Positions 1-64,000 of a DNA stretch of 64,000 nt are shown piece by piece. Source of the stretch: Mytilus galloprovincialis (lineage: Eukaryota > Mollusca > Bivalvia > Mytilida > Mytilidae); contig NC_134847.1 in NCBI RefSeq assembly GCF_965363235.1, positions 55,150,439 through 55,214,438 on the forward strand, written 5' to 3'. Below the pieces are notes generated by a model. The model did no database searches, had not been told where the DNA came from, and was given only the letters and a program-made list of their open reading frames with translations. The translations under genes and the position numbers were made by a program. The stretch's first letter is position 1; each line of letters opens with the position of its first letter.

Positions 1-43
1 TGATAGTCATGTTATCACAAGTCAAATTTTGGATTAAACTTAC

Positions 44-253
44 CTTCCCTTTCGCATATATAGTTGACAGCATTGTGCGATTCATGATCGAACCATCCAT
101 TTGAATTAGTCATTACATAATCTTGAATGTAGCCATTTGCATTCGTGTTGTCATTTGGTTCACCCGGGTTCCATTTTGTATACGTAAACGACGTTCCAGA
201 CCACCATTTCCATGAACCCTCAACGCCATTATCCGTCCCTCCTAACCAGAAAT
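44..253 (-). CDS. C-type lectin domain, third (C-terminal) exon of the Ig-lectin gene
   Basis: This exon encodes the sugar-binding half of a C-type lectin-like domain. It reads FWLGGTDNGVEGSWKWW, then the long-loop motif WNPGEPND, then GWFD and the closing YICE. The EPN triplet is the one linked to mannose-type, calcium-dependent binding in this family. The exon enters in phase 1 after an AG at 254-255 (a T-rich TTTTTAG) and leaves in phase 1 at GTAAGT, so the protein continues beyond the left edge. Joined to the exon at 1655-1754, the split codon becomes Tyr and gives the typical YFWLGG strand. Two cysteines usual in the family (C2 and C3) are Tyr and Ser here, and the usual WND is WFD. Binding may therefore be altered. 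The domain call is firm; the ligand is unknown. Confidence 0.93.
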
Positions 254-1654
254 CTAAAAAGGTTGTATTGAAAGTTTTATACTTAATTAGAGAAAACAAG
301 TGTGACCATTTCCTGGGAAACTCAGTATGTTGATAGAAATCTTCATTTCATCAATATATACTGGGACCGACATCATCACTTTACATAGCTTAAATATGAG
401 CCATTTGAACTTAACTTCTCAATCGTATAGACCGAGATATAACGAATTGTATGAAGAAGACATAAAAATATCCGTACATTTTCAAAATCTATCTTAAAAG
501 AATATCGAAAAGTCATCGGCATATGTAATTACTCCTTGCATATTTTAGAGCAAAATACATTTACTTTTATATCTTGAACGTTTACTGAAGATAAAATCGT
601 GGATAAACAAACTTTAACATCAACTATTTTAATATTGATGTCGAGCACAATATTCCTAAAATGATAAACAGTACCTGATCAAAAACTAAAATAACAAAAA
701 TACCGGACTCCGAGAAAAATTCTAAACGGAAAGTCCCTATGCAAATGGCAAAATCAGAAGCTGAAATACATCAAACGAATGGATAACAACTGTCGTATTC
801 CTGACTTGGAACAGGCATTTTCGTATGTAGAAAATAGTGAACTTAAACCTGGTTTGATAGCTAGCTTAACCTCTCAATTGTATGATAATCGCTTAAAATT
901 CCGTTATTTTGAAACCCATGTGTGAAAAAATTAAACAGACATAATAGGTAAAAATGTCAAAAATCATTGTCATGATTGTGTTTTAATCCTTATCACCACT
1001 AAAACTAACGAATGTATCAACAAAGAAAAACAAACAAAAAAGGCATATAGACAAAGCACATTAGCAAAAACGAACTAAAGAATTGAAACGAATTTATAGC
1101 AACTGTCATATTCCTGTCTTGGTACAGGCATTTTCCTATAAAAAAAAATGATGGATTAGACCTGGTTTGATAGCTAGCTTAACCTCTCACTTGTATGACA
1201 GTGGAATAAAATTCCACTATATTGACAACGATTTTTAACAAATCAAACAGACATAATAGGTAAAAATGTCAAAATATGGTTACATCAGTCAACATTGTGT
1301 CATAATCTCAATCACTATAAAAATGAATTTTGTCATTACAAAATTGAAGTTCTCATAAAACAAGTCTGTATCACATAGTTTTGTAAGACAAAAATTATTT
1401 TGTTATGACAAAAATTATTTTGTTATGACAAAATTGAATTTTGTGTACACAAAATTGATTTTGATTAAAAAAAGTTCAAGTTTCATTCGGCGCCCCGTAG
1501 AAGCAGCAGTTGTTAATCATGTTCAAAGCTAGTCAATTAATTCCGACAAAAATCTAATAATATGAAAAGAATGAATTTTTAAAACAAATTGAAATGTATC
1601 AAATATCTGCATTCGGCGATATCATATAAATAATTATAAGTAAATTACACCTAC
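254..1654. repeat. Intron with two tandem copies of a dispersed repeat and a short minisatellite
   Basis: No coding exon is seen. Two similar blocks (about 690-1000 and 1040-1310) share the strings GATAGCTAGCTTAACCTCTC and ACATAATAGGTAAAAATGTC. The same family recurs at about 34710-34765, 45775-45835 and 59985-60125, and inverted at about 26840-27135 and 52617-52712. At 1380-1450 a roughly 20-bp unit built on TTTTGTTATGACAAAA is repeated two to three times. The repeat is non-coding and its class is not recognised. Confidence 0.6.
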
Positions 1655-1754
1655 ATTGTCCAGAGTGCGCCTCTGATATAACTAATCGAATGAAGTTGTC
1701 CTCATCTTCTGTTTCTATCTCTGCAAGTTTTGCGTCGTATTCTCGACAATAACT
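1655..1754 (-). CDS. C-type lectin domain, middle exon of the Ig-lectin gene
   Basis: The 100-nt exon translates to SYCREYDAKLAEIETEDEDN and continues FIRLVISEAHSGQ. This is the classic second helix and first core strand of a C-type lectin domain: the first conserved Cys, then the 'A.LAEIET..E..F' pattern. It is too short to stand out as an open frame and was found by reading the minus strand around 1.7 kb. The acceptor is TATATAG (1755-1756) and the donor is GTAGGTG (1653-1654). It enters in phase 0, matching the exon at 17192-17289, and leaves in phase 1, matching the exon at 44-253. The match at both sides makes the assignment strong. Confidence 0.93.
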
Positions 1755-2499
1755 CTATATGAATAAACCAATAAAAACCAATATGCATTTTGCAGACTGA
1801 TAATTTGAATATTTTTTTTTATGAAATCTCAACGTTTCAAAAACTTACTAACTTTGGTGTATTTCTACAACAATAGGATAAATAACTTATTACTAATGTC
1901 AGCTCTAGTTTTCGTTAGTGTTCGTGTTTCCTAATCTTTGTATTTTTGTGTGTATCTTTTTATTATTATTTATGATTTAGTCGTTTTATCATAGAGATTT
2001 TTGTTACTATTGGTATCATGATATTCGACAAACAACAAGTAATAAACTCACAAGTCAACGTCAAACCTACAGCGTCATGACAAAAAACAAAACCCCGAAA
2101 AATGACAAAAAAACAAAAACATATATTCTACAAAAACCACCACAGAAAACCAACGGGTGAGAAATACGAATCGAGTGTGATCCCCAACGCTCTAAAATGG
2201 TAAGGAGAAAATGCTTTACATGTTGTACAAATAGTGTTGCTCATGTAACTATAAATTAAGTCTCAGGATTGAACGATAATGTAATATACGAGAAAAACAG
2301 GAAAGGATTGTAGTTACGACAATGTAAACAAATGGACAATCATTCACATATATTTATAAATAGTGGCAAATAATTAAGCCAGCGAGACTAGCAAGCATAA
2401 TCAAGCAAGTGATTAACAAAACGTCCAACACAAAAACATGCATATATTATGATATGAGAATTAAAACAACACTTTAAAAATTTCATGTATCCCAAGGCC

Positions 2500-2696
2500 T
2501 TTTCTTGATTTACCTTCAAAGCTGACTTTCTAAAGCTATGTATAATTTATAAAGGAGAAAAGAAATTAGCCCAGTCTTTTAATTTCACCTTTCGGTATAT
2601 TGATGATGTACTGTCTCTTAATAACAATATTTTCAGTGATCACTTACATTTAATATATCCAAGTGAACTTGAAATTACATATACTTCCGACACAGA
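2500..2696 (+). pseudogene. Reverse transcriptase fragment, upstream half of an interrupted retroelement
   Basis: The plus strand reads KGEKKLAQSFNFTFRYIDDV and on to LHLIYPSELEITYTSDT. YIDD is the catalytic metal-binding box of reverse transcriptases. The surrounding 'SFNFTFRYIDDVLSL' and 'YPSELEI' strings are shared with the minus-strand copy at 17390-18090, so they are one family. The arrangement (YIDD, then FLDL-type strand, then TKLYDKRDDF) suggests a Penelope-like or non-LTR element; the class is not certain. The frame stops at an inserted 5.1 kb element and appears to resume at about 7815. No start or promoter is seen. Confidence 0.75.
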
Positions 2697-3120
2697 AGGG
2701 GCTATAAGGGGCAAAATTGGCCCCACTTCAGAATCTATTGTTATTTCTTTCAATTGATCTCTATGATATGGAGCTTATAAAACACCAAAAATTTTATAGT
2801 TATCTCTTGCGGTTTTCTTGTTATGACGTCGTAAAAATGGTAGGCCGACTAAGCTTAAATATCAGATTTTTACGTATTTTATCCTTTTTTTATGTATTGT
2901 GTACATTTTACAATAGATTACACCTTATATAATCAACATGAATACATTATTACTAGTGAACCATTGTATTAATACAATGAAGAACAATATTGATCTAAAG
3001 TTTAACTATTTAATATCAATAAAATAGTTGCTATGGTAACAACAAGTTAACATTCGTTCTATGTATGACCAAATTATAGAAATTTTTCACCAGAGAAAAT
3101 CTACAGTTATTGTTTGTATA

Positions 3121-3300
3121 AAAAAGAAGATGTAGTATGATTGCCATTGAGACAACTGTCCACAAGAGACAAAAAAAAAACACAGACATTAACAACTATA
3201 GGTCACCAAACGGCCTCCAACAATGAGCAAAGTCCATACCGCATAGTCAGCTATAAAAGGCCCCGACAATGTAAAACAATTAAACGAGAAAACTAACGGC
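3121..3300 (-). repeat. Dispersed mussel-type repeat ('GGCAATCATACCACATCTTC' family), minus copy
   Basis: Read on the minus strand, this carries the strings GGCCTTTTATAGCTGACTAT, GTCTCTTGTGGACAGTTGTC and ATCATACTACATCTTCTTTT. These recur at 5330-5615, 14005-14275, 19350-19460, 20660-20765, 29625-29740, 39830-39935, 41843-41940, 45370-45480 and 59700-59815. Copies are non-coding, occur in both orientations, and are often truncated to the 3' third. I recognise it as a very common mussel repeat, but I do not know its class. Confidence 0.75.
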
Positions 3301-5329
3301 CTTATTTATTTTTCTTTTAACTTGAATATCCAAAAATGAGTTTGTGTGTACTTTAATGTACTCGGCTGATAAAAACACAAGCAGGTGGGACATATTACGT
3401 ACTAGTATACATATAATATATGAATAAAGATCGCAATTTCATAAACTATACATTTCAACAATTACCAGCTCAACCTTAATAAAACTGAAATATTGTTAGC
3501 ACATTTTTTTTATTTTTTGTTGTTAAAGTGTCTTTACAATATCATGATAATGTGATTTTAAACGACAAATGTAAAAAATTACGAAACGATGAAAAACAAT
3601 TGGATTTGATGGGACTCGTACACCACCATGCCCAATGCGCAGCGTGTAGGCGATTTGAACCACATTGACACAACAACTATTTGAAGTTAATAACTCATAT
3701 TGATCATTTTGATTCATAAACAGTAGGAACCTTTTTTTTTCATTTCTTTACTTCTTATTCAACTAAATTGTTTATATCAATGATATGGCCATTTCATCAT
3801 TGTTGGTTATATCATGGTCCAAATTATTTTTGTTTTACCAAACAGACGTTAGTAGTGCAAAATGGAAACTGAAGTTTTCGTCTGGGGCGTGTTTTATTGG
3901 TCTCTTCTGCACATCTCCAGAATGTCTTCTGGTGAAGAGTAAAATAAAAAAAAATTTTGACGTCGAATATAGCAGATTTTTGTTATGTAGGATGACATAA
4001 ATTAAGTTTTCGATGACTTTATTTTTTTCTTTTTTTTTTTAGAAAATTAAGATACGTCCCGTAGACATGCATGACTGTAAAAGTGTGCTCTGTTTGTTAC
4101 AATTTTCTTTGTGCTTTCCTATATCTCATTTTTTCTAAACAAACCAGGCTTAATCTCCCGCTTATTGATTTTTAAGAATAATCTTAAACTGCACGAAAAA
4201 TCGTCAATGGTTGTCTGGAATATGACTGATCAAAAAGTACATCTCAATCTATACATTTTTTTAATAAGTAACCGAACTGGATTTTTTTGTATAAAGCTAA
4301 GATATCTGGAATTAAGTTCCAAATATCGTTTTTCTATGGTGCACCTTGAAGAACATCTTCTGGTCCTAACTATTATTTCTAATGCACAATTCTGATGGTC
4401 AAAACCTTCAGACTACCATTTTTCTACAACCTTCATTGTATATGGATCAATATGTAAGTATACAAAGTATACCAGACGTTTAATAAATAAATCAGTTGGT
4501 CCGAGAACACAGTTATTTCGTAGTGCATTTCTTTTAAACAATAAATTCAAATTAAAAAAATCGCACCTGCTCTTCCTCAAAACGATTTTTACAGTGTAGT
4601 GTACTACCAGTGAGACAAATAATATCAAAATTATAGAAACTTTTACCAGCTCTAACTCAAGATATTGACAATCCTGTGTTAAGGGGGTGTAAAATTCAGT
4701 TTGACAGCTTCAGACGTGATAAAATTTGATTTTTGAACTGGACCAAATCACTACTTAACATAAAGATTCAGCACCCAATTTTTTTTTAACATGTAAATAC
4801 ATCTCCCTACTTAATATTTCATGCATTTAATATCAAGAAATAAATTGGGAAAGTGTATCAAATAAAACATGCACGTTATACACTGTTTACACTAGGGACT
4901 ATAGACAACGAAAACAAAAGGACGATAACTGTGTCCTTGGACCAGTTGGTTGTGTACTGATTGATACTTCATTCTGGGAGAACAAGATTTGTCTCAGTAC
5001 TAGTTGCAATTAGTTTTGAACACATTACCAGTAATTGCAAATACTCTTAATTCAATACTATATTGTCTTATTTCTAGGTTGCTGGGTTTTTTTTTTTTTT
5101 TTTGTATTTGTCTCGACCGATATTTTGAGTTAATCTAATTGCAACTGATTTGTGCAGGTTGTTTTTATATTGTACTGCTACTGTTTCAGTTTCGCGGAGG
5201 GTTGAGCGCTCACAAACATGCTGTTGTGCTGTTAAACCACTGTACTAGGTTAGGGGATGGTTGGGATCCGCGGCTTACATGCTTATCCCCGCCAAATTAT
5301 GTATGTAAAAACTATATGCTTTCCCAAGT

Positions 5330-5615
5330 CAGGAGCCTGTAAGTCAGTGGTTATTGTTTGTTGCTGTGTTACTTACTTGTTTTTCGTTCATTATTTTGTA
5401 CATTAATTAGGCTGTTAGTTTTCTTCTAGTGATTTCGGGGCCTTTTATAGCTGAGTATGTGAAATGTTGTCTCTTAGACACATTCCCCATGTCCTTTCTC
5501 AATTTTATTATGTTTATTGTTGAAGAGCATATGGTAATATATGGCTGTTAATTTCTGCGTCATTTAGTCTCTTGTGAGAAATTGTCTCATTGGCAATCAT
5601 ACCACATCTTCGTTT
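5330..5615 (+). repeat. Dispersed mussel-type repeat, long plus copy
   Basis: This is a long member of the family described at 3121-3300. It holds GTCAGGAGCCTGTAAGTCAG, then TTTTTCGTTCATTATTTTGT, GGCCTTTTATAGCTGAGTAT and finally GGCAATCATACCACATCTTC. It lies inside the 5.1 kb inverted-repeat element. Confidence 0.75.
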
Positions 5616-5702
5616 TAATATCAACCCTGGCATATTCTTTATGAACCTGTCCCAAGTCAGGAGCCTGCAGTTTAGTGGTTGTCGTTGGTTCATGTCTCAA
5701 GT

Positions 5703-6045
5703 CATTTTACAGAGAGCCGTGGTGTAGTGGTTAGTGCATAGAACTACTAACACAAAGGTTCCTGGTTCGATTCCCGTCTGGGATGAAAATTTCAGGGACT
5801 TAATTTTCGGCTCTCCCTTGACACCATTTGCGAGTATGGTCTTGAGGAAACGATGATAGTCCGTCGGACGGGGAAGATAAATGACTGACCCGTGTTAAGA
5901 GAGAGCCATATCTCTTGCACGTTAAATACACCCTTGTAGATTTCGAAAAAGAGCAGGCTATTGCCGTTACAAGGCAGCACTCGCACCGGCAAAGTGCAAA
6001 GGGATTAATATAAGTTGCAAAAACTTGTTTTCCAATCCACTATAA
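5703..6045 (+). mobile_element. tRNA-derived SINE
   Basis: The 5' part looks like a tRNA gene with RNA polymerase III boxes: an A-box-like TGGTGTAGTGG (5720-5730) and a consensus B box GGTTCGATTCC (5764-5774). It is followed by a conserved-looking body (AGAGAGCCATATCTCTTGCA, then CACCCTTGTAGATTTCGAAA) and a short tail near 6045. The body rules out a free-standing tRNA gene. The layout fits the V-type SINEs reported in molluscs, but I cannot confirm the family name without a comparison. Confidence 0.75.
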
Positions 6046-6799
6046 ATAAATATGTTTAAACTCAACTCATTTTCGATATTTTTTAAATTGATTTGTTATG
6101 TATAATTAAACCGTTAGTTTATTCGTTTAAATAGTTTCACACTTTTCATGGACTTTTATAAACGGCTTAACAGTATCAGATTTTGTCATTATTGAAGGCC
6201 TTACGGTTGCTTGTAATTGCTTACATCCACTTCATATTTGAACTCCGGTGGATAGTTGTCATATAATCAATAATCACACATCTCTTCGTTTTTATATTAC
6301 ATATCTATATATATATATATCTGACGTTTAATCTCGTGTTTCCTGAATATGCATGAAATATGTGTCACTGTGCGTTAAAAATAAGCATCAATTTAAAGTT
6401 GTGTTAAATAAGAGAAAACCATCTGATATTTAATAACTTCGGTTGGGGTGGGGACAGGAGTATTTCGTATATGAATACGGTTGCCTGCTAAGAGTTGAAA
6501 AATAGACATGTTTAGCGACATATTAAAATGATCAATAATGCCCTCTTTCCTTCTTCAGTCCTCATCTAATGATTTAAACTGACCACTAGCCAAATCATGA
6601 GTGTTGAAAGTATAGTTTAACACCAATAAATCAAAATCCTTTCCCTAGAATTTCAAATAGTTGGCCCTTAACTGTTATTGTCCGTGTAGTTCTTATATTC
6701 ATCTAGCTTACATCCTACAGAGATGTCCTACTAAGGCTGTCGTACCATAAAAACATGTATACCACAGCTCACATTCTAATATATCTACATTCATAATAA

Positions 6800-6905
6800 C
6801 ATTGAGAAAGGAAATGGGGAATGTGTCAAAGCGACAACAACCCGACCATAGAGCAGACAACAGCCGAAGGCTAATAATCTAGTATAATATAAAGCATAAA
6901 CCTTA
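6800..6905 (-). repeat. Fragment of a second dispersed repeat family ('GGAGCCT ... CTCAATTTTA')
   Basis: AGAAAGGAAATGGGGAATGT, then GTCAAAGCGACAACAACCCG and GACCATAGAGCAGACAACAG, match (inverted) the end of the copy at 55860-56130 and the copy at 25010-25260. It is non-coding. Confidence 0.55.
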
Positions 6906-7814
6906 AGCATGGGGAGGCACTCTATTTATTATTGTCATTTCGATTAAACAACGCCATTTTTGTTTTGTGCCTCTGCCGTCTAAACCACCTATTTAAAAGG
7001 AAGAGGTAGAAGAGAGCCAGAAGATCTTCCCAATGCAAAACAAAAAACCAACAGAAATGGACCTCTTCTGGCTCACTACCAATGAACAAAAAACACTCCC
7101 CTGCTGTGCTGTGGAAGTTTTTACGTGTTAAGTTATAATATATTAAAAATTCTTTTAATTCTGTCTGTTAATATCAAGTATTTAACGAATATGATACACT
7201 GATTTCTATTTCTTAACAACAGAAACCAGTAAAATTCCGTGTGTCAGTTCCGTAATCACTTAAAATAAATATAGACGACAAGGGCTAGGCTGTACTTGGA
7301 AGGCTATGTTATACTTTAATATGAAGAAAAACACTTTATAATTTACTTTCTATAATGAAACTTTATTATTATCAACCATTGACAAATAATATGTTAAAAA
7401 AATACAACTGTTCCTGGTCAACCTTAGTCCGATAACGGTATATATGAAAAACGGACGAAAAATTTTGGAACTTCAGTATGAGCGCAGCTTTGCCCCACTG
7501 AAATATTTCAACATAAGATGTTTTTTGTTGGTATTATTGCTCTGACAAAATATTTCGTTGGGGCAAGAATGCGCTGGTACTTTTTTCGTAAAAAAAGTTA
7601 GTGAAAATGAGTAAAAAATTGTGAAAAGCCAACAAATATGCACGTGAAGTGTTGTCAAAACACGGCATTATGACGTCATAACTACAAAAAAAAAACATTT
7701 TTTTCATAAAATGAATATGTCTAACGGAAAAAGAAAGCAATACACATACGAATAAGTAGAATTTGAAAAATTCTCGAAATTGAGGCCAATTTTGCCCCTT
7801 ATAGCCCCTTCTCC

Positions 7815-8290
7815 AAATTTAGCCTTTTTCTAGAAATGACTACTGATGGTAGGTAAAGTACCAAAATTTATGATAAACGCGATGATTTTAATTATCCTAT
7901 AGTCAACTTTCCATTTCTGTGTAATAACATCCCAGCGGCACTAGCATATGGAGTATATGTGTCTCAATGGATACGCTACTCTAGAGCTAGCTCAAAGTAC
8001 GCTGATTTTGTTGAACGAGGAATACTGCTTTCTCAAAAGTGGCTAAGACAGGGCTATGAATCAATCAAATTAAGGTCATCAATCAAGAAATTTTACGGTC
8101 GCCATCAGAAGCTGATTGGTCATTTTGACAAAAGTGTATCAGAAATCATGTCTGATATTCTTCCTCAGTCATAATAACCTTCCATCATTACCGAACTGAA
8201 CAAAGAAATAACACGACGGGTGCCGTATACAGTGCAGGAATTACCCTTCCGGAGCACCTGGTTTCACTCCCGGATTTTATTGGAGTTCGT
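7815..8290 (+). pseudogene. Reverse transcriptase, downstream half, with the element's 3' tail
   Basis: After the inserted element the frame reads LFLEMTTDGR, then YDKRDDFNYPIVNFPF and YGVYVSQWIRYSRASSKYAD, and ends KSVSEIMSDILPQS at a TAA near 8174. The same conserved strings occur at 15960-16640 and 17390-18090. The sequence after the stop (about 8175-8290, with TACCCTTCCGGAGCACCTGG) matches, inverted, the tail at 15960-16245, so it is the element's own 3' end. One in-frame stop (after TTDGR) and the large insertion show that it is dead. It is Penelope-like or non-LTR; the class is uncertain. Confidence 0.78.
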
Positions 8291-8852
8291 GTCGTTTCTT
8301 TTTTATAATTTGTAACTGTTGATGTAAATGTCTTTTGGTTTTATGAGTCTTTGTTTACTCCTTGGTTTTGATTGTTATTTCAATTTACATAATTATAACT
8401 GTACGAACACGATCATAAATATACGTATACATATACATACATGTATACACATGACCATTCATAATTTATTCTAATGTAATTTGTATGTAACAATTGTTTT
8501 CATTGGCTAAAAGTTGCTGTCAAATCCACAGTTGACCAGGCGTAACTAAGGAGGGACAACCATTTTGAAATGATTGAATCAACAAATGTTCGATTACTAC
8601 TATATAATCCAAAATAAAACAACACCTACCTCGAATTCGCCGTTTTAAAGTTATTTTATCCGTATTTGAAGCGTACAGGTAACGTAATTACTTCCAGTTT
8701 GTAAGTTTTCATTTGTCTGACGTCACGTTTACCCATGACGTCTTTGCGCCAAAATCATTCATGAAGTTTCGCGGATTTTTTTTTTTATTTGTCAAATTTA
8801 GACATTTTTCCAAGTTTTATCGTATTATTTCTTTTTAAAATGCATTAGAATC

Positions 8853-9017
8853 GGAATAACAGTACTGTAGTTGAAGAGTTGCCACCGTCAATTTTGATTT
8901 GACGGTCGCAAATCTCCGTTTTACTGTCTCCGCTACGCGTCGCCAGTAAAACTGCATTTGCGACCGTCAAATCGACAATTGACGGTGGCAACTCTTCAAC
9001 TACATTACTGTTATTCC
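8853..9017. repeat. 165-bp near-perfect palindrome (fold-back element)
   Basis: The two arms of about 76 bp are inverted copies. The left begins GGAATAACAGTACTGTAGTT and the right ends with its complement, with only a few mismatches. The arms include GAAGAGTTGCCACCGTCAAT. The short centre contains CGCTACGCG. This is typical of a MITE or fold-back element without coding capacity. No clear target-site duplication is seen. Confidence 0.85.
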
Positions 9018-9350
9018 TTAAGTCAGCAACCCTTACTCAGAAGTTCCACACTCAAATTTGTTTTAAAGAAATATGCTTTTGTAAAGTTAGACCGTATGTT
9101 ATACAACTAATGTTTCTATGTATGTTGGGGGTTTGATTTTGTAGCAGTGCAATGGCTGTTGTTTCGTTGTTTTTGTCTCTAAGATGATCACGGTAGGTAT
9201 AGTGTCCGGCTAGGGTCGTGGTTTTTGAATGATTTGATCGGGATTTTTCGAGTGTGACCATTTTTTTCGAGTAAATATGAACAAAAATGTAAACAAACAG
9301 ACTTCATCTCTAACAAGACATGAAGTAGACGCTTGTGTTTAATATTATCA

Positions 9351-9480
9351 GATTATTACATGACATTTTTCATATCGCATGTATAATCAGCCCCAGGTTC
9401 AATATCAGCCCAAGAGCCGCATGGCTCGAGGGCTGATATTGACCGAGGACTGATAATACATGTGATGAAAAATGACATGT
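9351..9480. repeat. Imperfect palindrome, fold-back element
   Basis: TTCAATATCAGCCC and GGGCTGATATTGA form inverted arms around AGAGCCGCATGGCTCG. The match continues outward with ACATGACATTTTTCAT against ATGAAAAATGACATGT. A second piece at about 9960-10015 shares CATTTCATATCAGCCCA and GCATGTGATAA, so the whole stretch 9351-10015 may be one older element. It is non-coding. Confidence 0.7.
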
Positions 9481-11662
9481 TATGATCTTTATATCATATG
9501 CTTCAACAATGGAGGAAAATAACAGATTCATATATTGATCCTTTAACGTGGTTCCCAAATAGAAGTTTTTAAGAGTGAAAAGTTCACGGACGTCGGATTC
9601 CAAATTTAATACATTCGATATGAAATCTTTCTATCATATGCCTCAACAGAGAAGAAAAACATTTTAATATGACGAAACGACAAAACATAATTCAAGAATT
9701 ATTATATACATAATGAACACTGTTTGGAAAAGTCAACTTTTTTTTAAAGTAACTTTCTAAATTATGTTTTAAACTTTTAAAAGATGCATTTATTTAATAA
9801 TTTGATTGTTTTTTTTTCTATTTTACAAAATACACTTTCCAGTATCCAAATAATTGTATTGTACACTCCTTTGTGATGTTTTTTTTAGTGAAAACGTAGC
9901 ATTGAGGTGTATTTTCCGGAATTTGCCGAGTATCACCGGAATGCCATTCGATATCGTTACGGAAAGGCATGTGATAACACTCGAAGCATGTGATAAACAT
10001 TTCATATCAGCCCACTAAGTACCAATTCGAAAAATATTGAATTGACGTTAATTTAATGCTATTATTATACAGTAAAAATCATATGTTATTTAGTCTAAGT
10101 ATATGATAAACAAAGTTATATTATGTATGACTGTATTTGATATAGAAAGATATTACTAATCCGACATTATTTTTCGTTAAAAAATTTGAAATAAGACTTA
10201 AAATGTTTTAATTCCAAAATACAAAAAAGACATTTTTATACACATAACACTGATAATGTTGAAGGAAATGCATACATGGAATCTATATATCCTTAGAAAT
10301 ACAGACACTTTACAAAAATTCTTGTTTTTGCATTGAAAACGACACTTTGAGTCTAAATTCATTTGTTTATGTTCGGTTTTTTTCGAGAGCAGTCCGGGCT
10401 TTTTCGAGTGTGTACAATTTTTTTTTCGAGTGATTATACAAATTGTCTATAGTTAAAAATGATATATGCCAGTGTATTTACGATAAAAAAAAATAAACAA
10501 AGATTCAAATTCAATACTTTTCCAAGAAGGAACCAATGCATCAGTTTGATAATGGTGTTCTAACACTTACATGTTATAAACATTCGTTCATTTGTATATA
10601 TGTTGCTGTTTGTCATATTTTTTTTAACTTTCATGTACAGTACATATTAGTGGTGACAACAATATAATCTACGCATAAATAATTTGGATTGAGACGTACA
10701 TACAGATATTTGTATTCCTGGTGAGCTATTCATTTCATTGTTTACTATGTATAAAATATAATTCAAATGTTTTTGTCAATTAGAATATTTGTATTCCTGA
10801 TGAGCTATTCATATCATGGTTTATTATGTATAAAATCTAATTCAAATATTTTGTCAATTGGAATAAAAATCGAGCGGATTAATTGTGTCTGTGTCAGTGT
10901 TAAAAAAAATATTCATGTTTTTTTGTGTCGGGGCGGGGGGCAGGCCTCCATTAGGAGAATGTGTTTTATTACATAGCATTTTGCTGATTCTTCTTTGCTG
11001 TCCAGTACTGAGGTTTCTTACTCCGTCGCATGATACACCTGTCACGTTTTCAAAGTTCATTTCTCTTCTGCATGGTTGTGTCTTATTATCTATTTCTTGC
11101 ATGAATATTAATTTCTCGTATCATCATTACACAGAGTGTGATATGAAAATACATGTACGAAAATCTGCGTTAATTTGATCTGCTGGTTTCACCACACAAC
11201 CAACTACTCCCTTCAATGAAGTAAAAGTAGCCCTACTCTGACACAAAATAGTGGTTTTGATGTCCTTGTTTACTTAAACTATCCAACAAATTTTCAAAAC
11301 TCAAACTTTTGGTGAAAGAGAAATATGTTTATATCATTTTGAGCCAAAATTTACTTGTCTATGAGTTAGAATTAAAAATTAAGGATTTTTGCGCTCCAAG
11401 GTATACTAATTAAAGATTTCGAGAAAACAAGGGGGTTATTTTTGGAGAACCTCTATTCGACGGACATTTTTTTTCTAAGAAGGCTTTAAGGTTATTGGCA
11501 TGTAGAAAAATGATACATGTACAGGATATACCTGGATTCTAGGAAGATAAACGTAGGGTAAGATATTTAGAAAGCTGTTAAAATTGCAAAATTTGGAAGA
11601 ACAGACAGGGAATTTTAATTTGTGGTCTGACACCTTATACAACATCATTAATTCAGACGATG

Positions 11663-12047
11663 CGTACTAAATTATCACCCTGGTACCTTTGATAACTATT
11701 CACACCACTGGGTCGATGCCACTGCTGGTGGACGTTTCGTCCCCGAGGTTATCACCAGCCCAGTAGTCAACACTTCGGTGTTGACATGAATGCCAATAAT
11801 GTGGTCATTTTATATGCTGTTTACAACTTTGAATTTTTCGAACAAATAATGCCTTTCTTATCCCAGACATAGATTACATTAGCCGTATTTGGCACGACTT
11901 TTTGGAATTTAGGATCCTCTATGCTCTTAAACTTTGTACTTGTTTGGCTTTATAAATATTTGATTTGAGCGTCACTGATGAGTCTTATGTAAACGAAACG
12001 CGCGTCTGGCGTACTAAATTATAACCCTGTTACCTTTGATAACTATT
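11663..12047 (+). mobile_element. Hammerhead-bearing short retroelement, one full unit plus the start of the next
   Basis: The block begins GCGTACTAAATTATCACCCT with CTGGTACCTTTGATAACTAT. It runs about 344 bp to a hammerhead motif and then restarts with GCGTACTAAATTATAACCCT and TTACCTTTGATAACTATT. That is one monomer followed by the first 40 bases of a second, joined exactly at the predicted ribozyme cleavage point (after 12006). It contains a GTAGTCAACACTTCGGTGTT hairpin at about 11762-11785. No protein is encoded. Such monomer-plus-part layouts fit ribozyme-processed RNA that is copied back into DNA. Confidence 0.78.
11969..12014 (+). ncRNA. Hammerhead ribozyme, type I, slightly decayed
   Basis: The core parts appear in order: stem I strand GCGTCA, core CTGATGA (11975-11981), stem II strand GTC, loop, AAC, core GAAA (11995-11998), a very short stem III in CGCGCG, cleavage triplet GTC (12004-12006), and stem I return strand TGGCGT. 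Stem I pairs over six positions with two G-U pairs. Stem II is weakened because the usual GAC is AAC. The family normally self-cleaves after GTC. Activity of this copy is doubtful. Confidence 0.8.
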
Positions 12048-12208
12048 TACGGCATTTTCACTGGCTATTCGTTAGATCATTGATGACCGTCAAAGGTTAC
12101 GACAATATTCATTTTGTGTGCAAAATGCTTGAACAACGATTCTCGTAATTTTTAGTTTAACGCAATGGAAGTGTTGGCCGTATTTAGACAACCAGGTTTA
12201 ATAACTTG

Positions 12209-12343
12209 TGAGAATGGGATATTGCTTGATATCAAATCTCGTTATTTAATTCAAATAGTAATAATAAACTCGCCAAAGGCTCGTTTATTATCATATTGAA
12301 ATTAAATACTTCGAGTTGATAAAAGCGATATCTATTCTCACTC
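12209..12343. repeat. Palindromic fold-back element
   Basis: The left arm TGAGAATGGGATATTGCTTG and the right arm (reverse complement beginning TGAGAATAGATATCGCTTTT) pair across about 60 bp. They meet at a short centre, AATAAACTCGCC to GGCTCGTTTATT. It has no coding capacity and is of MITE or fold-back type. Confidence 0.7.
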
Positions 12344-14004
12344 ATTATGACACCCATAAATAATTTCTCAATATCAAATCTTAACTTTTACAAACATCTT
12401 CTCGTCTGAAACTACTTCACCAAGTTCATTATAGATAGAGATAACTGTAAACAGCAAGAATGTTCAGTAAAATAATATCTACAAACAAGTCACCATCACC
12501 AAAAACAGAAAAGTTTGCCATGAATTCTATTCTTGTCTTTAATTTTGAAGAGTGCCCTTTGTTTTGCACTGCAGCAAATAATTATTGAACAGCGGTATAC
12601 TAATGTTGCCTTTATTTAGATCCCCAATTTGAGGTTTTGCATCTGCATCTTCGATATTTAGATGAAGTACTTTACTAGTAAAATGGCATTCATTTGTTTT
12701 ATAAAATATTTTAAGTAATTTTAATATTTGACAAACGTGAAAATATCACTTTAAGTCGAAGTTCAATATGCGTTGCTTAGAAAATTCAAGCATTCAGATA
12801 GTGCCAGATGTCAGCTACAGCATAACAGTCCCACAGTTATTCTTCAATACTTTCCGCTTCTTTCTTGCAAAATGACCACAAATTACGATGTAGACGGTTT
12901 ATCATAAAAAGTTTTTATAATGTGAATAGTTCTATCATGTCTATATGGAAACCAACAAAGCTTGATCTTTATAAAGTATATTTTTTTCATAGGCTTCCAG
13001 CAATATAAGTTAATTCATTCTCCTATTTTCACAAAGCTGCAAGAACAACTGGTATTGTGCCGTCGTTTATTCATTATTTGAGTCATTTTAGCCTTGTACC
13101 CTGTGTATGAAATTCCTCAAATTAATCGTTTTAACCCCCTCTGCAGTATTCTAAGCAAAACAATCCCGATGTACATTGTCAAATTTTATATCTTACATGA
13201 AATTGTATAAATTTTACTACTGGATTAACTTAGTACATTGCAACCGTAAATAAGACACATATTGCAATTAAAGACTTAATAATAGTTATTCTTTCAAGTG
13301 ATGTAAGTGACGGTTTTGACAATTTTATGTATAATATTCTTTTATATTTCGGGAATTGAGGAAGGAGACTTAGTCTAGCGACCAAATTCCCGCAACAAAT
13401 GAGACTAGTGACCATTAATAGCCACCGTTAAGGATCAACATAAGAATCAACAAGCTAGTGAACAATTAGGCGATATGTCTAAAAACCATCAATTTGTATT
13501 TGGTATTTACACTACCATTACAAAATATATATCGAACAAGGACTTCCAATGGCAATCCTTAGTTAATAATTTTATACGGCATGAACTTTTAATAATTTAT
13601 TTATGTTGTATGCTTTAATAAGCAACTTTGATCCTCTGCAGTGACAAACACGTTCATAAAAATATTTAAGTTGTCAGTGAGATCGGTCGATACCATCAAT
13701 TTGAGCCAGGTTTGATTCAGATTTTTTTAGTATGGAAAGTTTGAGTAGTAACGAAAGTATGAGTAGTTGACATGAAAATACAATTTCAACCGATGTGGTA
13801 CCCAAAAGGTTCAAGACCCCACTTAATCAATTAGGCGGACACTGCGCGCGGTCAGTACGTTTCATTTTAGTCAGTTCCATATTTTAATGAATACTAGAAA
13901 CATCAGTATTCTGAACCATTTGTGCTAATTTATTCGACTGATAAATAAACGAATGGACTATTAGGGGAAACATTGTTAAATAACGTTTAGATCATATTGT
14001 CTAC

Positions 14005-14275
14005 ATGAAGCCTGTAATTCAGTGGTTGTCGTGTGTTTATGTGTCACATATTTGTTTTTCGTTCATTTTTTGGTGCATAAATAAGGCCGTTAGTTTTTTA
14101 GTTTAAATTGTTTACGTTTCATTTCGGGTTTTTTTTATAGCTGACTGTGCGGTATGGGCTTTGCTCATAGTTGAAGACCGTACGGTGACATATAGATGTT
14201 AATTTCTGTGTCATTTTGGTCATTTGTGGAGAGTTGTCTCATTGGCAATCATACCACATTTTCTTTTTTTATGAA
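14005..14275 (+). repeat. Dispersed mussel-type repeat, nearly full plus copy
   Basis: This is the best copy of the family described at 3121-3300. It contains AGCCTGTAATTCAGTGGTTG, TTTTTCGTTCATTTTTTGGT, TATAGCTGACTGTGCGGTAT and GGAGAGTTGTCTCATTGGCA, and ends CATACCACATTTTCTTTTTT. Confidence 0.8.
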
Positions 14276-15959
14276 TAATGTCTGTTTATTTATATTAGCT
14301 GCAATTTCTTCTTTTTTTTTCAACAGTCGTATATCATTCGTTTGTATTAATTCTGACTATTTGTTATATTTTTAATGATAATACTATTTCTGTTCCATGG
14401 AGTTAGGTTTACAAGAACAAAGAAAAATTAAATATTAAATATTATTACGGTTCAAAAATTTGCAATAGGAAAATGTCGAGGAGTACAAAAAAGTAAGTGG
14501 TTGACATAAAAAAAAAAAAGAGTAAAGCGGTGGCCGAAAGTTCAAGAAACTAAAATTAGGTGCAGTTTCCCACCCGGGCATTCAATTTAACCCCGGATGG
14601 TCCAAAACTTAAAAAGTATAGGAGTAGTAGCTCGTGCCACCATGCTTGTTCTTAAATTTTGGAAGATGTTGTAAACGTCCGGTGCAAATTGCAACCCGAG
14701 TATATGCACAGGCTTCCAATCTTAATAGGAATGGGGACGGACCTTTTCCGAAGGTAATTATACAAAAAAAAAACGAAAATGTGTGTAGGCACGCAGTCAC
14801 TTACAATTTCACGAACAAAAGGATAAGTTAAGTCTAAACTAAATTGTATTTGGAAACTGTGGAGAGTTATAGCAAATCGCAAAGGGTCATAAATAAGATG
14901 TGTTAAAAGTAAAGTAAAAAAATACCGATTTCCAAGTAACTTCCTGACGAAAATTCCCATATCAAGTGGTGCAATCAAAAAATCAAACATATCAAACGAA
15001 TGGACAATAACGGCCATAATCTTGACTTCGTATTGGAACTTCATGTTCTAAAATGTAGCTGTCGACCCCAGGAACCTTACTCCGCCATGGCGATCCGGTT
15101 AGTTTAAATGGACAATAATTTTCAATTACGTTTGATCATACATCTGTGATATTCATATTCTAATTGATGATAACTCACAGATGAATGAGAGAAGTTCATA
15201 AATGAAAAGACACGTTCTCCTCTTCTTTGAAATAGAAAGACAGTATATAGTTATTCTATCGCACATAACATCTTCCTTTTAAAAGGGCCATTTGCTACGA
15301 GATACAAAAGTAAAAACGAAATAATCATTTGTTCGTAGCAGCTAGTTAGGTTCAATCTTGTATAAATAAGCTTAGAAACATCGCAGATTAATTATTCCCT
15401 TGCAAGTTTATAGCGGGTTATATGACTGTCAACAGTCTTCGGAGGTCACCTCGAAGGTTATGAAAATTGTGTCACGACTAGAATACACACGAAATGTTGA
15501 TGCATATTATCGCGATCATGCACAGCAAATTGTTTATTTTATACTTTTATGATTTGGATAAACGTAGAAGTTTGTTATAAATCAAACATTAGATTTGAGT
15601 CAAATCGGTCGACAGGAGTTTGAAATGCAATGCTCCTTTGATTCCAATGAAAAAAACATATACAAATGAATTAGCAAGATTAAACTTCTATAACGTAAAT
15701 CAAAATGTGTAATTGGGTTATTAAGCTTTCAATTTTATATATAGTGTATCGATATATTTTATTTCAAACAATTTTTACTTGCTTAAAATCACAGTTAAGA
15801 GTTCTTTGCAGTGAGCGAAAATGTGAGGATAAATTCCTTTTTACTATGAATAAATATACAGTATGTTTATGTATGTCATGCGATACAAGTGGATAATAAT
15901 TATTAACATATAAAGTAAATATTTTCATGTTACGCTTTACTAACATAGATGTTGATCTT

Positions 15960-16640
15960 TCTCATAAGAAGTCGAAACTTGTTTTAGAATCGAAATTAAA
16001 CTGAGAACGCCATGGCTAAAAATGAAAAAAGACAAACTGACAAAAATTAGTTCACATGACACAACACAGAAAACTAAAGCATAAGCAACGCGAACCCCAC
16101 CAAAAACCAGGGGAGAACAGGTGTTTCGGAAGAGTAAGCAGATCCTGCTCCACATGTGGCATCAGTCGTGTTGCTTATGTGATAACAAATGCGGTAAATA
16201 GTCTAATTCGGTAGTTCACATTCATGAAAGGGAAGGGGATTGTTACGACGTAAGGAACATATCCGATATAATTTGTGAAACGGTTATTCCATAATGGTCA
16301 ACCAACTGGTAATGGCGTCCGTAAAATTTACGAAGGAATAATTTCAACTTCACCATTTGGAACTCTTGGTTTAATAGCTTCTTTGTGAGCAGCAACCCTC
16401 TATCAAGAAAATCATGATAGGAAATGCAAACACGGAAATATCGTATCAATTGGAAGATATATGACCCGTATGCAGGTGCTGCTGGAATGTTGCTACTTAG
16501 AAATGGAAAGTTCACAAATGGAAAGCTGAAATTATCTCTTTCGTCGTAAAGTTTTGTTTTCAACCGACCCTCATTGTCAATTTCTAGATGTCAGTCAAGA
16601 TATGAGGTCGACTTAACTGTATCTGTATTATACTTTAACA
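15960..16640 (-). pseudogene. Reverse transcriptase 3' end and tail of the same retroelement family, minus copy
   Basis: The minus strand carries HLEIDNEGRLKTKLYDERDN, then FSFPFVNFPFLSSNIPAAPA, RKFYGRHYQLVDHYGITVSQ and a stop near 16246. The rest down to about 15960 is the untranslated tail shared with 8175-8290 (GTTCGCGTTGCTTATGC side). The catalytic YIDD part is missing, so the copy is 5'-truncated, which is usual for retrotransposed copies. One stop lies within the SYLD-HLEID stretch. It is non-functional. Confidence 0.75.
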
Positions 16641-17191
16641 TATGCAAATTCGTGATTTTTAATGGTCCTCTAACAAGTTATGTCGTAAATATTTGTTGGA
16701 TGAACGAATTGGTGGGCTAAGAAACGCACAAAGTGATTTCAAAATAGCTCAACTTCTGGAGCAGGTTCTAACAAGACAACAGACACAAAGTACCGATGTA
16801 TGGATATGTATATTGACTTATACATATTTGTGAAGCAATTCGACGTTTGCTATACCAAAGCTTAGTTTAACATGTGATTTTTTAAAATTTTAAATGATTG
16901 TTTTATAAACTGTTATAAACAAACATTTTCTGCATTTGTTTTTTAATTATTGTATTATGATTTTGCCAGAACAAATAAGAACGTCCATGGGCAACTTTGT
17001 CAGTAGGATTTAATTGTTATATTTTATCAAGTTTACATCTTTTTCAGCGTGTCTGTACATAAAAACTGGTTACCGGGAAGATATCACTATCGCGTAATAT
17101 CGACCCTCCAATCACATTGCACACCATGGGATACTGTAGTAATGCTTACTATCAGTTTTTCGTTTTCATATAAAACAACAAATTAACTTAC

Positions 17192-17289
17192 TTGTGCTCC
17201 AAACCAGTCAAGCTGTGAGGTCACGAAGAGATAGCAGGAATTTTCATAAATAAACCAATTCACTGAAGGGCATTCTGTCTTTTGAGTAT
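17192..17289 (-). CDS. C-type lectin domain, first exon of the Ig-lectin gene
   Basis: The 98-nt exon reads TECPSVNWFIYENSCYLFVT and then SQLDWFGAQ. This is the N-terminal strand of a long-form C-type lectin domain: two extra cysteines (TEC, NSC), the W.....CY.F pattern, and the W..A. start of helix 1. The acceptor is TTGTTCAG (17290-17291) and the donor is GTAAGTT (17190-17191). It enters in phase 1, exactly the phase left by the Ig7 exon at 20298-20600, and exits in phase 0 into the exon at 1655-1754. This links the Ig array and the lectin domain in one transcript model. An extra small exon between Ig7 and here cannot be excluded. Confidence 0.9.
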
Positions 17290-17389
17290 CTGAACAAAGT
17301 ATATATATTTTTTAAATTATATGTCATTGCATTGTAGAGAATAAACAAAAATGGACTTTTCTCATCTTCACATTGATAAATCTTCTGTG

Positions 17390-18090
17390 ACACGGATATT
17401 CCATAACTGTCAACCAACTCGTGATGGCGTCCTTAAAAGTTTCGAAGGGATGATTTCAACTTCACTATTTGGAATTCTTGGTTTAATATTTTCCACCAGC
17501 AACCCTCTTTCAATGAAATTTTAATAAGAAAATATAGGCCGGGGAATATCGTATCAATTGGGAGATATATACTCCGCTACTAGTATGTTGCTACATATAA
17601 ATGGAAAGTTCACAAATGGGAAGCTGAAATCATCTCGTTTATCGTGAAGTTTTGTTTTCAACCGACACTCATTGTCAATTTCTAGATGTAAGTCAAGATA
17701 GGAGGCAAATTTGACTGTATCTGTTGTATCCTTTATATCTAGTTCAATGTGATAGATGCGTTCAACAGTCACCAATTCTGAATTATATAGTGACAGAACA
17801 TCATCTATATAACGGAAAGTAAAGTTAAAGGATATTGCTTACTTCTTATCTTTCTTCCTAAGAAGTTATTGTATGAAGTCAGTCTCATAATAATAATGGA
17901 ACAAGTCGGCAAGTGGAGGGTTACAATTGGTTCCAAGAGGAATGACGATAGTAAAAATGTTGTCAATCAAGAAATCAAGCATCTTATAATGTCAGTTTCA
18001 TAGCATTTTTGGTTTGAATCAGAGTTATTCTTTATAAAGTAAGATTTATCCGAATCTAAAGCAAGATACTTGTTTCTACGTTGGTCATTT
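17390..18090 (-). pseudogene. Reverse transcriptase fragment of the same retroelement family
   Basis: Reading the minus strand gives DQRRNKYLALDSDKSYFIKN, then FLIDNIFTIVIPLGTNCNPP, then SFNFTFRYIDDVLSLYNS with the YIDD catalytic box, then YHIELDIKDTTDTVKFASYL. Past FICSN the frame slips and continues near the 3' side. This copy extends further upstream than the others and gives the best view of the family: P-GTN-C-P..AD before YIDD replaces the usual RT motif. In-frame stops (after DFIQ and DKK) and a frameshift make it a relic. It lies in the intron between Ig7 and the first lectin exon. Confidence 0.78.
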
Positions 18091-18828
18091 TTTTTATGAT
18101 TTTATGAAACAAATTAATAACAACTCTCCAATTTGTTCCCATCGTTTGGAATGGAGAATACTTTTTCGGCACATATTCCATCAACAACAAACACAACATG
18201 ATATTAAAAACATTGACGAGCTTACGTAACTAACATGACATCACGAACTTTATACAATTATTTCATATTACTCAAAACAATTTTTATGAAGGATGTTATG
18301 GAAAGACGATTTTGTGACTACTTGGACTACAACCGATAAGACAGAACAAATTATCCAATCAAAACAACAACAGAAATATAAAAAAACAAGTGCATAATAA
18401 GTACATGAGTACATGATTATTAATGTTCGATGTACAAAATATCGAATGACGACGTATAGCAATGCAAATTCACACTATGTATAACAGTCATATTAGTCAT
18501 GTTCACCATAAGACGAAACCGATACCGAAATCGATACCGAAACCATATATAGTAGTGAGGTAAATGTTAAATGTAAATGTTATGTCAATTAACTCAAACC
18601 TTTCACTCCATTGTATTGTTTGAAATTTGAATACACTAGATGGGATATTACTTCAATTCATCAATTCACACGAATCTATCAACAAAAGCTGAGTTTAATG
18701 CAAACTCTATCACTAATACAAGTTATAGACAATTTATTCATCATGCAAATTTATCATTAAATATGTTTCGTCGTAGGCAAAGAGCTGCACATAGTTCTAC
18801 AAAGGCTGCATCATCGTTCCGACTTTGT

Positions 18829-19056
18829 CTATAAAAAGAAAATTTTCATAGGTCTTATGGAATGTTCTACACAAACTCTTCTTGCACGAATTTTTTCATT
18901 GACAATTTTGCGGTGAGAGCGGATTATTGCATTTTGATTGCGTAGATACCTTACAGTATATGGTGTTGCAAGAGGATGTTCCGATGAGTATAGGGTATCG
19001 CCAATTAAGTAACAATCACAAGGGAATAGTAATATTAACGTGTGGAACGACCGCAT
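18829..19056 (-). pseudogene. Relic of a PIF/Harbinger-type transposase
   Basis: The minus frame reads FPCDCYLIGDTLYSSEHPLA, then TPYTVRYLRNQNA and RKIVNEKIRARRVCVEHSIR. This resembles the DDE_4 (HARBI1-like) catalytic region, 'LGD.AYPL..LLTPY.....', followed by 'ERA/EH..G.LK'. The D of IGD would be the second catalytic Asp. Only about 75 residues are left, no inverted repeats were found around it, and the adjoining sequence is not clearly transposase. The call rests on motif likeness alone. Confidence 0.55.
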
Positions 19057-19349
19057 CTATCAATCTGTAAGACATCGCGTCATTGTTATGACTTAGGAAA
19101 CCAGATTTGATGTATCTTATTTTCTTTTCTGTGTCTATTATGATTTACGTATGAATACAGTGTATAAAACGATGTCCACTATAAAACAATGCTTAGTTTT
19201 CAGTTGGGCGATCTATTCTTTCGGACATACCATCAATAGATCCAACGGATTCTTCCAATTCCTCAGTTGACTGCCATTTTATCACTGATATAAAGGCTTG
19301 ATGAAGAATTGGCTCAATTTCATGGATAGCTTTGGGAATTAAGTATTGC

Positions 19350-19460
19350 TAACATCAAACATGAAAGGCCGTACATTGACCTTTAATGGCTTACTTTAAA
19401 AAAATGCTATTTGAATGGAGAGTTGTCTCATTGGCACTCACACCATACACGTGTATCTTC
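19350..19460 (+). repeat. 3' fragment of the dispersed mussel-type repeat
   Basis: GGCCGTACATTGACCTTTAA, then GGAGAGTTGTCTCATTGGCA, match the 3' third of the family described at 3121-3300. The stretch from 19460 to 20297 otherwise holds only AT-rich intron. Confidence 0.6.
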
Positions 19461-20297
19461 CTTTTTCTATATATAAGCTGACAAAAATATATTAATACAG
19501 GTATATTGATCCTGCTTCCATAAGATGTTTTAAAGTGAAAATTTAACGTGAATAGGTTGGATTATGCTTTTCAATCAACTGAATAAGCACATTTTTACGC
19601 AAGATACAATGTTCTTTAGTTATTTACATTCAGATTCTTGACAATTTCTTGCTTTCGTATTTGTCAAATAGTTTCCTCATTGGTAAGCATACCACATATT
19701 CTTCTTAATGAAGTGTGGACCTAGCTTTTGTTATTGTTTTCTCTGGTTGTTTTTTGCCTTAGTCTTACCTGGTTTTTTTTAAACTTCTAGTTTTTAATTG
19801 CACCCTGTGTATCTTGTTTGCTTTTTTGAAATTTAATATCAGTTGGTACAGGAATTCTCTGAAACTTTTTGATTTATATTTCTTAATATGAAGCAATACA
19901 ACATAATTGAATTATTAAACACACTGTCATTCTAAATGTAATTTGGAATTTGAACTGTATTCCTTTTGACCGAGAAAATATGCATAAAAGCTTACGTTTG
20001 ATAAAAGTTTCATGTATGGATTTCGTTTTGGTTTTTTTATTAGTTTTTTTTTTTGTCATGTTTTTTATTGTTCTATAACCTAACGTATTAAGCGCCATAA
20101 CCACAACGTGCCTAAATAAAACAGTTAAAAATGGTTAACGGAAACAACTCCTGAGCAAGTTTGAACCTTAGAAATGCAAAAAGTAAATTGTCATGATTTT
20201 TGTAGATGAAATGTACAGTGAAAATTACCGATTTAGTGGTAAATAACTTTTCCTGCGCACAGAGAAGAACAACAAAATGCAAACAAAATATACTTAC

Positions 20298-20600
20298 TTT
20301 CTGTTACATAGAGTCTGGTAGATCCCGATCCTGTCCCAAAATTATCAGAGACGGAACATTTATAAGTCCCATCATCACTCTCATCCGTATAGACGATCGT
20401 AAGGGAAGGATTTGAAACACTGCCTCCACGGTATTTGCTAGTATAAGGTAAAGTAAGAGAGCCACCAGTAGTATATCTTATCCAATGAACACCAGTGATA
20501 CCATATATAGAGTTAGAAACAGCAGTACAAACCAAAGTCACTGATCTATGGATGACAACTTGGTAAGTTGATTGGCTTACATAAACGGTTGGTGGCTGCC
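20298..20600 (-). CDS. Ig domain 7 exon of the Ig-lectin gene
   Basis: This is one Ig-like domain in one phase 1-1 exon (303 nt). It reads QPPTVYVSQSTYQVV, then SVTLVCTAVS with the first disulfide Cys, VHWIRY with the core Trp, NPSLTIVYTDESDDGTYKCS with the D.G.Y.C motif, and ends STRLYVTE. The acceptor is ATGGTAG (20601-20602) and the donor is GTAAGTA (20296-20297). All hallmark residues of an I-set or V-type fold are present. It is the last Ig before the lectin domain; its exit phase fits the lectin exon at 17192-17289. Confidence 0.92.
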
Positions 20601-20659
20601 CTACCATGACACAAAAGAAATATATTTAAAACAAACAATGTCACTGAAAATGTATAAAA

Positions 20660-20765
20660 TATAAAAAAGAAGACGTGATATAATCGCCAATAAGGCAACT
20701 ATCACCAGAGACCAAAGTTACACACAAAATACACCTATAGGTCCGCGTAAGGCCTTCAACTAGAG
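20660..20765 (-). repeat. 3' fragment of the dispersed mussel-type repeat
   Basis: AAAAAGAAGACGTGATATAA and AAGGCAACTATCACCAGAGA match, inverted, the family described at 3121-3300. The remaining intron up to 22411 is AT-rich and shows no exon that I can support. Confidence 0.6.
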
Positions 20766-22411
20766 CAAAGTATATAAAAATTATCTGTGGCGTTTAGATT
20801 TTTTTAAATGCTATTGTTTAGTTCATGAAATAATACCGTTTTAAGTATTGTTTTTTCATTCGACTATCGTTTTTCTGGTACGCCCATTTGTCAAAAAAAT
20901 CTTTAATTCAGAAAGAACTTTTATGATGGCTCAAAACAACTGCATCTTATGATTTATTGAGTGCTAAGGGATTGTTCATAATTTCACTGAACTTTGAAAT
21001 AAGAAATATGGGGAAAATACGCCTGACCACAATGTATCCCTTGAAATTATAAAAACAAACTCCATTATCATACTTTGATCATTGATAAATATTATAATAA
21101 GTGAAAAAAATCATACCGAAATCAAGTTTTAGAGGGAAGGCAATGAAACCTGTCAAAACCGAACGAGGTATAAAATCTACAAAACGACTTGGTAAATGAA
21201 GAACAGTTTGGCTTCTTTATAGTAATTTCAAGACATCGAATGAAGGGGAAAAGGGGGGTGCCATGCCAACGTGAAAGAGTGATGCTGTCATTTCGTTATT
21301 TGTCATCATACTGAAACGGTGGTACATGAAAACATTGACAATGTGATAATCTCTACCTTTATTGTAATAGACAACTACGTTCGTGATTAATAGTATAAAC
21401 AGAAATTCACAGAGGACATATCTCTACACATTAAATTTACTTTTTCTAGAAAACATACTGAGACCAACTCCGTCCAACTCATAAAGCATTCTCATACCAT
21501 TTAGTATAGTTCAAAATTAATAAACCACACTTTTTTCGGCTGTAAACGCCCAAAGGGTTGCTATCTTGAAATTTGTTAATTTTGGTCGCCTCATATTAAT
21601 TTTACATATATAAGTTAACCAAGCCTTTATATGATGAACCATCAACTCTAAACAATTCCAATCACACGTTGTTTTTGTTCTTTTTTTTTGTTTGACCGTA
21701 TACGAAATTTGGTTACACATATATCATTTCATTCCGCTCTCACTTCATATGGAAATTACTAAACCCTTATAAATCGAATTAATTTACTAGCACACTATGT
21801 AACTAAACATATCTAGGAAATAAATGTAGCATATACACTGTGAGTAATAACCCTGAAATCTCACCTCAGGGCACAAGGAAATAATAGAAGCATTAATGAA
21901 ACTGCTATAGTTGATCGATGTTCAAAAATATGAATACGACAAATAATTCGGACGTTTTATGTAACAATTCTGATAAAACTATTATCCCACTGAATCGAAC
22001 GCCTGCTGGAGGCTGTGCTTTATCGCCCCTTTGCTCGGGAAAATGTATTGACATGCATTACATGACAAGTTATTCATAAACAATTCCATTCGAAAATATG
22101 AATGTATACGCTCTGGGATGTTCTCTATTGTCCTTTTGGTTTAGTACCTGCTATTTTATTTTCTTGAATTGGCTACACAAAAATTCAGTCAAACGAAACT
22201 GTTAAATGCCACTTAAACACGTTCTATGTACAACAAATATGATACGAACAACTATATTTTCTTATTATATGAGATCTTTTTGAAGTGCTTCAAAATAAGA
22301 TAAGAAAATGAGAACTTCCTTTACCAAATAATCTCCAGAAATATATTATGAAAATAAAGTTATTATATCTATTGTAAATTGCTAATATCTAGTATCTAAA
22401 CAGCAGCTTAC

Positions 22412-22717
22412 CATTTCTTATAAATAAATGTGTTGATGAACTCTGTCCTATTCCTACATCGTTTGATGCAAAACATGTATATTCACCTTCATCGCCATCA
22501 TCGAGATTATTTATGGTGAGCTGTGGTGTAGATGGCGAACTACCGCTATATTTATTGATGTTTGTATAAGGTCCGATCGTAGTTATGTAAGAATTCTTTT
22601 TTTTCTGCCAAAACACATGAAGTATCGAAATTCCAGAATTCACAGCACAAAACAAAGTCACTTCGGTAAATCTTTCATACTGTGGAAAACTCTCACCTAT
22701 AGATACAGTAGGTACAC
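22412..22717 (-). CDS. Ig domain 6 exon of the Ig-lectin gene
   Basis: This is a 306-nt phase 1-1 exon. It encodes VPTVSIGESFPQYERF, then EVTLFCAVNS (first Cys), VFWQKKKN (core Trp), TPQLTINNLDDGDEGEYTCF (the Y.C motif) and ends SSSTHLFIRN. The acceptor is TTTCTAG (22718-22719) and the donor is GTAAGCT (22410-22411). The domain is of ordinary length for the family and complete. It is more distant from its neighbours than Ig3 is from Ig4. Confidence 0.92.
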
Positions 22718-23129
22718 CTAGAAATAAATAACACACATCGTATTTGATCATGAGTTGTTTGGCAATCGTATTGGAGATATATATGAATAAATATTGTTTG
22801 CAAAAGGTGTTTTTTAACCACCTAGTTTTGATATAAAATGTGTTCAGTATTATTATTATTTGGTAATTATCTTATTTAATATCACTGACGTTCATTATCG
22901 AAATAGAATGATTAATTTTCCTGCGCGACTAAGATAAACCCAGTTTTAAGAAGTGTTCGTTTTTACATTTCATTGTAGTGGGTTGGAAATGTTACTTTTC
23001 TGTTCAAAATATTTCCTTTTGTCATGGGTTGTCTGTGTTTTCTGCGACTAACGGTTTTGAATTGTCCTCTTGGTATCTTCTTATCTTCTCAACCAAAGAT
23101 AGATGCATGAATGAAATTAAATAAACAGT

Positions 23130-23330
23130 TCATTGATACCAGTATTGGAATTTCGTATATACGTCAGACGCGTGTTTCATCTTCAAAGACTCAACAGTAA
23201 CGCTCTAAAAAAATGTGAAAAAGGCCAAATAAAGTACGAAGTTGAAGAGCATTGAGTACCGAAAATTCCTAAAAGTTGTTGCCAAATACAGCTATGGTAA
23301 TCTTTTCCTGAGGGTAATGAAAATTTGAAT
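23130..23330 (-). mobile_element. Decayed hammerhead-bearing repeat, minus copy
   Basis: On the minus strand a worn hammerhead lies at about 23159-23204: stem I GCGTTA, core CTGTTGA (one change from CTGATGA), AGTC, then GATGAAACACGCGTC and TGACGT. Before it comes the body seen in other copies (GCTCTTCAACTTCGTACTTT, and GTATTTGGCAACAAC). The core change should abolish cleavage. It sits in the intron between Ig5 and Ig6, in the gene's sense orientation. Confidence 0.65.
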
Positions 23331-25009
23331 GCATGATACATATATATGTAAGAACTATATTATTCTTACATCCCTAACATTTATTCTATTCATAAAGTAG
23401 AAATAAAGCCAATCATTGAGTATCAGTAGTGTCCATTATCTGAAGGTTACTGTGTTATCTGAGATACATGTACGCACTGAAAGGTGGCGAAAGGTGGCTA
23501 TTGGCTATTGAATGATACCAATGTAAGTGTTCTTATCTGAAAATTAAACGAAAGAATTTTAAAGATGCCATCCTTTTTTGTCTTTTAGAAGGTTATGTGT
23601 GAATTTGGCTTCCGAATATTATGGAAAAACAGAAATGAATAATATAAAAAAAACTTATCAATACTCCTGAAAAAATCTATTGTTTATAGATCAAAACTTT
23701 ACGAATATCATATAAAATAAACAATTACATCAAAGAATCTTAAACTAGAACAGAATTCATTTTCTAAAAGTAACCCCTTTCACATGGCAAACATTTGCTG
23801 GTTTTCAATACTAGAATATCTTTTTATAAAATCGTAGGTTCTTTGTTTACCTAATTGAGTCTTGATTTACATTTCTCTACCTTATCCGCATCACTATCCA
23901 TATTACGATTTAATGTTGTCATATGTTTGTTTAAAAGTATATTTGCTGTTTTGTCTATGTTTATATCTGCATTTATGTTCCTCATAGTCGCTTGTACAAA
24001 TTATTCTATAACGAATGCTCTAAGACATTGGTGTTTTGTATTTCTTTTTTTAATGCGATTTTTTATCTCTTATTTAAAAAAAAACCAGATCATTTTGTAT
24101 GTATACAATTATGTACTATTTGGATATATGAAAAATGTATATATTTCAGAAATAAGTTAACTAATAAGTACTCATCAAATTGTTATATACTACTAATGGT
24201 TAACTAGGCCGGGATAATGTATTGTATCAACTAACAAATGTCAAAATAATTAAAAAAGTATGATACATATTGATATAATAAAAAGGTTGCCAGAACCTAG
24301 TAAATACCTTTGTAAATGTCATAAAACATAACTTAACATATATGCTCTCTTTTGTTACTTTATCTTCGCTGAATTTGAAATTTGAATCAGTTTGGCTCTT
24401 TAGAAAGTAACATTATGGATTTTCCTTAATGTCTAAAACATTTATTAAACTATTCTGATAATAAAGTTAAAGCATTTCATATTACTAGAAATGTAAAGTT
24501 AAGTTGTTACACATTCCAACATTCAAGATTATATTTTGTATCAAATTCTGCCTCTCTTTCCAGTCCAGATCTTACCTTACTGTATGCCTACTCATCTATA
24601 AAAGTTCAAATTTTCTGTCTATATATATCTAACATACTTTGGCTAATATGTGAACTAGAAGTATTTAAACAAAGCCATTTTTACAAAGATTGTATGCATT
24701 AGGTTACCAATCTGGTATAAAAATTCACTAAAAAAGTTTTATAGAACTGACTACTTAGCTCTGTGGTTATTTTTTGCATAACTTCAAAGCATAGGTATTG
24801 TATTCGATACACAAAACCTTTATGATAATACATTCATAGCCTTTACAGGTAAAGGGTTAGGAATTTGTGTCTGCGTTTTTACACTAGGGCCTCACACTAG
24901 CTAAAACATTCAGTTATTTCTGTGATTATGGAACATCAAGTACATTTTTAGGATAAACCACACTATTATTAGTCTTATGAACTTAGTTTTTTTTATAAAT
25001 CGTAAATTG

Positions 25010-25325
25010 AGAATGAAAATGTAAAGTGTGTCAAAGAGACAAAAATCTGACCAAAGAGCATTTAACAGCCCGAAACCACTAATGGCTCTCTAAGACAACG
25101 AGAAAATTTCGCACCCGGAGGCGGACTCAAGCTGGCCTCTTAACAAAAATGTGTATTATTTCAGTAAAGATGGACGTCACATAAAACTTCATAACATATA
25201 GATGAACTGAAATTAAACACAAAACATACAAGACTAAGAAAGGCCAGAGGCTCCTGACAAATAATAATCAGAACAAAATCGAAAGGTCTTTCAATGCAAA
25301 AAGTGAAAAGACCTAATGAATCATA
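25010..25325 (-). repeat. Two repeat fragments: 'GGAGCCT' family and the end of the GGTCTTTCC element
   Basis: At 25010-25260, read on the minus strand, CAGGAGCCTCTGGCCTTTCT leads to TTTGGTCAGATTTTTGTCTC and ends CATTCTCAATTTACG, like 55860-56130. Immediately after, 25262-25320 (plus) has AATAATCAGAACAAAATCGA and GGTCTTTCAATG. This matches the end of the copy at 49886-50785. Both are non-coding and lie in the Ig5-Ig6 intron. Confidence 0.6.
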
Positions 25326-25430
25326 CATTGACATTTAACCTACTATGTGTTTACCAAAACTAAACCACTGATATAGTTCTCTCTATGTTACATTTATAAT
25401 TTGTTAGATTTTACCTGCAATTTAACTTAC

Positions 25431-25748
25431 TTTCAGTTGTAGCCAAAACTGCATCAATGACAGAACTTCCCCAACTGTTTGTAGCACGACACATATAGCG
25501 TCCATCGTCAGAAGACTGATAATCGTGTATCACTAGTGATGGATTATTGACTGAGGAACCTTGATACTTAACTGGCTGCTGCGAAGATATAATTATTGGG
25601 TCAATAATCTTTCCAGTAAAATCTATATGTATCCACTGTATGTCGTTCAGAGAACTGCTGTTTGATTCTGTAATGCAAGGGACAATGAACTGTTGTCCTG
25701 TTATCGGTGCAGAAACCGGTTGTGGAACAGAAATAACTGGTGGAATGC
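25431..25748 (-). CDS. Ig domain 5 exon of the Ig-lectin gene
   Basis: This is a 318-nt phase 1-1 exon, found by reading the frame between its splice sites. It encodes IPPVISVPQPVSAPITGQQF, then VPCITESNSS (first Cys), IQWIHIDF (core Trp), NNPSLVIHDYQSSDDGRYMC (the D.G.Y.C motif) and RATNSWGSSVIDAVLATTE. The acceptor is TTGCAG (25749-25750) and the donor is GTAAGTT (25429-25430). All fold hallmarks are present. It has longer loops than Ig3 and Ig4. Confidence 0.92.
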
Positions 25749-26160
25749 CTGCAACATTTATAATAACTTTTTTTCATCTACAATATTGTTTCACGAAAAA
25801 GACATACGTTGAGCAACACGGCTTTTCAGTACGCTGGTGTATGTACTGTATGATAATGACTGGACAGTTTTGGATATAAAAGTAAATTCGAAAAAATCTT
25901 ATGAGATGTTTTGGTGGTATTTTCATGAGTAATGGTAGACAAATTAAATGCCTAATGAAAATAAAATTTGTGGAAACTATAATAAAACACATTTATCATA
26001 TCTACGTAAGAGACTTTGAAGACAATTTAATATTGCTTTAAAATTTTTCATATTTTAAACAAACACATATTCAAATGAATCATACATAATGTTTTTGCCA
26101 TTGAATACATTATTAAATGTTCTGTATGTTCTGACATATATTCGGTATCTATATACTAAC

Positions 26161-26445
26161 CTTTGGGTAACACAGCTATTTGATCAGCATTTATAATATC
26201 AACGCCATTGGTTACTTGGCATGTGTAGTATCCAAAGTCATCCCCCGTTACAGACCTAATTGTCAGTGATGGTGAATTTAAATTACCACCAGAAAATCTT
26301 TTATTATTAGCTATTACAATAAGGATGTTGTTTTTAAACCATTTTACAGATGTCGCACTTCCTGTCACTTCACATTGTAGTTTTACAGTGGATAATAAAG
26401 TAGGAGAATATTGAGTTACAGGTACTTCAACTCTCATTCGAACTT
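26161..26445 (-). CDS. Ig domain 4 exon of the Ig-lectin gene
   Basis: This is a 285-nt phase 1-1 exon. It encodes VRMRVEVPVTQYSPTLLS, then VKLQCEVTGSATSVKWFKNN (first Cys and core Trp), LNSPSLTIRSVTGDDFGYYT, CQVTNGVDIINADQIAVLPK. The acceptor is ATTACAG (26446-26447) and the donor is GTTAGTA (26159-26160). It is strikingly like Ig3 (VPVT.Y, VKW.KNN, SGGN..SPSLTI, GYY.CQ.T.GV.I), so the two are probably products of an exon duplication. Confidence 0.92.
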
Positions 26446-26839
26446 CTGTAATATATAAAGCAAAAGTGTAAATTTACTTACGTGTCTCGGTATATAATAT
26501 AGGGATAGATATAACAAGCAAAACTTATATTATCGTAAACATAATTTGGTTCATTCTATAAAACTTTTTTCTTTTTATTCTTTCACACTTACTGCTATTT
26601 AACTTTTTATCTTCTGGTAAGTAATCTGATTTCCTTTTATTTTCATTTTTGTTTTTTGTTAAATATGACGTGCTTTTATCATATGCCTTTTTGTGCTATT
26701 TGTTACATATTTGTTTGTTTTTATAATGATTATGATTATAGCAAAATGTTGACTGCTGTACTCCAGTTTTTACCTAGAATTATGTCTGTTTGTTTTGTTT
26801 GGACCTAACCCTAACCATACATCTCTTTCAAAGTAATGG

Positions 26840-27135
26840 ATTTTTCTTTTGCGACTGTCATACATGTGAGAAGTTTAGCTAGCTATGAAAACATACATAA
26901 GAAGATGTCTAGACCAAGTCAAGAATATGACCGTTCATATCCATTGCTTTGATATGTTTGAGCTTTTGATTTTGCCTTTTAATAACGGACTTTCCGTTTT
27001 GAATTTCCCTCGGAGATTAATTTTTTTTTTAGATTTTACTTTTTTGTAGGTATATAAAGTCGTTTGATTATTTCAGGATTTGAGGAATTCCATGTTTTTT
27101 TAATTTACCTTGGACTTTTGTATCTTTTTTATACT
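26840..27135 (-). repeat. Inverted copy of the 700/60000 dispersed repeat
   Basis: TTGATTTTGCCTTTTAATAA, GGACTTTCCGTTTTGAAT and TTCCCTCGGAGATT are the reverse complement of strings at 700-760 and 59990-60050. It is non-coding. It lies in the Ig3-Ig4 intron, of which the rest (27136-27762) shows nothing I can name. Confidence 0.6.
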
Positions 27136-27762
27136 TTCTTTTAATAATACTGATGCAAATTAATAGTAATTTTGTAATCATGTTTTATAAATATATACAC
27201 TTCTTTGACTTTCTTTGCTTTCAAACTCATGTCAACCGATTTGAATCAAATATCAATATTTGACTGATAACATACTATAATGTATATCCAAATTACAAAA
27301 ATATTAAAATAAACAGTTACCAATGCATGTGTTTAAGATCTAGCATCACAATCGATATGAATATTCATCGAGCACGTAACTGTATTTATCTAGTTATGTT
27401 TCATTAACAACATTTGTTCATCAGCGACTTAAACTTGAGAAAAAAAGTTTGAGTGGAATCAGTCAACGAAAGGGTACGTTTTGTTTCATTATTCATTGTT
27501 GCTATTGCTTTCCTTTAACTGATTTATAAGGGATCAAACTAAAGGTTGCATAAATACGAATCCAATTTAGGTTGAATTATTGACCAGCAACAAGTGATGT
27601 TTTCTGAGCTTATTTTGCCAGAGCTAATTGATGATAAATTCTGCTTTTATCAATATTTGAAACAAGAAATCGTGTATTATTTTATTGTCTATTGCGTAGC
27701 TAATGATTTTTAACAAGGTAATTGTATTGAATTTAAAAGTTATTTCATTAAGTCTTGCTTAC

Positions 27763-28041
27763 CTGAAGGAAAAAGAAATATGTCATCTGAAGTCACAATC
27801 CTTACTCCGTCAGTTGCCTGGCAAACATAATATCCTAAGTCCCCTTGTTCTATTGAATTTATTGTCAAAGACGGAGACTCTACGTTTCCCCCTGATAATC
27901 TAGCAGTTGTGGTAATTACTTTGTTGTTTTTAAGCCACTTTACTTCTGTTGCAGTACTTGAAGTGATCGAACACTGCAAGGTGACTTTAGACCCAATTGA
28001 TGCTGAATATTCTGTTACTGGTACACTAACAACTAGTGGTG
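27763..28041 (-). CDS. Ig domain 3 exon of the Ig-lectin gene
   Basis: This is a 279-nt phase 1-1 exon. It encodes PLVVSVPVTEYSASIGSKV, then TLQCSITSSTATEVKWLKNN (first Cys and core Trp), VESPSLTINSIEQGDLGYYV and CQATDGVRIVTSDDIFLFPS. The acceptor is TTTGTAG (28042-28043) and the donor is GTAAGCA (27761-27762). It is the closest relative of Ig4. The short 311-nt intron separates it from Ig2. Confidence 0.92.
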
Positions 28042-28352
28042 CTACAAAGGGAATTAAAATACAAATGTAAATTAAAGAAAAATATTATTTATTACTATCA
28101 TAACGTGTATTATATCTTGTTATTGTCATTAATGTGATAATCATTGTTTTGTATTTAACATTAAATTTTGGTTTGTTGAAAAAAACAAAGGCAATCTGTA
28201 TTTCAGTGTTTTGATATATGAGAACGTTTAAACTGAAATCATTGTTGGAACATTTTTTTTTAAATGCCTTAATAAACTCGAATATTAAACGAGTAACGAA
28301 AGATTGAAGAAGTTAATAAATACTACTTGGCTTTGATATGTACAAGACTTAC

Positions 28353-28670
28353 ATTTGATGACATCAACCCTGGATCCATTACTTATTCCCTTGCCGCCAT
28401 CATTGATTGCAAAACATGCATAATAAGCGTCATCTGCTAATGATATATCATTAATGGTCAAATGTGGATATTCCAGTGAATTGTCCACGTGATATTTGCC
28501 ATTGCTATTGGCCACAACTATTGGTACTGTTGAATAACCATCTAAAGATGTTCTTTGCCAACCAACAGTGGAGGCAGTAGGTGATGATGTGATAACGCAC
28601 TGGATTATTATCTTCGAAGTATCAACGAATGGAAACTGTATTTCTGGTGTTACAGTTACAGATGGTAATT
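28353..28670 (-). CDS. Ig domain 2 exon of the Ig-lectin gene
   Basis: This is a 318-nt phase 1-1 exon. It encodes LPSVTVTPEIQFPFVDTSK, then IIIQCVITSSPTASTVGWQR (first Cys, core Trp), LEYPHLTINDISLADDAYYA, CFAINDGGKGISNGSRVDVI. The acceptor is TTCATAG (28671-28672) and the donor is GTAAGTC (28351-28352). It resembles Ig1 in the I.IQC.(V/I).SSP..(S)..VGW and PHLTI..I...(A/D)Y.C.A.ND.G.G.SN strings. Confidence 0.93.
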
Positions 28671-29094
28671 CTATGAAAAAAATATATATTCTATACTTTT
28701 GAATCAAATTGTGGTAAATACTCTTATTTGAAGTACAATGATTAATTAAAATTGATTTTGAATTAAAAATCGGACAAAACATTTTTTAGTAGATATGAAT
28801 CTGAAATAGCAAACTGCATGTAAAATCAGTAAAAATGACCTATAAGTATCTTTAAAAATGATCTAACTTGTCTTACACATGTACGTCAATAGATACTGAT
28901 TCATTAACGTATAACCTTCATTACTTACATTAATATAATTAATTGTATTCCCTTTACATTTCAAGGAAACGATTGGTTTGTTGGAGGCATCTGCATGGAG
29001 ATCGTGTATACTTCACATATGGTGTATCAGTATGTGTGGATTTTACACGGTGGGTAGTGGTGTTACGACCCTTGGTAATAACAACACGATGTTG

Positions 29095-29420
29095 ACGAAA
29101 AATCCGAAAGGTTTCACCAGCCCAGTAGTCAACACTCCGGTGTTGACATGAATATCAATAATGTGGTCATTTTTTTTTAATTTCCTGTTTACAAAACTTT
29201 GAATTTTTCAAAACACTAAGGATTTCCTTATCTCAGACATAGATTACCTTAGCCGTATTTGGCAAAACTTTTGGAATTTTGGATCCTCAATGCTCTTCAA
29301 CCTTTTACTTGTTTGGCTTTATAAATATTTAGATATGAGCGTCACTGATGAGTCTTATATAGACGAAACGCGCGTCTGGCGTACTAAATTGTAATCCTGG
29401 TACCTTTGATAACTTTCAAA
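29095..29420 (+). mobile_element. Hammerhead-bearing short retroelement, best-preserved copy
   Basis: The body shares with 11663-12047 the strings CACCAGCCCAGTAGTCAACA, ACATAGATTACCTTAGCCGT, TTGGCTTTATAAATATTTAG, a hammerhead, and then GGCGTACTAAATTGTAATCC and TGGTACCTTTGATAACTTT. The 5' side is partial: the first 80 bases of the unit are missing or changed. It is non-coding. It sits in the intron between Ig1 and Ig2, opposite to the host gene's direction. Confidence 0.8.
29339..29384 (+). ncRNA. Hammerhead ribozyme, type I, complete core
   Basis: The parts in order are: stem I GCGTCA (29339-29344), core CTGATGA (29345-29351), stem II GTC (29352-29354), loop TTATATA, GAC (29362-29364), core GAAA (29365-29368), a minimal stem III in CGCGCG, cleavage triplet GTC (29374-29376), and stem I return TGGCGT (29377-29382). 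Stem I pairs fully, with two G-U pairs, and stem II pairs fully. All conserved core bases are present. The short stem III with GAAACGCGCGTC is like that of schistosome and other animal hammerheads. Predicted cleavage is after 29376. Activity has not been tested. Confidence 0.88.
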
Positions 29421-29624
29421 AGATGAAGGTGTTGATGATGAACGATGGAAATAAATACAGAAAAACCATTTAAAGCCAACAAGTGGTATAGACTAACTGA
29501 ATAAGGTTCATAATATTGAATACTTGATCACTGTAATATGCCACTAGTATAAATGCCACATGTTAAGATAGTCGGTAAGATACATTCGATACAAAGTGTG
29601 GTAGACGCATACAATATATATGGG

Positions 29625-29740
29625 GTCATTGAAGGCCGTACGGTGACCTATAGTTGTTAATGTCTGTGTCATTTTGGTCTTTTGTGGATAGTTGTCTCAT
29701 TGGCAATCATACCACATCTTCTTTTTTATATATCAATAAA
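29625..29740 (+). repeat. 3' fragment of the dispersed mussel-type repeat
   Basis: GAAGGCCGTACGGTGACCTA, TTGTGGATAGTTGTCTCATT and GGCAATCATACCACATCTTC match the family described at 3121-3300. Confidence 0.75.
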
Positions 29741-29810
29741 TTTGCTGACACATTGGAAATTAATTGACCCCATATATATATCTAACAAAAATATGAAAAA
29801 CATAACTCAC

Positions 29811-30125
29811 CGATAGTTACATTTATTCTTCCGTAATTGCTTTGTCCTGTTCCAGCATCATTTCTTGCAGTACAAATATAGTCGGCTTCATGAGAAAATG
29901 CTATATTTGTGATGGTCAAATGGGGATTAATCATTGAATTGGCGATTTGATAGCCCTCGTATCGATGTTGTGAATCTATATCTTGTGAAGTACCGTCAAC
30001 TAACGAAATCTTTTTCCAACCGACTGATGTAGCGACAGGTGACGACGACACGGTACATTGGATTACAATTCTTGAAGTACCATAAAGTGTTGACTGATAT
30101 GGTGTAACCACAATTGTAGGTTTCT
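29811..30125 (-). CDS. Ig domain 1 exon of the Ig-lectin gene
   Basis: This is a 315-nt phase 1-1 exon and the first domain of the mature protein. It encodes KPTIVVTPYQSTLYGTSR, then IVIQCTVSSSPVATSVGWKK (first Cys, core Trp), INPHLTITNIAFSHEADYIC (the Y.C motif) and TARNDAGTGQSNYGRINVTI. The acceptor is TTTACAG (30126-30127) and the donor is GTGAGTT (29809-29810). Its phase matches the signal-peptide exon at 30643-30718. It is closest to Ig2. Confidence 0.93.
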
Positions 30126-30642
30126 CTGTAAAATATTTAAATATAGATTTTACAAACAGCTATTTTGTTGAATGGTAATATATAGAAACAACCACTCTAA
30201 TAAACTTATTTGATATCATAAAATCTTTTGTAAATAAAACCTTTGTTTGGTTCAAAAATGTGTTTTCAATCTTCCCCATTTGTTAAAACTTAAATATAGG
30301 CAGATTCATTTAAACTTTGGAACTGAAATTAATGAATCTCTTCTGCTTCGCATTAAGAACTAATGTTCGTATCTGTTCTCTTCAGTTGTTGTTTAAAGTC
30401 ATATTTTGAAAAAAAGATATGATTTACTATTTCGAGAATTTGCTGTATGTTACGCATTTTTTTATTGTTCCGATGAATTCCATTTTCAATTTTTTTCTCC
30501 ATTATAGTGATGTGAAGTTTGACATGATCTATAAACAATATTATAATATGTTGACTTCTTTCTACATTTTATATTGTGTGATCTAATTGACGTTAACCAA
30601 ATAACTCCATTCATTCCATAAATGTGAGAAAATCATACTTAC

Positions 30643-30718
30643 TTTCCTGACAGAAAACATGAACTAACAGAACACTCCAAGCAAGCCACATAACCATGAT
30701 AGAATTTACTCTAAACAT
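30643..30718 (-). CDS. Signal-peptide exon and start codon of the Ig-lectin gene
   Basis: This small exon opens with ATG at 30718 and reads MFRVNSIMVMWLAWSVLLVH then VFCQE. It has an Arg near the start, a hydrophobic run and a polar end, a standard secretion signal with cleavage likely around Cys-Gln-Glu. It ends in phase 1 at GTAAGTA (30641-30642), the phase needed by Ig1. The protein therefore enters the secretory pathway. Whether it is released or membrane-bound depends on exons past the left edge. The start was chosen because it is the first Met of the only hydrophobic frame in phase. Met8 is an alternative. Confidence 0.88.
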
Positions 30719-31357
30719 ATCACAAAGCTGCTTCTTAGGTTATGATAATTTTCATCTAAAAATGATCCGTTATGCAACATTATTAGATAAAAAGATACAT
30801 AATAAATAATAACGTAATATTTAAAATGTGTGTGAAGTTTGCGGCCGCCTTTATTCATAAGATTATAATAAATTAATATATAAAACATTAATGTTAGAGC
30901 CATTTGAATGAATATATAATGCATGATATTTTATATGTTTTTAACTACTGTTTTCTTTTTTATTCATCGATGCTGAAATAAAAGTAACTTAGATAATTAC
31001 TTTTAGTTTAAATGCAGTGACAAAGGTGGCTACATGTTTACGTTGTTCTTTTCAATTTTGAACGTATCTGTTCCGAATGAATGCTTTTTGTTTCTTTATA
31101 TGGTGTTTTTTAAAACCATTATATTGTGAAGTACAATTAGAATAAGATAATAAATGAGGGGAGGAGGAGCGGATACAAATATGAACTGTGGTGTGCAGAT
31201 GTGACATATATTGTGACCTCTCTGACGAATAAAGGAGGCAAATGGGTTTTTATTACATTCTTGTTTTCATTTGAGATTTTGTACTAGCAAAGGATAACAT
31301 GCCTAGTCTATTCCATTCATATTGAAGTTACAAACAATTTTAAAATCAATCTTATCG

Positions 31358-31358
<1 letters not shown>
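30719..31358 (-). other. Upstream region of the Ig-lectin gene
   Basis: This should contain the 5' untranslated region and promoter of the minus-strand gene. No convincing TATA box or initiator stands out in the AT-rich sequence. An AG followed by AAGCAGCTTTGTGAT directly before the ATG could be a leader acceptor, so a further non-coding exon upstream is possible. Confidence 0.35.

Positions 31359-31402
<44 letters not shown>
31359..31402. repeat. (AT)n microsatellite
   Basis: About 22 uninterrupted AT units lie at the tail of the adjacent SINE. Confidence 0.95.
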
Positions 31403-31403
<1 letters not shown>

Positions 31404-31709
31404 TACGTCTGAGTCAGTGACGACCCTACAACAGATGTATCCATCGGATCGCCATCAATGATGGTGATACATGGCTGTGTACATAATGTATATACAACTC
31501 GTCTAAACATCAACCCAACAATGTTAGATCTGTAAATTTGCTTTCGCAACTTTTTGGTTCTTCCCTCGCCTGGATTCGAACCCATGCTACTGTGATATCG
31601 TGACACCAAATCGCCTGCACTGCAGCCGTCCCGCTAGACCACACGACCACCTGGGCTCTCAAAAAAAGAGCTTTCGGTGGGCATGTGTTACCTTTCCACG
31701 TCAGTTTTA
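31401..31709 (-). mobile_element. tRNA-derived SINE, full minus copy
   Basis: On the minus strand this starts at the ACGTGGAAAGGTAACACATG head and passes an A-box-like TGGTCTAGCGG and a perfect B box GGTTCGAATCC. It runs through TTGTTGGGTTGATGTTTAGA to a tail CTGACTCAGACGTACTTATA that grades into (AT)n. The tRNA-like part has a long arm (GCAGGCGATTTGGTGTCACG), as in Ser- or Leu-type tRNAs. It is a different family from the SINE at 5703-6045. Confidence 0.8.
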
Positions 31710-31840
31710 ATCTAGCGGCGTACTACAGTACATGATATATAAGGCATGAAGATGTTATTGTTACAGATCAGCTAAATTATCTACAGTAAAGGATCCTACA
31801 AATTAATGTAAGATACAGTCACAGAAAATAATTATATTCA

Positions 31841-32194
31841 TAAGTACGTCTGAGTCAGTGACAACCCTACAACAGATGTATCCATCGGATCGCCATCAAT
31901 GATGTTGATACATGGCTGTGTACATAATGTATATACAACTCGTCTAAGCATCAACCCAACAATGTTAGATCTGTAAATTTGCTTAAACTGACGTGGAAAG
32001 GTAACACATGCCCACCGAAAGCTCTTTTTTGAGAGCCCAGGTGGTCGTGTGGTCTAGCGGGACGGCTGCAGTGCAGGCGATTTGGTGTCACGATATCACA
32101 GTAGCATGGGTTCGAATCCCGGCGAGGGAAGAACCAAAAATTTGCGAAAGCAAATTTACAGATCTAAGATTGTTGGGTTGATGTTTAGACGAGT

Positions 32195-32197
<3 letters not shown>
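31841..32197. mobile_element. Rearranged second copy of the same SINE (tail and head in opposite directions)
   Basis: At 31841-31984 the SINE's tail half lies on the minus strand (AAGTACGTCTGAGTCAGTGA ... GATCTGTAAATTTGCTT). At 31985-32197 its head half lies on the plus strand, with A-box-like TGGTCTAGCGG (32050-32060) and B box GGTTCGAATCC (32109-32119). The two halves overlap by some 50 bases of the SINE around GTTGGGTTGATG and meet head-on at 31984/31985. This is the form expected from an insertion whose 5' part was inverted. Confidence 0.75.

Positions 32198-32265
<68 letters not shown>
32196..32265. repeat. (TA)n microsatellite
   Basis: About 35 TA units follow the SINE head at GAGTTGTATA. 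A short open frame rich in Ile-Tyr here is an artefact of the repeat. Confidence 0.95.
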
Positions 32266-32267
<2 letters not shown>

Positions 32268-32279
32268 CGCAATTAAATA

Positions 32280-33054
32280 TTACCCAGTAAACTAAAGATA
32301 ATACAATACAAACCTCTTTCCCAACGTAAGACCCCGGATGCCCACGAATGATACACAGTTCTCGCTCTAAGTTTCATGTTTACAAATTATCAAAACCTCT
32401 AAATAAGCACATTTGATTCGTATGGTTGCAAGGTTACGACCATTTTGCCTGTCAAAATCTACGCGAAAAAATGAATAAAAGAAAATGCCAATTTGAAAAC
32501 GCGAAAATTTAACATGATGGCATTTCTTGATTTTGCGTTTTCGACTTCGCAATTTCGCATGTTCATGATTGCCAATTACTGTTTACTGTTGTAATTTTCA
32601 CTTGATTGGATGATGACAAGATTATTCATCATTTCAAGTACTATGATTTATAACAACAAGTACTAATGTATGTACTAATTAAAACGGTTTTTTAGAGAGA
32701 GTTACTCGTTTGGATTATATCAATTTTAAGTAAGGCTCCCTGCGTACAATATTAGTTATATGAATAAAACATAATTAATCTATATCAATATGCAATGAAT
32801 TGTCGTATTTGTCTGATTACAATAGAAAAAATCATTGGGTCTTTAATTTTAATGTTTTTGCCACGGTGCCAATAAATCCTATCTCTGTAAACGGCAAACC
32901 CGTGCACGTGGTAACACCAGCATATATTCAAACCCTATGAAATATTTATTAATTATTACTTAATCTATCATAACTATTATTACATATGAGGCGTCACTTT
33001 GTGAGTGGATCACTTTATGTGCTGATGTAGGTTGTTTCACTTATTCTTTTTTAT
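32280..33054. other. Intergenic stretch, no gene seen
   Basis: At 32430-32575, words such as GAAAACGCGAAAAT and GCGTTTTCGACTTCGCAATT recur. A similar patch lies at 33750-33930. These look like a degenerate A/CG-word repeat and not coding sequence. Confidence 0.5.
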
Positions 33055-33345
33055 TCTTTCGTCACTTCGGTGTTAACATGTATATCTACATGTATTATAA
33101 ATCATTTTTTTTTTATAAATTAACTGTTTGTGAAAGTATGAGTAATTCTAATACTGAGGATTTTCTTATCCCAGGCAGATAACCTTAGCCGTGTTTGGCA
33201 CAACCTTTTGGAACATTTGGTCCTCGGTGCTCTTCAAGTTTGTGCTTGTTTTGGCTTTTTAACTTTTTTTTTATCTTAGCGTTACTGATGGGTCTTGTGT
33301 AGACGAAACATGCGTCTGTTGTATTTAATTATAAGCCTGATGTTT
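33055..33345 (+). mobile_element. Decayed hammerhead-bearing repeat
   Basis: The body strings TTATCCCAGGCAGATAACCT and TAGCCGTGTTTGGCACAACC are shared with the other copies. A worn hammerhead lies at about 33279-33322: CTGATGG (last core base changed), GTC, GAC, GAAACATGCGTC. Stem I pairing is lost. It is likely inactive. Confidence 0.65.
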
Positions 33346-36300
33346 TCCCATTTATTTGTTTTGTTATCCTGTCATATAAAGTAGTCATTTTGATGTTATA
33401 TTAGATATTGTAATTAAAGCGGGAGGTTTGTCAAGTCCCAAAACCAGGTTTCACCCACATTTCTTTTCTTAAAATGTCCTGTTTCAAGTCAGAAAAATAG
33501 ACATTGTTATGTTATAGATTGTGTCTGTGTGAGTTGCATTTTAGTGTCATGTTTCTCTTGTATCGTTGTTTCTCCTCATATATTTGATGTGTTTCCCTCA
33601 GTTTTAGTTTGTAACCCGGATATGGTTTTTTTCTCAATCAAGGGATAAATTTCGAAAAATACTATTGTTGCCTTTATGAACGTAACCATTGTGACAATAA
33701 ATTATTTGAAAACAATATAAAAATTACCAGAGGAGGGTTGTAATTGATAAACGCAAAAACGGTTAAGTATCGAAAACGTAAGATTGCAGAACTGCAAATT
33801 CGCGAAAACCCAAAGGCGTAAATGCCCAAAATGCGACGTTCGAAAAACAAAAAGTGAAAACATTTTTTGTGTTTTTGCGGTTTTTTTTTTTTAATTTTCG
33901 ACTTCGCGTCTTCTACGTTTTCGCTTTAAAGAATATTGAAGGGGAAATGCTAAGGGACCCGAACTGGTTATCGTAGCTTTGGCTTATCTCTAGTAAATTT
34001 GCAATCTCAAGATTACTTTTCGCCTATTGTCCTTGTTTGTCTTTGAATAATCTCCTAATTTGAATATGTCTTTCAATAATACATTCTGATATATGCTTAT
34101 ACATATATGATTTATATTTGAGTATTAGTAGATATAATTTTTTTATTCATATAGTTATTTGTGTATTTATAGAGCTTTATTAATACTTGATTTAATCCAA
34201 ATGAGTTACTTATCATTTAAGCGTTGTTATGATTTACTTGTTTGGTTTGATGATGTAAATGTAATATATGACAGAATTATCAGGTGGAAATGCCAGTCAA
34301 GGCCAGAAAAATAAATATGTGTCGATCCTAATGCATTTCCGTCCGTCAGCCCGTCAATTCGTATCAGGTAAAAGAATTGATTTACAATAGTTTTTGGTCA
34401 CTTCCACCTGAAACTTTGTACAAATATTTATCATGGAAAGTAAAGGTTAACATATATAACAATTAGGATTTTGTCCATTATTGCACAGTTCACTGAACAT
34501 GGATATATGATAGTTTAAAGTTAAGCTCTATATATTTTGTGATCACATTAACTCGAAACTTAGTCCAAATGTTTGTCACAATTAAGTAAACTGTTTGATA
34601 TATAATTCTTATATGATTTTCATATCTTTAAATACTTGATTGGTCAACTAGATTTTCTCTCTGGTTGGCACTTCTATCAACCATGTTTCTTAAACTACTT
34701 TTTTTTACTGAACTCCGAGGAAAAGTCAAAACGGAAGTCCCTAATCAAATGGTAAACAGAGATTTATAAAACAAAACATAACAGTTGTTTCTATTTGTAT
34801 GCATATATAAGAAAGATGAATAATGCATTAAATCTTTAACAAATATATAAAAAATTAAAAGTTATATAAATAAAGGCAATAGTAGTATACCGCTGTTCAA
34901 AACTCATAAATCCGCGTCATACGAATGAAAAACTTTCAATCGAACGATTATATCGTTACTTGTAAGCCTCATATTCTGATAATATCTTATGAAAATGAAA
35001 ATTGTGATGAACATGCTATTTAATTTTAAAATTAGTTGCATTTATCGAACATTTCTGGATTTCAAAAACACAATATGGCGGACTACTCCTTAGTTACGAC
35101 ATGTCAATATTGAGCATTTGGTGGTAAATATGGTAGATCGAATAAAAAAATGTAACTTTAAAATCGCGAATGTTTAGCTGAGAATTATAAGGATTAAACA
35201 CATTTTTTCAAGGGGATATTATTAGTTACACAGGGCTCAATTGTCCTAATACGAGAATTTATCGGGTCAATAAAACTCATATCGGGTGAGGCGAAGCCAA
35301 ACCCAATATGAATTTTATTGACCCGATAAATTCCGTATTAGGATAATTGAACACTGTGTAACGAATTAATCCTGATTTTGTTATATTACATATCATAATA
35401 TTTAAATACAGTATTAGGACAATATCAACCAAATATATTTTAGATATTTAATCTAAAACTGTGAAAAATTCAAAATATTAGGACTTTTTTTTAAATTTTC
35501 TTTTTTTCATTAGGTCAATGTTATAAGGGAGATAATTCCAATTGGCGTAATAAATAAGGGAGATAATTCCAATTGACGTAATAAAAAATTGTACAGAAAT
35601 TTATTAGGACAATATCAGACAATCAAATTGAGAGAAATTACTTTAAATCAGGATAATCATGTGTATACCAGTGCTCTTACTCAAAAACTTAACATAAAAG
35701 TTGACTATAATTCATATTGTGAGTAAATCGCCCTGTTTTACACATAAATAAATATATATCATCTAGAAAAAAATGTGTTTAATCGAATAACATTCCAAAG
35801 TAAGGGCTTTTACCAACAGGTCCCGGTTCACTAAACATTTGGGAATAAAATAGTAGTGTATCTTGACCAAGGTATGTTGTCCTTAATACATACTGTAAAT
35901 AAACTAAAAAGCTTCACTTTGGATTAACGGTATTCAAACATTAGGAATACTGTATCAAACAATGTTTTCAGTCATGGCTGACTAAGAACATGATGCAGTA
36001 CATTTTAATATGTGTGGCAAGTAATGATCTCCAGTAATTACACGCAGTTTCAATTACAAAAAAAGGTGACTGAATATGGTGAGATAAAACTTTTGTTTTT
36101 AAATGTTTATTCTCGTCATTTGTGGTGTTTGCTGCACCTACGTAAGTTTGAAACATTTTTGTATGTTGTGGTCTGTTTCTTGCTGATATTAACAGCAACA
36201 TTTTAACAGTATCGACCAATTTCAGTACCATTTCAGTTAATGCTTGCTTTTTATTGAGGTTAACTGCAAATTGCTTCAATACAACATTTAATATTAATGT

Positions 36301-38819
36301 TAGATAAAAGATAAAGATTTTCAAATTTTTGAATTATTGGAAAAAAGCATTCATAAATTTATAACGGTACCTACCTGCTATGTTAAAGGTTTAGTGCCTG
36401 TGCATTTCAAACAGGAAGTTTCACGGGTAGTCAACTTTCAAATTTATCTTTTTCCCCGGGAAAAGTAATTTAAGTAGCATTCTATTTTGATATATTGTGA
36501 TTCTGAAAAATGTGGCTTTTAAAACCTTATGTCATGCAATTTAAGTAAAAATGATAGGTACATAATAAACGAAAATTTTAATCTTTTGATCAAATCATTT
36601 ACAGACAACATCAGTATTCACACTCAACTATTTTTCAAAAAGAAATTTCATTGGAGGTCAAGTTGAAATTTGATAGTTGACCGCTTTCCTATCACAAGTT
36701 ACAAATTTGAACTGTATCCAATAAAGCTATTCTCGCTTAATAGTGCTTTATGAAAATTAAAATCTAGTCTTCATTTCAAAGTTATACAATAGCCGGCTCA
36801 AAATTAAACACAAATTTAAAGTATAGATAATAATTATAAATATTAAATTATGTTATAAATATTTAATCCTAAAAAAGCGATAAGGATAATTTTCGTAAGG
36901 ATGTTACTGTGGGTTCTTTTTATACAGCTTTTACCCACTTAATCTGAATGTATTTTCTGTTTCTTCGTATCATTTGTTCTAATGTTCGGGAATTAATCGT
37001 AACAAGGAAAACACTTACTTTTGTAATTATCTGCCTATGTTCATATGGTATTTCAATAAAATAATAAGAAGATTTGGTATGATTGCCAATGAGACAACTC
37101 AAGTTCGGCTATGTTTACATGGTTTGAAAGACTATACTTTCGCCCTGTCAAAATCTTCGGAAAAGTACGGCAATTGAAATATTGCCTGCAAGTACGACGA
37201 ACTTTAGTTTAGATTTCCCGTATGGAGTGACTTTTGGCAGGTACAAGATATCAACCGCCAGGACAGAAAAGGTAAGCAACCCTTGAATTTAGAAAAGTAG
37301 TAATCGATTCAGAAAGAAAAAAATGATACATATAATTCTGAAACAATTGGTATGACAAAGTTTGATAAAAATTATAAACGCATTGGAAACATAAAAAAGT
37401 CACATCGCTCTATTTTCTCACTTAATTCTAATCAAAATATTTTTTGTCATTTGCATGTTAATAATTCATTAAATATTTAGTTTTATATAATACATGCAGT
37501 GGTTAAATACTTTCATTACCATTATGGACACGGAAACCTGGTTTTATGCATTCACCGAGCATGTTTGTCTTAAGGAAAATAAATTGTTGGTCGATGCATC
37601 ATTTTTCCACTTAGAGAACACTGGCATCACCTATTAAATTATAATTATAAAAAATCAAACACCTTAAAAAGAGATAAAAATATAAAACGAAAATAAATAG
37701 AATTGAATGAAAATATATAATATCTTTTTCCGAAATTCAAATAGGGGTTCCATGTTTAAAGCGTGTGAGATTTTGATGGTGATATATTTTTTTTCTCGTA
37801 TTTGTATAGAGTAATGGGGATTAATACATAATAAAAATATACACCCTTTCGAAGAAGGTAAAAGGCATTGTCCCGAAAAACGCAAAGTAGAAGAGTAAAA
37901 ACATCGTTCTCACTAATCAGGAAGTTGAAAAATGAACTTCCAAAAAGCAATTACGATTTATACAGAAAAAACGTATATATAATAGCCCATAGAAATTTAT
38001 TTGGGTGTCAAATGATACACTTTAAATACAAATAATTTGTTTTAACCTTGCTGTGACACAAACGTGATATTAAAGATAATAGCATTGTTCAATTCTGACC
38101 CTTTATACACTTTACACATTGTATTCTAAGGAGATTCCTCTGTAATATGAGACTTCACTACCACATTTAATAGCAAGTTCAATGTTTAAAATAAATAATG
38201 AATATACACTCGAATGAGGTTACTTTTCACATAATATCTGCATTAGAACTGTTTTTTAAAAATCTCATTCAGATATATATAGGCTGTATATTAAATATCA
38301 CCACACAGCTGTTACGGTAAATAGAAAAATGTCATTCATAAATATTTTGTTTTCAATTTGATATACATTTTTTAGATTATTTGATATTAAAAAATAAAAA
38401 TAATAAAAATTTACAAAATGAAATATTGAATTACATACATACACGACAATATCACTATGCTGTTGTAACTCATGTCATGTGAATCCAGTCAATTTGGTTT
38501 TTAAGGATAAGATATTCGGCAATTCTATGAAGTCAAGAAAACAATATTTGAAAAGCGGGGAAGATACCAACGTAAATGTACAAAACACCCCCTAAATATT
38601 AAGCCGACATAAAACCAGCTAATAGGTATAAATGAACCATCAGATGTTATCGTTTTCACTCGCTCACAAATGAAATGGTGTAAAATTAAACGTAGCACTA
38701 TGAAACAAAATGAAAGAAATCATAACTTCAACGTTGGAAACATTTTCAGTATGTAAAATTGTGTTATCCGCTCCTGCACCAAGGGCGGATAATTGTTTAC
38801 TAATTGTTTATTAAAGGAT
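33346..38819. other. Intergenic stretch, no gene seen
   Basis: A fragment of the 700/60000 repeat lies at 34710-34765 and a palindrome at 35225-35361. A tandem pair, AAGGGAGATAATTCCAATTG, occurs at 35525-35575. The open frames here (for example 35968-36324) have no recognisable domain, biased codon use or splice context. I see nothing else. Confidence 0.5.
35225..35361. repeat. Palindromic fold-back element
   Basis: The left arm TTACACAGGGCTCAATTGTC and a right arm whose complement begins TTACACAGTGTTCAATTATC pair over about 62 bp. The shared core is AATTTATCGGGTCAATAAAA. The centre is GAGGCGAAGCC. It is a MITE-like element without coding capacity. Confidence 0.8.
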
Positions 38820-39200
38820 GAATATGTAAAAGATGAAAAGATGTTCTTTTGTGATAACAGCAAACTTTCTTTCAAAGAAAAAGCAGTTCAAAGATTCTTC
38901 AGAAGAAGGATCAGTTTCATATATCTACACACGGTGTAAATGTTTGATCATCAAATACCCCCGGTATAAAAGACGCAGTCGATGAGGCGATAAATCTCCC
39001 GAAACGTGTATCCGAACAATAGAGAAATTCTGAAAATAGGAATTACAGTGACACAAATACAGATTACAGAGTTTATGTTCAATCAAATGCTGACTAAAGG
39101 AGTTATGGTGAATCCCATAATAAACGTCTTAGAGATGGTAACTACAGAAGTCGGGGTCGCGGAAGATTGTGATGATCATGCTTATGATGCAAATATGTTT
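38820..39200 (+). other. Possible broken coding fragment
   Basis: At 38822-38925 the plus strand reads DEYVKDEKMFFCDNSKLSFK and EKAVQRFFRRRISF. At 39020-39168 another frame reads RNSENRNYSDTNTDYRVYVQ with one stop and then SHNKRLRDGNYRSRGRGRL. The RG-rich end looks like a nucleic-acid-binding tail. It lies just upstream of a LINE relic and could be part of it, but no domain is recognised. Confidence 0.25.
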
Positions 39201-39494
39201 TAATTACTTTATAATTAAACATCTGGTTGTTAAAACTATAAGCTCTCAATACTATTTTTTTTTATTCAAAAAATAATTTTCAAAGGACATGTAAAAGTAA
39301 ATGGTTATTTTGTCATTATTGTTAGTTGATTGGTTGTTTTTTTATTATTATCCTTCAAAAAGATATGTAGAGGAAAACTATTCAATTCAATACTAAACAA
39401 AAGGCTTGATAATATTTAGAAACATATGATATCCTAAATTCATGTCATTTTTTTTTTCAGGTTAAAGTAGGATATATGATCACAAGTTTGTATT

Positions 39495-39740
39495 AAAAAG
39501 TATAATGGAAAAGTACACCTGTATGAAAGGTCGGAAACATTATGCTTGCTTTGTTGATTTCAAAATAGCGTTTGACAAAGTCATTCATTCTGGTTTAAGA
39601 TAAAAGTAATTAAAACATTATATAGGTGGTAATTTCTATGTGATCCTGAGAAATATGTACAATAAAAGTACATTATGTGTTAAAATAGGTAAGGTGCTTA
39701 CTCCTACTTGTCATTCTGCCCATCAAGAGCCCTTGATTGG
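39495..39740 (+). pseudogene. LINE reverse transcriptase relic
   Basis: The frame reads KGRKHYACFVDFKIAFDKVI and HSGLR, then after stops HYIGGNFYVILRNMYNKSTL and CVKIGKVLTPTCHSAHQEPL. This is the 'FVDF.KAFD.V.....L...' active-site strand (first catalytic Asp) and the following '.GG.FY..I..MY..S...VKIG...T' stretch of a non-LTR reverse transcriptase of the Jockey/CR1-like group. Two stops lie after HSGLR, and the downstream 'RQGC.LSP' region is not intact. It differs from the other RT family in this window. Confidence 0.75.
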
Positions 39741-39829
39741 AATACTGAATATTCTTATAGCTCTTATAAATTGTTATATTTCTTAAATTTTTTGGGGACC
39801 CTTTATAGATTGATTTTCGGTGCGAGCCA

Positions 39830-39935
39830 AGGATCCGTGTTGAAGACCGTACTTTGACCTATGATGGTTTATTTTTATAAATTGTGACTTGGATGGAGAG
39901 TTGTCTCATTGACACTAATACCACATCTTTTTTTT
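39830..39935 (+). repeat. 3' fragment of the dispersed mussel-type repeat, variant subfamily
   Basis: TTGAAGACCGTACTTTGACC, AATTGTGACTTGGATGGAGA and GTTGTCTCATTGACACTAAT form a variant shared with 41843-41940 (inverted) and 59700-59815. It has 'GTGACTTGGATG' where the main type has 'GGTCTCTTGTG'. Confidence 0.65.
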
Positions 39936-39939
39936 ATTA

Positions 39940-42900
39940 TCTATAGTCATGTACGTCTAGACATCAGCTACTATACTTGTTTAATTGTATATGTTAAATG
40001 AAGGAAATACTATTAAAATTGAATATATTGTACAAGTTCATATTTTAACGGCGTTTTCCATAATGAGTACTTTTTTTTAACTGGATGATTTAACATTGCA
40101 TCTTTTTATTGGCTGACATATTATTTAGCTGACTGTATACTGAGCAAATATTATACTGGTGTTACACAAGGATCAATTTCGTTTACAATGTTATTCCATT
40201 ATTATTTGATTTAATTTCTTTTTCTTCATATTTTATTGAGGCTTATTTTCATATCAGGTTATATAATGATAACTTCGGTATAAAACAAAGGTGTCAAACA
40301 TTCTATTGACGACGGTACGTCATTTAAGTCTCATATCCATTGAATTAGAAAATAAGCAGGTATATATTTGTCTATTAAAAGTAAACTAAATGAAAACGAA
40401 AAGAGATGATGTATCAATTATTTACAAATAATCACTACACACACATGGAAAAAACAAGTATGTTAATATAACATGTATAAGGGATTGCGTTTTCATTTTT
40501 GTTCTTCGTCTCAAAGCAATAGTGAGGTCGTCAACTGCATTCATAAGTTCATATATATACATTAGCAGTAATTTACACTGTTCCATATAGAGACACATCC
40601 ATTCTCAATCACTAATTCTATTAAACTCTCTCGAATCTCAATATTCACTAATAGTACTGCAACTGACATCGAAAAAGACGAAAGTTAACGAAATTAAAAT
40701 GGTCCGGAATAACACACGGCTGCAAATTGTTTTAAATGATAGAATAATATCTATATTTTAATTTCCGTCTGGTCGTAAAAAGTTTCTATGGTCACATATT
40801 GGTATTTTATCCCTTTAATGGGGGTACCTCTCAATTTACGGTTTTGGGTAGTTACCTTAAAATCCAGAAATATATTTTTTGGTTAAATTTCCCGCTATTT
40901 TTGTAAATATTTTCTATGCACATATCATCAAGGATCATCGGAATGATTAAGACATAAATATAATACCATCTCCAAATAAAACTTTCAAATTTAAAGTTGG
41001 CTGTTTTTTTAGATAGAAATTTAATGCGTTTTTCTTTGAAAACGAGAAAACATATGATTCAAAAACAGTATTTGACATTTAAGAGGACAAAACATATTAA
41101 TGCGATACTGCATGCAAATTTTGTTGGGCAAATTCCAAATAATTTTGTCAAAAACTCAAAAATAAAAACATCATTTGTACCTTTTTTAATTACGGAAATG
41201 TCCTATCCGTCAATCAGCTCCGCCATTTATTTTTTCCTTCACAATGAATTTGATAGTTTCGATGTGATTATGTAGATTTTGTAGGGGAAGTTAATTTATT
41301 TTTGAGTGATTTGAATATATATAGTAGTTCTTTTGTGTATTTTCTGTAAATAAGTTATATTTTTGTTAATAAAATTTTGACTTTTTATAATAGTTAACCA
41401 AATCCTTCGGATAAGAGGTTTTTCCTGATAATGACTATAGTTGATATTGTGTGAAAATACATTGTATGTCAATGTTTAACTTCAGGTCAATTAATATGCA
41501 TGCAAGTGGTCGGGGAAAAAGTACTATTAAAGTTTCGCAGAGATTTGGTGTGTGACAAGGTGATGCTACAACCAACTTCTACGATTGTGACACCTAACAA
41601 TTCAGATACAGTGGGGCCAAGGGATATGAAATGTAGAGTTTAGCTCTGAACTCAATATAGGGGATGACATATCTGCTGCAGGATTGAAGTCTATGTTAAG
41701 ACCAAGGTGTGTCTGAAATATGAAGGATACATTAAAAGAAGAACAAGTACTTCACCCTGCCGCCAGTGCTCTTATGAGCTATGTTCTCGGTTGGGTATTT
41801 CTATGGAAATGATGCTCGCATAGCTTCTTAATAGACATAGGAAGATGTGGTATGAGTGCCAATGATACAACACACCATCCAAGTCACAATTTATAAAAGT
41901 AAACCATTATAGGTCACGGTCCGGTCTTCATCAGGCTTTAAAGTTCATTTGTTAGTTAATTGAAGAAAAATAACACAAAGGCGCTTCTGAGCCGTATATT
42001 GTCCCAAAAGATAACAAAAATTCGTAAATGTATGGCTATTACAAAATCAATCGTTTCTGTAGCAACATTCGCCCCATTACATTTGGGATTGGTCGTGCAG
42101 ATATATCATGTATATTCATATGGGAATATGGGTCACGAACATTGATCGAAACTTTGTACTCACATTGCTTTTGTGTTTCCTATGCAAAGGTAAGACTTTA
42201 TCTAACGAGTTTGACTGAATCAAAACGGTATTTACGCTCCAGATGGCATTTGTACCCTACCAAGAATTTACTCACGTTTTTTTGGTACATTTCTACCCTC
42301 CTATATATCAGTACTGTTCGGCAAGACAGAAAACTTATAATGTTATACTTTCTGTTTATTCAGTACTGTTTTTGACAGTACTGTTTCAGTACTGATTTTG
42401 ACAGTACTGTTTCAAAAACTGTGTTTGTTTTGAACAAACTCTGTCCTGCTCCGAACGTTTTCTTGTAAATAAAGGGAAGTGTGTTGTAATACTAATACGC
42501 GTACTGAATCCGCATATGCTGACTAAGAGATTGATTCATGTCCCTATTAAAGAAAACTTAAGCTATTGTGTGTCGCTTTTAAACGTTATATAAGGATCAA
42601 GACTGATTTTGAATTACAACATTAGAAAATTGGCATTACATTGTATAATTTTTCATCCTTCCCTTAAAAAAATGATGAGTTAACTTTTTCACTAGGAGTA
42701 TCCCACTAAGACAAAATGTTCATGCACCAAACTGACTTTGTTTTACACTCAACCAAACCCCTAGTCAAGGCAAGTAACACTTATGATTTTATCTTAAACG
42801 TCGCATTCGCCTCGGGTGACTATGGTATATTTTGTGTTATAACTAAAAATGTCCAGACTTTGCAAATACACAATATGTATTTATCTATAACAAGATACTA

Positions 42901-43990
42901 ATTTTCACAAAATACACAACCCTTTAGATGCAAGATTTAAAAACACTGTTTTAGCGCTTGAATTTAGTTTTTTTCAAAGATAGAAAAAATATTGAAATAA
43001 TTTGATAAACTGGTGTTTTATAGTTTAGAAAATAATTCTGTAATATACTGTAATGGAACACTATACACAATATGAAAGTTTATGGATGTGAAAAGGTCAA
43101 GGCCACTTCTTCTTTTGCTATGTCATAAATGGAAAAAAATCAGAATGTTCCCAATGAACGCCATTTTGTAATGGCAGCTCTTCATATAAATAGTAAAATT
43201 TGTCGTTTTAACATCGTTTATAGCATATGCTTATGATTGAATCGTTTTTGTAGCATTCTATTGAATAAATATCAGAAGAAAATTTCTTCTTTTTGTCCTT
43301 GTGATTGAAATATTGATATTTTTAGGTCTGACCTTTGACCTCAATTTCACAAAAATGTGACCACTCTGGATTTTTACGACCCAACTTTTTTTTATTGTAC
43401 ACGTTTTTCTCTTTCCATCGATATATAGTTTAGGTGCGTGTTCTTCCAGACCATTAAAGTTTTAAAAAATGAACTCTGGTTGCAGTACTATAACTTTTAT
43501 CATCCGTTAAACGTTCCAAAAAGCCATCTGTTTCAGGGTGGTATGCTGTTCTATAATTTTACAAAATTCTTTCATAAGGCTTGATCGAAAGTTTTTAACT
43601 GTCATGACGACAAACAACTTCTTCTATAAAACATTTTCATTAACACTATAAAATTATTTCCTAAATTTACGTTGCATGAAAATTCACACAGAATATCTAA
43701 TTTTATAATACACGGATACAAACAATTTCTAGTTACATGAACATTATATACAAAATCACACTTATTTTCCAATCTTGAATTCAACATTTGCTTTGCAATG
43801 ATTTCAATTTTATCACCATACACACATTATTTACTTCAGATACATGCCTCCTATTAACAAGGCACTGACTGTTGATTCAGTATCAACTAACATAAGACAC
43901 TTTTCGCATTTACTCATCATCCTCTAATTTTTCGACACAAAACTTCGGATTTGAATAACAGGTCCTACCATTTTACATTACAACATCTGA
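39940..43990. other. Intergenic stretch, no gene seen
   Basis: The only structure supported here is the repeat fragment at 41843-41940 (minus, AGGAAGATGTGGTATGAGTG) and two copies of CAGTACTG-rich words near 42350-42410. Several short open frames lack any domain or splice context. Confidence 0.5.
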
Positions 43991-44029
43991 AATAACCTTG
44001 GCGAGACAAGATTTTTCAGTACTAATTTC

Positions 44030-44760
44030 CACATCATTTAGAACAAACGTCGCGACAGACGAATTTCCAAAATTTCTATTTCCTCATTTTCTTTTTCACC
44101 ATCTGAAATAACCTCCATTCAGAACAGACGTCGCGACAGACCAATTTCCGAATTTTTATTTCCACATACTTTAGAAAGATTCATGTCCTTTTCCTTTACA
44201 ACATCTGACATAAGCTTCATTCAGAACAGACGTCGCGACAGACGAATTTCCAAAATTTCCTTTTTCAGTAGTAAATTTCACATCATCAGAACAGACGTCG
44301 CGATATACGAATTTCCGATATTTCCTCTTTCAAAAACTTTAGGAGGATTAATTTCCTTTTCTGCTGCCTTCCCTCCCGTTAAGGAAGCAGCTCCTAGTTT
44401 CCCGACATATATGAAGAATTCTTCGTCGAGTCTTCTCCGTGTGTCCAACTTTCATATAGTAATTGCAAATCGGCCTACTGTCGGAATCGCGTAGATTTCT
44501 GTTACTTTCATATTCACGTTCTCTTCTTTGTCTTCTCAATTGTTGAAAACTATTCTTACGATTTCCAAAACCATCTCTTCCTCTATGCATTTCAAACACT
44601 TTAAATTGTTCAGAAGAATCTTTAATTTGGTGTTGTCTTCGAAATTGTTATTATCAATTGCGCATGATACTGTTAATTTGTCCCGATGTTACATTCTTCT
44701 CTTCTGATCTATTTCTTCTTGGCCGTCCTTTAGGTAGGATATTGAAGAGTTAACAGTTAA
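44030..44760 (-). mobile_element. Broken gag-like fossil fragment with internal repeats
   Basis: The minus strand near 44440-44500 resembles a zinc-knuckle stretch (RPICNYYMKVGHTEKT). This suggests the nucleocapsid-like part of an old retroelement, possibly LTR-type. It is broken and only a small part is left. Next to it, 44030-44320 holds four copies of a unit built around GACGTCGCGACAGAC (near 44049, 44130, 44232 and 44294). No matching terminal repeats were recognised. Family and age are uncertain. Confidence 0.35.
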
Positions 44761-45369
44761 AGTCCAAAATGTTTAATTAAAATCCAAAATAAATCCCGTC
44801 GCTGGCCACTTTAATGTCACGGAGCTCTTCTAAGGCACTGGCTTTAAAAACTTTCATATATACATACATTATACGGCTTCTAATTAGAAATGATTACAGT
44901 TAAAACACAGCTGCATCATATATTAAATTTAACGGTCAATCAGACAGTTTGTTAAAGCTCATGAAAACAATAAATCTACAAATGCTTAACACGCTTGACC
45001 ATAGTAAATTAATGTGGGCAATTAAATACGGATCTGAGATAAGAAATAAATGTGCAAAGTTTCACCCTATGACATCTGCACTGAATAACACATATAATGT
45101 ACAGCTCCGTATATTATATGTAAAGTTTCCGAAAAAGGAATCCGATAAGTAGCCGCTATTAATTAAGGATAGCAATCAATTAACATATCGATTCACACTA
45201 ACATCATTCAAATTTTAAGAGCGATTCAAGATAGCTGAAAGAATAAATATGAAGCATCAAAGCGAAATACGGAGTAGGTTATAGAACATAAAAAGAAATG
45301 ACAAAAATATATAATAGATAATCCGAAAAGGCCTGCATTAGGTAGCACGTACAGGTATATGATATGTCG

Positions 45370-45480
45370 TATAAAAAAATAAGAATATATGATAAGATTG
45401 CCAATGGGACAACTAGTATATATCCACCCGAGACCAAATGCCGTGGATGTAATCAGCTATAAATAATAGTACGGCCTTCA
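45370..45480 (-). repeat. 3' fragment of the dispersed mussel-type repeat
   Basis: ATAAGATTGCCAATGGGACA and GTACGGCCTTCAAC match the family described at 3121-3300, inverted. Between 44760 and 46430 only this and a 700/60000-type fragment (45775-45835) are seen. Confidence 0.6.
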
Positions 45481-46429
45481 ACAGTTCACTGATTTCAAAG
45501 GCTCCAAATTGGCACATACATAATGTTTGCGAGCGCTCAATCCTCTTTTAACCTGATACAATGTTGTAACATCACACTGTAAAACTAATTTTAAAATCTA
45601 CTCCTTTTATTGAATTGGCACAATATAACAAACAATATAACCACAACAAGCACAACATACGGATCTTCGATAATCCGTAGTTTTTGAAAGCTAGTTCAAC
45701 TTCCAAAAACAAAAATAATCATGTTTTCCGTCTTAAAACGTCAATCAGTTCACATCAAAAAAGAAAAATCACAAACATTCTGAACCCCGAGGAAAGTTAA
45801 AAAAGAAAGTCCCTTTTCTAATGACAACAGGCTTGGTGAAGTGACGTGACTGAAGATCTGAAAATCGTAATCTTGTGCGATACCAAACTTTCAAAGTACT
45901 TTACACATTGCTTTTAAAGGTAACCGCATAGGTAGCGATTGAAAGATGAGACATACTAGTCTTAAAGCCCATAATTTAAAACTAACAACCGACTTTATAG
46001 TACTTCTCCTACATTCCTTAAATTACGTGAATCAAATGTTGACCAATCGCCTCAATATGAAATACACATTGAATGAATTCCACTTATTTATACCTACACG
46101 AACGAATTATTATCTATTATGTTCTACCTTCTTTAATATTGTTAAAACTGGTTTTTTAGTCATACAAGAAACATTTTGTTTTTAAAGAAATGATTGAAGT
46201 AAACACGTTTTAAAAAATCATGACAATATAATAGAACAGAAATACACAAAAGTATTAGAACTGAGAGTATATGAAGTATTCTAAGTGCAACACTACACAT
46301 AATTTGTGATTGAAGACAGGTCGAAACTTCCGAACACTTTTTTTTCTGCGTTATATTATGCTGAACAATTTGTAAATTCATACATAACATATTATATGGT
46401 GAGTCTTCATTGTCAGACTTCTGGTGACG

Positions 46430-46890
46430 CCGAGAGTTGACTTAGGTATCGATATGTAGTCATCCCTGGACTTCTGAAGTCTGACCGTAAACCCCTTAAT
46501 GGCGTTGTCAGTTTATTTTTAATCTATGAGTTTAACCGACCCTCTGGTATCTGTCGTCCCTCTTTGCTAATTTAAAGTTGGTCGTCCGTTTGCCATTGTT
46601 GGATGTTTAAATACGCTGCCACGCCCGGTTGGAATGGGGATATAAATCCGATCCTTCGTGTAGGCTGAGTACCACGCTTGCTGCACATTAAAAATGCTTG
46701 TATCATATTTTTGAGTTGTCCGTGACTAACATGTTACCAGGTAAAAAAATTCCATATCCAGAATACCTTCAGTCAAAATTTTCCACCTCTCATCCCGGAA
46801 GAATTCTTTCTATTATATCATGTTTAAGATTTAATATGTATGTAATATTTCCCACTTGACGTTAAGCAAGTATCAATCAATCAACCAATC
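46430..46890 (+). repeat. Dispersed repeat with a retroelement-tail-like string
   Basis: AATGGCGTTGTCAGTTTATT and GACCCTCTGGTATCTGTCGT resemble the untranslated tail region of the reverse transcriptase copies (compare CATGGCGTTCTCAGTTTAAT, minus strand, near 16010). The block continues with GAGTACCACGCTTGCTGCAC and ends in an ATCAATCAATCAACCAATCA simple repeat. Its class is uncertain. Confidence 0.45.
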
Positions 46891-47154
46891 ATTTTTTGAA
46901 AACGAAAACAAAAATGTCTTGTTTAGTACTCTATTTTTTTTTATTACACTATGTATGTACATTCACATGAATTAATTTATATTGCATTATACAAATTCAT
47001 AGAGCCATAACATTTCAAAATAATATGGTACATATGTATAACATAAATTGACGAAGATATTGTATAGCCAATTTTGGTAAACACATACTTTTCGGTAAAC
47101 ACATACTTTTTTGTAAAATACTTTATAATATAAATACATGTATGTTATTCCTCT

Positions 47155-48460
47155 CAGGGGCGTAGCTACCCGGAGGCACGACAGCACGTGCATCCACGTC
47201 GTTTTCACAAAACAAAACAAAAAACAAAAAAAAAAGCAGAAGAGAGAAGGATGAGTTGGTCAATCGGAATCGGAGACGTCACTGTTGGTGTCTTTTCCGG
47301 ATATTAGTTTGACAACCTAGTTACAAGTGTTGATAAAGCTGTTCATTCAGAAAAAGATCGTAGCTCCGAAGTTGCGTTCACATTGATTCGGCATTCAAAA
47401 AAAGAAATGGCAAAATAAAAATTTATAAATTGAATGTTAAAGGAAACACCTATGTTGTCACTTTTTTTAATTGATGAAATATCATTTAATAACGACATTT
47501 GGTTTCAAAATAAATTTTTTTTTTTGAGATTATGACAAAATCGGAAGGTTACTTGTATCTTTTACAAGATTTTTACTTTTGAATTTGTAATACTCAGTCT
47601 AAGAATTAAAGATATGTAGTTTTGGAGCACATTTTACAGTGTACAGTTCATCAGTTTGGAATGAGATGTACCAATCGGCATTAATTATCAGATCCCTTCG
47701 ATATCGTTGAAAATATGCCGAGGCAATGTGGTTGACAGACTACCGGAGACAATCACCCTGCAACCACGCCAAAACAGTATTGGAAAGTCTCATTATTTTT
47801 TGCGTTCATATACCATTTGATAAGGCAACTGGACAGTGGAGTCGCGTCAAGTTATCAGAAAATCGCTTCTTTGTGCTGTATCTGCTTCATCATGTTGTAG
47901 GAAATATCACAAACGAACAAATCTCAATATTGTCTGAAACATACGAAACTGACCTAGCATGTAATTTTGACGAATTCAATTGGGAGGTCGCTCGATGCCG
48001 AACACGAACGCTGGTTTATAACATCTCGCGAGTGCTACCATGCCATGATGGCCCTGAGATCTATCAGTCACGGTACTACGTATGTAATTGAAAACAAACG
48101 AACGATCAACAATGAACAACGAAAGTTACATAGCATTACTGCATATTCATCGGGATTTGAGTGTGAATGTTGACAAAGTAATAGAGAAGTTTGTTTCTGC
48201 CCAGACCCGAAGAGTAGATTTTGGACAATTTTGAGTAAATTCTGTATCACAAATACGTGTTGATTATGTATTACTATATTCAGAAGATTTTTTAATTGTT
48301 TTACATTCATAAATTTTTATCTACATATTGCTCCTTTTTTAACCGTCCTATGACCTAAAACCGAAAAAAAAATTCTGCATAATAGGGTCCCAAATATTTT
48401 TCGCCTCGCTCCGCTCGGCGGTAGTTGCTTCCACATCGTTTCTTTCTAGCTACGCCCCTG
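47155..48460 (+). mobile_element. hAT-type DNA transposon with both terminal inverted repeats
   Basis: The ends are CAGGGGCGTAGCTA (left) and its exact complement TAGCTACGCCCCTG (right). The element is flanked on both sides by CCTCT (47150-47154 and 48461-48465), a probable 5-bp target-site duplication. The length is 1306 bp, so it is an internally shortened copy carrying only the 3' part of the transposase (separate entry). The near-exact ends suggest a fairly young insertion. It lies about 460 bp downstream of the GPCR gene's stop codon. Confidence 0.85.
47713..48234 (+). pseudogene. hAT transposase, C-terminal fragment
   Basis: The pieces read PRQCG-QTTGDNHPATTPKQ with YWKVSLFFAFIYHLIRQLDS, then FDEFNWEVARCRTRT in a second frame, then LLHIHRDLSVNVDKVIEKFV and SAQTRRVDFGQF to a TGA at 48232-48234. 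'PRQ..RQT.R.N.P...P..Y....+F.PF.DHL+.QL' and 'ALL.IHRD..+N...V+..F' are typical of the dimerisation end of hAT transposases (ZMYM1 / '52 kDa repressor'-like). At least three in-frame stops and two frame changes make it dead. Confidence 0.8.
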
Positions 48461-48921
48461 CCTCTTATACAATCTTATGATAATCACTGATTTCCAAATC
48501 CCTATCTTCTTTCGCAGTAAAATATTGTTTTTTTCTCAAACCATAAAGCAAAATCCAACTCTGTAGATGAAGCCATACATTACACAACCCTCCAGTAGTG
48601 TTTAAGATTGAACGATATGTTGATGTCGATGAATCAGTATAATTAAGAAACATTATCTCGGAATGCACCGCCAGTTTGGTAAACTTGGTACCCCGGTTAA
48701 TTGTATTGAAATTATATTATCTATTATCTATTAACTAATTTGATGTCAGATATAATTGTAAAACAATATATAAGATAACTACAAAATACTTTTAAAAATA
48801 TAATATGTTTAAATTAGTACTATTGACCATACGTTAATATTGATTAGAATAATGAAAAACATTATCAAAAGATATATATTTTAAAATATATGTTAGAGAT
48901 AAATTCAGATTGTTGTAAAAT

Positions 48922-49221
48922 TCAACAGTCAGCCGACCAACTGAACGTGTTTCCTCTTTGATGGTGATATTCATATGGCCTCCTTTGTCGTTCATATCCG
49001 AATGGGTATTGATAATTTCCTACATAAGGCCACCAAGCCTCACCATATGGCATAACGGGTCTATTATGATAATAAGCAATGTTGTTTTCAGGACGGCTAT
49101 TGTATTGAGTCCGTCTTTGAACTCTTTGATTGATATGACCTCCGTCATGATTCTGTTTCCCTGGTGCTAATTTATGAGAACGTTGGAAGACAACATCTCT
49201 CCTGTGATCAGATTGTTTGAG
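48922..49221 (-). CDS. Adhesion-type GPCR, last coding exon (cytoplasmic tail and stop)
   Basis: The 300-nt exon reads LKQSDHRRDVVFQRSHKLAP, then QRVQRRTQYNSRPENNIAYY, MPYGEAWWPYVGNYQYPFGY and GNTFSWSADC, and ends in TGA at 48922-48924. It is rich in Tyr, Pro, Arg and Asn and has no membrane segment, as expected of an intracellular C-tail. The acceptor is TTTTTCAG (49222-49223). It enters in phase 0, matching the exit of the exon at 49616-49827. I see no AATAAA polyadenylation signal just downstream. The tail's partners are unknown. Confidence 0.8.
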   Translation of the reverse strand, partial: LKQSDHRRDVVFQRSHKLAPGKQNHDGGHINQRVQRRTQYNSRPENNIAYYHNRPVMPYGEAWWPYVGNYQYPFGYERQRRPYEYHHQRGNTFSWSADC

Positions 49222-49615
49222 CTGAAAAAGTCAGAATTATTGTTTGTGATTGAAAATAATTTTTTTTTTATTATCAACAACGCGGTATGATAATGTACGT
49301 TCCTTTTAACAAAAGTAAAACGTTTCGTTGAAAATACGCGAATACTAAAATGTTTATCATGTCAATAGAACAAAATTGTTTACAGCTTTTGCACTTTAGA
49401 GACAAACGAGAAAAATAAGAAAATTATCATTCAATAATAAATACAAAAATGGAACAGGAATCAAAATAAAATATCAGATAGTTAAAGCTCCCAATATATC
49501 CCGTTGTGTGAGCTTTAATCACAAAACCACTACTTTAATTATAACAAGTAGATATCCTTCACACGGATTGTAATTTTCAAATATGCCTGTTTGATGGATT
49601 TTTCTATATATTTAC

Positions 49616-49827
49616 TTTTTTGTCATCTTTGTCTAATCTGGATTTCCTTTTTGATTCTTTTGTGTTGTAGTTTGTAATAGGTCCAGGAACATCTGTAGGA
49701 GTTGTAAAATGTATAGGTGCTGTATCGTTATCTTTTCCGTTATTCATTTGATGAGAATATTTATTATTCGCTATACTGTTGATTGGGCCTGTAGCATGTG
49801 TTTTTGATTTTTCAATATCAGTGAAAC
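49616..49827 (-). CDS. Adhesion-type GPCR, cytoplasmic-tail exon
   Basis: The 212-nt exon encodes FTDIEKSKTHATGPINSIAN, then NKYSHQMNNGKDNDTAPIHF, TTPTDVPGPITNYNTKESKR and KSRLDKDDKK. It is charged and Ser/Thr/Asn-rich, with no membrane segment. The acceptor is TAATTTCAG (49828-49829) and the donor is GTAAATA (49614-49615). It enters in phase 1 (the split codon gives Gly with the exon at 56646-56688) and exits in phase 0. The role as a receptor tail follows from frame continuity with the TM7 exon. Confidence 0.8.
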
Positions 49828-49885
49828 CTGAAATTACGAAATAACTATTCTCAATACTAAAAAATACAAAAAAAAAGATAAACAA

Positions 49886-50785
49886 TTAAAAACCAATTGT
49901 TTAGAGAACAATTGAAGGTCTTTCCACCAGTAAAGATCTATTTTGATATTAAAATATTAAAAATCAGTCTAAAATGTCAGCTCCTAAGGCTTTATGATGT
50001 AAACATATGAATTTAGAGCAAAGGTCAAAATCTAAAACGTCCTATTAACCTATGATCTTGACCTCAATTTCAAGGTCACAAACCAAGGACATTAAATCAA
50101 AAACCGTAGGTCCTTAATATGTATGGTTAATGAGTTATATCACTTTACGCATAATTCTAAATGTAAGAGGGGCGAAAACTCCGATTTATTGTCTACGCAC
50201 CCTTTCAACCAACATTTATAAGTAACGACATGTCACAACTAACAATTTAGTAAATATAATTTGTCGGTTTTTGAAAATAAGTCAAAATAAGTCAAAATAA
50301 AAATTTAGAATATGACCTTGACCTTTGACCTTGACCTAATTTCCTGTTTTTGGACCAAGGACCTTCAATCAAAAGACTCTAGGTCTCTATCACTTATGGT
50401 TTAACAGTTAGAAACGCATATTGTTAATATCAAATGCATAGGGGAAATAACTATCATATAGAGTCTACGGAAAGCTTCGGTCCAAATGACTATCCTAATC
50501 CTGAAGATGTAACGAGCAATATGGTAAAATGAATTTTTCGTTAACTTTTACAGTTGCGAAGGAGTAGTGTTTAGGGAGATAACTCTTCCAGCGTAAAGTA
50601 TTTGGTTACGCGGTTGTCCATTTTTAAAGCGTATAAACTATACGATAGCATATTCCAAATATCTAAGCGACATCTTATGAAACAACAAAACTACGCAAGA
50701 AAAAAATTAGGCGGAAAAAAATAATAATCAGAACAAAATCAATAGGTCTTTCCACGGAAAGTTGAAAAGACCTTATAATATGTCT
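49886..50785 (+). repeat. Diverged single copy of the 1154-bp repeat unit
   Basis: This begins ATTAAAAACCAATTGTTTAG, with the CAATTGTT/AACAATTG hairpin, and shares AGGTCTTTCCA, GGTCAAAATCTAAAACGTC, GACATGTCACAACTAACAAT and ATTAGGCGGA with the array at 61353-64000. It ends with a fold-back, AGGTCTTTCCACGGAAAGTT then GAAAAGACCTTA, which is absent from the tandem copies. It looks like the dispersed parent form of the array unit and lies in the GPCR intron. Confidence 0.75.
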
Positions 50786-51875
50786 TAACAGAAAGATATC
50801 TACATGAAATGGCCTTTAAACAAAACCAAATACATGCATATGCATATGACGAACACATTGAAGTTTTACATAAAAAACGAAGATATAGAAATTGTTGAGA
50901 CTTATAAATTTGAGAAAAAAATACATCTGTAAAAATGCAGCTTCTTTATTACTATAAAATATCGTAAAAATCAAAATATTAAAACTATTTATTATGTTAT
51001 TAAGAAGTGTATATCTTACCATAAATGAATAGAGTGCCAGCTCAATGTTTGATAAGGCTGTTTTACCCATTTTGTTTTTTTATTGGGTCAAAATATGGGG
51101 ATATGAAATCTTGACATTTTCGAAACGGTACCTTTGAGTTTTTTCAAACAGGTATTTCGGTTAAAAAGATCAACTCTTTCTATATAGTTCATGTGAATTT
51201 GGAAAGATATCCGATTGAAACTCAAAATCCCAATTGATTTAACCAAATGTTGCAAATTTCCTCACGCTTAACTTCATAGAAACTAAGTATATCCTAAATT
51301 GAAACATTTAAAGTTTAATCCTAGTATCACCAAAAAGTATACAGATCGTTTGACCATCATAAGAAACAACTATTTGAAGTTTCATGAAATTTGTATAAGC
51401 GGTTCTCAAGTTACGGTGCGACATGTGGACGTTGGACAGACGGACAGACAGACAGACGGACAGACGCCGGACATTTGTATACCATAATACGTGCCGGCCA
51501 ATTTTTGACGGTCGTATAAAAACGAAAAACGAGAAACATTTATGAACCACATCAACAAATGACAATCATTGAACATCAGGTTCCTGACTAATGATGTTAA
51601 AGGAATGCAGCGGGTTTAAATGTTTAAATAGGTACCACCTTCACCCTTACCTGAAACATTTTGTAATACAGGCCAATTTTCACAAAGACAATCACTACTT
51701 AAAATAACCCCTGGTTTTCTTGAAATAAGTAAAGAGCGCATTAATCCCTAATTTTTCATGCAAACTCAAAGGCAAGTAACTTTTAGCTAAAAGTAGTGTA
51801 AATATATTTTTCTTCACTAAAAGTTTCATTTCTGCAAAATGTCAAATATATTGCAAAATCAAAATTATATCTAAA

Positions 51876-52170
51876 AACAAGAATGTGTCCTCAGTACACG
51901 AATGCCCCACTCGCACTATCATTTTCTATGTTCAGTGGACCGTGAAATTGGGGGAAAATCTCTAATTTGGCATTAAAATTAGAAAGATCATATCATAGGG
52001 AACATGTGTACCAAGTTTGAAGTCGATTGGACTTCAACTTCATCAAAAACTACCTCGACCAAAAACTTTAACCTGAAGCGGGACAGACGGACGAACGGAC
52101 GAACGAACGAACGGACGCACAGACCAGAAAACATAATGCCCCTCTACTATCGTAGGTGGGGCATAACAAT
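51876..52170 (+). repeat. Dispersed hairpin-ended repeat with an ACGGACGAACG minisatellite
   Basis: ATGCCCCACTCGCACTATCA near the start and CTATCGTAGGTGGGGCAT near the end give inverted TGCCCCAC/GTGGGGCA termini. The body holds TGTACCAAGTTTGAAGTCGA, and just before the end comes a run of GACGGACGAACG units (52083-52118). A separate GACAGACG-type run lies at 51433-51470. This is a common mussel repeat type; its class is unknown. It is non-coding. Confidence 0.65.
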
Positions 52171-52724
52171 GGATTTTATTCAGCATTCTACAAAAGTTAA
52201 AAGATATTTTTAAACAAGAATAGTTTGCATACGTAAATCAATCATTAAAAGGTTTATATTTTATAAATTATTCAAAACTGAACTTAAATTTGAAAAGTAT
52301 TTCTTAGTTTTATCGTTTAATATGCCCTGACATTATTTAAGTTTAGATGTAGCAATCATCTTTTGACAGTTAAGACATGGATGTGGTACAATGTTCAAAG
52401 ACCAGAGAAGCTATGCTATCTTTATGGCCCTGCTGACATTTGCGATAATTTCAATTATGTCTTGTTTTATAAGAACGATATAAATATTTACCATGCTATT
52501 GCTGTACAAATGTTAATATTTATGTTTTTACTACAGTCAATATTGTATATAGCCATATTGTGTAGGTTTACATTTGAAAATGCCTGTACCAAGTGAGGAA
52601 TAAAACAGTTCTTGTCCATTCGTTTTTGATGCGTTTTGTTATTTGATTTTGCCATGTGATTATGGACTTTCCGAATTGATTTTCCTCTAAGTTCAGTATT
52701 TTTGTGAATTTACTTTTTTATTAA

Positions 52725-54707
52725 TGCCCGCGTCACACTGTCCCGATTTTTACGCCGATGGCAACACGATTATGGAAATTTTCAAAATCGGGACTGATCG
52801 TATTCAGATCGGGCTATTCGTAGTGCCATCTTTAACCATCGTAGAACCATCGGCCACTTTTTCTAGACTTCGGGGACAACTTCGGGAAGGGTTCTAAATT
52901 TTTTAACATGTTAAAAAATCCCCGAAGGTGCGTCCGATGTTGAGGGTTCGTATTGAGTTCGTATCACTATCCTCACCATCGTAATTTCACCGGGAATGCA
53001 TCTTTAAACATCGTATTGCATTCGTGTTTCCATCGTTTCCATCGGGCAGTTTTGACATTACGATGTCTACACGAATGAATCACGAAGCTATCCAAAGGTC
53101 TTACGATGGCAACACGACTTCGTGAAGACCTCGTAATTCCGTCGTGTTGTCATCGAATAAAAGTACGAAGGCGACAAGATGGAACTACGACGGCAATAAA
53201 TCCATCTAAATGTAAGTTAATTTTCGCTTTAAAATACATTTAAAGTGCCATGCATGCGCGATATGCACTGGTCAGTCTAAAACGACAGTTAAGAAAGACG
53301 TTCACAAAACATGGAGTTCATATCATACGATTCTATGAGAACAAGAAAGGCGACAGTGTTGTTTCTATTAATTCAAATGGAACAAGAAGAGCAGCTATTA
53401 CAGGCTCAGGATTTATTACATAGGCGGATCCAGGGGGGCCTGGGGGCCCGCCCCCCCCTTTTGTGGGAAAATTTTGATTGATCATATAGGGAATCATTGA
53501 AGCATGACTTGAGCGGGCCCCCCTTAGGCCAGTCAGTGCCCCCCCCCCCCCTCCCCCCTTGAGGAAAAGTTCTGGATCCGCATCCGATTAACTTTTACAA
53601 GTAAAATATTATTTTTTGTCAATTTTTCATATCAAGTAACATAATGAAAATCATAAACGCGCCTCGTACACAAACACTGCAGGTACACGTATATAGGGAA
53701 ACTATCTTTTTCTTCATTATTCTGATTTTTTTATGTATCGTCTGAGTTGTTGTCACACGAATGTTTACTCCATAACCACTTGTTTTCTAGATGTCATATT
53801 TTGCCGCATTCATTATTTTGTTGCTTTCCCCACATCCTTCCTTTTGTCTATATTATTATGATATTCTCCTGGAAAGATCTCTTTTTGAATAAAAGGGATC
53901 AACGAACCCATTACCTTACCTTTAAGATAGATCAGTAAACATGGACATAATTATGGGTGATTATTCAGACTAGTGCACACATTTTACAGTTCAAACAAGG
54001 CAATGCCGAGCGTGGCATCCCCTCGTATGTAACATATTGGGGACAAATATGGACACTATATTTGTATATGACACATGCAGAAAATGGTAAATTGAATATA
54101 AAATTGAGAATGGAAATGGGGAATGTGCATATTTGATACATAAACTATTTTTTTGGAAATCAACAAAAACATTCAGTAACTGGAAATACCTTTAATATTG
54201 TCTTTAGAACCAGCAGGTAAACAAATGAGCAACCAATTTCCTGTGTATTATGCTATTTCAAGGAGAAACAAAAAGTCCATCTGCATGACCTAGACCTTTG
54301 GCCTTGAACGTAAAAAATGTCAGATCATTACAAGGAGGAACAATATGCCCAAATGTGGTTAAAATCGGCATATAATTTAAATGCATCGTAATCTGTACAC
54401 GACGTCTTTTAGACATCGTATGGCCATCGCGCCATCATCGTAATCCATCGTGTAGCCTTCGTGATCCATCGTGTAGGCTTCAGGTGATATATGAACCTTA
54501 AATACCCGTCTTCGGTTAACCTTCGTATGTCCATCTTTTGCTATCGTATATAATTTCGGCACCATCGTATAGACTTCGTTATTCATCGTACTTGCTTCGG
54601 TCACCTTTTGGTATTTTAACGAGATCGGGACCAACTTCGTACGAACTTACAATTTTCGCATTCGGGTGTCCATCGTATATAAAAATCGGGACAGTGTGAG
54701 GCGGGCA
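52725..54707. mobile_element. 2 kb inverted-repeat DNA element, Harbinger-like by its TAA target site
   Basis: The left end is TGCCCGCGTCACACTGTCCC; the right end's complement is TGCCCGCCTCACACTGTCCC, and the match runs about 27 bp to GATTTTTA with one mismatch. TAA flanks both sides (52722-52724 and 54708-54710), the 3-bp duplication typical of PIF/Harbinger elements. Both arms (52750-53200 and 54380-54690) are packed with short words such as CATCGT and TTCGT. No transposase is seen, so it is non-autonomous. A smaller element is nested at 53421-53588. It lies in the 6.8 kb GPCR intron. Confidence 0.78.
53421..53588. mobile_element. Nested MITE with GGCGGATCCAG ends
   Basis: The ends are GGCGGATCCAGGGGGGCC and CTGGATCCGC, inverted to each other, with G-rich and C-rich runs (CCCCCCCC near 53452 and 53539) inside. 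The length is about 168 bp and it is non-coding. This end type is widespread in animal genomes. Its position inside the 2 kb element makes it the younger insertion. Confidence 0.7.
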
Positions 54708-55859
54708 TAAGTATAATATAGATGTGAAAGGCTGTCCACCTGGATAAAGTACAGTAACTGTTATATATGTAAAGTTCACACATGCAAAATATGTTATATA
54801 ACATACGTCATCATTTCTGTTACTATATACTTTAATGAGAATGAATATCTATCTATCGATGTATTATGCGACAGACTTATGATAAAAATATGTAGGTTAT
54901 TTCAATCGGTCAACACGCAGAGTATCAATCATGCACTCACAGAAAATATATTTGAAGTTATAAATAATAATTTACAAATTTGAAAGTAAATCAAAACCAT
55001 GTGTAAATATTTACACACTGCAATGAAAGAAAATTTGTGAACACACTCACATACTCCGAGCCTGAATATTGTCAATGGAAAAACAAAATCTCACTTTACA
55101 AGTAAAATGAACACTATCAATGCAGAGTTTCATGAAATTAGTATATTGAGACCAATAAGTGCAAAGAGGCATAACTCCAAAGAAAAACAAATGAATCATT
55201 ATTTCCTGTCAATATGCACGTCTACATAAAATGCCCTTATCATCTACAAAGTTTCATGAAATGCTCTTGGGTGGTTTCAGAGGAGTTGCAATGACAAACT
55301 ATCAATAAACAATACGGTTGACGTATATATCTTAATCGTAACAAATTAGTTACAAAATAACTAAAACTAAAACTAAAAGCTAATAGAACCTTCAAACAGA
55401 CTTATTCGGAAGATATATAGTTACGATACTGTGTTTATGTCATTTAGGATGGCATATTTTTGTTTCAATATTGATTCATTCAAAGGGTTTTTACATCAGA
55501 AATAAACACATTTATTTTAAAACCAGTTGTTGGCATGATACGGTTTTTTTCTCATATATTTAATGATGGTATTATACCAAAGCCCTAACGCGAGGGATTG
55601 AGCTTGATTTTTGTATAATGAAAAATAATCCCTAAAACAGTTTAATTGAGGTCTAGAGCTGGTATGTCAAAAACTTCTAGTAGTCCTTTGTTAATTTATG
55701 CATCTTTGTCATTTTGCTTAGTTTCGTTTGTTACCTATTTGACGTCGGCCTCGGAAATTTTAAAACTGAATTTAACTGTGCATATTGTAGTGTATTTCTT
55801 TATGATATATTTGCTAGAGGTATATGGGAGGGTTTGAGACCTCACAAAACATGGTTAAC

Positions 55860-56130
55860 CGCGCCGCATACTGCACCTGTCCTAAGTCAGGAGCCTCCAG
55901 CCTTTTTGTAAATATTAGTTCATTTATATGTTTTGCAGTTTAGTATGACGCCCATTTGCACTGAACTAGTACACGTTTGTATACCTGAGGCCTACATACA
56001 TTCATTCATTCGGGACTTTTTCACAACGTTGAAGACCAATTGGTGGCTTTTGGCTGTTGTTTGCCCTTTGGTCGGGGTTGTTGTCCCTTTGACACGGTCC
56101 CCATTTCCGTTCTCAATTTTAAGTAACTAA
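55860..56130 (+). repeat. Dispersed repeat of the 'GGAGCCT ... CTCAATTTTA' family
   Basis: CTAAGTCAGGAGCCTCCAGC, GACTTTTTCACAACGTTGAA, TTTGGTCGGGGTTGTTGTCC and CTTTGACACGGTCCCCATTT, ending TTCTCAATTTTA. It is shared, inverted, with 25010-25260 and 6800-6905. It is non-coding and intronic. Confidence 0.65.
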
Positions 56131-56645
56131 CATAAGAATACCATCTACTATATCTTTTATTTATTATTTTGCTTGAAAAGCTGCTAGTATCATAGAGTCA
56201 AATATAGAGAAGAACAATCCCATTATGCTTTGCTACCATGCATTGATAGTTAATTATTGAGGCTTTCTGTGAAGTCTTGTAGACAAAGCAAAACTTACTA
56301 TTACTTATTAAAACGTTTACAATACAGTGTGATTGCCTACTACTTGAATCAGATATGTTCCTTAAAAAATATAGTTTTAAAGTTCAGTAATACGCGTGAT
56401 AAGGGTTGTTGTTTGGCTACGGTTGGCATATAAACAGGTAAATTCGTTTTGGTAGAAGTATGTAATCAACTACAAAAACAATTTGTCACCTCTAACAAAC
56501 ATTTAGATTTTTCTAGTACCAATATCATGATAAAATTTGCCTTTTTCCGGTCGACCGACTTTGCATACCACCCTTATATCTGTTCGAACTATTTGGTTAC
56601 GATGTGAACATCAAGTTAACAATCTAACAAAAACCTGGGACTTAC

Positions 56646-56688
56646 CTAGGCCTGTAGAGGGAACTGAACTTTCTTTTGTCGTATTTTT
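56646..56688 (-). CDS. Adhesion-type GPCR, 43-nt micro-exon in the cytoplasmic tail
   Basis: This small exon encodes KNTTKESSVPSTGL plus the first base of a Gly codon. The acceptor is ACATTTCAG (56689-56690, with a good pyrimidine tract) and the donor is GTAAGTC (56644-56645). It enters in phase 0 from the TM7 exon and exits in phase 1 into 49616-49827. Its evidence is the pair of strong splice sites and the exact phase fit on both sides. It is Ser/Thr-rich, so it could be a phosphorylation segment. Skipping it would shift the frame. Confidence 0.72.
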
Positions 56689-57456
56689 CTGAAATGTAGA
56701 AAAAAATTAAGTTGCAGCGAATTCAGTCTGTCTGTATTGATGAATGCAGGTTGATTCATAGATATCTTAATATTCACAATGTAACTTTGAAACTATTGTA
56801 CGTTTTTGCAACTTGAAGTTCTGATATAACATTAATAGCCACGACCGGTAATTTGTGATCATTTATTCTAAAAAGAGCTTTATCAATGTCTACAGTCATT
56901 TTTCTATACTGAAATCTTTAGTACGTGATTTTTGGATTCTATTTTCGATGATTATTTTCACTGAATATGTCATAGATAATGCATATTCTAAGGTTTTTAC
57001 TATGGTATCGAAGTATCAAATGTTGTCCAAAAAGTCCTTTGGTGATCTCGATACACAAAATATGTTTTATTACAAGAATAACTTTTATAAATTGCTCGAT
57101 TATAAATATTGAAATTATAAAAAAAAAAAACTCTATAAAATACCAAGTACATTGTATTTTACTCTACATGCTTAAAAATAAAAAGGCCATTTCGCTTAAA
57201 CCTACTACCATTTGCCATGAATATTTTGTAAAAATGCAGTGACGCTTTTTTCTCCTACATTTGTACCTACATAATACTCGTTTCACGGCACGGGCTTCTT
57301 TGGGACTCCCTAACATATAATAGCTCTTACGAACTTAAAGAGTTGTGTCTAAAATGTCCTGGAAAAATTATCTATCTTTCGTCGAATTTCCATGTACGTA
57401 AATGCGAATTCGAGTAGGTTGCCTTGTAACTTTTAGGTATTTATAGCAAATAAGGT

Positions 57457-57601
57457 TGATGCAAGCTATACTTTATTGTAATTTAACATGGGTAGGCATT
57501 ATATTCGTGTAATTTTAGTCCTCACTATTGCTCGGGCAAACATCATCACGATTATAATGCCTACCCATGTTAAAACTACAATAACGTATAGCTTGCATCA
57601 A
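57457..57601. repeat. Palindromic fold-back element
   Basis: The left arm TTGATGCAAGCTATACTTTA and the right arm's complement TTGATGCAAGCTATACGTTA pair for about 60 bp. The shared core is TTTAACATGGGTAGGCATTA, around a centre with TTGCTCGGGCAAA. It is non-coding and ends 79 bp from the TM7 exon of the GPCR gene. Confidence 0.85.
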
Positions 57602-57679
57602 TTGTGTTTTTAAACAATTCATTTTCATACCAGTTAATTTCAATTGTAGGAAGATAAACTGGATTGTAAATTTACTAAC

Positions 57680-57784
57680 TTGTGAATATGTTGATGATTT
57701 ATCAGCTTTCTGTTTTCGAATCTTATGTATACCTTCTCGAACCTGTTTGTCCAGAACAATATTCATTAGGAAAATAAAAAATCC
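57680..57784 (-). CDS. Adhesion-type GPCR, TM7 exon
   Basis: The 105-nt exon reads GFFIFLMNIVLDKQVREGIH, then KIRKQKADKSSTYSQ. 'G.FIF.....L...VR' is the hallmark of TM7 and helix 8 of secretin/adhesion receptors. It joins in phase 0 to the exon at 59002-59128, giving NSLQGFFIF. The acceptor is TATTTTAG (57785-57786) and the donor is GTTAGTA (57678-57679). Basic residues after VRE mark the start of the cytoplasmic tail. Confidence 0.9.
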
Positions 57785-59001
57785 CTAAAATATAAAAATG
57801 ACACAGTTATGAAAACATCTTAGATGATTGTTGTGTTCGTTCGATCCAGTACCTCACTTGTTATCATTTTCAAGGATCATACACATCAAAGTAAAATTAC
57901 AATCACTACATTTATTATTATTTTGAAGGCAAATAAAAACATGTAGTAAGTCAACATAATTATACGCGTAATAAACAATTGCTACTGAAGAAACAGTTTT
58001 ACATATATTTCGTTTTTTCCATATTCAATCTATTTTCTTATAATGTTTTATATTGTGATTCATAATATATAATTGATTCCTTGAATATATAAGTGGACGT
58101 AATGCCACTTTATGTGAACTTTTTAATGAAATCATGAAAAGATGTATCAGGGTGTATTTGTGACCAATAATAGTCAATATGACTTTAAGTTTTATAAAAT
58201 GTGAAACATAGAAAAGGTTTGAGAAATCTAGGACAAATCAAGGCATTACATGTTTTCCCTTTGCAACCCATGTATATAGCACAAATAACAATTTACAATG
58301 ACATAAAACATAGCATACAAAAACATTGTGCAAATGACGAGATAAGAGTGTTACAATTTCTGTACAAGATCGTTTAATCGGGTATCTATGATGAGTTTAT
58401 TTAGTTATAATAAATGAATAAAAGCCCGATTCAGATTACATCCTCATAGAAATTCACAATCGGAAATGGCAAAGAAAATGCATAGTCTGCGAAGTTTAAA
58501 TATCTACATCTACATCGTTATTGCCAAAATGGAAGGCGAAAATAATCGAAAAACTGATCATGCAATATGTATCAAGTAAAAAAAAACATTTAAAGCGAAC
58601 AAGAATGTAAGCATCAAACATTTCCGAAGTTTTATTAATACTATCTTTAGTTCACCAGTTTCTCCTTGAAATAATATGTTGGTTAATCTAAGAAACACTA
58701 TTTTTATTTTAACAGTAAAATCAACACTTTTAATGAATGTTAATAAATCCTTATTGTGTAACCTTATTTTTCATGCAGTTTAAAATACACTTCTTAATAA
58801 ATATTCCATATGACAAATCATCATAATTATAACTTTTGTCTTCTAATCAAATGTTTAAAGGCTTTATACCCATTTATTAGTACACACATTTATCTTTATT
58901 TGTTCATTATAGTTGAAGATTGATTATGCTATCTATATTATGTAGACTTTGTTGTGTATGATTTTTGAATAATTTCTATATTGACACAGTCAGTTACTTA
59001 C

Positions 59002-59128
59002 CTGTAAGGAGTTGAAAACTGCAAAGAGATACTGGAACACGACCGTCTCTTCGTTTATTGAAAACGCACCTAGAACCCACGTAACACCAAACAACGGTAA
59101 GATAATACACACTTTCCTAATTCCGGCT
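59002..59128 (-). CDS. Adhesion-type GPCR, TM6 to start of TM7 exon
   Basis: The 127-nt exon reads AGIRKVCIILPLFGVTWVLG, then AFSINEETVVFQYLFAVFNS and LQ. 'LPL.G.TWV.G' is the TM6 signature of class B2 adhesion receptors, and 'VFQY.F...NSLQG' is the start of TM7. The acceptor is TCTTTCCAG (59129-59130) and the donor is GTAAGTA (59000-59001). It enters in phase 2, completing a Lys codon with the exon at 60740-60840, and exits in phase 0. The family call is strong; the receptor's subgroup and ligand cannot be judged without the extracellular part. Confidence 0.93.
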
Positions 59129-59699
59129 CTGGAAAGAACAGGTTTTTTCATTTTTTTTATAAAACGTTTTATAATTCTAACTCTGGAAAGAACATGCTTT
59201 TCATTTTTTTTTTTACCTTTTTCGTTAAACTTTTTATAATTGTTAAAATCATCTCTGAGTTACTGGTGTGTTTAATGGTGACCCAGTTAAATATTAAGCA
59301 TTTCGACAAAAATATTGTTCCTATCTATTCTTAAACAAACATTTGATATAACTGGTTTAATTTCAATTTTTTTAATAACCAACGGATTCCATATGTGTGT
59401 TTGGGTTTAATGGACACAATTATTATTGTTAAATCGAGTATTTACATAGTTTTTTTCAGTTTTTATTTTCAACATATGAGTTTAATTTTCCCTGTTTGTT
59501 TCGTTCGCCTCATGATAACGAAATTGATTTTGTCAACATGGTGTATTGATGTGTACAGAAAGGCAAAAGTTTAATGGACCAATCTCATTAAAAAATTTGT
59601 AGATATGAAAATTACATAAGAATGGCCATACCATTTTATTTTTTTCAGACATTAACTTATTGTGTCAATATCGCACCCTTACTCTTTGAAGTCTGTATA

Positions 59700-59815
59700 T
59701 GGGTTTTTGAAGGCTCCGTGTTGGAGACCATAGGTTTGACCTATAATGGTTTACTTTTACATATTGTGACTTGGATGAAGAGTTATCTCATTTTGCACTC
59801 ATACCACATCTTCTA
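59700..59815 (+). repeat. 3' fragment of the dispersed mussel-type repeat, variant subfamily
   Basis: TTGAAGGCTCCGTGTTGGAG, CATATTGTGACTTGGATGAA and CTCATACCACATCTTCTATG match the variant at 39830-39935. Confidence 0.65.
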
Positions 59816-59984
59816 TGATGTGTTGTTCGATATCTGTAAGATTCCTAATCTAGACATAGCTACCTGGAACATCGTCATTGGTTGTCTTCATGCACAGTTG
59901 TGATTTACAAAATGCAGTCGTAAGACCTTATATCATTCATCGGAGCACGATTTCTAGACCATTGCAAAGAGTAAAAACACAAAA

Positions 59985-60125
59985 ATACTGAACTCCGAGG
60001 AAAATTCAAAAAGGAAAGTCCCAAATCAAATGGCAAAATCAAAAGTTCAAACACATCAAACGAATGGATAACAACTGTCATATTCCTGACTTGTTACAGG
60101 CATTTTCTTATGTAGAAAACAGTCC
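59985..60125 (+). repeat. Copy of the 700/60000 dispersed repeat
   Basis: ACTGAACTCCGAGGAAAATT, AATCAAATGGCAAAATCAAA, ACACATCAAACGAATGGATA and GGCATTTTCTTATGTAGAAA are shared with 700-850. It is non-coding and lies in the intron between TM5 and TM6. Confidence 0.7.
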
Positions 60126-60739
60126 GTTTAAACAATATTTTATTCAATTCAGTTCAACTAGATTGCTCCACAGTCCAAGCTTACTTAACAACATGCTATG
60201 ATATATGTCATGCAACACAATACATGCATAAATATAATTACAACAAAAAATTATTTATTTTAAAACTTTGTCATAATAGACAACTTCATGCTTCAAATCA
60301 ATAACTGGAAAAATAACGTATATATTTGCATATTTGCTAGGAAAACAAAGTTGATTACAAGCATTGCATTGAACAATATTTTGACTATTTGGCCGATTAT
60401 TTCTGTTTTGTTCGCGAATCGTTGTAAAAATAACGAAATTTGATGCGACTGTCTTACAAGTGGTATTTTGTAATTTTATTTTTTTTAATATGAAAACAGG
60501 GATTTAGGTGGTGCTTTAACTCGCATGACCAAAATCATTGTAATTAAAGTCTAAATTACCAGTGTGAAAATTTCAGTGTTTTCAATTGTTATTTTTTGTA
60601 TCTGAATTTAAAATAATGCTGAAAACTAAAAGTAAATCATATGTGTTCATATGTTGTGTTACTTTTTCTTGAGAGTATAATATATAGTGTGTTCGTATTT
60701 TTTTAACGTTTAAATGTTTTCAAATACGTATGAACATAC

Positions 60740-60840
60740 TTTACTTGCTCTGTGGTTGTCTTTTTCTTCTTTGCTTGCGAAGGACGCGTCTTATCCGACG
60801 TTATCTTTTTCATCACCAAAATGAGAATAACAAAGTTTAT
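60740..60840 (-). CDS. Adhesion-type GPCR, end of TM5 and third intracellular loop exon
   Basis: The 101-nt exon reads INFVILILVMKKITSDKTRP, then SQAKKKKTTTEQVK, a hydrophobic TM5 end followed by a strongly basic loop. The acceptor is TATTTCAG (60841-60842) and the donor is GTATGTT (60738-60739). It enters in phase 0. The GTATGTT donor was preferred over a nearby GTAAAG because only it leaves phase 2, giving EQVKAGIRK with the TM6 exon. The five earlier transmembrane parts lie past the right edge. Confidence 0.85.
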
Positions 60841-61352
60841 CTGAAATAAATGGAGTCTTTTAAAACTATTAACAATCTCTCCACCTCGCAAAATGATAAT
60901 AATTGATTTGATCGATTAACGTCCCCTTTAGAACTATTCCGCTTTTTCTTGGTGGTCGGTTTTATTGTTGGAGGAAAACGGAGTGTTGAGAGACAACCAA
61001 CTTCACCAACTTTCGTGTAGATAATTTAGGTTCAGATACACTTTCATATAGATATGGTAACATTTGATTTTACTTACAAAAGGTAACCTTTGTAAACAAA
61101 AACAGAAGCTATTTTTTATTCTATCTCACACAGATTAATCCTATTGGTATTTTTTTTGATAGGTATATGATAAGTCACTTTTAATTTTTAGATTCCAAAC
61201 GTGTATCTTTATTACGTATTTCCCAAACAAAAGGGAGACAATTTGCTAATTTCTGACTCACTTGATAGCTTTCATTACACTGAATCAAAAATACATGACT
61301 ATACATTCTATGCAAATGTATAATTTTGCTTGGAATAAAAGAAATAGGTTAT
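60841..61352. other. Intron, no exon seen
   Basis: At about 60925-61015, CCGCTTTTTCTTGGTGGTCG and GGAGGAAAACGGAGTGTTGA recall a dispersed mussel repeat. Nothing else is supported. Confidence 0.45.
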
Positions 61353-64000
61353 AATTAAAAACCAATTGTTCAGAGAACAATTGAAGGTCTTTCCATCAAA
61401 ACAATGTATTTTGATATGAAAAGTTGTGAAACTAAGTTTAAAATGTCATTTCAATCGTCAAATGATAGCTCCTAGTAAGCTGATTCCAAAAATATATTGT
61501 TTCCATACATTTTTTTTAAATAAGGGAGATAATTTGTTACTTCCGGTTTGAAAAATGTTACTTCCGATTATATTTGAATATTTACTTGACACTGATTCCA
61601 AAAATATCTGGTTCTATATACTTTTATATTAATAAAGTACAAAAAAATAGCTATTTCCGGTTTACAAAAGGTCACTTCCGGTTGTTTTTTACAAGGTTAA
61701 ATGGTTTGATACCTTTTTCTAAAAGTTGTATATCTTTATCATGTATACATATAGAATAAAAGCAAAGGTCAAAATCTAGAACGTCAAATTAAGCTATGAC
61801 CTTGAGATCAATTTCAAGGTCGTAAACCAAGGACCTCAAATCAAAAGACCATAGGTCTTTATTATATTTAGTTAATGAGTTATATCACCAAACGCGTATT
61901 TTTAAATACAAGAGGGGAGAAAACTCCCTTTTACATTCAACGTACGCTTGCAATCAAAATTTACATCTTACGACATGTCGCAACTAACAATTTAGTAAAA
62001 ATAATTTGTTGATATCTTATACAGTCTTTGGATATAAGTGAAAATAAGCCAAATTCAAATATTAGAATATGACCTTGACCTTTGACCTTGACCTAATTTT
62101 CATTTTTTGGGACCAAGGACCTCAAATCAAAAGATCCTAGGTCTCTATCACTTATGATTTATAAGATAGAAATTCATATCACTTATATCAGATGCATAAG
62201 GGGAAATAACTCTCATATGGAGCGGTCATATCGCTTCGGTCAAAATAGGACAAATCATGCGAAGGATATAACGAGCAATTTTGTAAAATAAATTTGTCAT
62301 AATCTTTTACGTTTGCGAAGGAGATGCGCTAACAAGGAAAACAGTGTTTGGGGAGATAACTCCTACAAAGAAAAGTATTCGTTTACGCAGGGTAAATTTC
62401 AAAAGCGCATAAACTGTTCGATATCATATACCAAATATCTAAGCGACATATTGCGAAACAAATGTTTATCGCAAGAACAAAATTAGGCGGAAGAAAAAAA
62501 AAAAAAAATTAAAAACCAATTGTTCAGAGAACAATTGAAGGTCTTTCCATCAAAACAATGTATTTTGATATGAAAAGTTGTGAAACTAAGTTTAAAATGT
62601 CATTTCAATCGTCAAATGATAGCTCCTAGTAAGCTGATTCCAAAAATATATTGTTTCCATACATTTTTTTTAAATAAGGGAGATAATTTGTTACTTCCGG
62701 TTTGAAAAATGTTACTTCCGATTATATTTGAATATTTACTTGACACTAATTCCAAAAATATCTGGTTCTATATACTTTTATATTAATAAAGTACAAAAAA
62801 ATAGCTACTTCCGGTTTACAAAAGGTCACTTCCGGTTGTTTTTTTCAAGGTTAAATGGTTTGATACCTTTTTCTAAAAGTTGTATATCTTTATCATGTAT
62901 ACATATAGAATAAAAGCAAAGGTCAAAATCTAGAACGCCAAATTAAGCTATGACCTTGAGATCAATTTCAAGGTCATAAACCAAGGACCTCAAATCAAAA
63001 GACCATAGGTCTTAATTATATTTAGTTAATGAGTTATATCACCAAACTCGTATTTTTAAATACAAGAGGGGAGAAAACTCCCTTTTACATTCAACGTACG
63101 CTTGCAATCAAAATTTACATCTTACGACATGTCGCAACTAACAATTTAGTAAAAATAATTTGTTGATATCTTATACAGTCTTTGGATATAAGTGAAAATA
63201 AGCCAAATTCAAATATTAGAATATGACCTTGACCTTTGACCTTGACCTAATTTTCATTTTTTGGGACCAAGGACCTCAAATCAAAAGATCCTAGGTCTCT
63301 ATCACTTATGATTTATAAGATAGAAATTCATATCACTTATATCAGATGCATAAGGGGAAATAACTCTCATATGGAGCGGTCATATCGCTTCGGTCAAAAT
63401 AGGACAAATCATGCGAAGGATATAACGAGCAATTTTGTAAAATAAATTTGTCATAATCTTTTACGTTTGCGAAGGAGATGCGCTAACAAGGAAAACAGTG
63501 TTTGGGGAGATAACTCCTACAAAGAAAAGTATTCGTTTACGCAGGGTAAATTTCAAAAGCGCATAAACTGTTCGATATCATATACCAAATATCTAAGCGA
63601 CATATTGCGAAACAAATGTTTATCGCAAGAACAAAATTAGGCGGAAGAAAAAAAAAAAAAAATTAAAAACCAATTGTTCAGAGAACAATTGAAGGTCTTT
63701 CCATCAAAACAATGTATTTTGATATGAAAAGTTGTGAAACTAAGTTTAAAATGTCATTTCAATCGTCAAATGATAGCTCCTAGTAAGCTGATTCCAAAAA
63801 TATATTGTTTCCATACATTTTTTTTAAATAAGGGAGATAATTTGTTACTTCCGGTTTGAAAAATGTTACTTCCGATTATATTTGAATATTTACTTGACAC
63901 TAATTCCAAAAATATCTGGTTCTATATACTTTTATATTAATAAAGTACAAAAAAATAGCTACTTCCGGTTTACAAAAGGTCACTTCCGGTTGTTTTTTTC
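61353..64000 (+). repeat. Tandem array of a 1154-bp unit, cut by the window edge
   Basis: Units start at 61353, 62507 and 63661 with AATTAAAAACCAATTGTTCA. The first two are complete and differ at only about ten positions by eye. The third is cut after about 340 bp and looks identical to the second. Each unit opens with a CAATTGTTC/GAACAATTG hairpin, contains three CTTCCGGTT motifs and a cluster of AGGTCA half-sites, and closes with GGCGGAAG and an A-run. Short open frames inside are repeats of the same non-coding sequence. It lies in the GPCR intron. Confidence 0.95.

What the first reader, a model, noticed from the sequence alone, without database searches (positions are those of the whole stretch)
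29095..29420. Complete hammerhead ribozyme in a short interspersed repeat
The plus strand at 29339-29384 has every conserved hammerhead base in order (CTGATGA, GAAA, GTC) and pairing stems I and II. The minimal stem III (GAAAC then GCGCGTC) is like the schistosome satellite hammerhead. The repeat is non-coding and present in at least four copies in this window. Hammerheads are known in Penelope-like elements and in short bivalve elements that make circular RNAs. This copy looks capable of cleavage and sits antisense in the first Ig-Ig intron of a host gene.
Basis: partly seen in the sequence, partly recalled or inferred. Interest (0 to 1): 0.88.

Follow-up and report, generated by a model that had tools for sequence, protein, structure and literature searches.

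The report
Truncated hammerhead retrozyme copy in intron
A short, non-coding jumping element carrying a self-cutting RNA (a hammerhead ribozyme) sits backwards in an intron of a gene for an immunoglobulin-domain protein; it fits the description of an element family already published from mussels, so it is real but essentially ordinary.

Summary
Rfam's type I hammerhead model hits 29339-29382 (+) just above its cut-off (34.5 against 34 bits, E 7.6e-5). A strict descriptor finds this one site in the window and 2 sites in 300 shuffles. Predicted cleavage is after 29376. The repeat (about 29109-29418) has three relatives in the window: 11.66-12.05 kb, 33.06-33.34 kb, and 23.13-23.32 kb on the minus strand. 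Only the focal ribozyme is intact.

The one near-full copy here has a 347-bp period. I could not confirm the species or compare letters with the published repeat.

Corrections: the focal copy is 5'-truncated with a single hammerhead, so it cannot release a circle by itself. Energy folding favours competing structures. It lies antisense in a 1.14-kb intron, so host pre-mRNA carries no ribozyme.

Possible additions, all weak: similar 3' ends in 3 of 4 copies, one 5' end within 3 nt of the cleavage point, and a B-box-like site.

The parts
29109..29418 (+). focal retrozyme-like repeat copy, 5'-truncated, one hammerhead near its 3' end
   Evidence: BLASTN to the copy at 11746-12044, 87% over 308 columns; ends by local alignment; alignment A1
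29339..29382 (+). type I hammerhead ribozyme; predicted cleavage after C29376
   Evidence: Rfam RF00163, 34.5 bits, E 7.6e-5; strict descriptor
29128..29147 (+). perfect 8-bp hairpin with UNCG-type tetraloop (TCCG here, TTCG in the 11.7-kb copy)
   Evidence: letters; the tetraloop class name is recalled
29377..29418 (+). 3' tail beyond the cleavage site; begins with TGGCGTACTAA (A-box-like, 1 mismatch, a quality that is common by chance)
   Evidence: letters; the same word scored at 12007, where 1471 sites of that quality lie on the two strands of the window
11662..12050 (+). about 1.1-unit copy: 42-nt terminal direct repeat (11662-11703 and 12009-12050), 347-bp period; 5' end within 3 nt of the cleavage-site equivalent
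11969..12012 (+). hammerhead of that copy, stem II mismatch, below the Rfam cut-off (30.6 bits)
11710..11720 (+). B-box-like GGGTCGATGCC (1 mismatch to the Pol III B box as recalled)
   Evidence: 62 of 3000 shuffles of the unit hold as good a site
33063..33339 (+). diverged copy, 74% identical; core CTGATGG (broken)
23130..23322 (-). diverged, 5'-truncated copy, 76% identical; core CTGTTGA (broken)
28671..29810 (-). host intron (GTGAGT...CATAG) between two immunoglobulin-domain exons; holds the focal copy antisense
   Evidence: splice sites read by eye; Pfam Ig matches on both flanking ORFs (the one at 28285-28785 is below Pfam's curated cut-off)

Best explanation
The feature is a degraded genomic copy of a metazoan non-LTR retrozyme: a non-coding, non-autonomous retroelement of about 350 bp carrying one type I hammerhead per unit, of the kind described in Mytilus galloprovincialis. 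[quoted passage not shown] Those steps are taken from the literature and not shown here. This copy landed by such an event with its 5' end missing; it keeps one intact hammerhead but can at most make a single cut in an antisense transcript. It is most likely a passive passenger in the intron (inference).
For: Rfam type I hammerhead hit above the cut-off. Chance of such a site is low (2 sites in 300 shuffles). Four dispersed copies in 64 kb in which body and ribozyme region align together. No long open frame. 347-bp period and 35-40% GC, against published mussel repeats of about 350-390 bp and metazoan retrozyme GC below 45% or 50% (figure legend; text). The 1.1-unit copy hints at tandem origin. 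The paper reports about 5000 such hammerheads in M. galloprovincialis, cleavage at about 0.1 per min, and circular RNAs.
Against: Species not verified: no genome is held for the window. No complete tandem pair exists in this window. No clear target-site duplication at any of four copies. Energy folding disfavours the ribozyme fold in this copy. The 347-bp period is slightly below the published 350-390.
Confidence: 0.9

Rival explanations
1. The intronic hammerhead has been co-opted by the host gene, as proposed for intronic hammerheads of amniotes and of schistosome mucin genes, and cuts a nascent transcript to affect splicing.
For: Intronic type I hammerheads are in print for RECK and other amniote genes (passages of PMC6155905) and for S. 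mansoni mucin genes (passages of PMC2576457). The ribozyme is intact here, unlike in the other three copies.
Against: The ribozyme is on the strand opposite to the Ig exons, so host pre-mRNA does not contain it. The three relatives in the window are damaged, which fits neutral copies.
Confidence: 0.03
2. It is part of a Penelope-like element (terminal repeat with hammerhead) and not a separate retrozyme.
For: Penelope-like elements carry type I hammerheads, and ORF fragments with a YIDD reverse-transcriptase-like motif lie elsewhere in the window (by eye; the assignment to Penelope-like elements is recalled).
Against: Penelope hammerheads are described as usually minimal, lacking helix III (passage). 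Here a short stem III is present. The nearest fragment that I recognised by eye (7857-8174) lies about 3.5 kb from a copy. The four fragments had no Pfam match at E 0.01, and the one tested had no PDB match, so their identity is itself unproven.
Confidence: 0.04
3. A Pol III-driven SINE that carries a hammerhead, like the schistosome hammerhead repeats with A and B boxes, and mobilised as a linear RNA cut at its 5' end only, not as a circle.
For: B-box-like site GGGTCGATGCC at 11710 (62 of 3000 shuffles of the unit hold one as good). TGGCGTACTAA follows the cleavage site in both better copies. The 3' ends of 3 of 4 copies lie roughly 33-44 nt past the cleavage site (the fourth at about 23), and the one long copy begins within 3 nt of the cleavage-site equivalent. 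Schistosome hammerhead repeats have Pol III boxes (passage).
Against: A joint A-plus-B test on the 11.7-kb unit failed (no A box with 1 mismatch or fewer 35-65 nt upstream of the B-box-like site), while 14 of 3000 shuffles passed it. A-box words of 1 mismatch are common (1471 in the window, both strands). A review states that retrozymes seem to lack promoters (passage of PMC7761336). Only one copy reaches the 5' region.
Confidence: 0.15

Closest known systems
Mytilus galloprovincialis non-LTR retrozyme (Cervera and de la Pena 2020, PMC7229834; parts 1-3 of 6 and Discussion read)
   Same: type I hammerhead, non-coding, low GC, unit near 350 bp, many copies
   Different: this copy is single-unit, 5'-truncated and intronic; letters not compared, species not verified
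Schistosoma hammerhead repeats (passages of PMC2576457; satellite paper not held)
   Same: the stretch GACGAAACGCGCGUC equals the Rfam consensus line (its schistosome source is recalled); intronic copies known there; Pol III boxes there
   Different: the body sequence was not compared; only a weak B-box-like site here
Newt and axolotl satellite-type retrozymes (PMC7229834)
   Same: type I hammerhead in a repeat unit of about 330-350 bp
   Different: tandem arrays; ribozymes act better as dimers; one of two axolotl families has a stem III of a single pair
Penelope-like element hammerheads (passages)
   Same: type I hammerhead in a retroelement
   Different: usually minimal without helix III, and tied to an autonomous element

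Membership tests
Type I hammerhead ribozyme (RF00163) | covariance-model score above the gathering score | tested here: met
   34.5 against 34 bits; margin small
Type I hammerhead ribozyme (RF00163) | all catalytic-core residues and three stems, open at stem I | tested here: met
Type I hammerhead ribozyme (RF00163) | self-cleavage of the RNA | not testable with these tools
   energy gap of 3.7-8.3 kcal/mol against the hammerhead fold leaves it open
Metazoan non-LTR retrozyme | non-coding dispersed repeat of about 150-450 bp with a type I hammerhead and low GC | tested here: met
   definition
Metazoan non-LTR retrozyme | tandem arrangement, dimers to multimers | tested here: inconclusive
   1 of 4 copies is 1.1 units long; the other 3 are partial single units
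Metazoan non-LTR retrozyme | linear and circular RNAs of unit size | not testable with these tools
   no RNA data held
Metazoan non-LTR retrozyme | target-site duplication (when present, longer than 4 bp) | tested here: inconclusive
   longest shared flank words 6, 6, 7 and 8 nt; matched or beaten by 1033, 833, 469 and 125 of 2000 random pairs
M. galloprovincialis retrozyme | sequence match to the published repeat | not tested
   supplement not available; species of window unknown
Penelope-like element | linked reverse-transcriptase open reading frame | tested here: inconclusive
   no RT-like ORF recognised by eye next to a copy; four RT-like fragments elsewhere had no Pfam match

The most novel reading that the evidence does not exclude
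These retrozymes carry their own internal Pol III-type promoter straddling the ribozyme cleavage site and move as a linear RNA whose 5' end is made by ribozyme cleavage and whose 3' end is fixed about 35-45 nt past the next hammerhead, so that the circular RNA is a by-product and not the transposition template.
Probability: 0.12. Interest if true: 0.55.

Novelty: already known. Interest (0 to 1): 0.22.

Why it matters
The copy adds little that is new, since the element kind, its ribozyme activity and its circular RNAs are published. Its use is as a fossil. The end-points of dispersed copies (5' end near the cleavage point in one, similar 3' ends in three of four) bear on an open question, namely whether retrozymes re-enter the genome from the circle or from a linear cut RNA. 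A genome-wide survey of copy ends would test this directly.

Tried and rejected
Related copies outside the window: patterns from the repeat gave 0 matches in viral contigs (4 scans) and 0 in genome contigs (2 scans). A distant blastn of 29100-29415 against 50,697 phage records gave none. These collections hold no animal genomes as such, so this says little. No host genome is held. So the comparison rests on four copies in one window.

Literature: six exact stretches of the repeat were found in no held paper. The schistosome satellite paper (PMC108972) is not held.

tRNA-derived SINE: ARAGORN finds no tRNA (bacterial settings), no Rfam tRNA match appears up to E 10, and the joint A-box plus B-box test on the 11.7-kb unit failed. 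Only a B-box-like site remains (62 of 3000 shuffles hold one).

Host-gene co-option was rejected as the leading reading because of the antisense strand. Target-site duplications were sought at all four copies and not found above chance; the best is 8 nt at the 23-kb copy, 125 of 2000 random pairs as good.

Full report
Observation. The window holds a type I hammerhead at 29339-29382 on the plus strand. It is the only match at gathering level among 4227 Rfam families (34.5 bits, cut-off 34, E 7.6e-5), and the alignment shows the core residues in order. A strict descriptor (CTGANGA, paired stem II, GAA, stem III opening with A and closing with U-H, five paired stem I positions) finds this site only, on either strand; 300 dinucleotide shuffles of the window gave 2 sites altogether.

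The repeat. BLASTN of 29080-29459 against the window finds three relatives: 11746-12044 (87%), 33063-33339 (74%) and 23322-23130 on the minus strand (76%). It also gives a short hit at 11662-11702, which is the leading partial unit of the first relative. Over the hammerhead the focal and 11.7-kb copies share 42 of 44 positions, and over two body segments 106 of 120 (with 9 gapped columns) and 72 of 80 (1 gapped). Only the focal ribozyme is intact. The 11.7-kb copy has a stem II mismatch (30.6 bits, below the cut-off), and the 33-kb and 23-kb copies have CTGATGG and CTGTTGA in the core. The focal stretch has 4-10 stop codons in each of six frames.

Anatomy. The 11.7-kb copy is about 1.1 units long. 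A 42-nt direct repeat (11662-11703 and 12009-12050) brackets it with a period of 347 bp. Its 5' edge falls at position +3 after the cleavage-site equivalent, and its 3' edge at +44. The focal copy begins inside the unit (29109) and ends at about +38 to +42. By BLAST limits, the 23-kb copy ends at about +33 and the 33-kb copy at about +23 (converted through the query); the ends of these two diverged copies are uncertain. So 3 of 4 copies have a similar 3' end and 3 of 4 lack the 5' part; the sample is four. Both better copies carry a perfect 8-bp hairpin with a TTCG or TCCG loop (29128-29147 and 11766-11785). No copy has a convincing target-site duplication.

Will it cut? By energy rules the hammerhead fold of the focal copy lies 3.7 kcal/mol above the free ensemble in isolation and 5.9-8.3 with 10-80 nt of flanks; for the 11.7-kb copy the gap is 5.9-6.8. 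In the focal copy a competing hairpin pairs AUAUGAG with CUUAUAU across the core. The Rfam consensus sequence itself does not have the hammerhead as its energy minimum, and tertiary contacts are not modelled, so activity remains open. The published mussel hammerheads lack most of the conserved loop-loop nucleotides, and a cloned one still cut at about 0.1 per min.

Host context. Seven ORFs with immunoglobulin-domain matches lie on the minus strand between 30159 and 20233 (Pfam; six pass a curated cut-off, the one at 28285-28785 has E 8.9e-6 but 26.6 of 30 bits). Mutual tblastn among them finds no further one in the window at E 0.05. The focal copy lies within the intron 28671-29810 (GTGAGT donor, CATAG acceptor, read by eye) between the first two of them, on the opposite strand. 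Host pre-mRNA thus carries the reverse complement, on which Rfam finds no ribozyme.

What it is. The text of PMC7229834 (parts 1-3 of 6 and the Discussion read) describes metazoan non-LTR retrozymes: non-coding repeats with type I hammerheads, self-cleaving, circularised most likely by host RNA ligases, and expressed as circles. It reports about 5000 copies of a type I hammerhead in M. galloprovincialis, usually in repeats of about 350-390 bp. The present repeat fits on ribozyme type, unit size, and GC (35-40%).

How it likely works. Shown here: a hammerhead near the 3' end of a dispersed repeat without long open frames, and a damaged ribozyme in three of four copies. From the literature: cleavage, ligation and circular RNA. 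Inferred: re-entry by a reverse transcriptase supplied in trans.

A bolder reading. A B-box-like GGGTCGATGCC lies at 11710 (62 of 3000 shuffles of the unit hold one as good), and TGGCGTACTAA follows the cleavage site. Against it: A-box words of that quality are common (1471 in the window on both strands), and a joint A plus B test failed on the unit while 14 of 3000 shuffles passed it. A 2020 review says retrozymes seem to lack promoters (passage of PMC7761336), whereas schistosome hammerhead repeats have Pol III boxes (passage of PMC2576457). Together with the end-points, this leaves room for a SINE-like life cycle through a linear RNA. I give it about one in eight.

Searches behind the novelty call. 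Paper searches: hammerhead ribozyme + Mytilus + circRNA (2 papers); with SINE + bivalve (3); retrozyme + polymerase III + promoter (1); retrozyme (34, listing only); hammerhead + schistosom + polymerase III + satellite (4); hammerhead + mussel (14, listing only). I saw no held paper on a promoter in mussel retrozymes in these listings; most of the listed papers were not opened.

Noticed in passing
61353-64000: A near-identical tandem duplication with an offset of 1154 bp (99.5% over 1494 bp), related to 49990-50727 (77%).
   Followed up: no
31392-32205: A direct pair (96.7%) and an inverted pair (97.7%) of short repeats with perfect tRNA-like A and B boxes (TGGTCTAGCGG, GGTTCGAATCC) on opposite strands, probably young tRNA-derived SINEs.
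   Followed up: no
2509-2757 (+), 7857-8174 (+), 16243-16590 (-), 17554-17838 (-): ORF fragments that look like one retroelement family; those at 2509 and 17554 read YIDDVLSL, like a reverse transcriptase, and the regions near 7.8, 16.3 and 17.5 kb are 70-80% alike in DNA. No Pfam match; the one tested had no PDB match.
   Followed up: partly
9384-9456 (-): A long hairpin that weakly resembles a microRNA precursor family (33.2 bits, cut-off 90); more likely a palindromic repeat.
   Followed up: no
29629-29739: A 110-bp repeat beside the focal copy, in the same intron, with relatives at 3107, 5520, 14171 and 39840; another dispersed element.
   Followed up: no
58990-59259 (-): Exon-like ORF with a secretin-family 7-transmembrane segment (Pfam PF00002, E 3.5e-8).
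   Followed up: no
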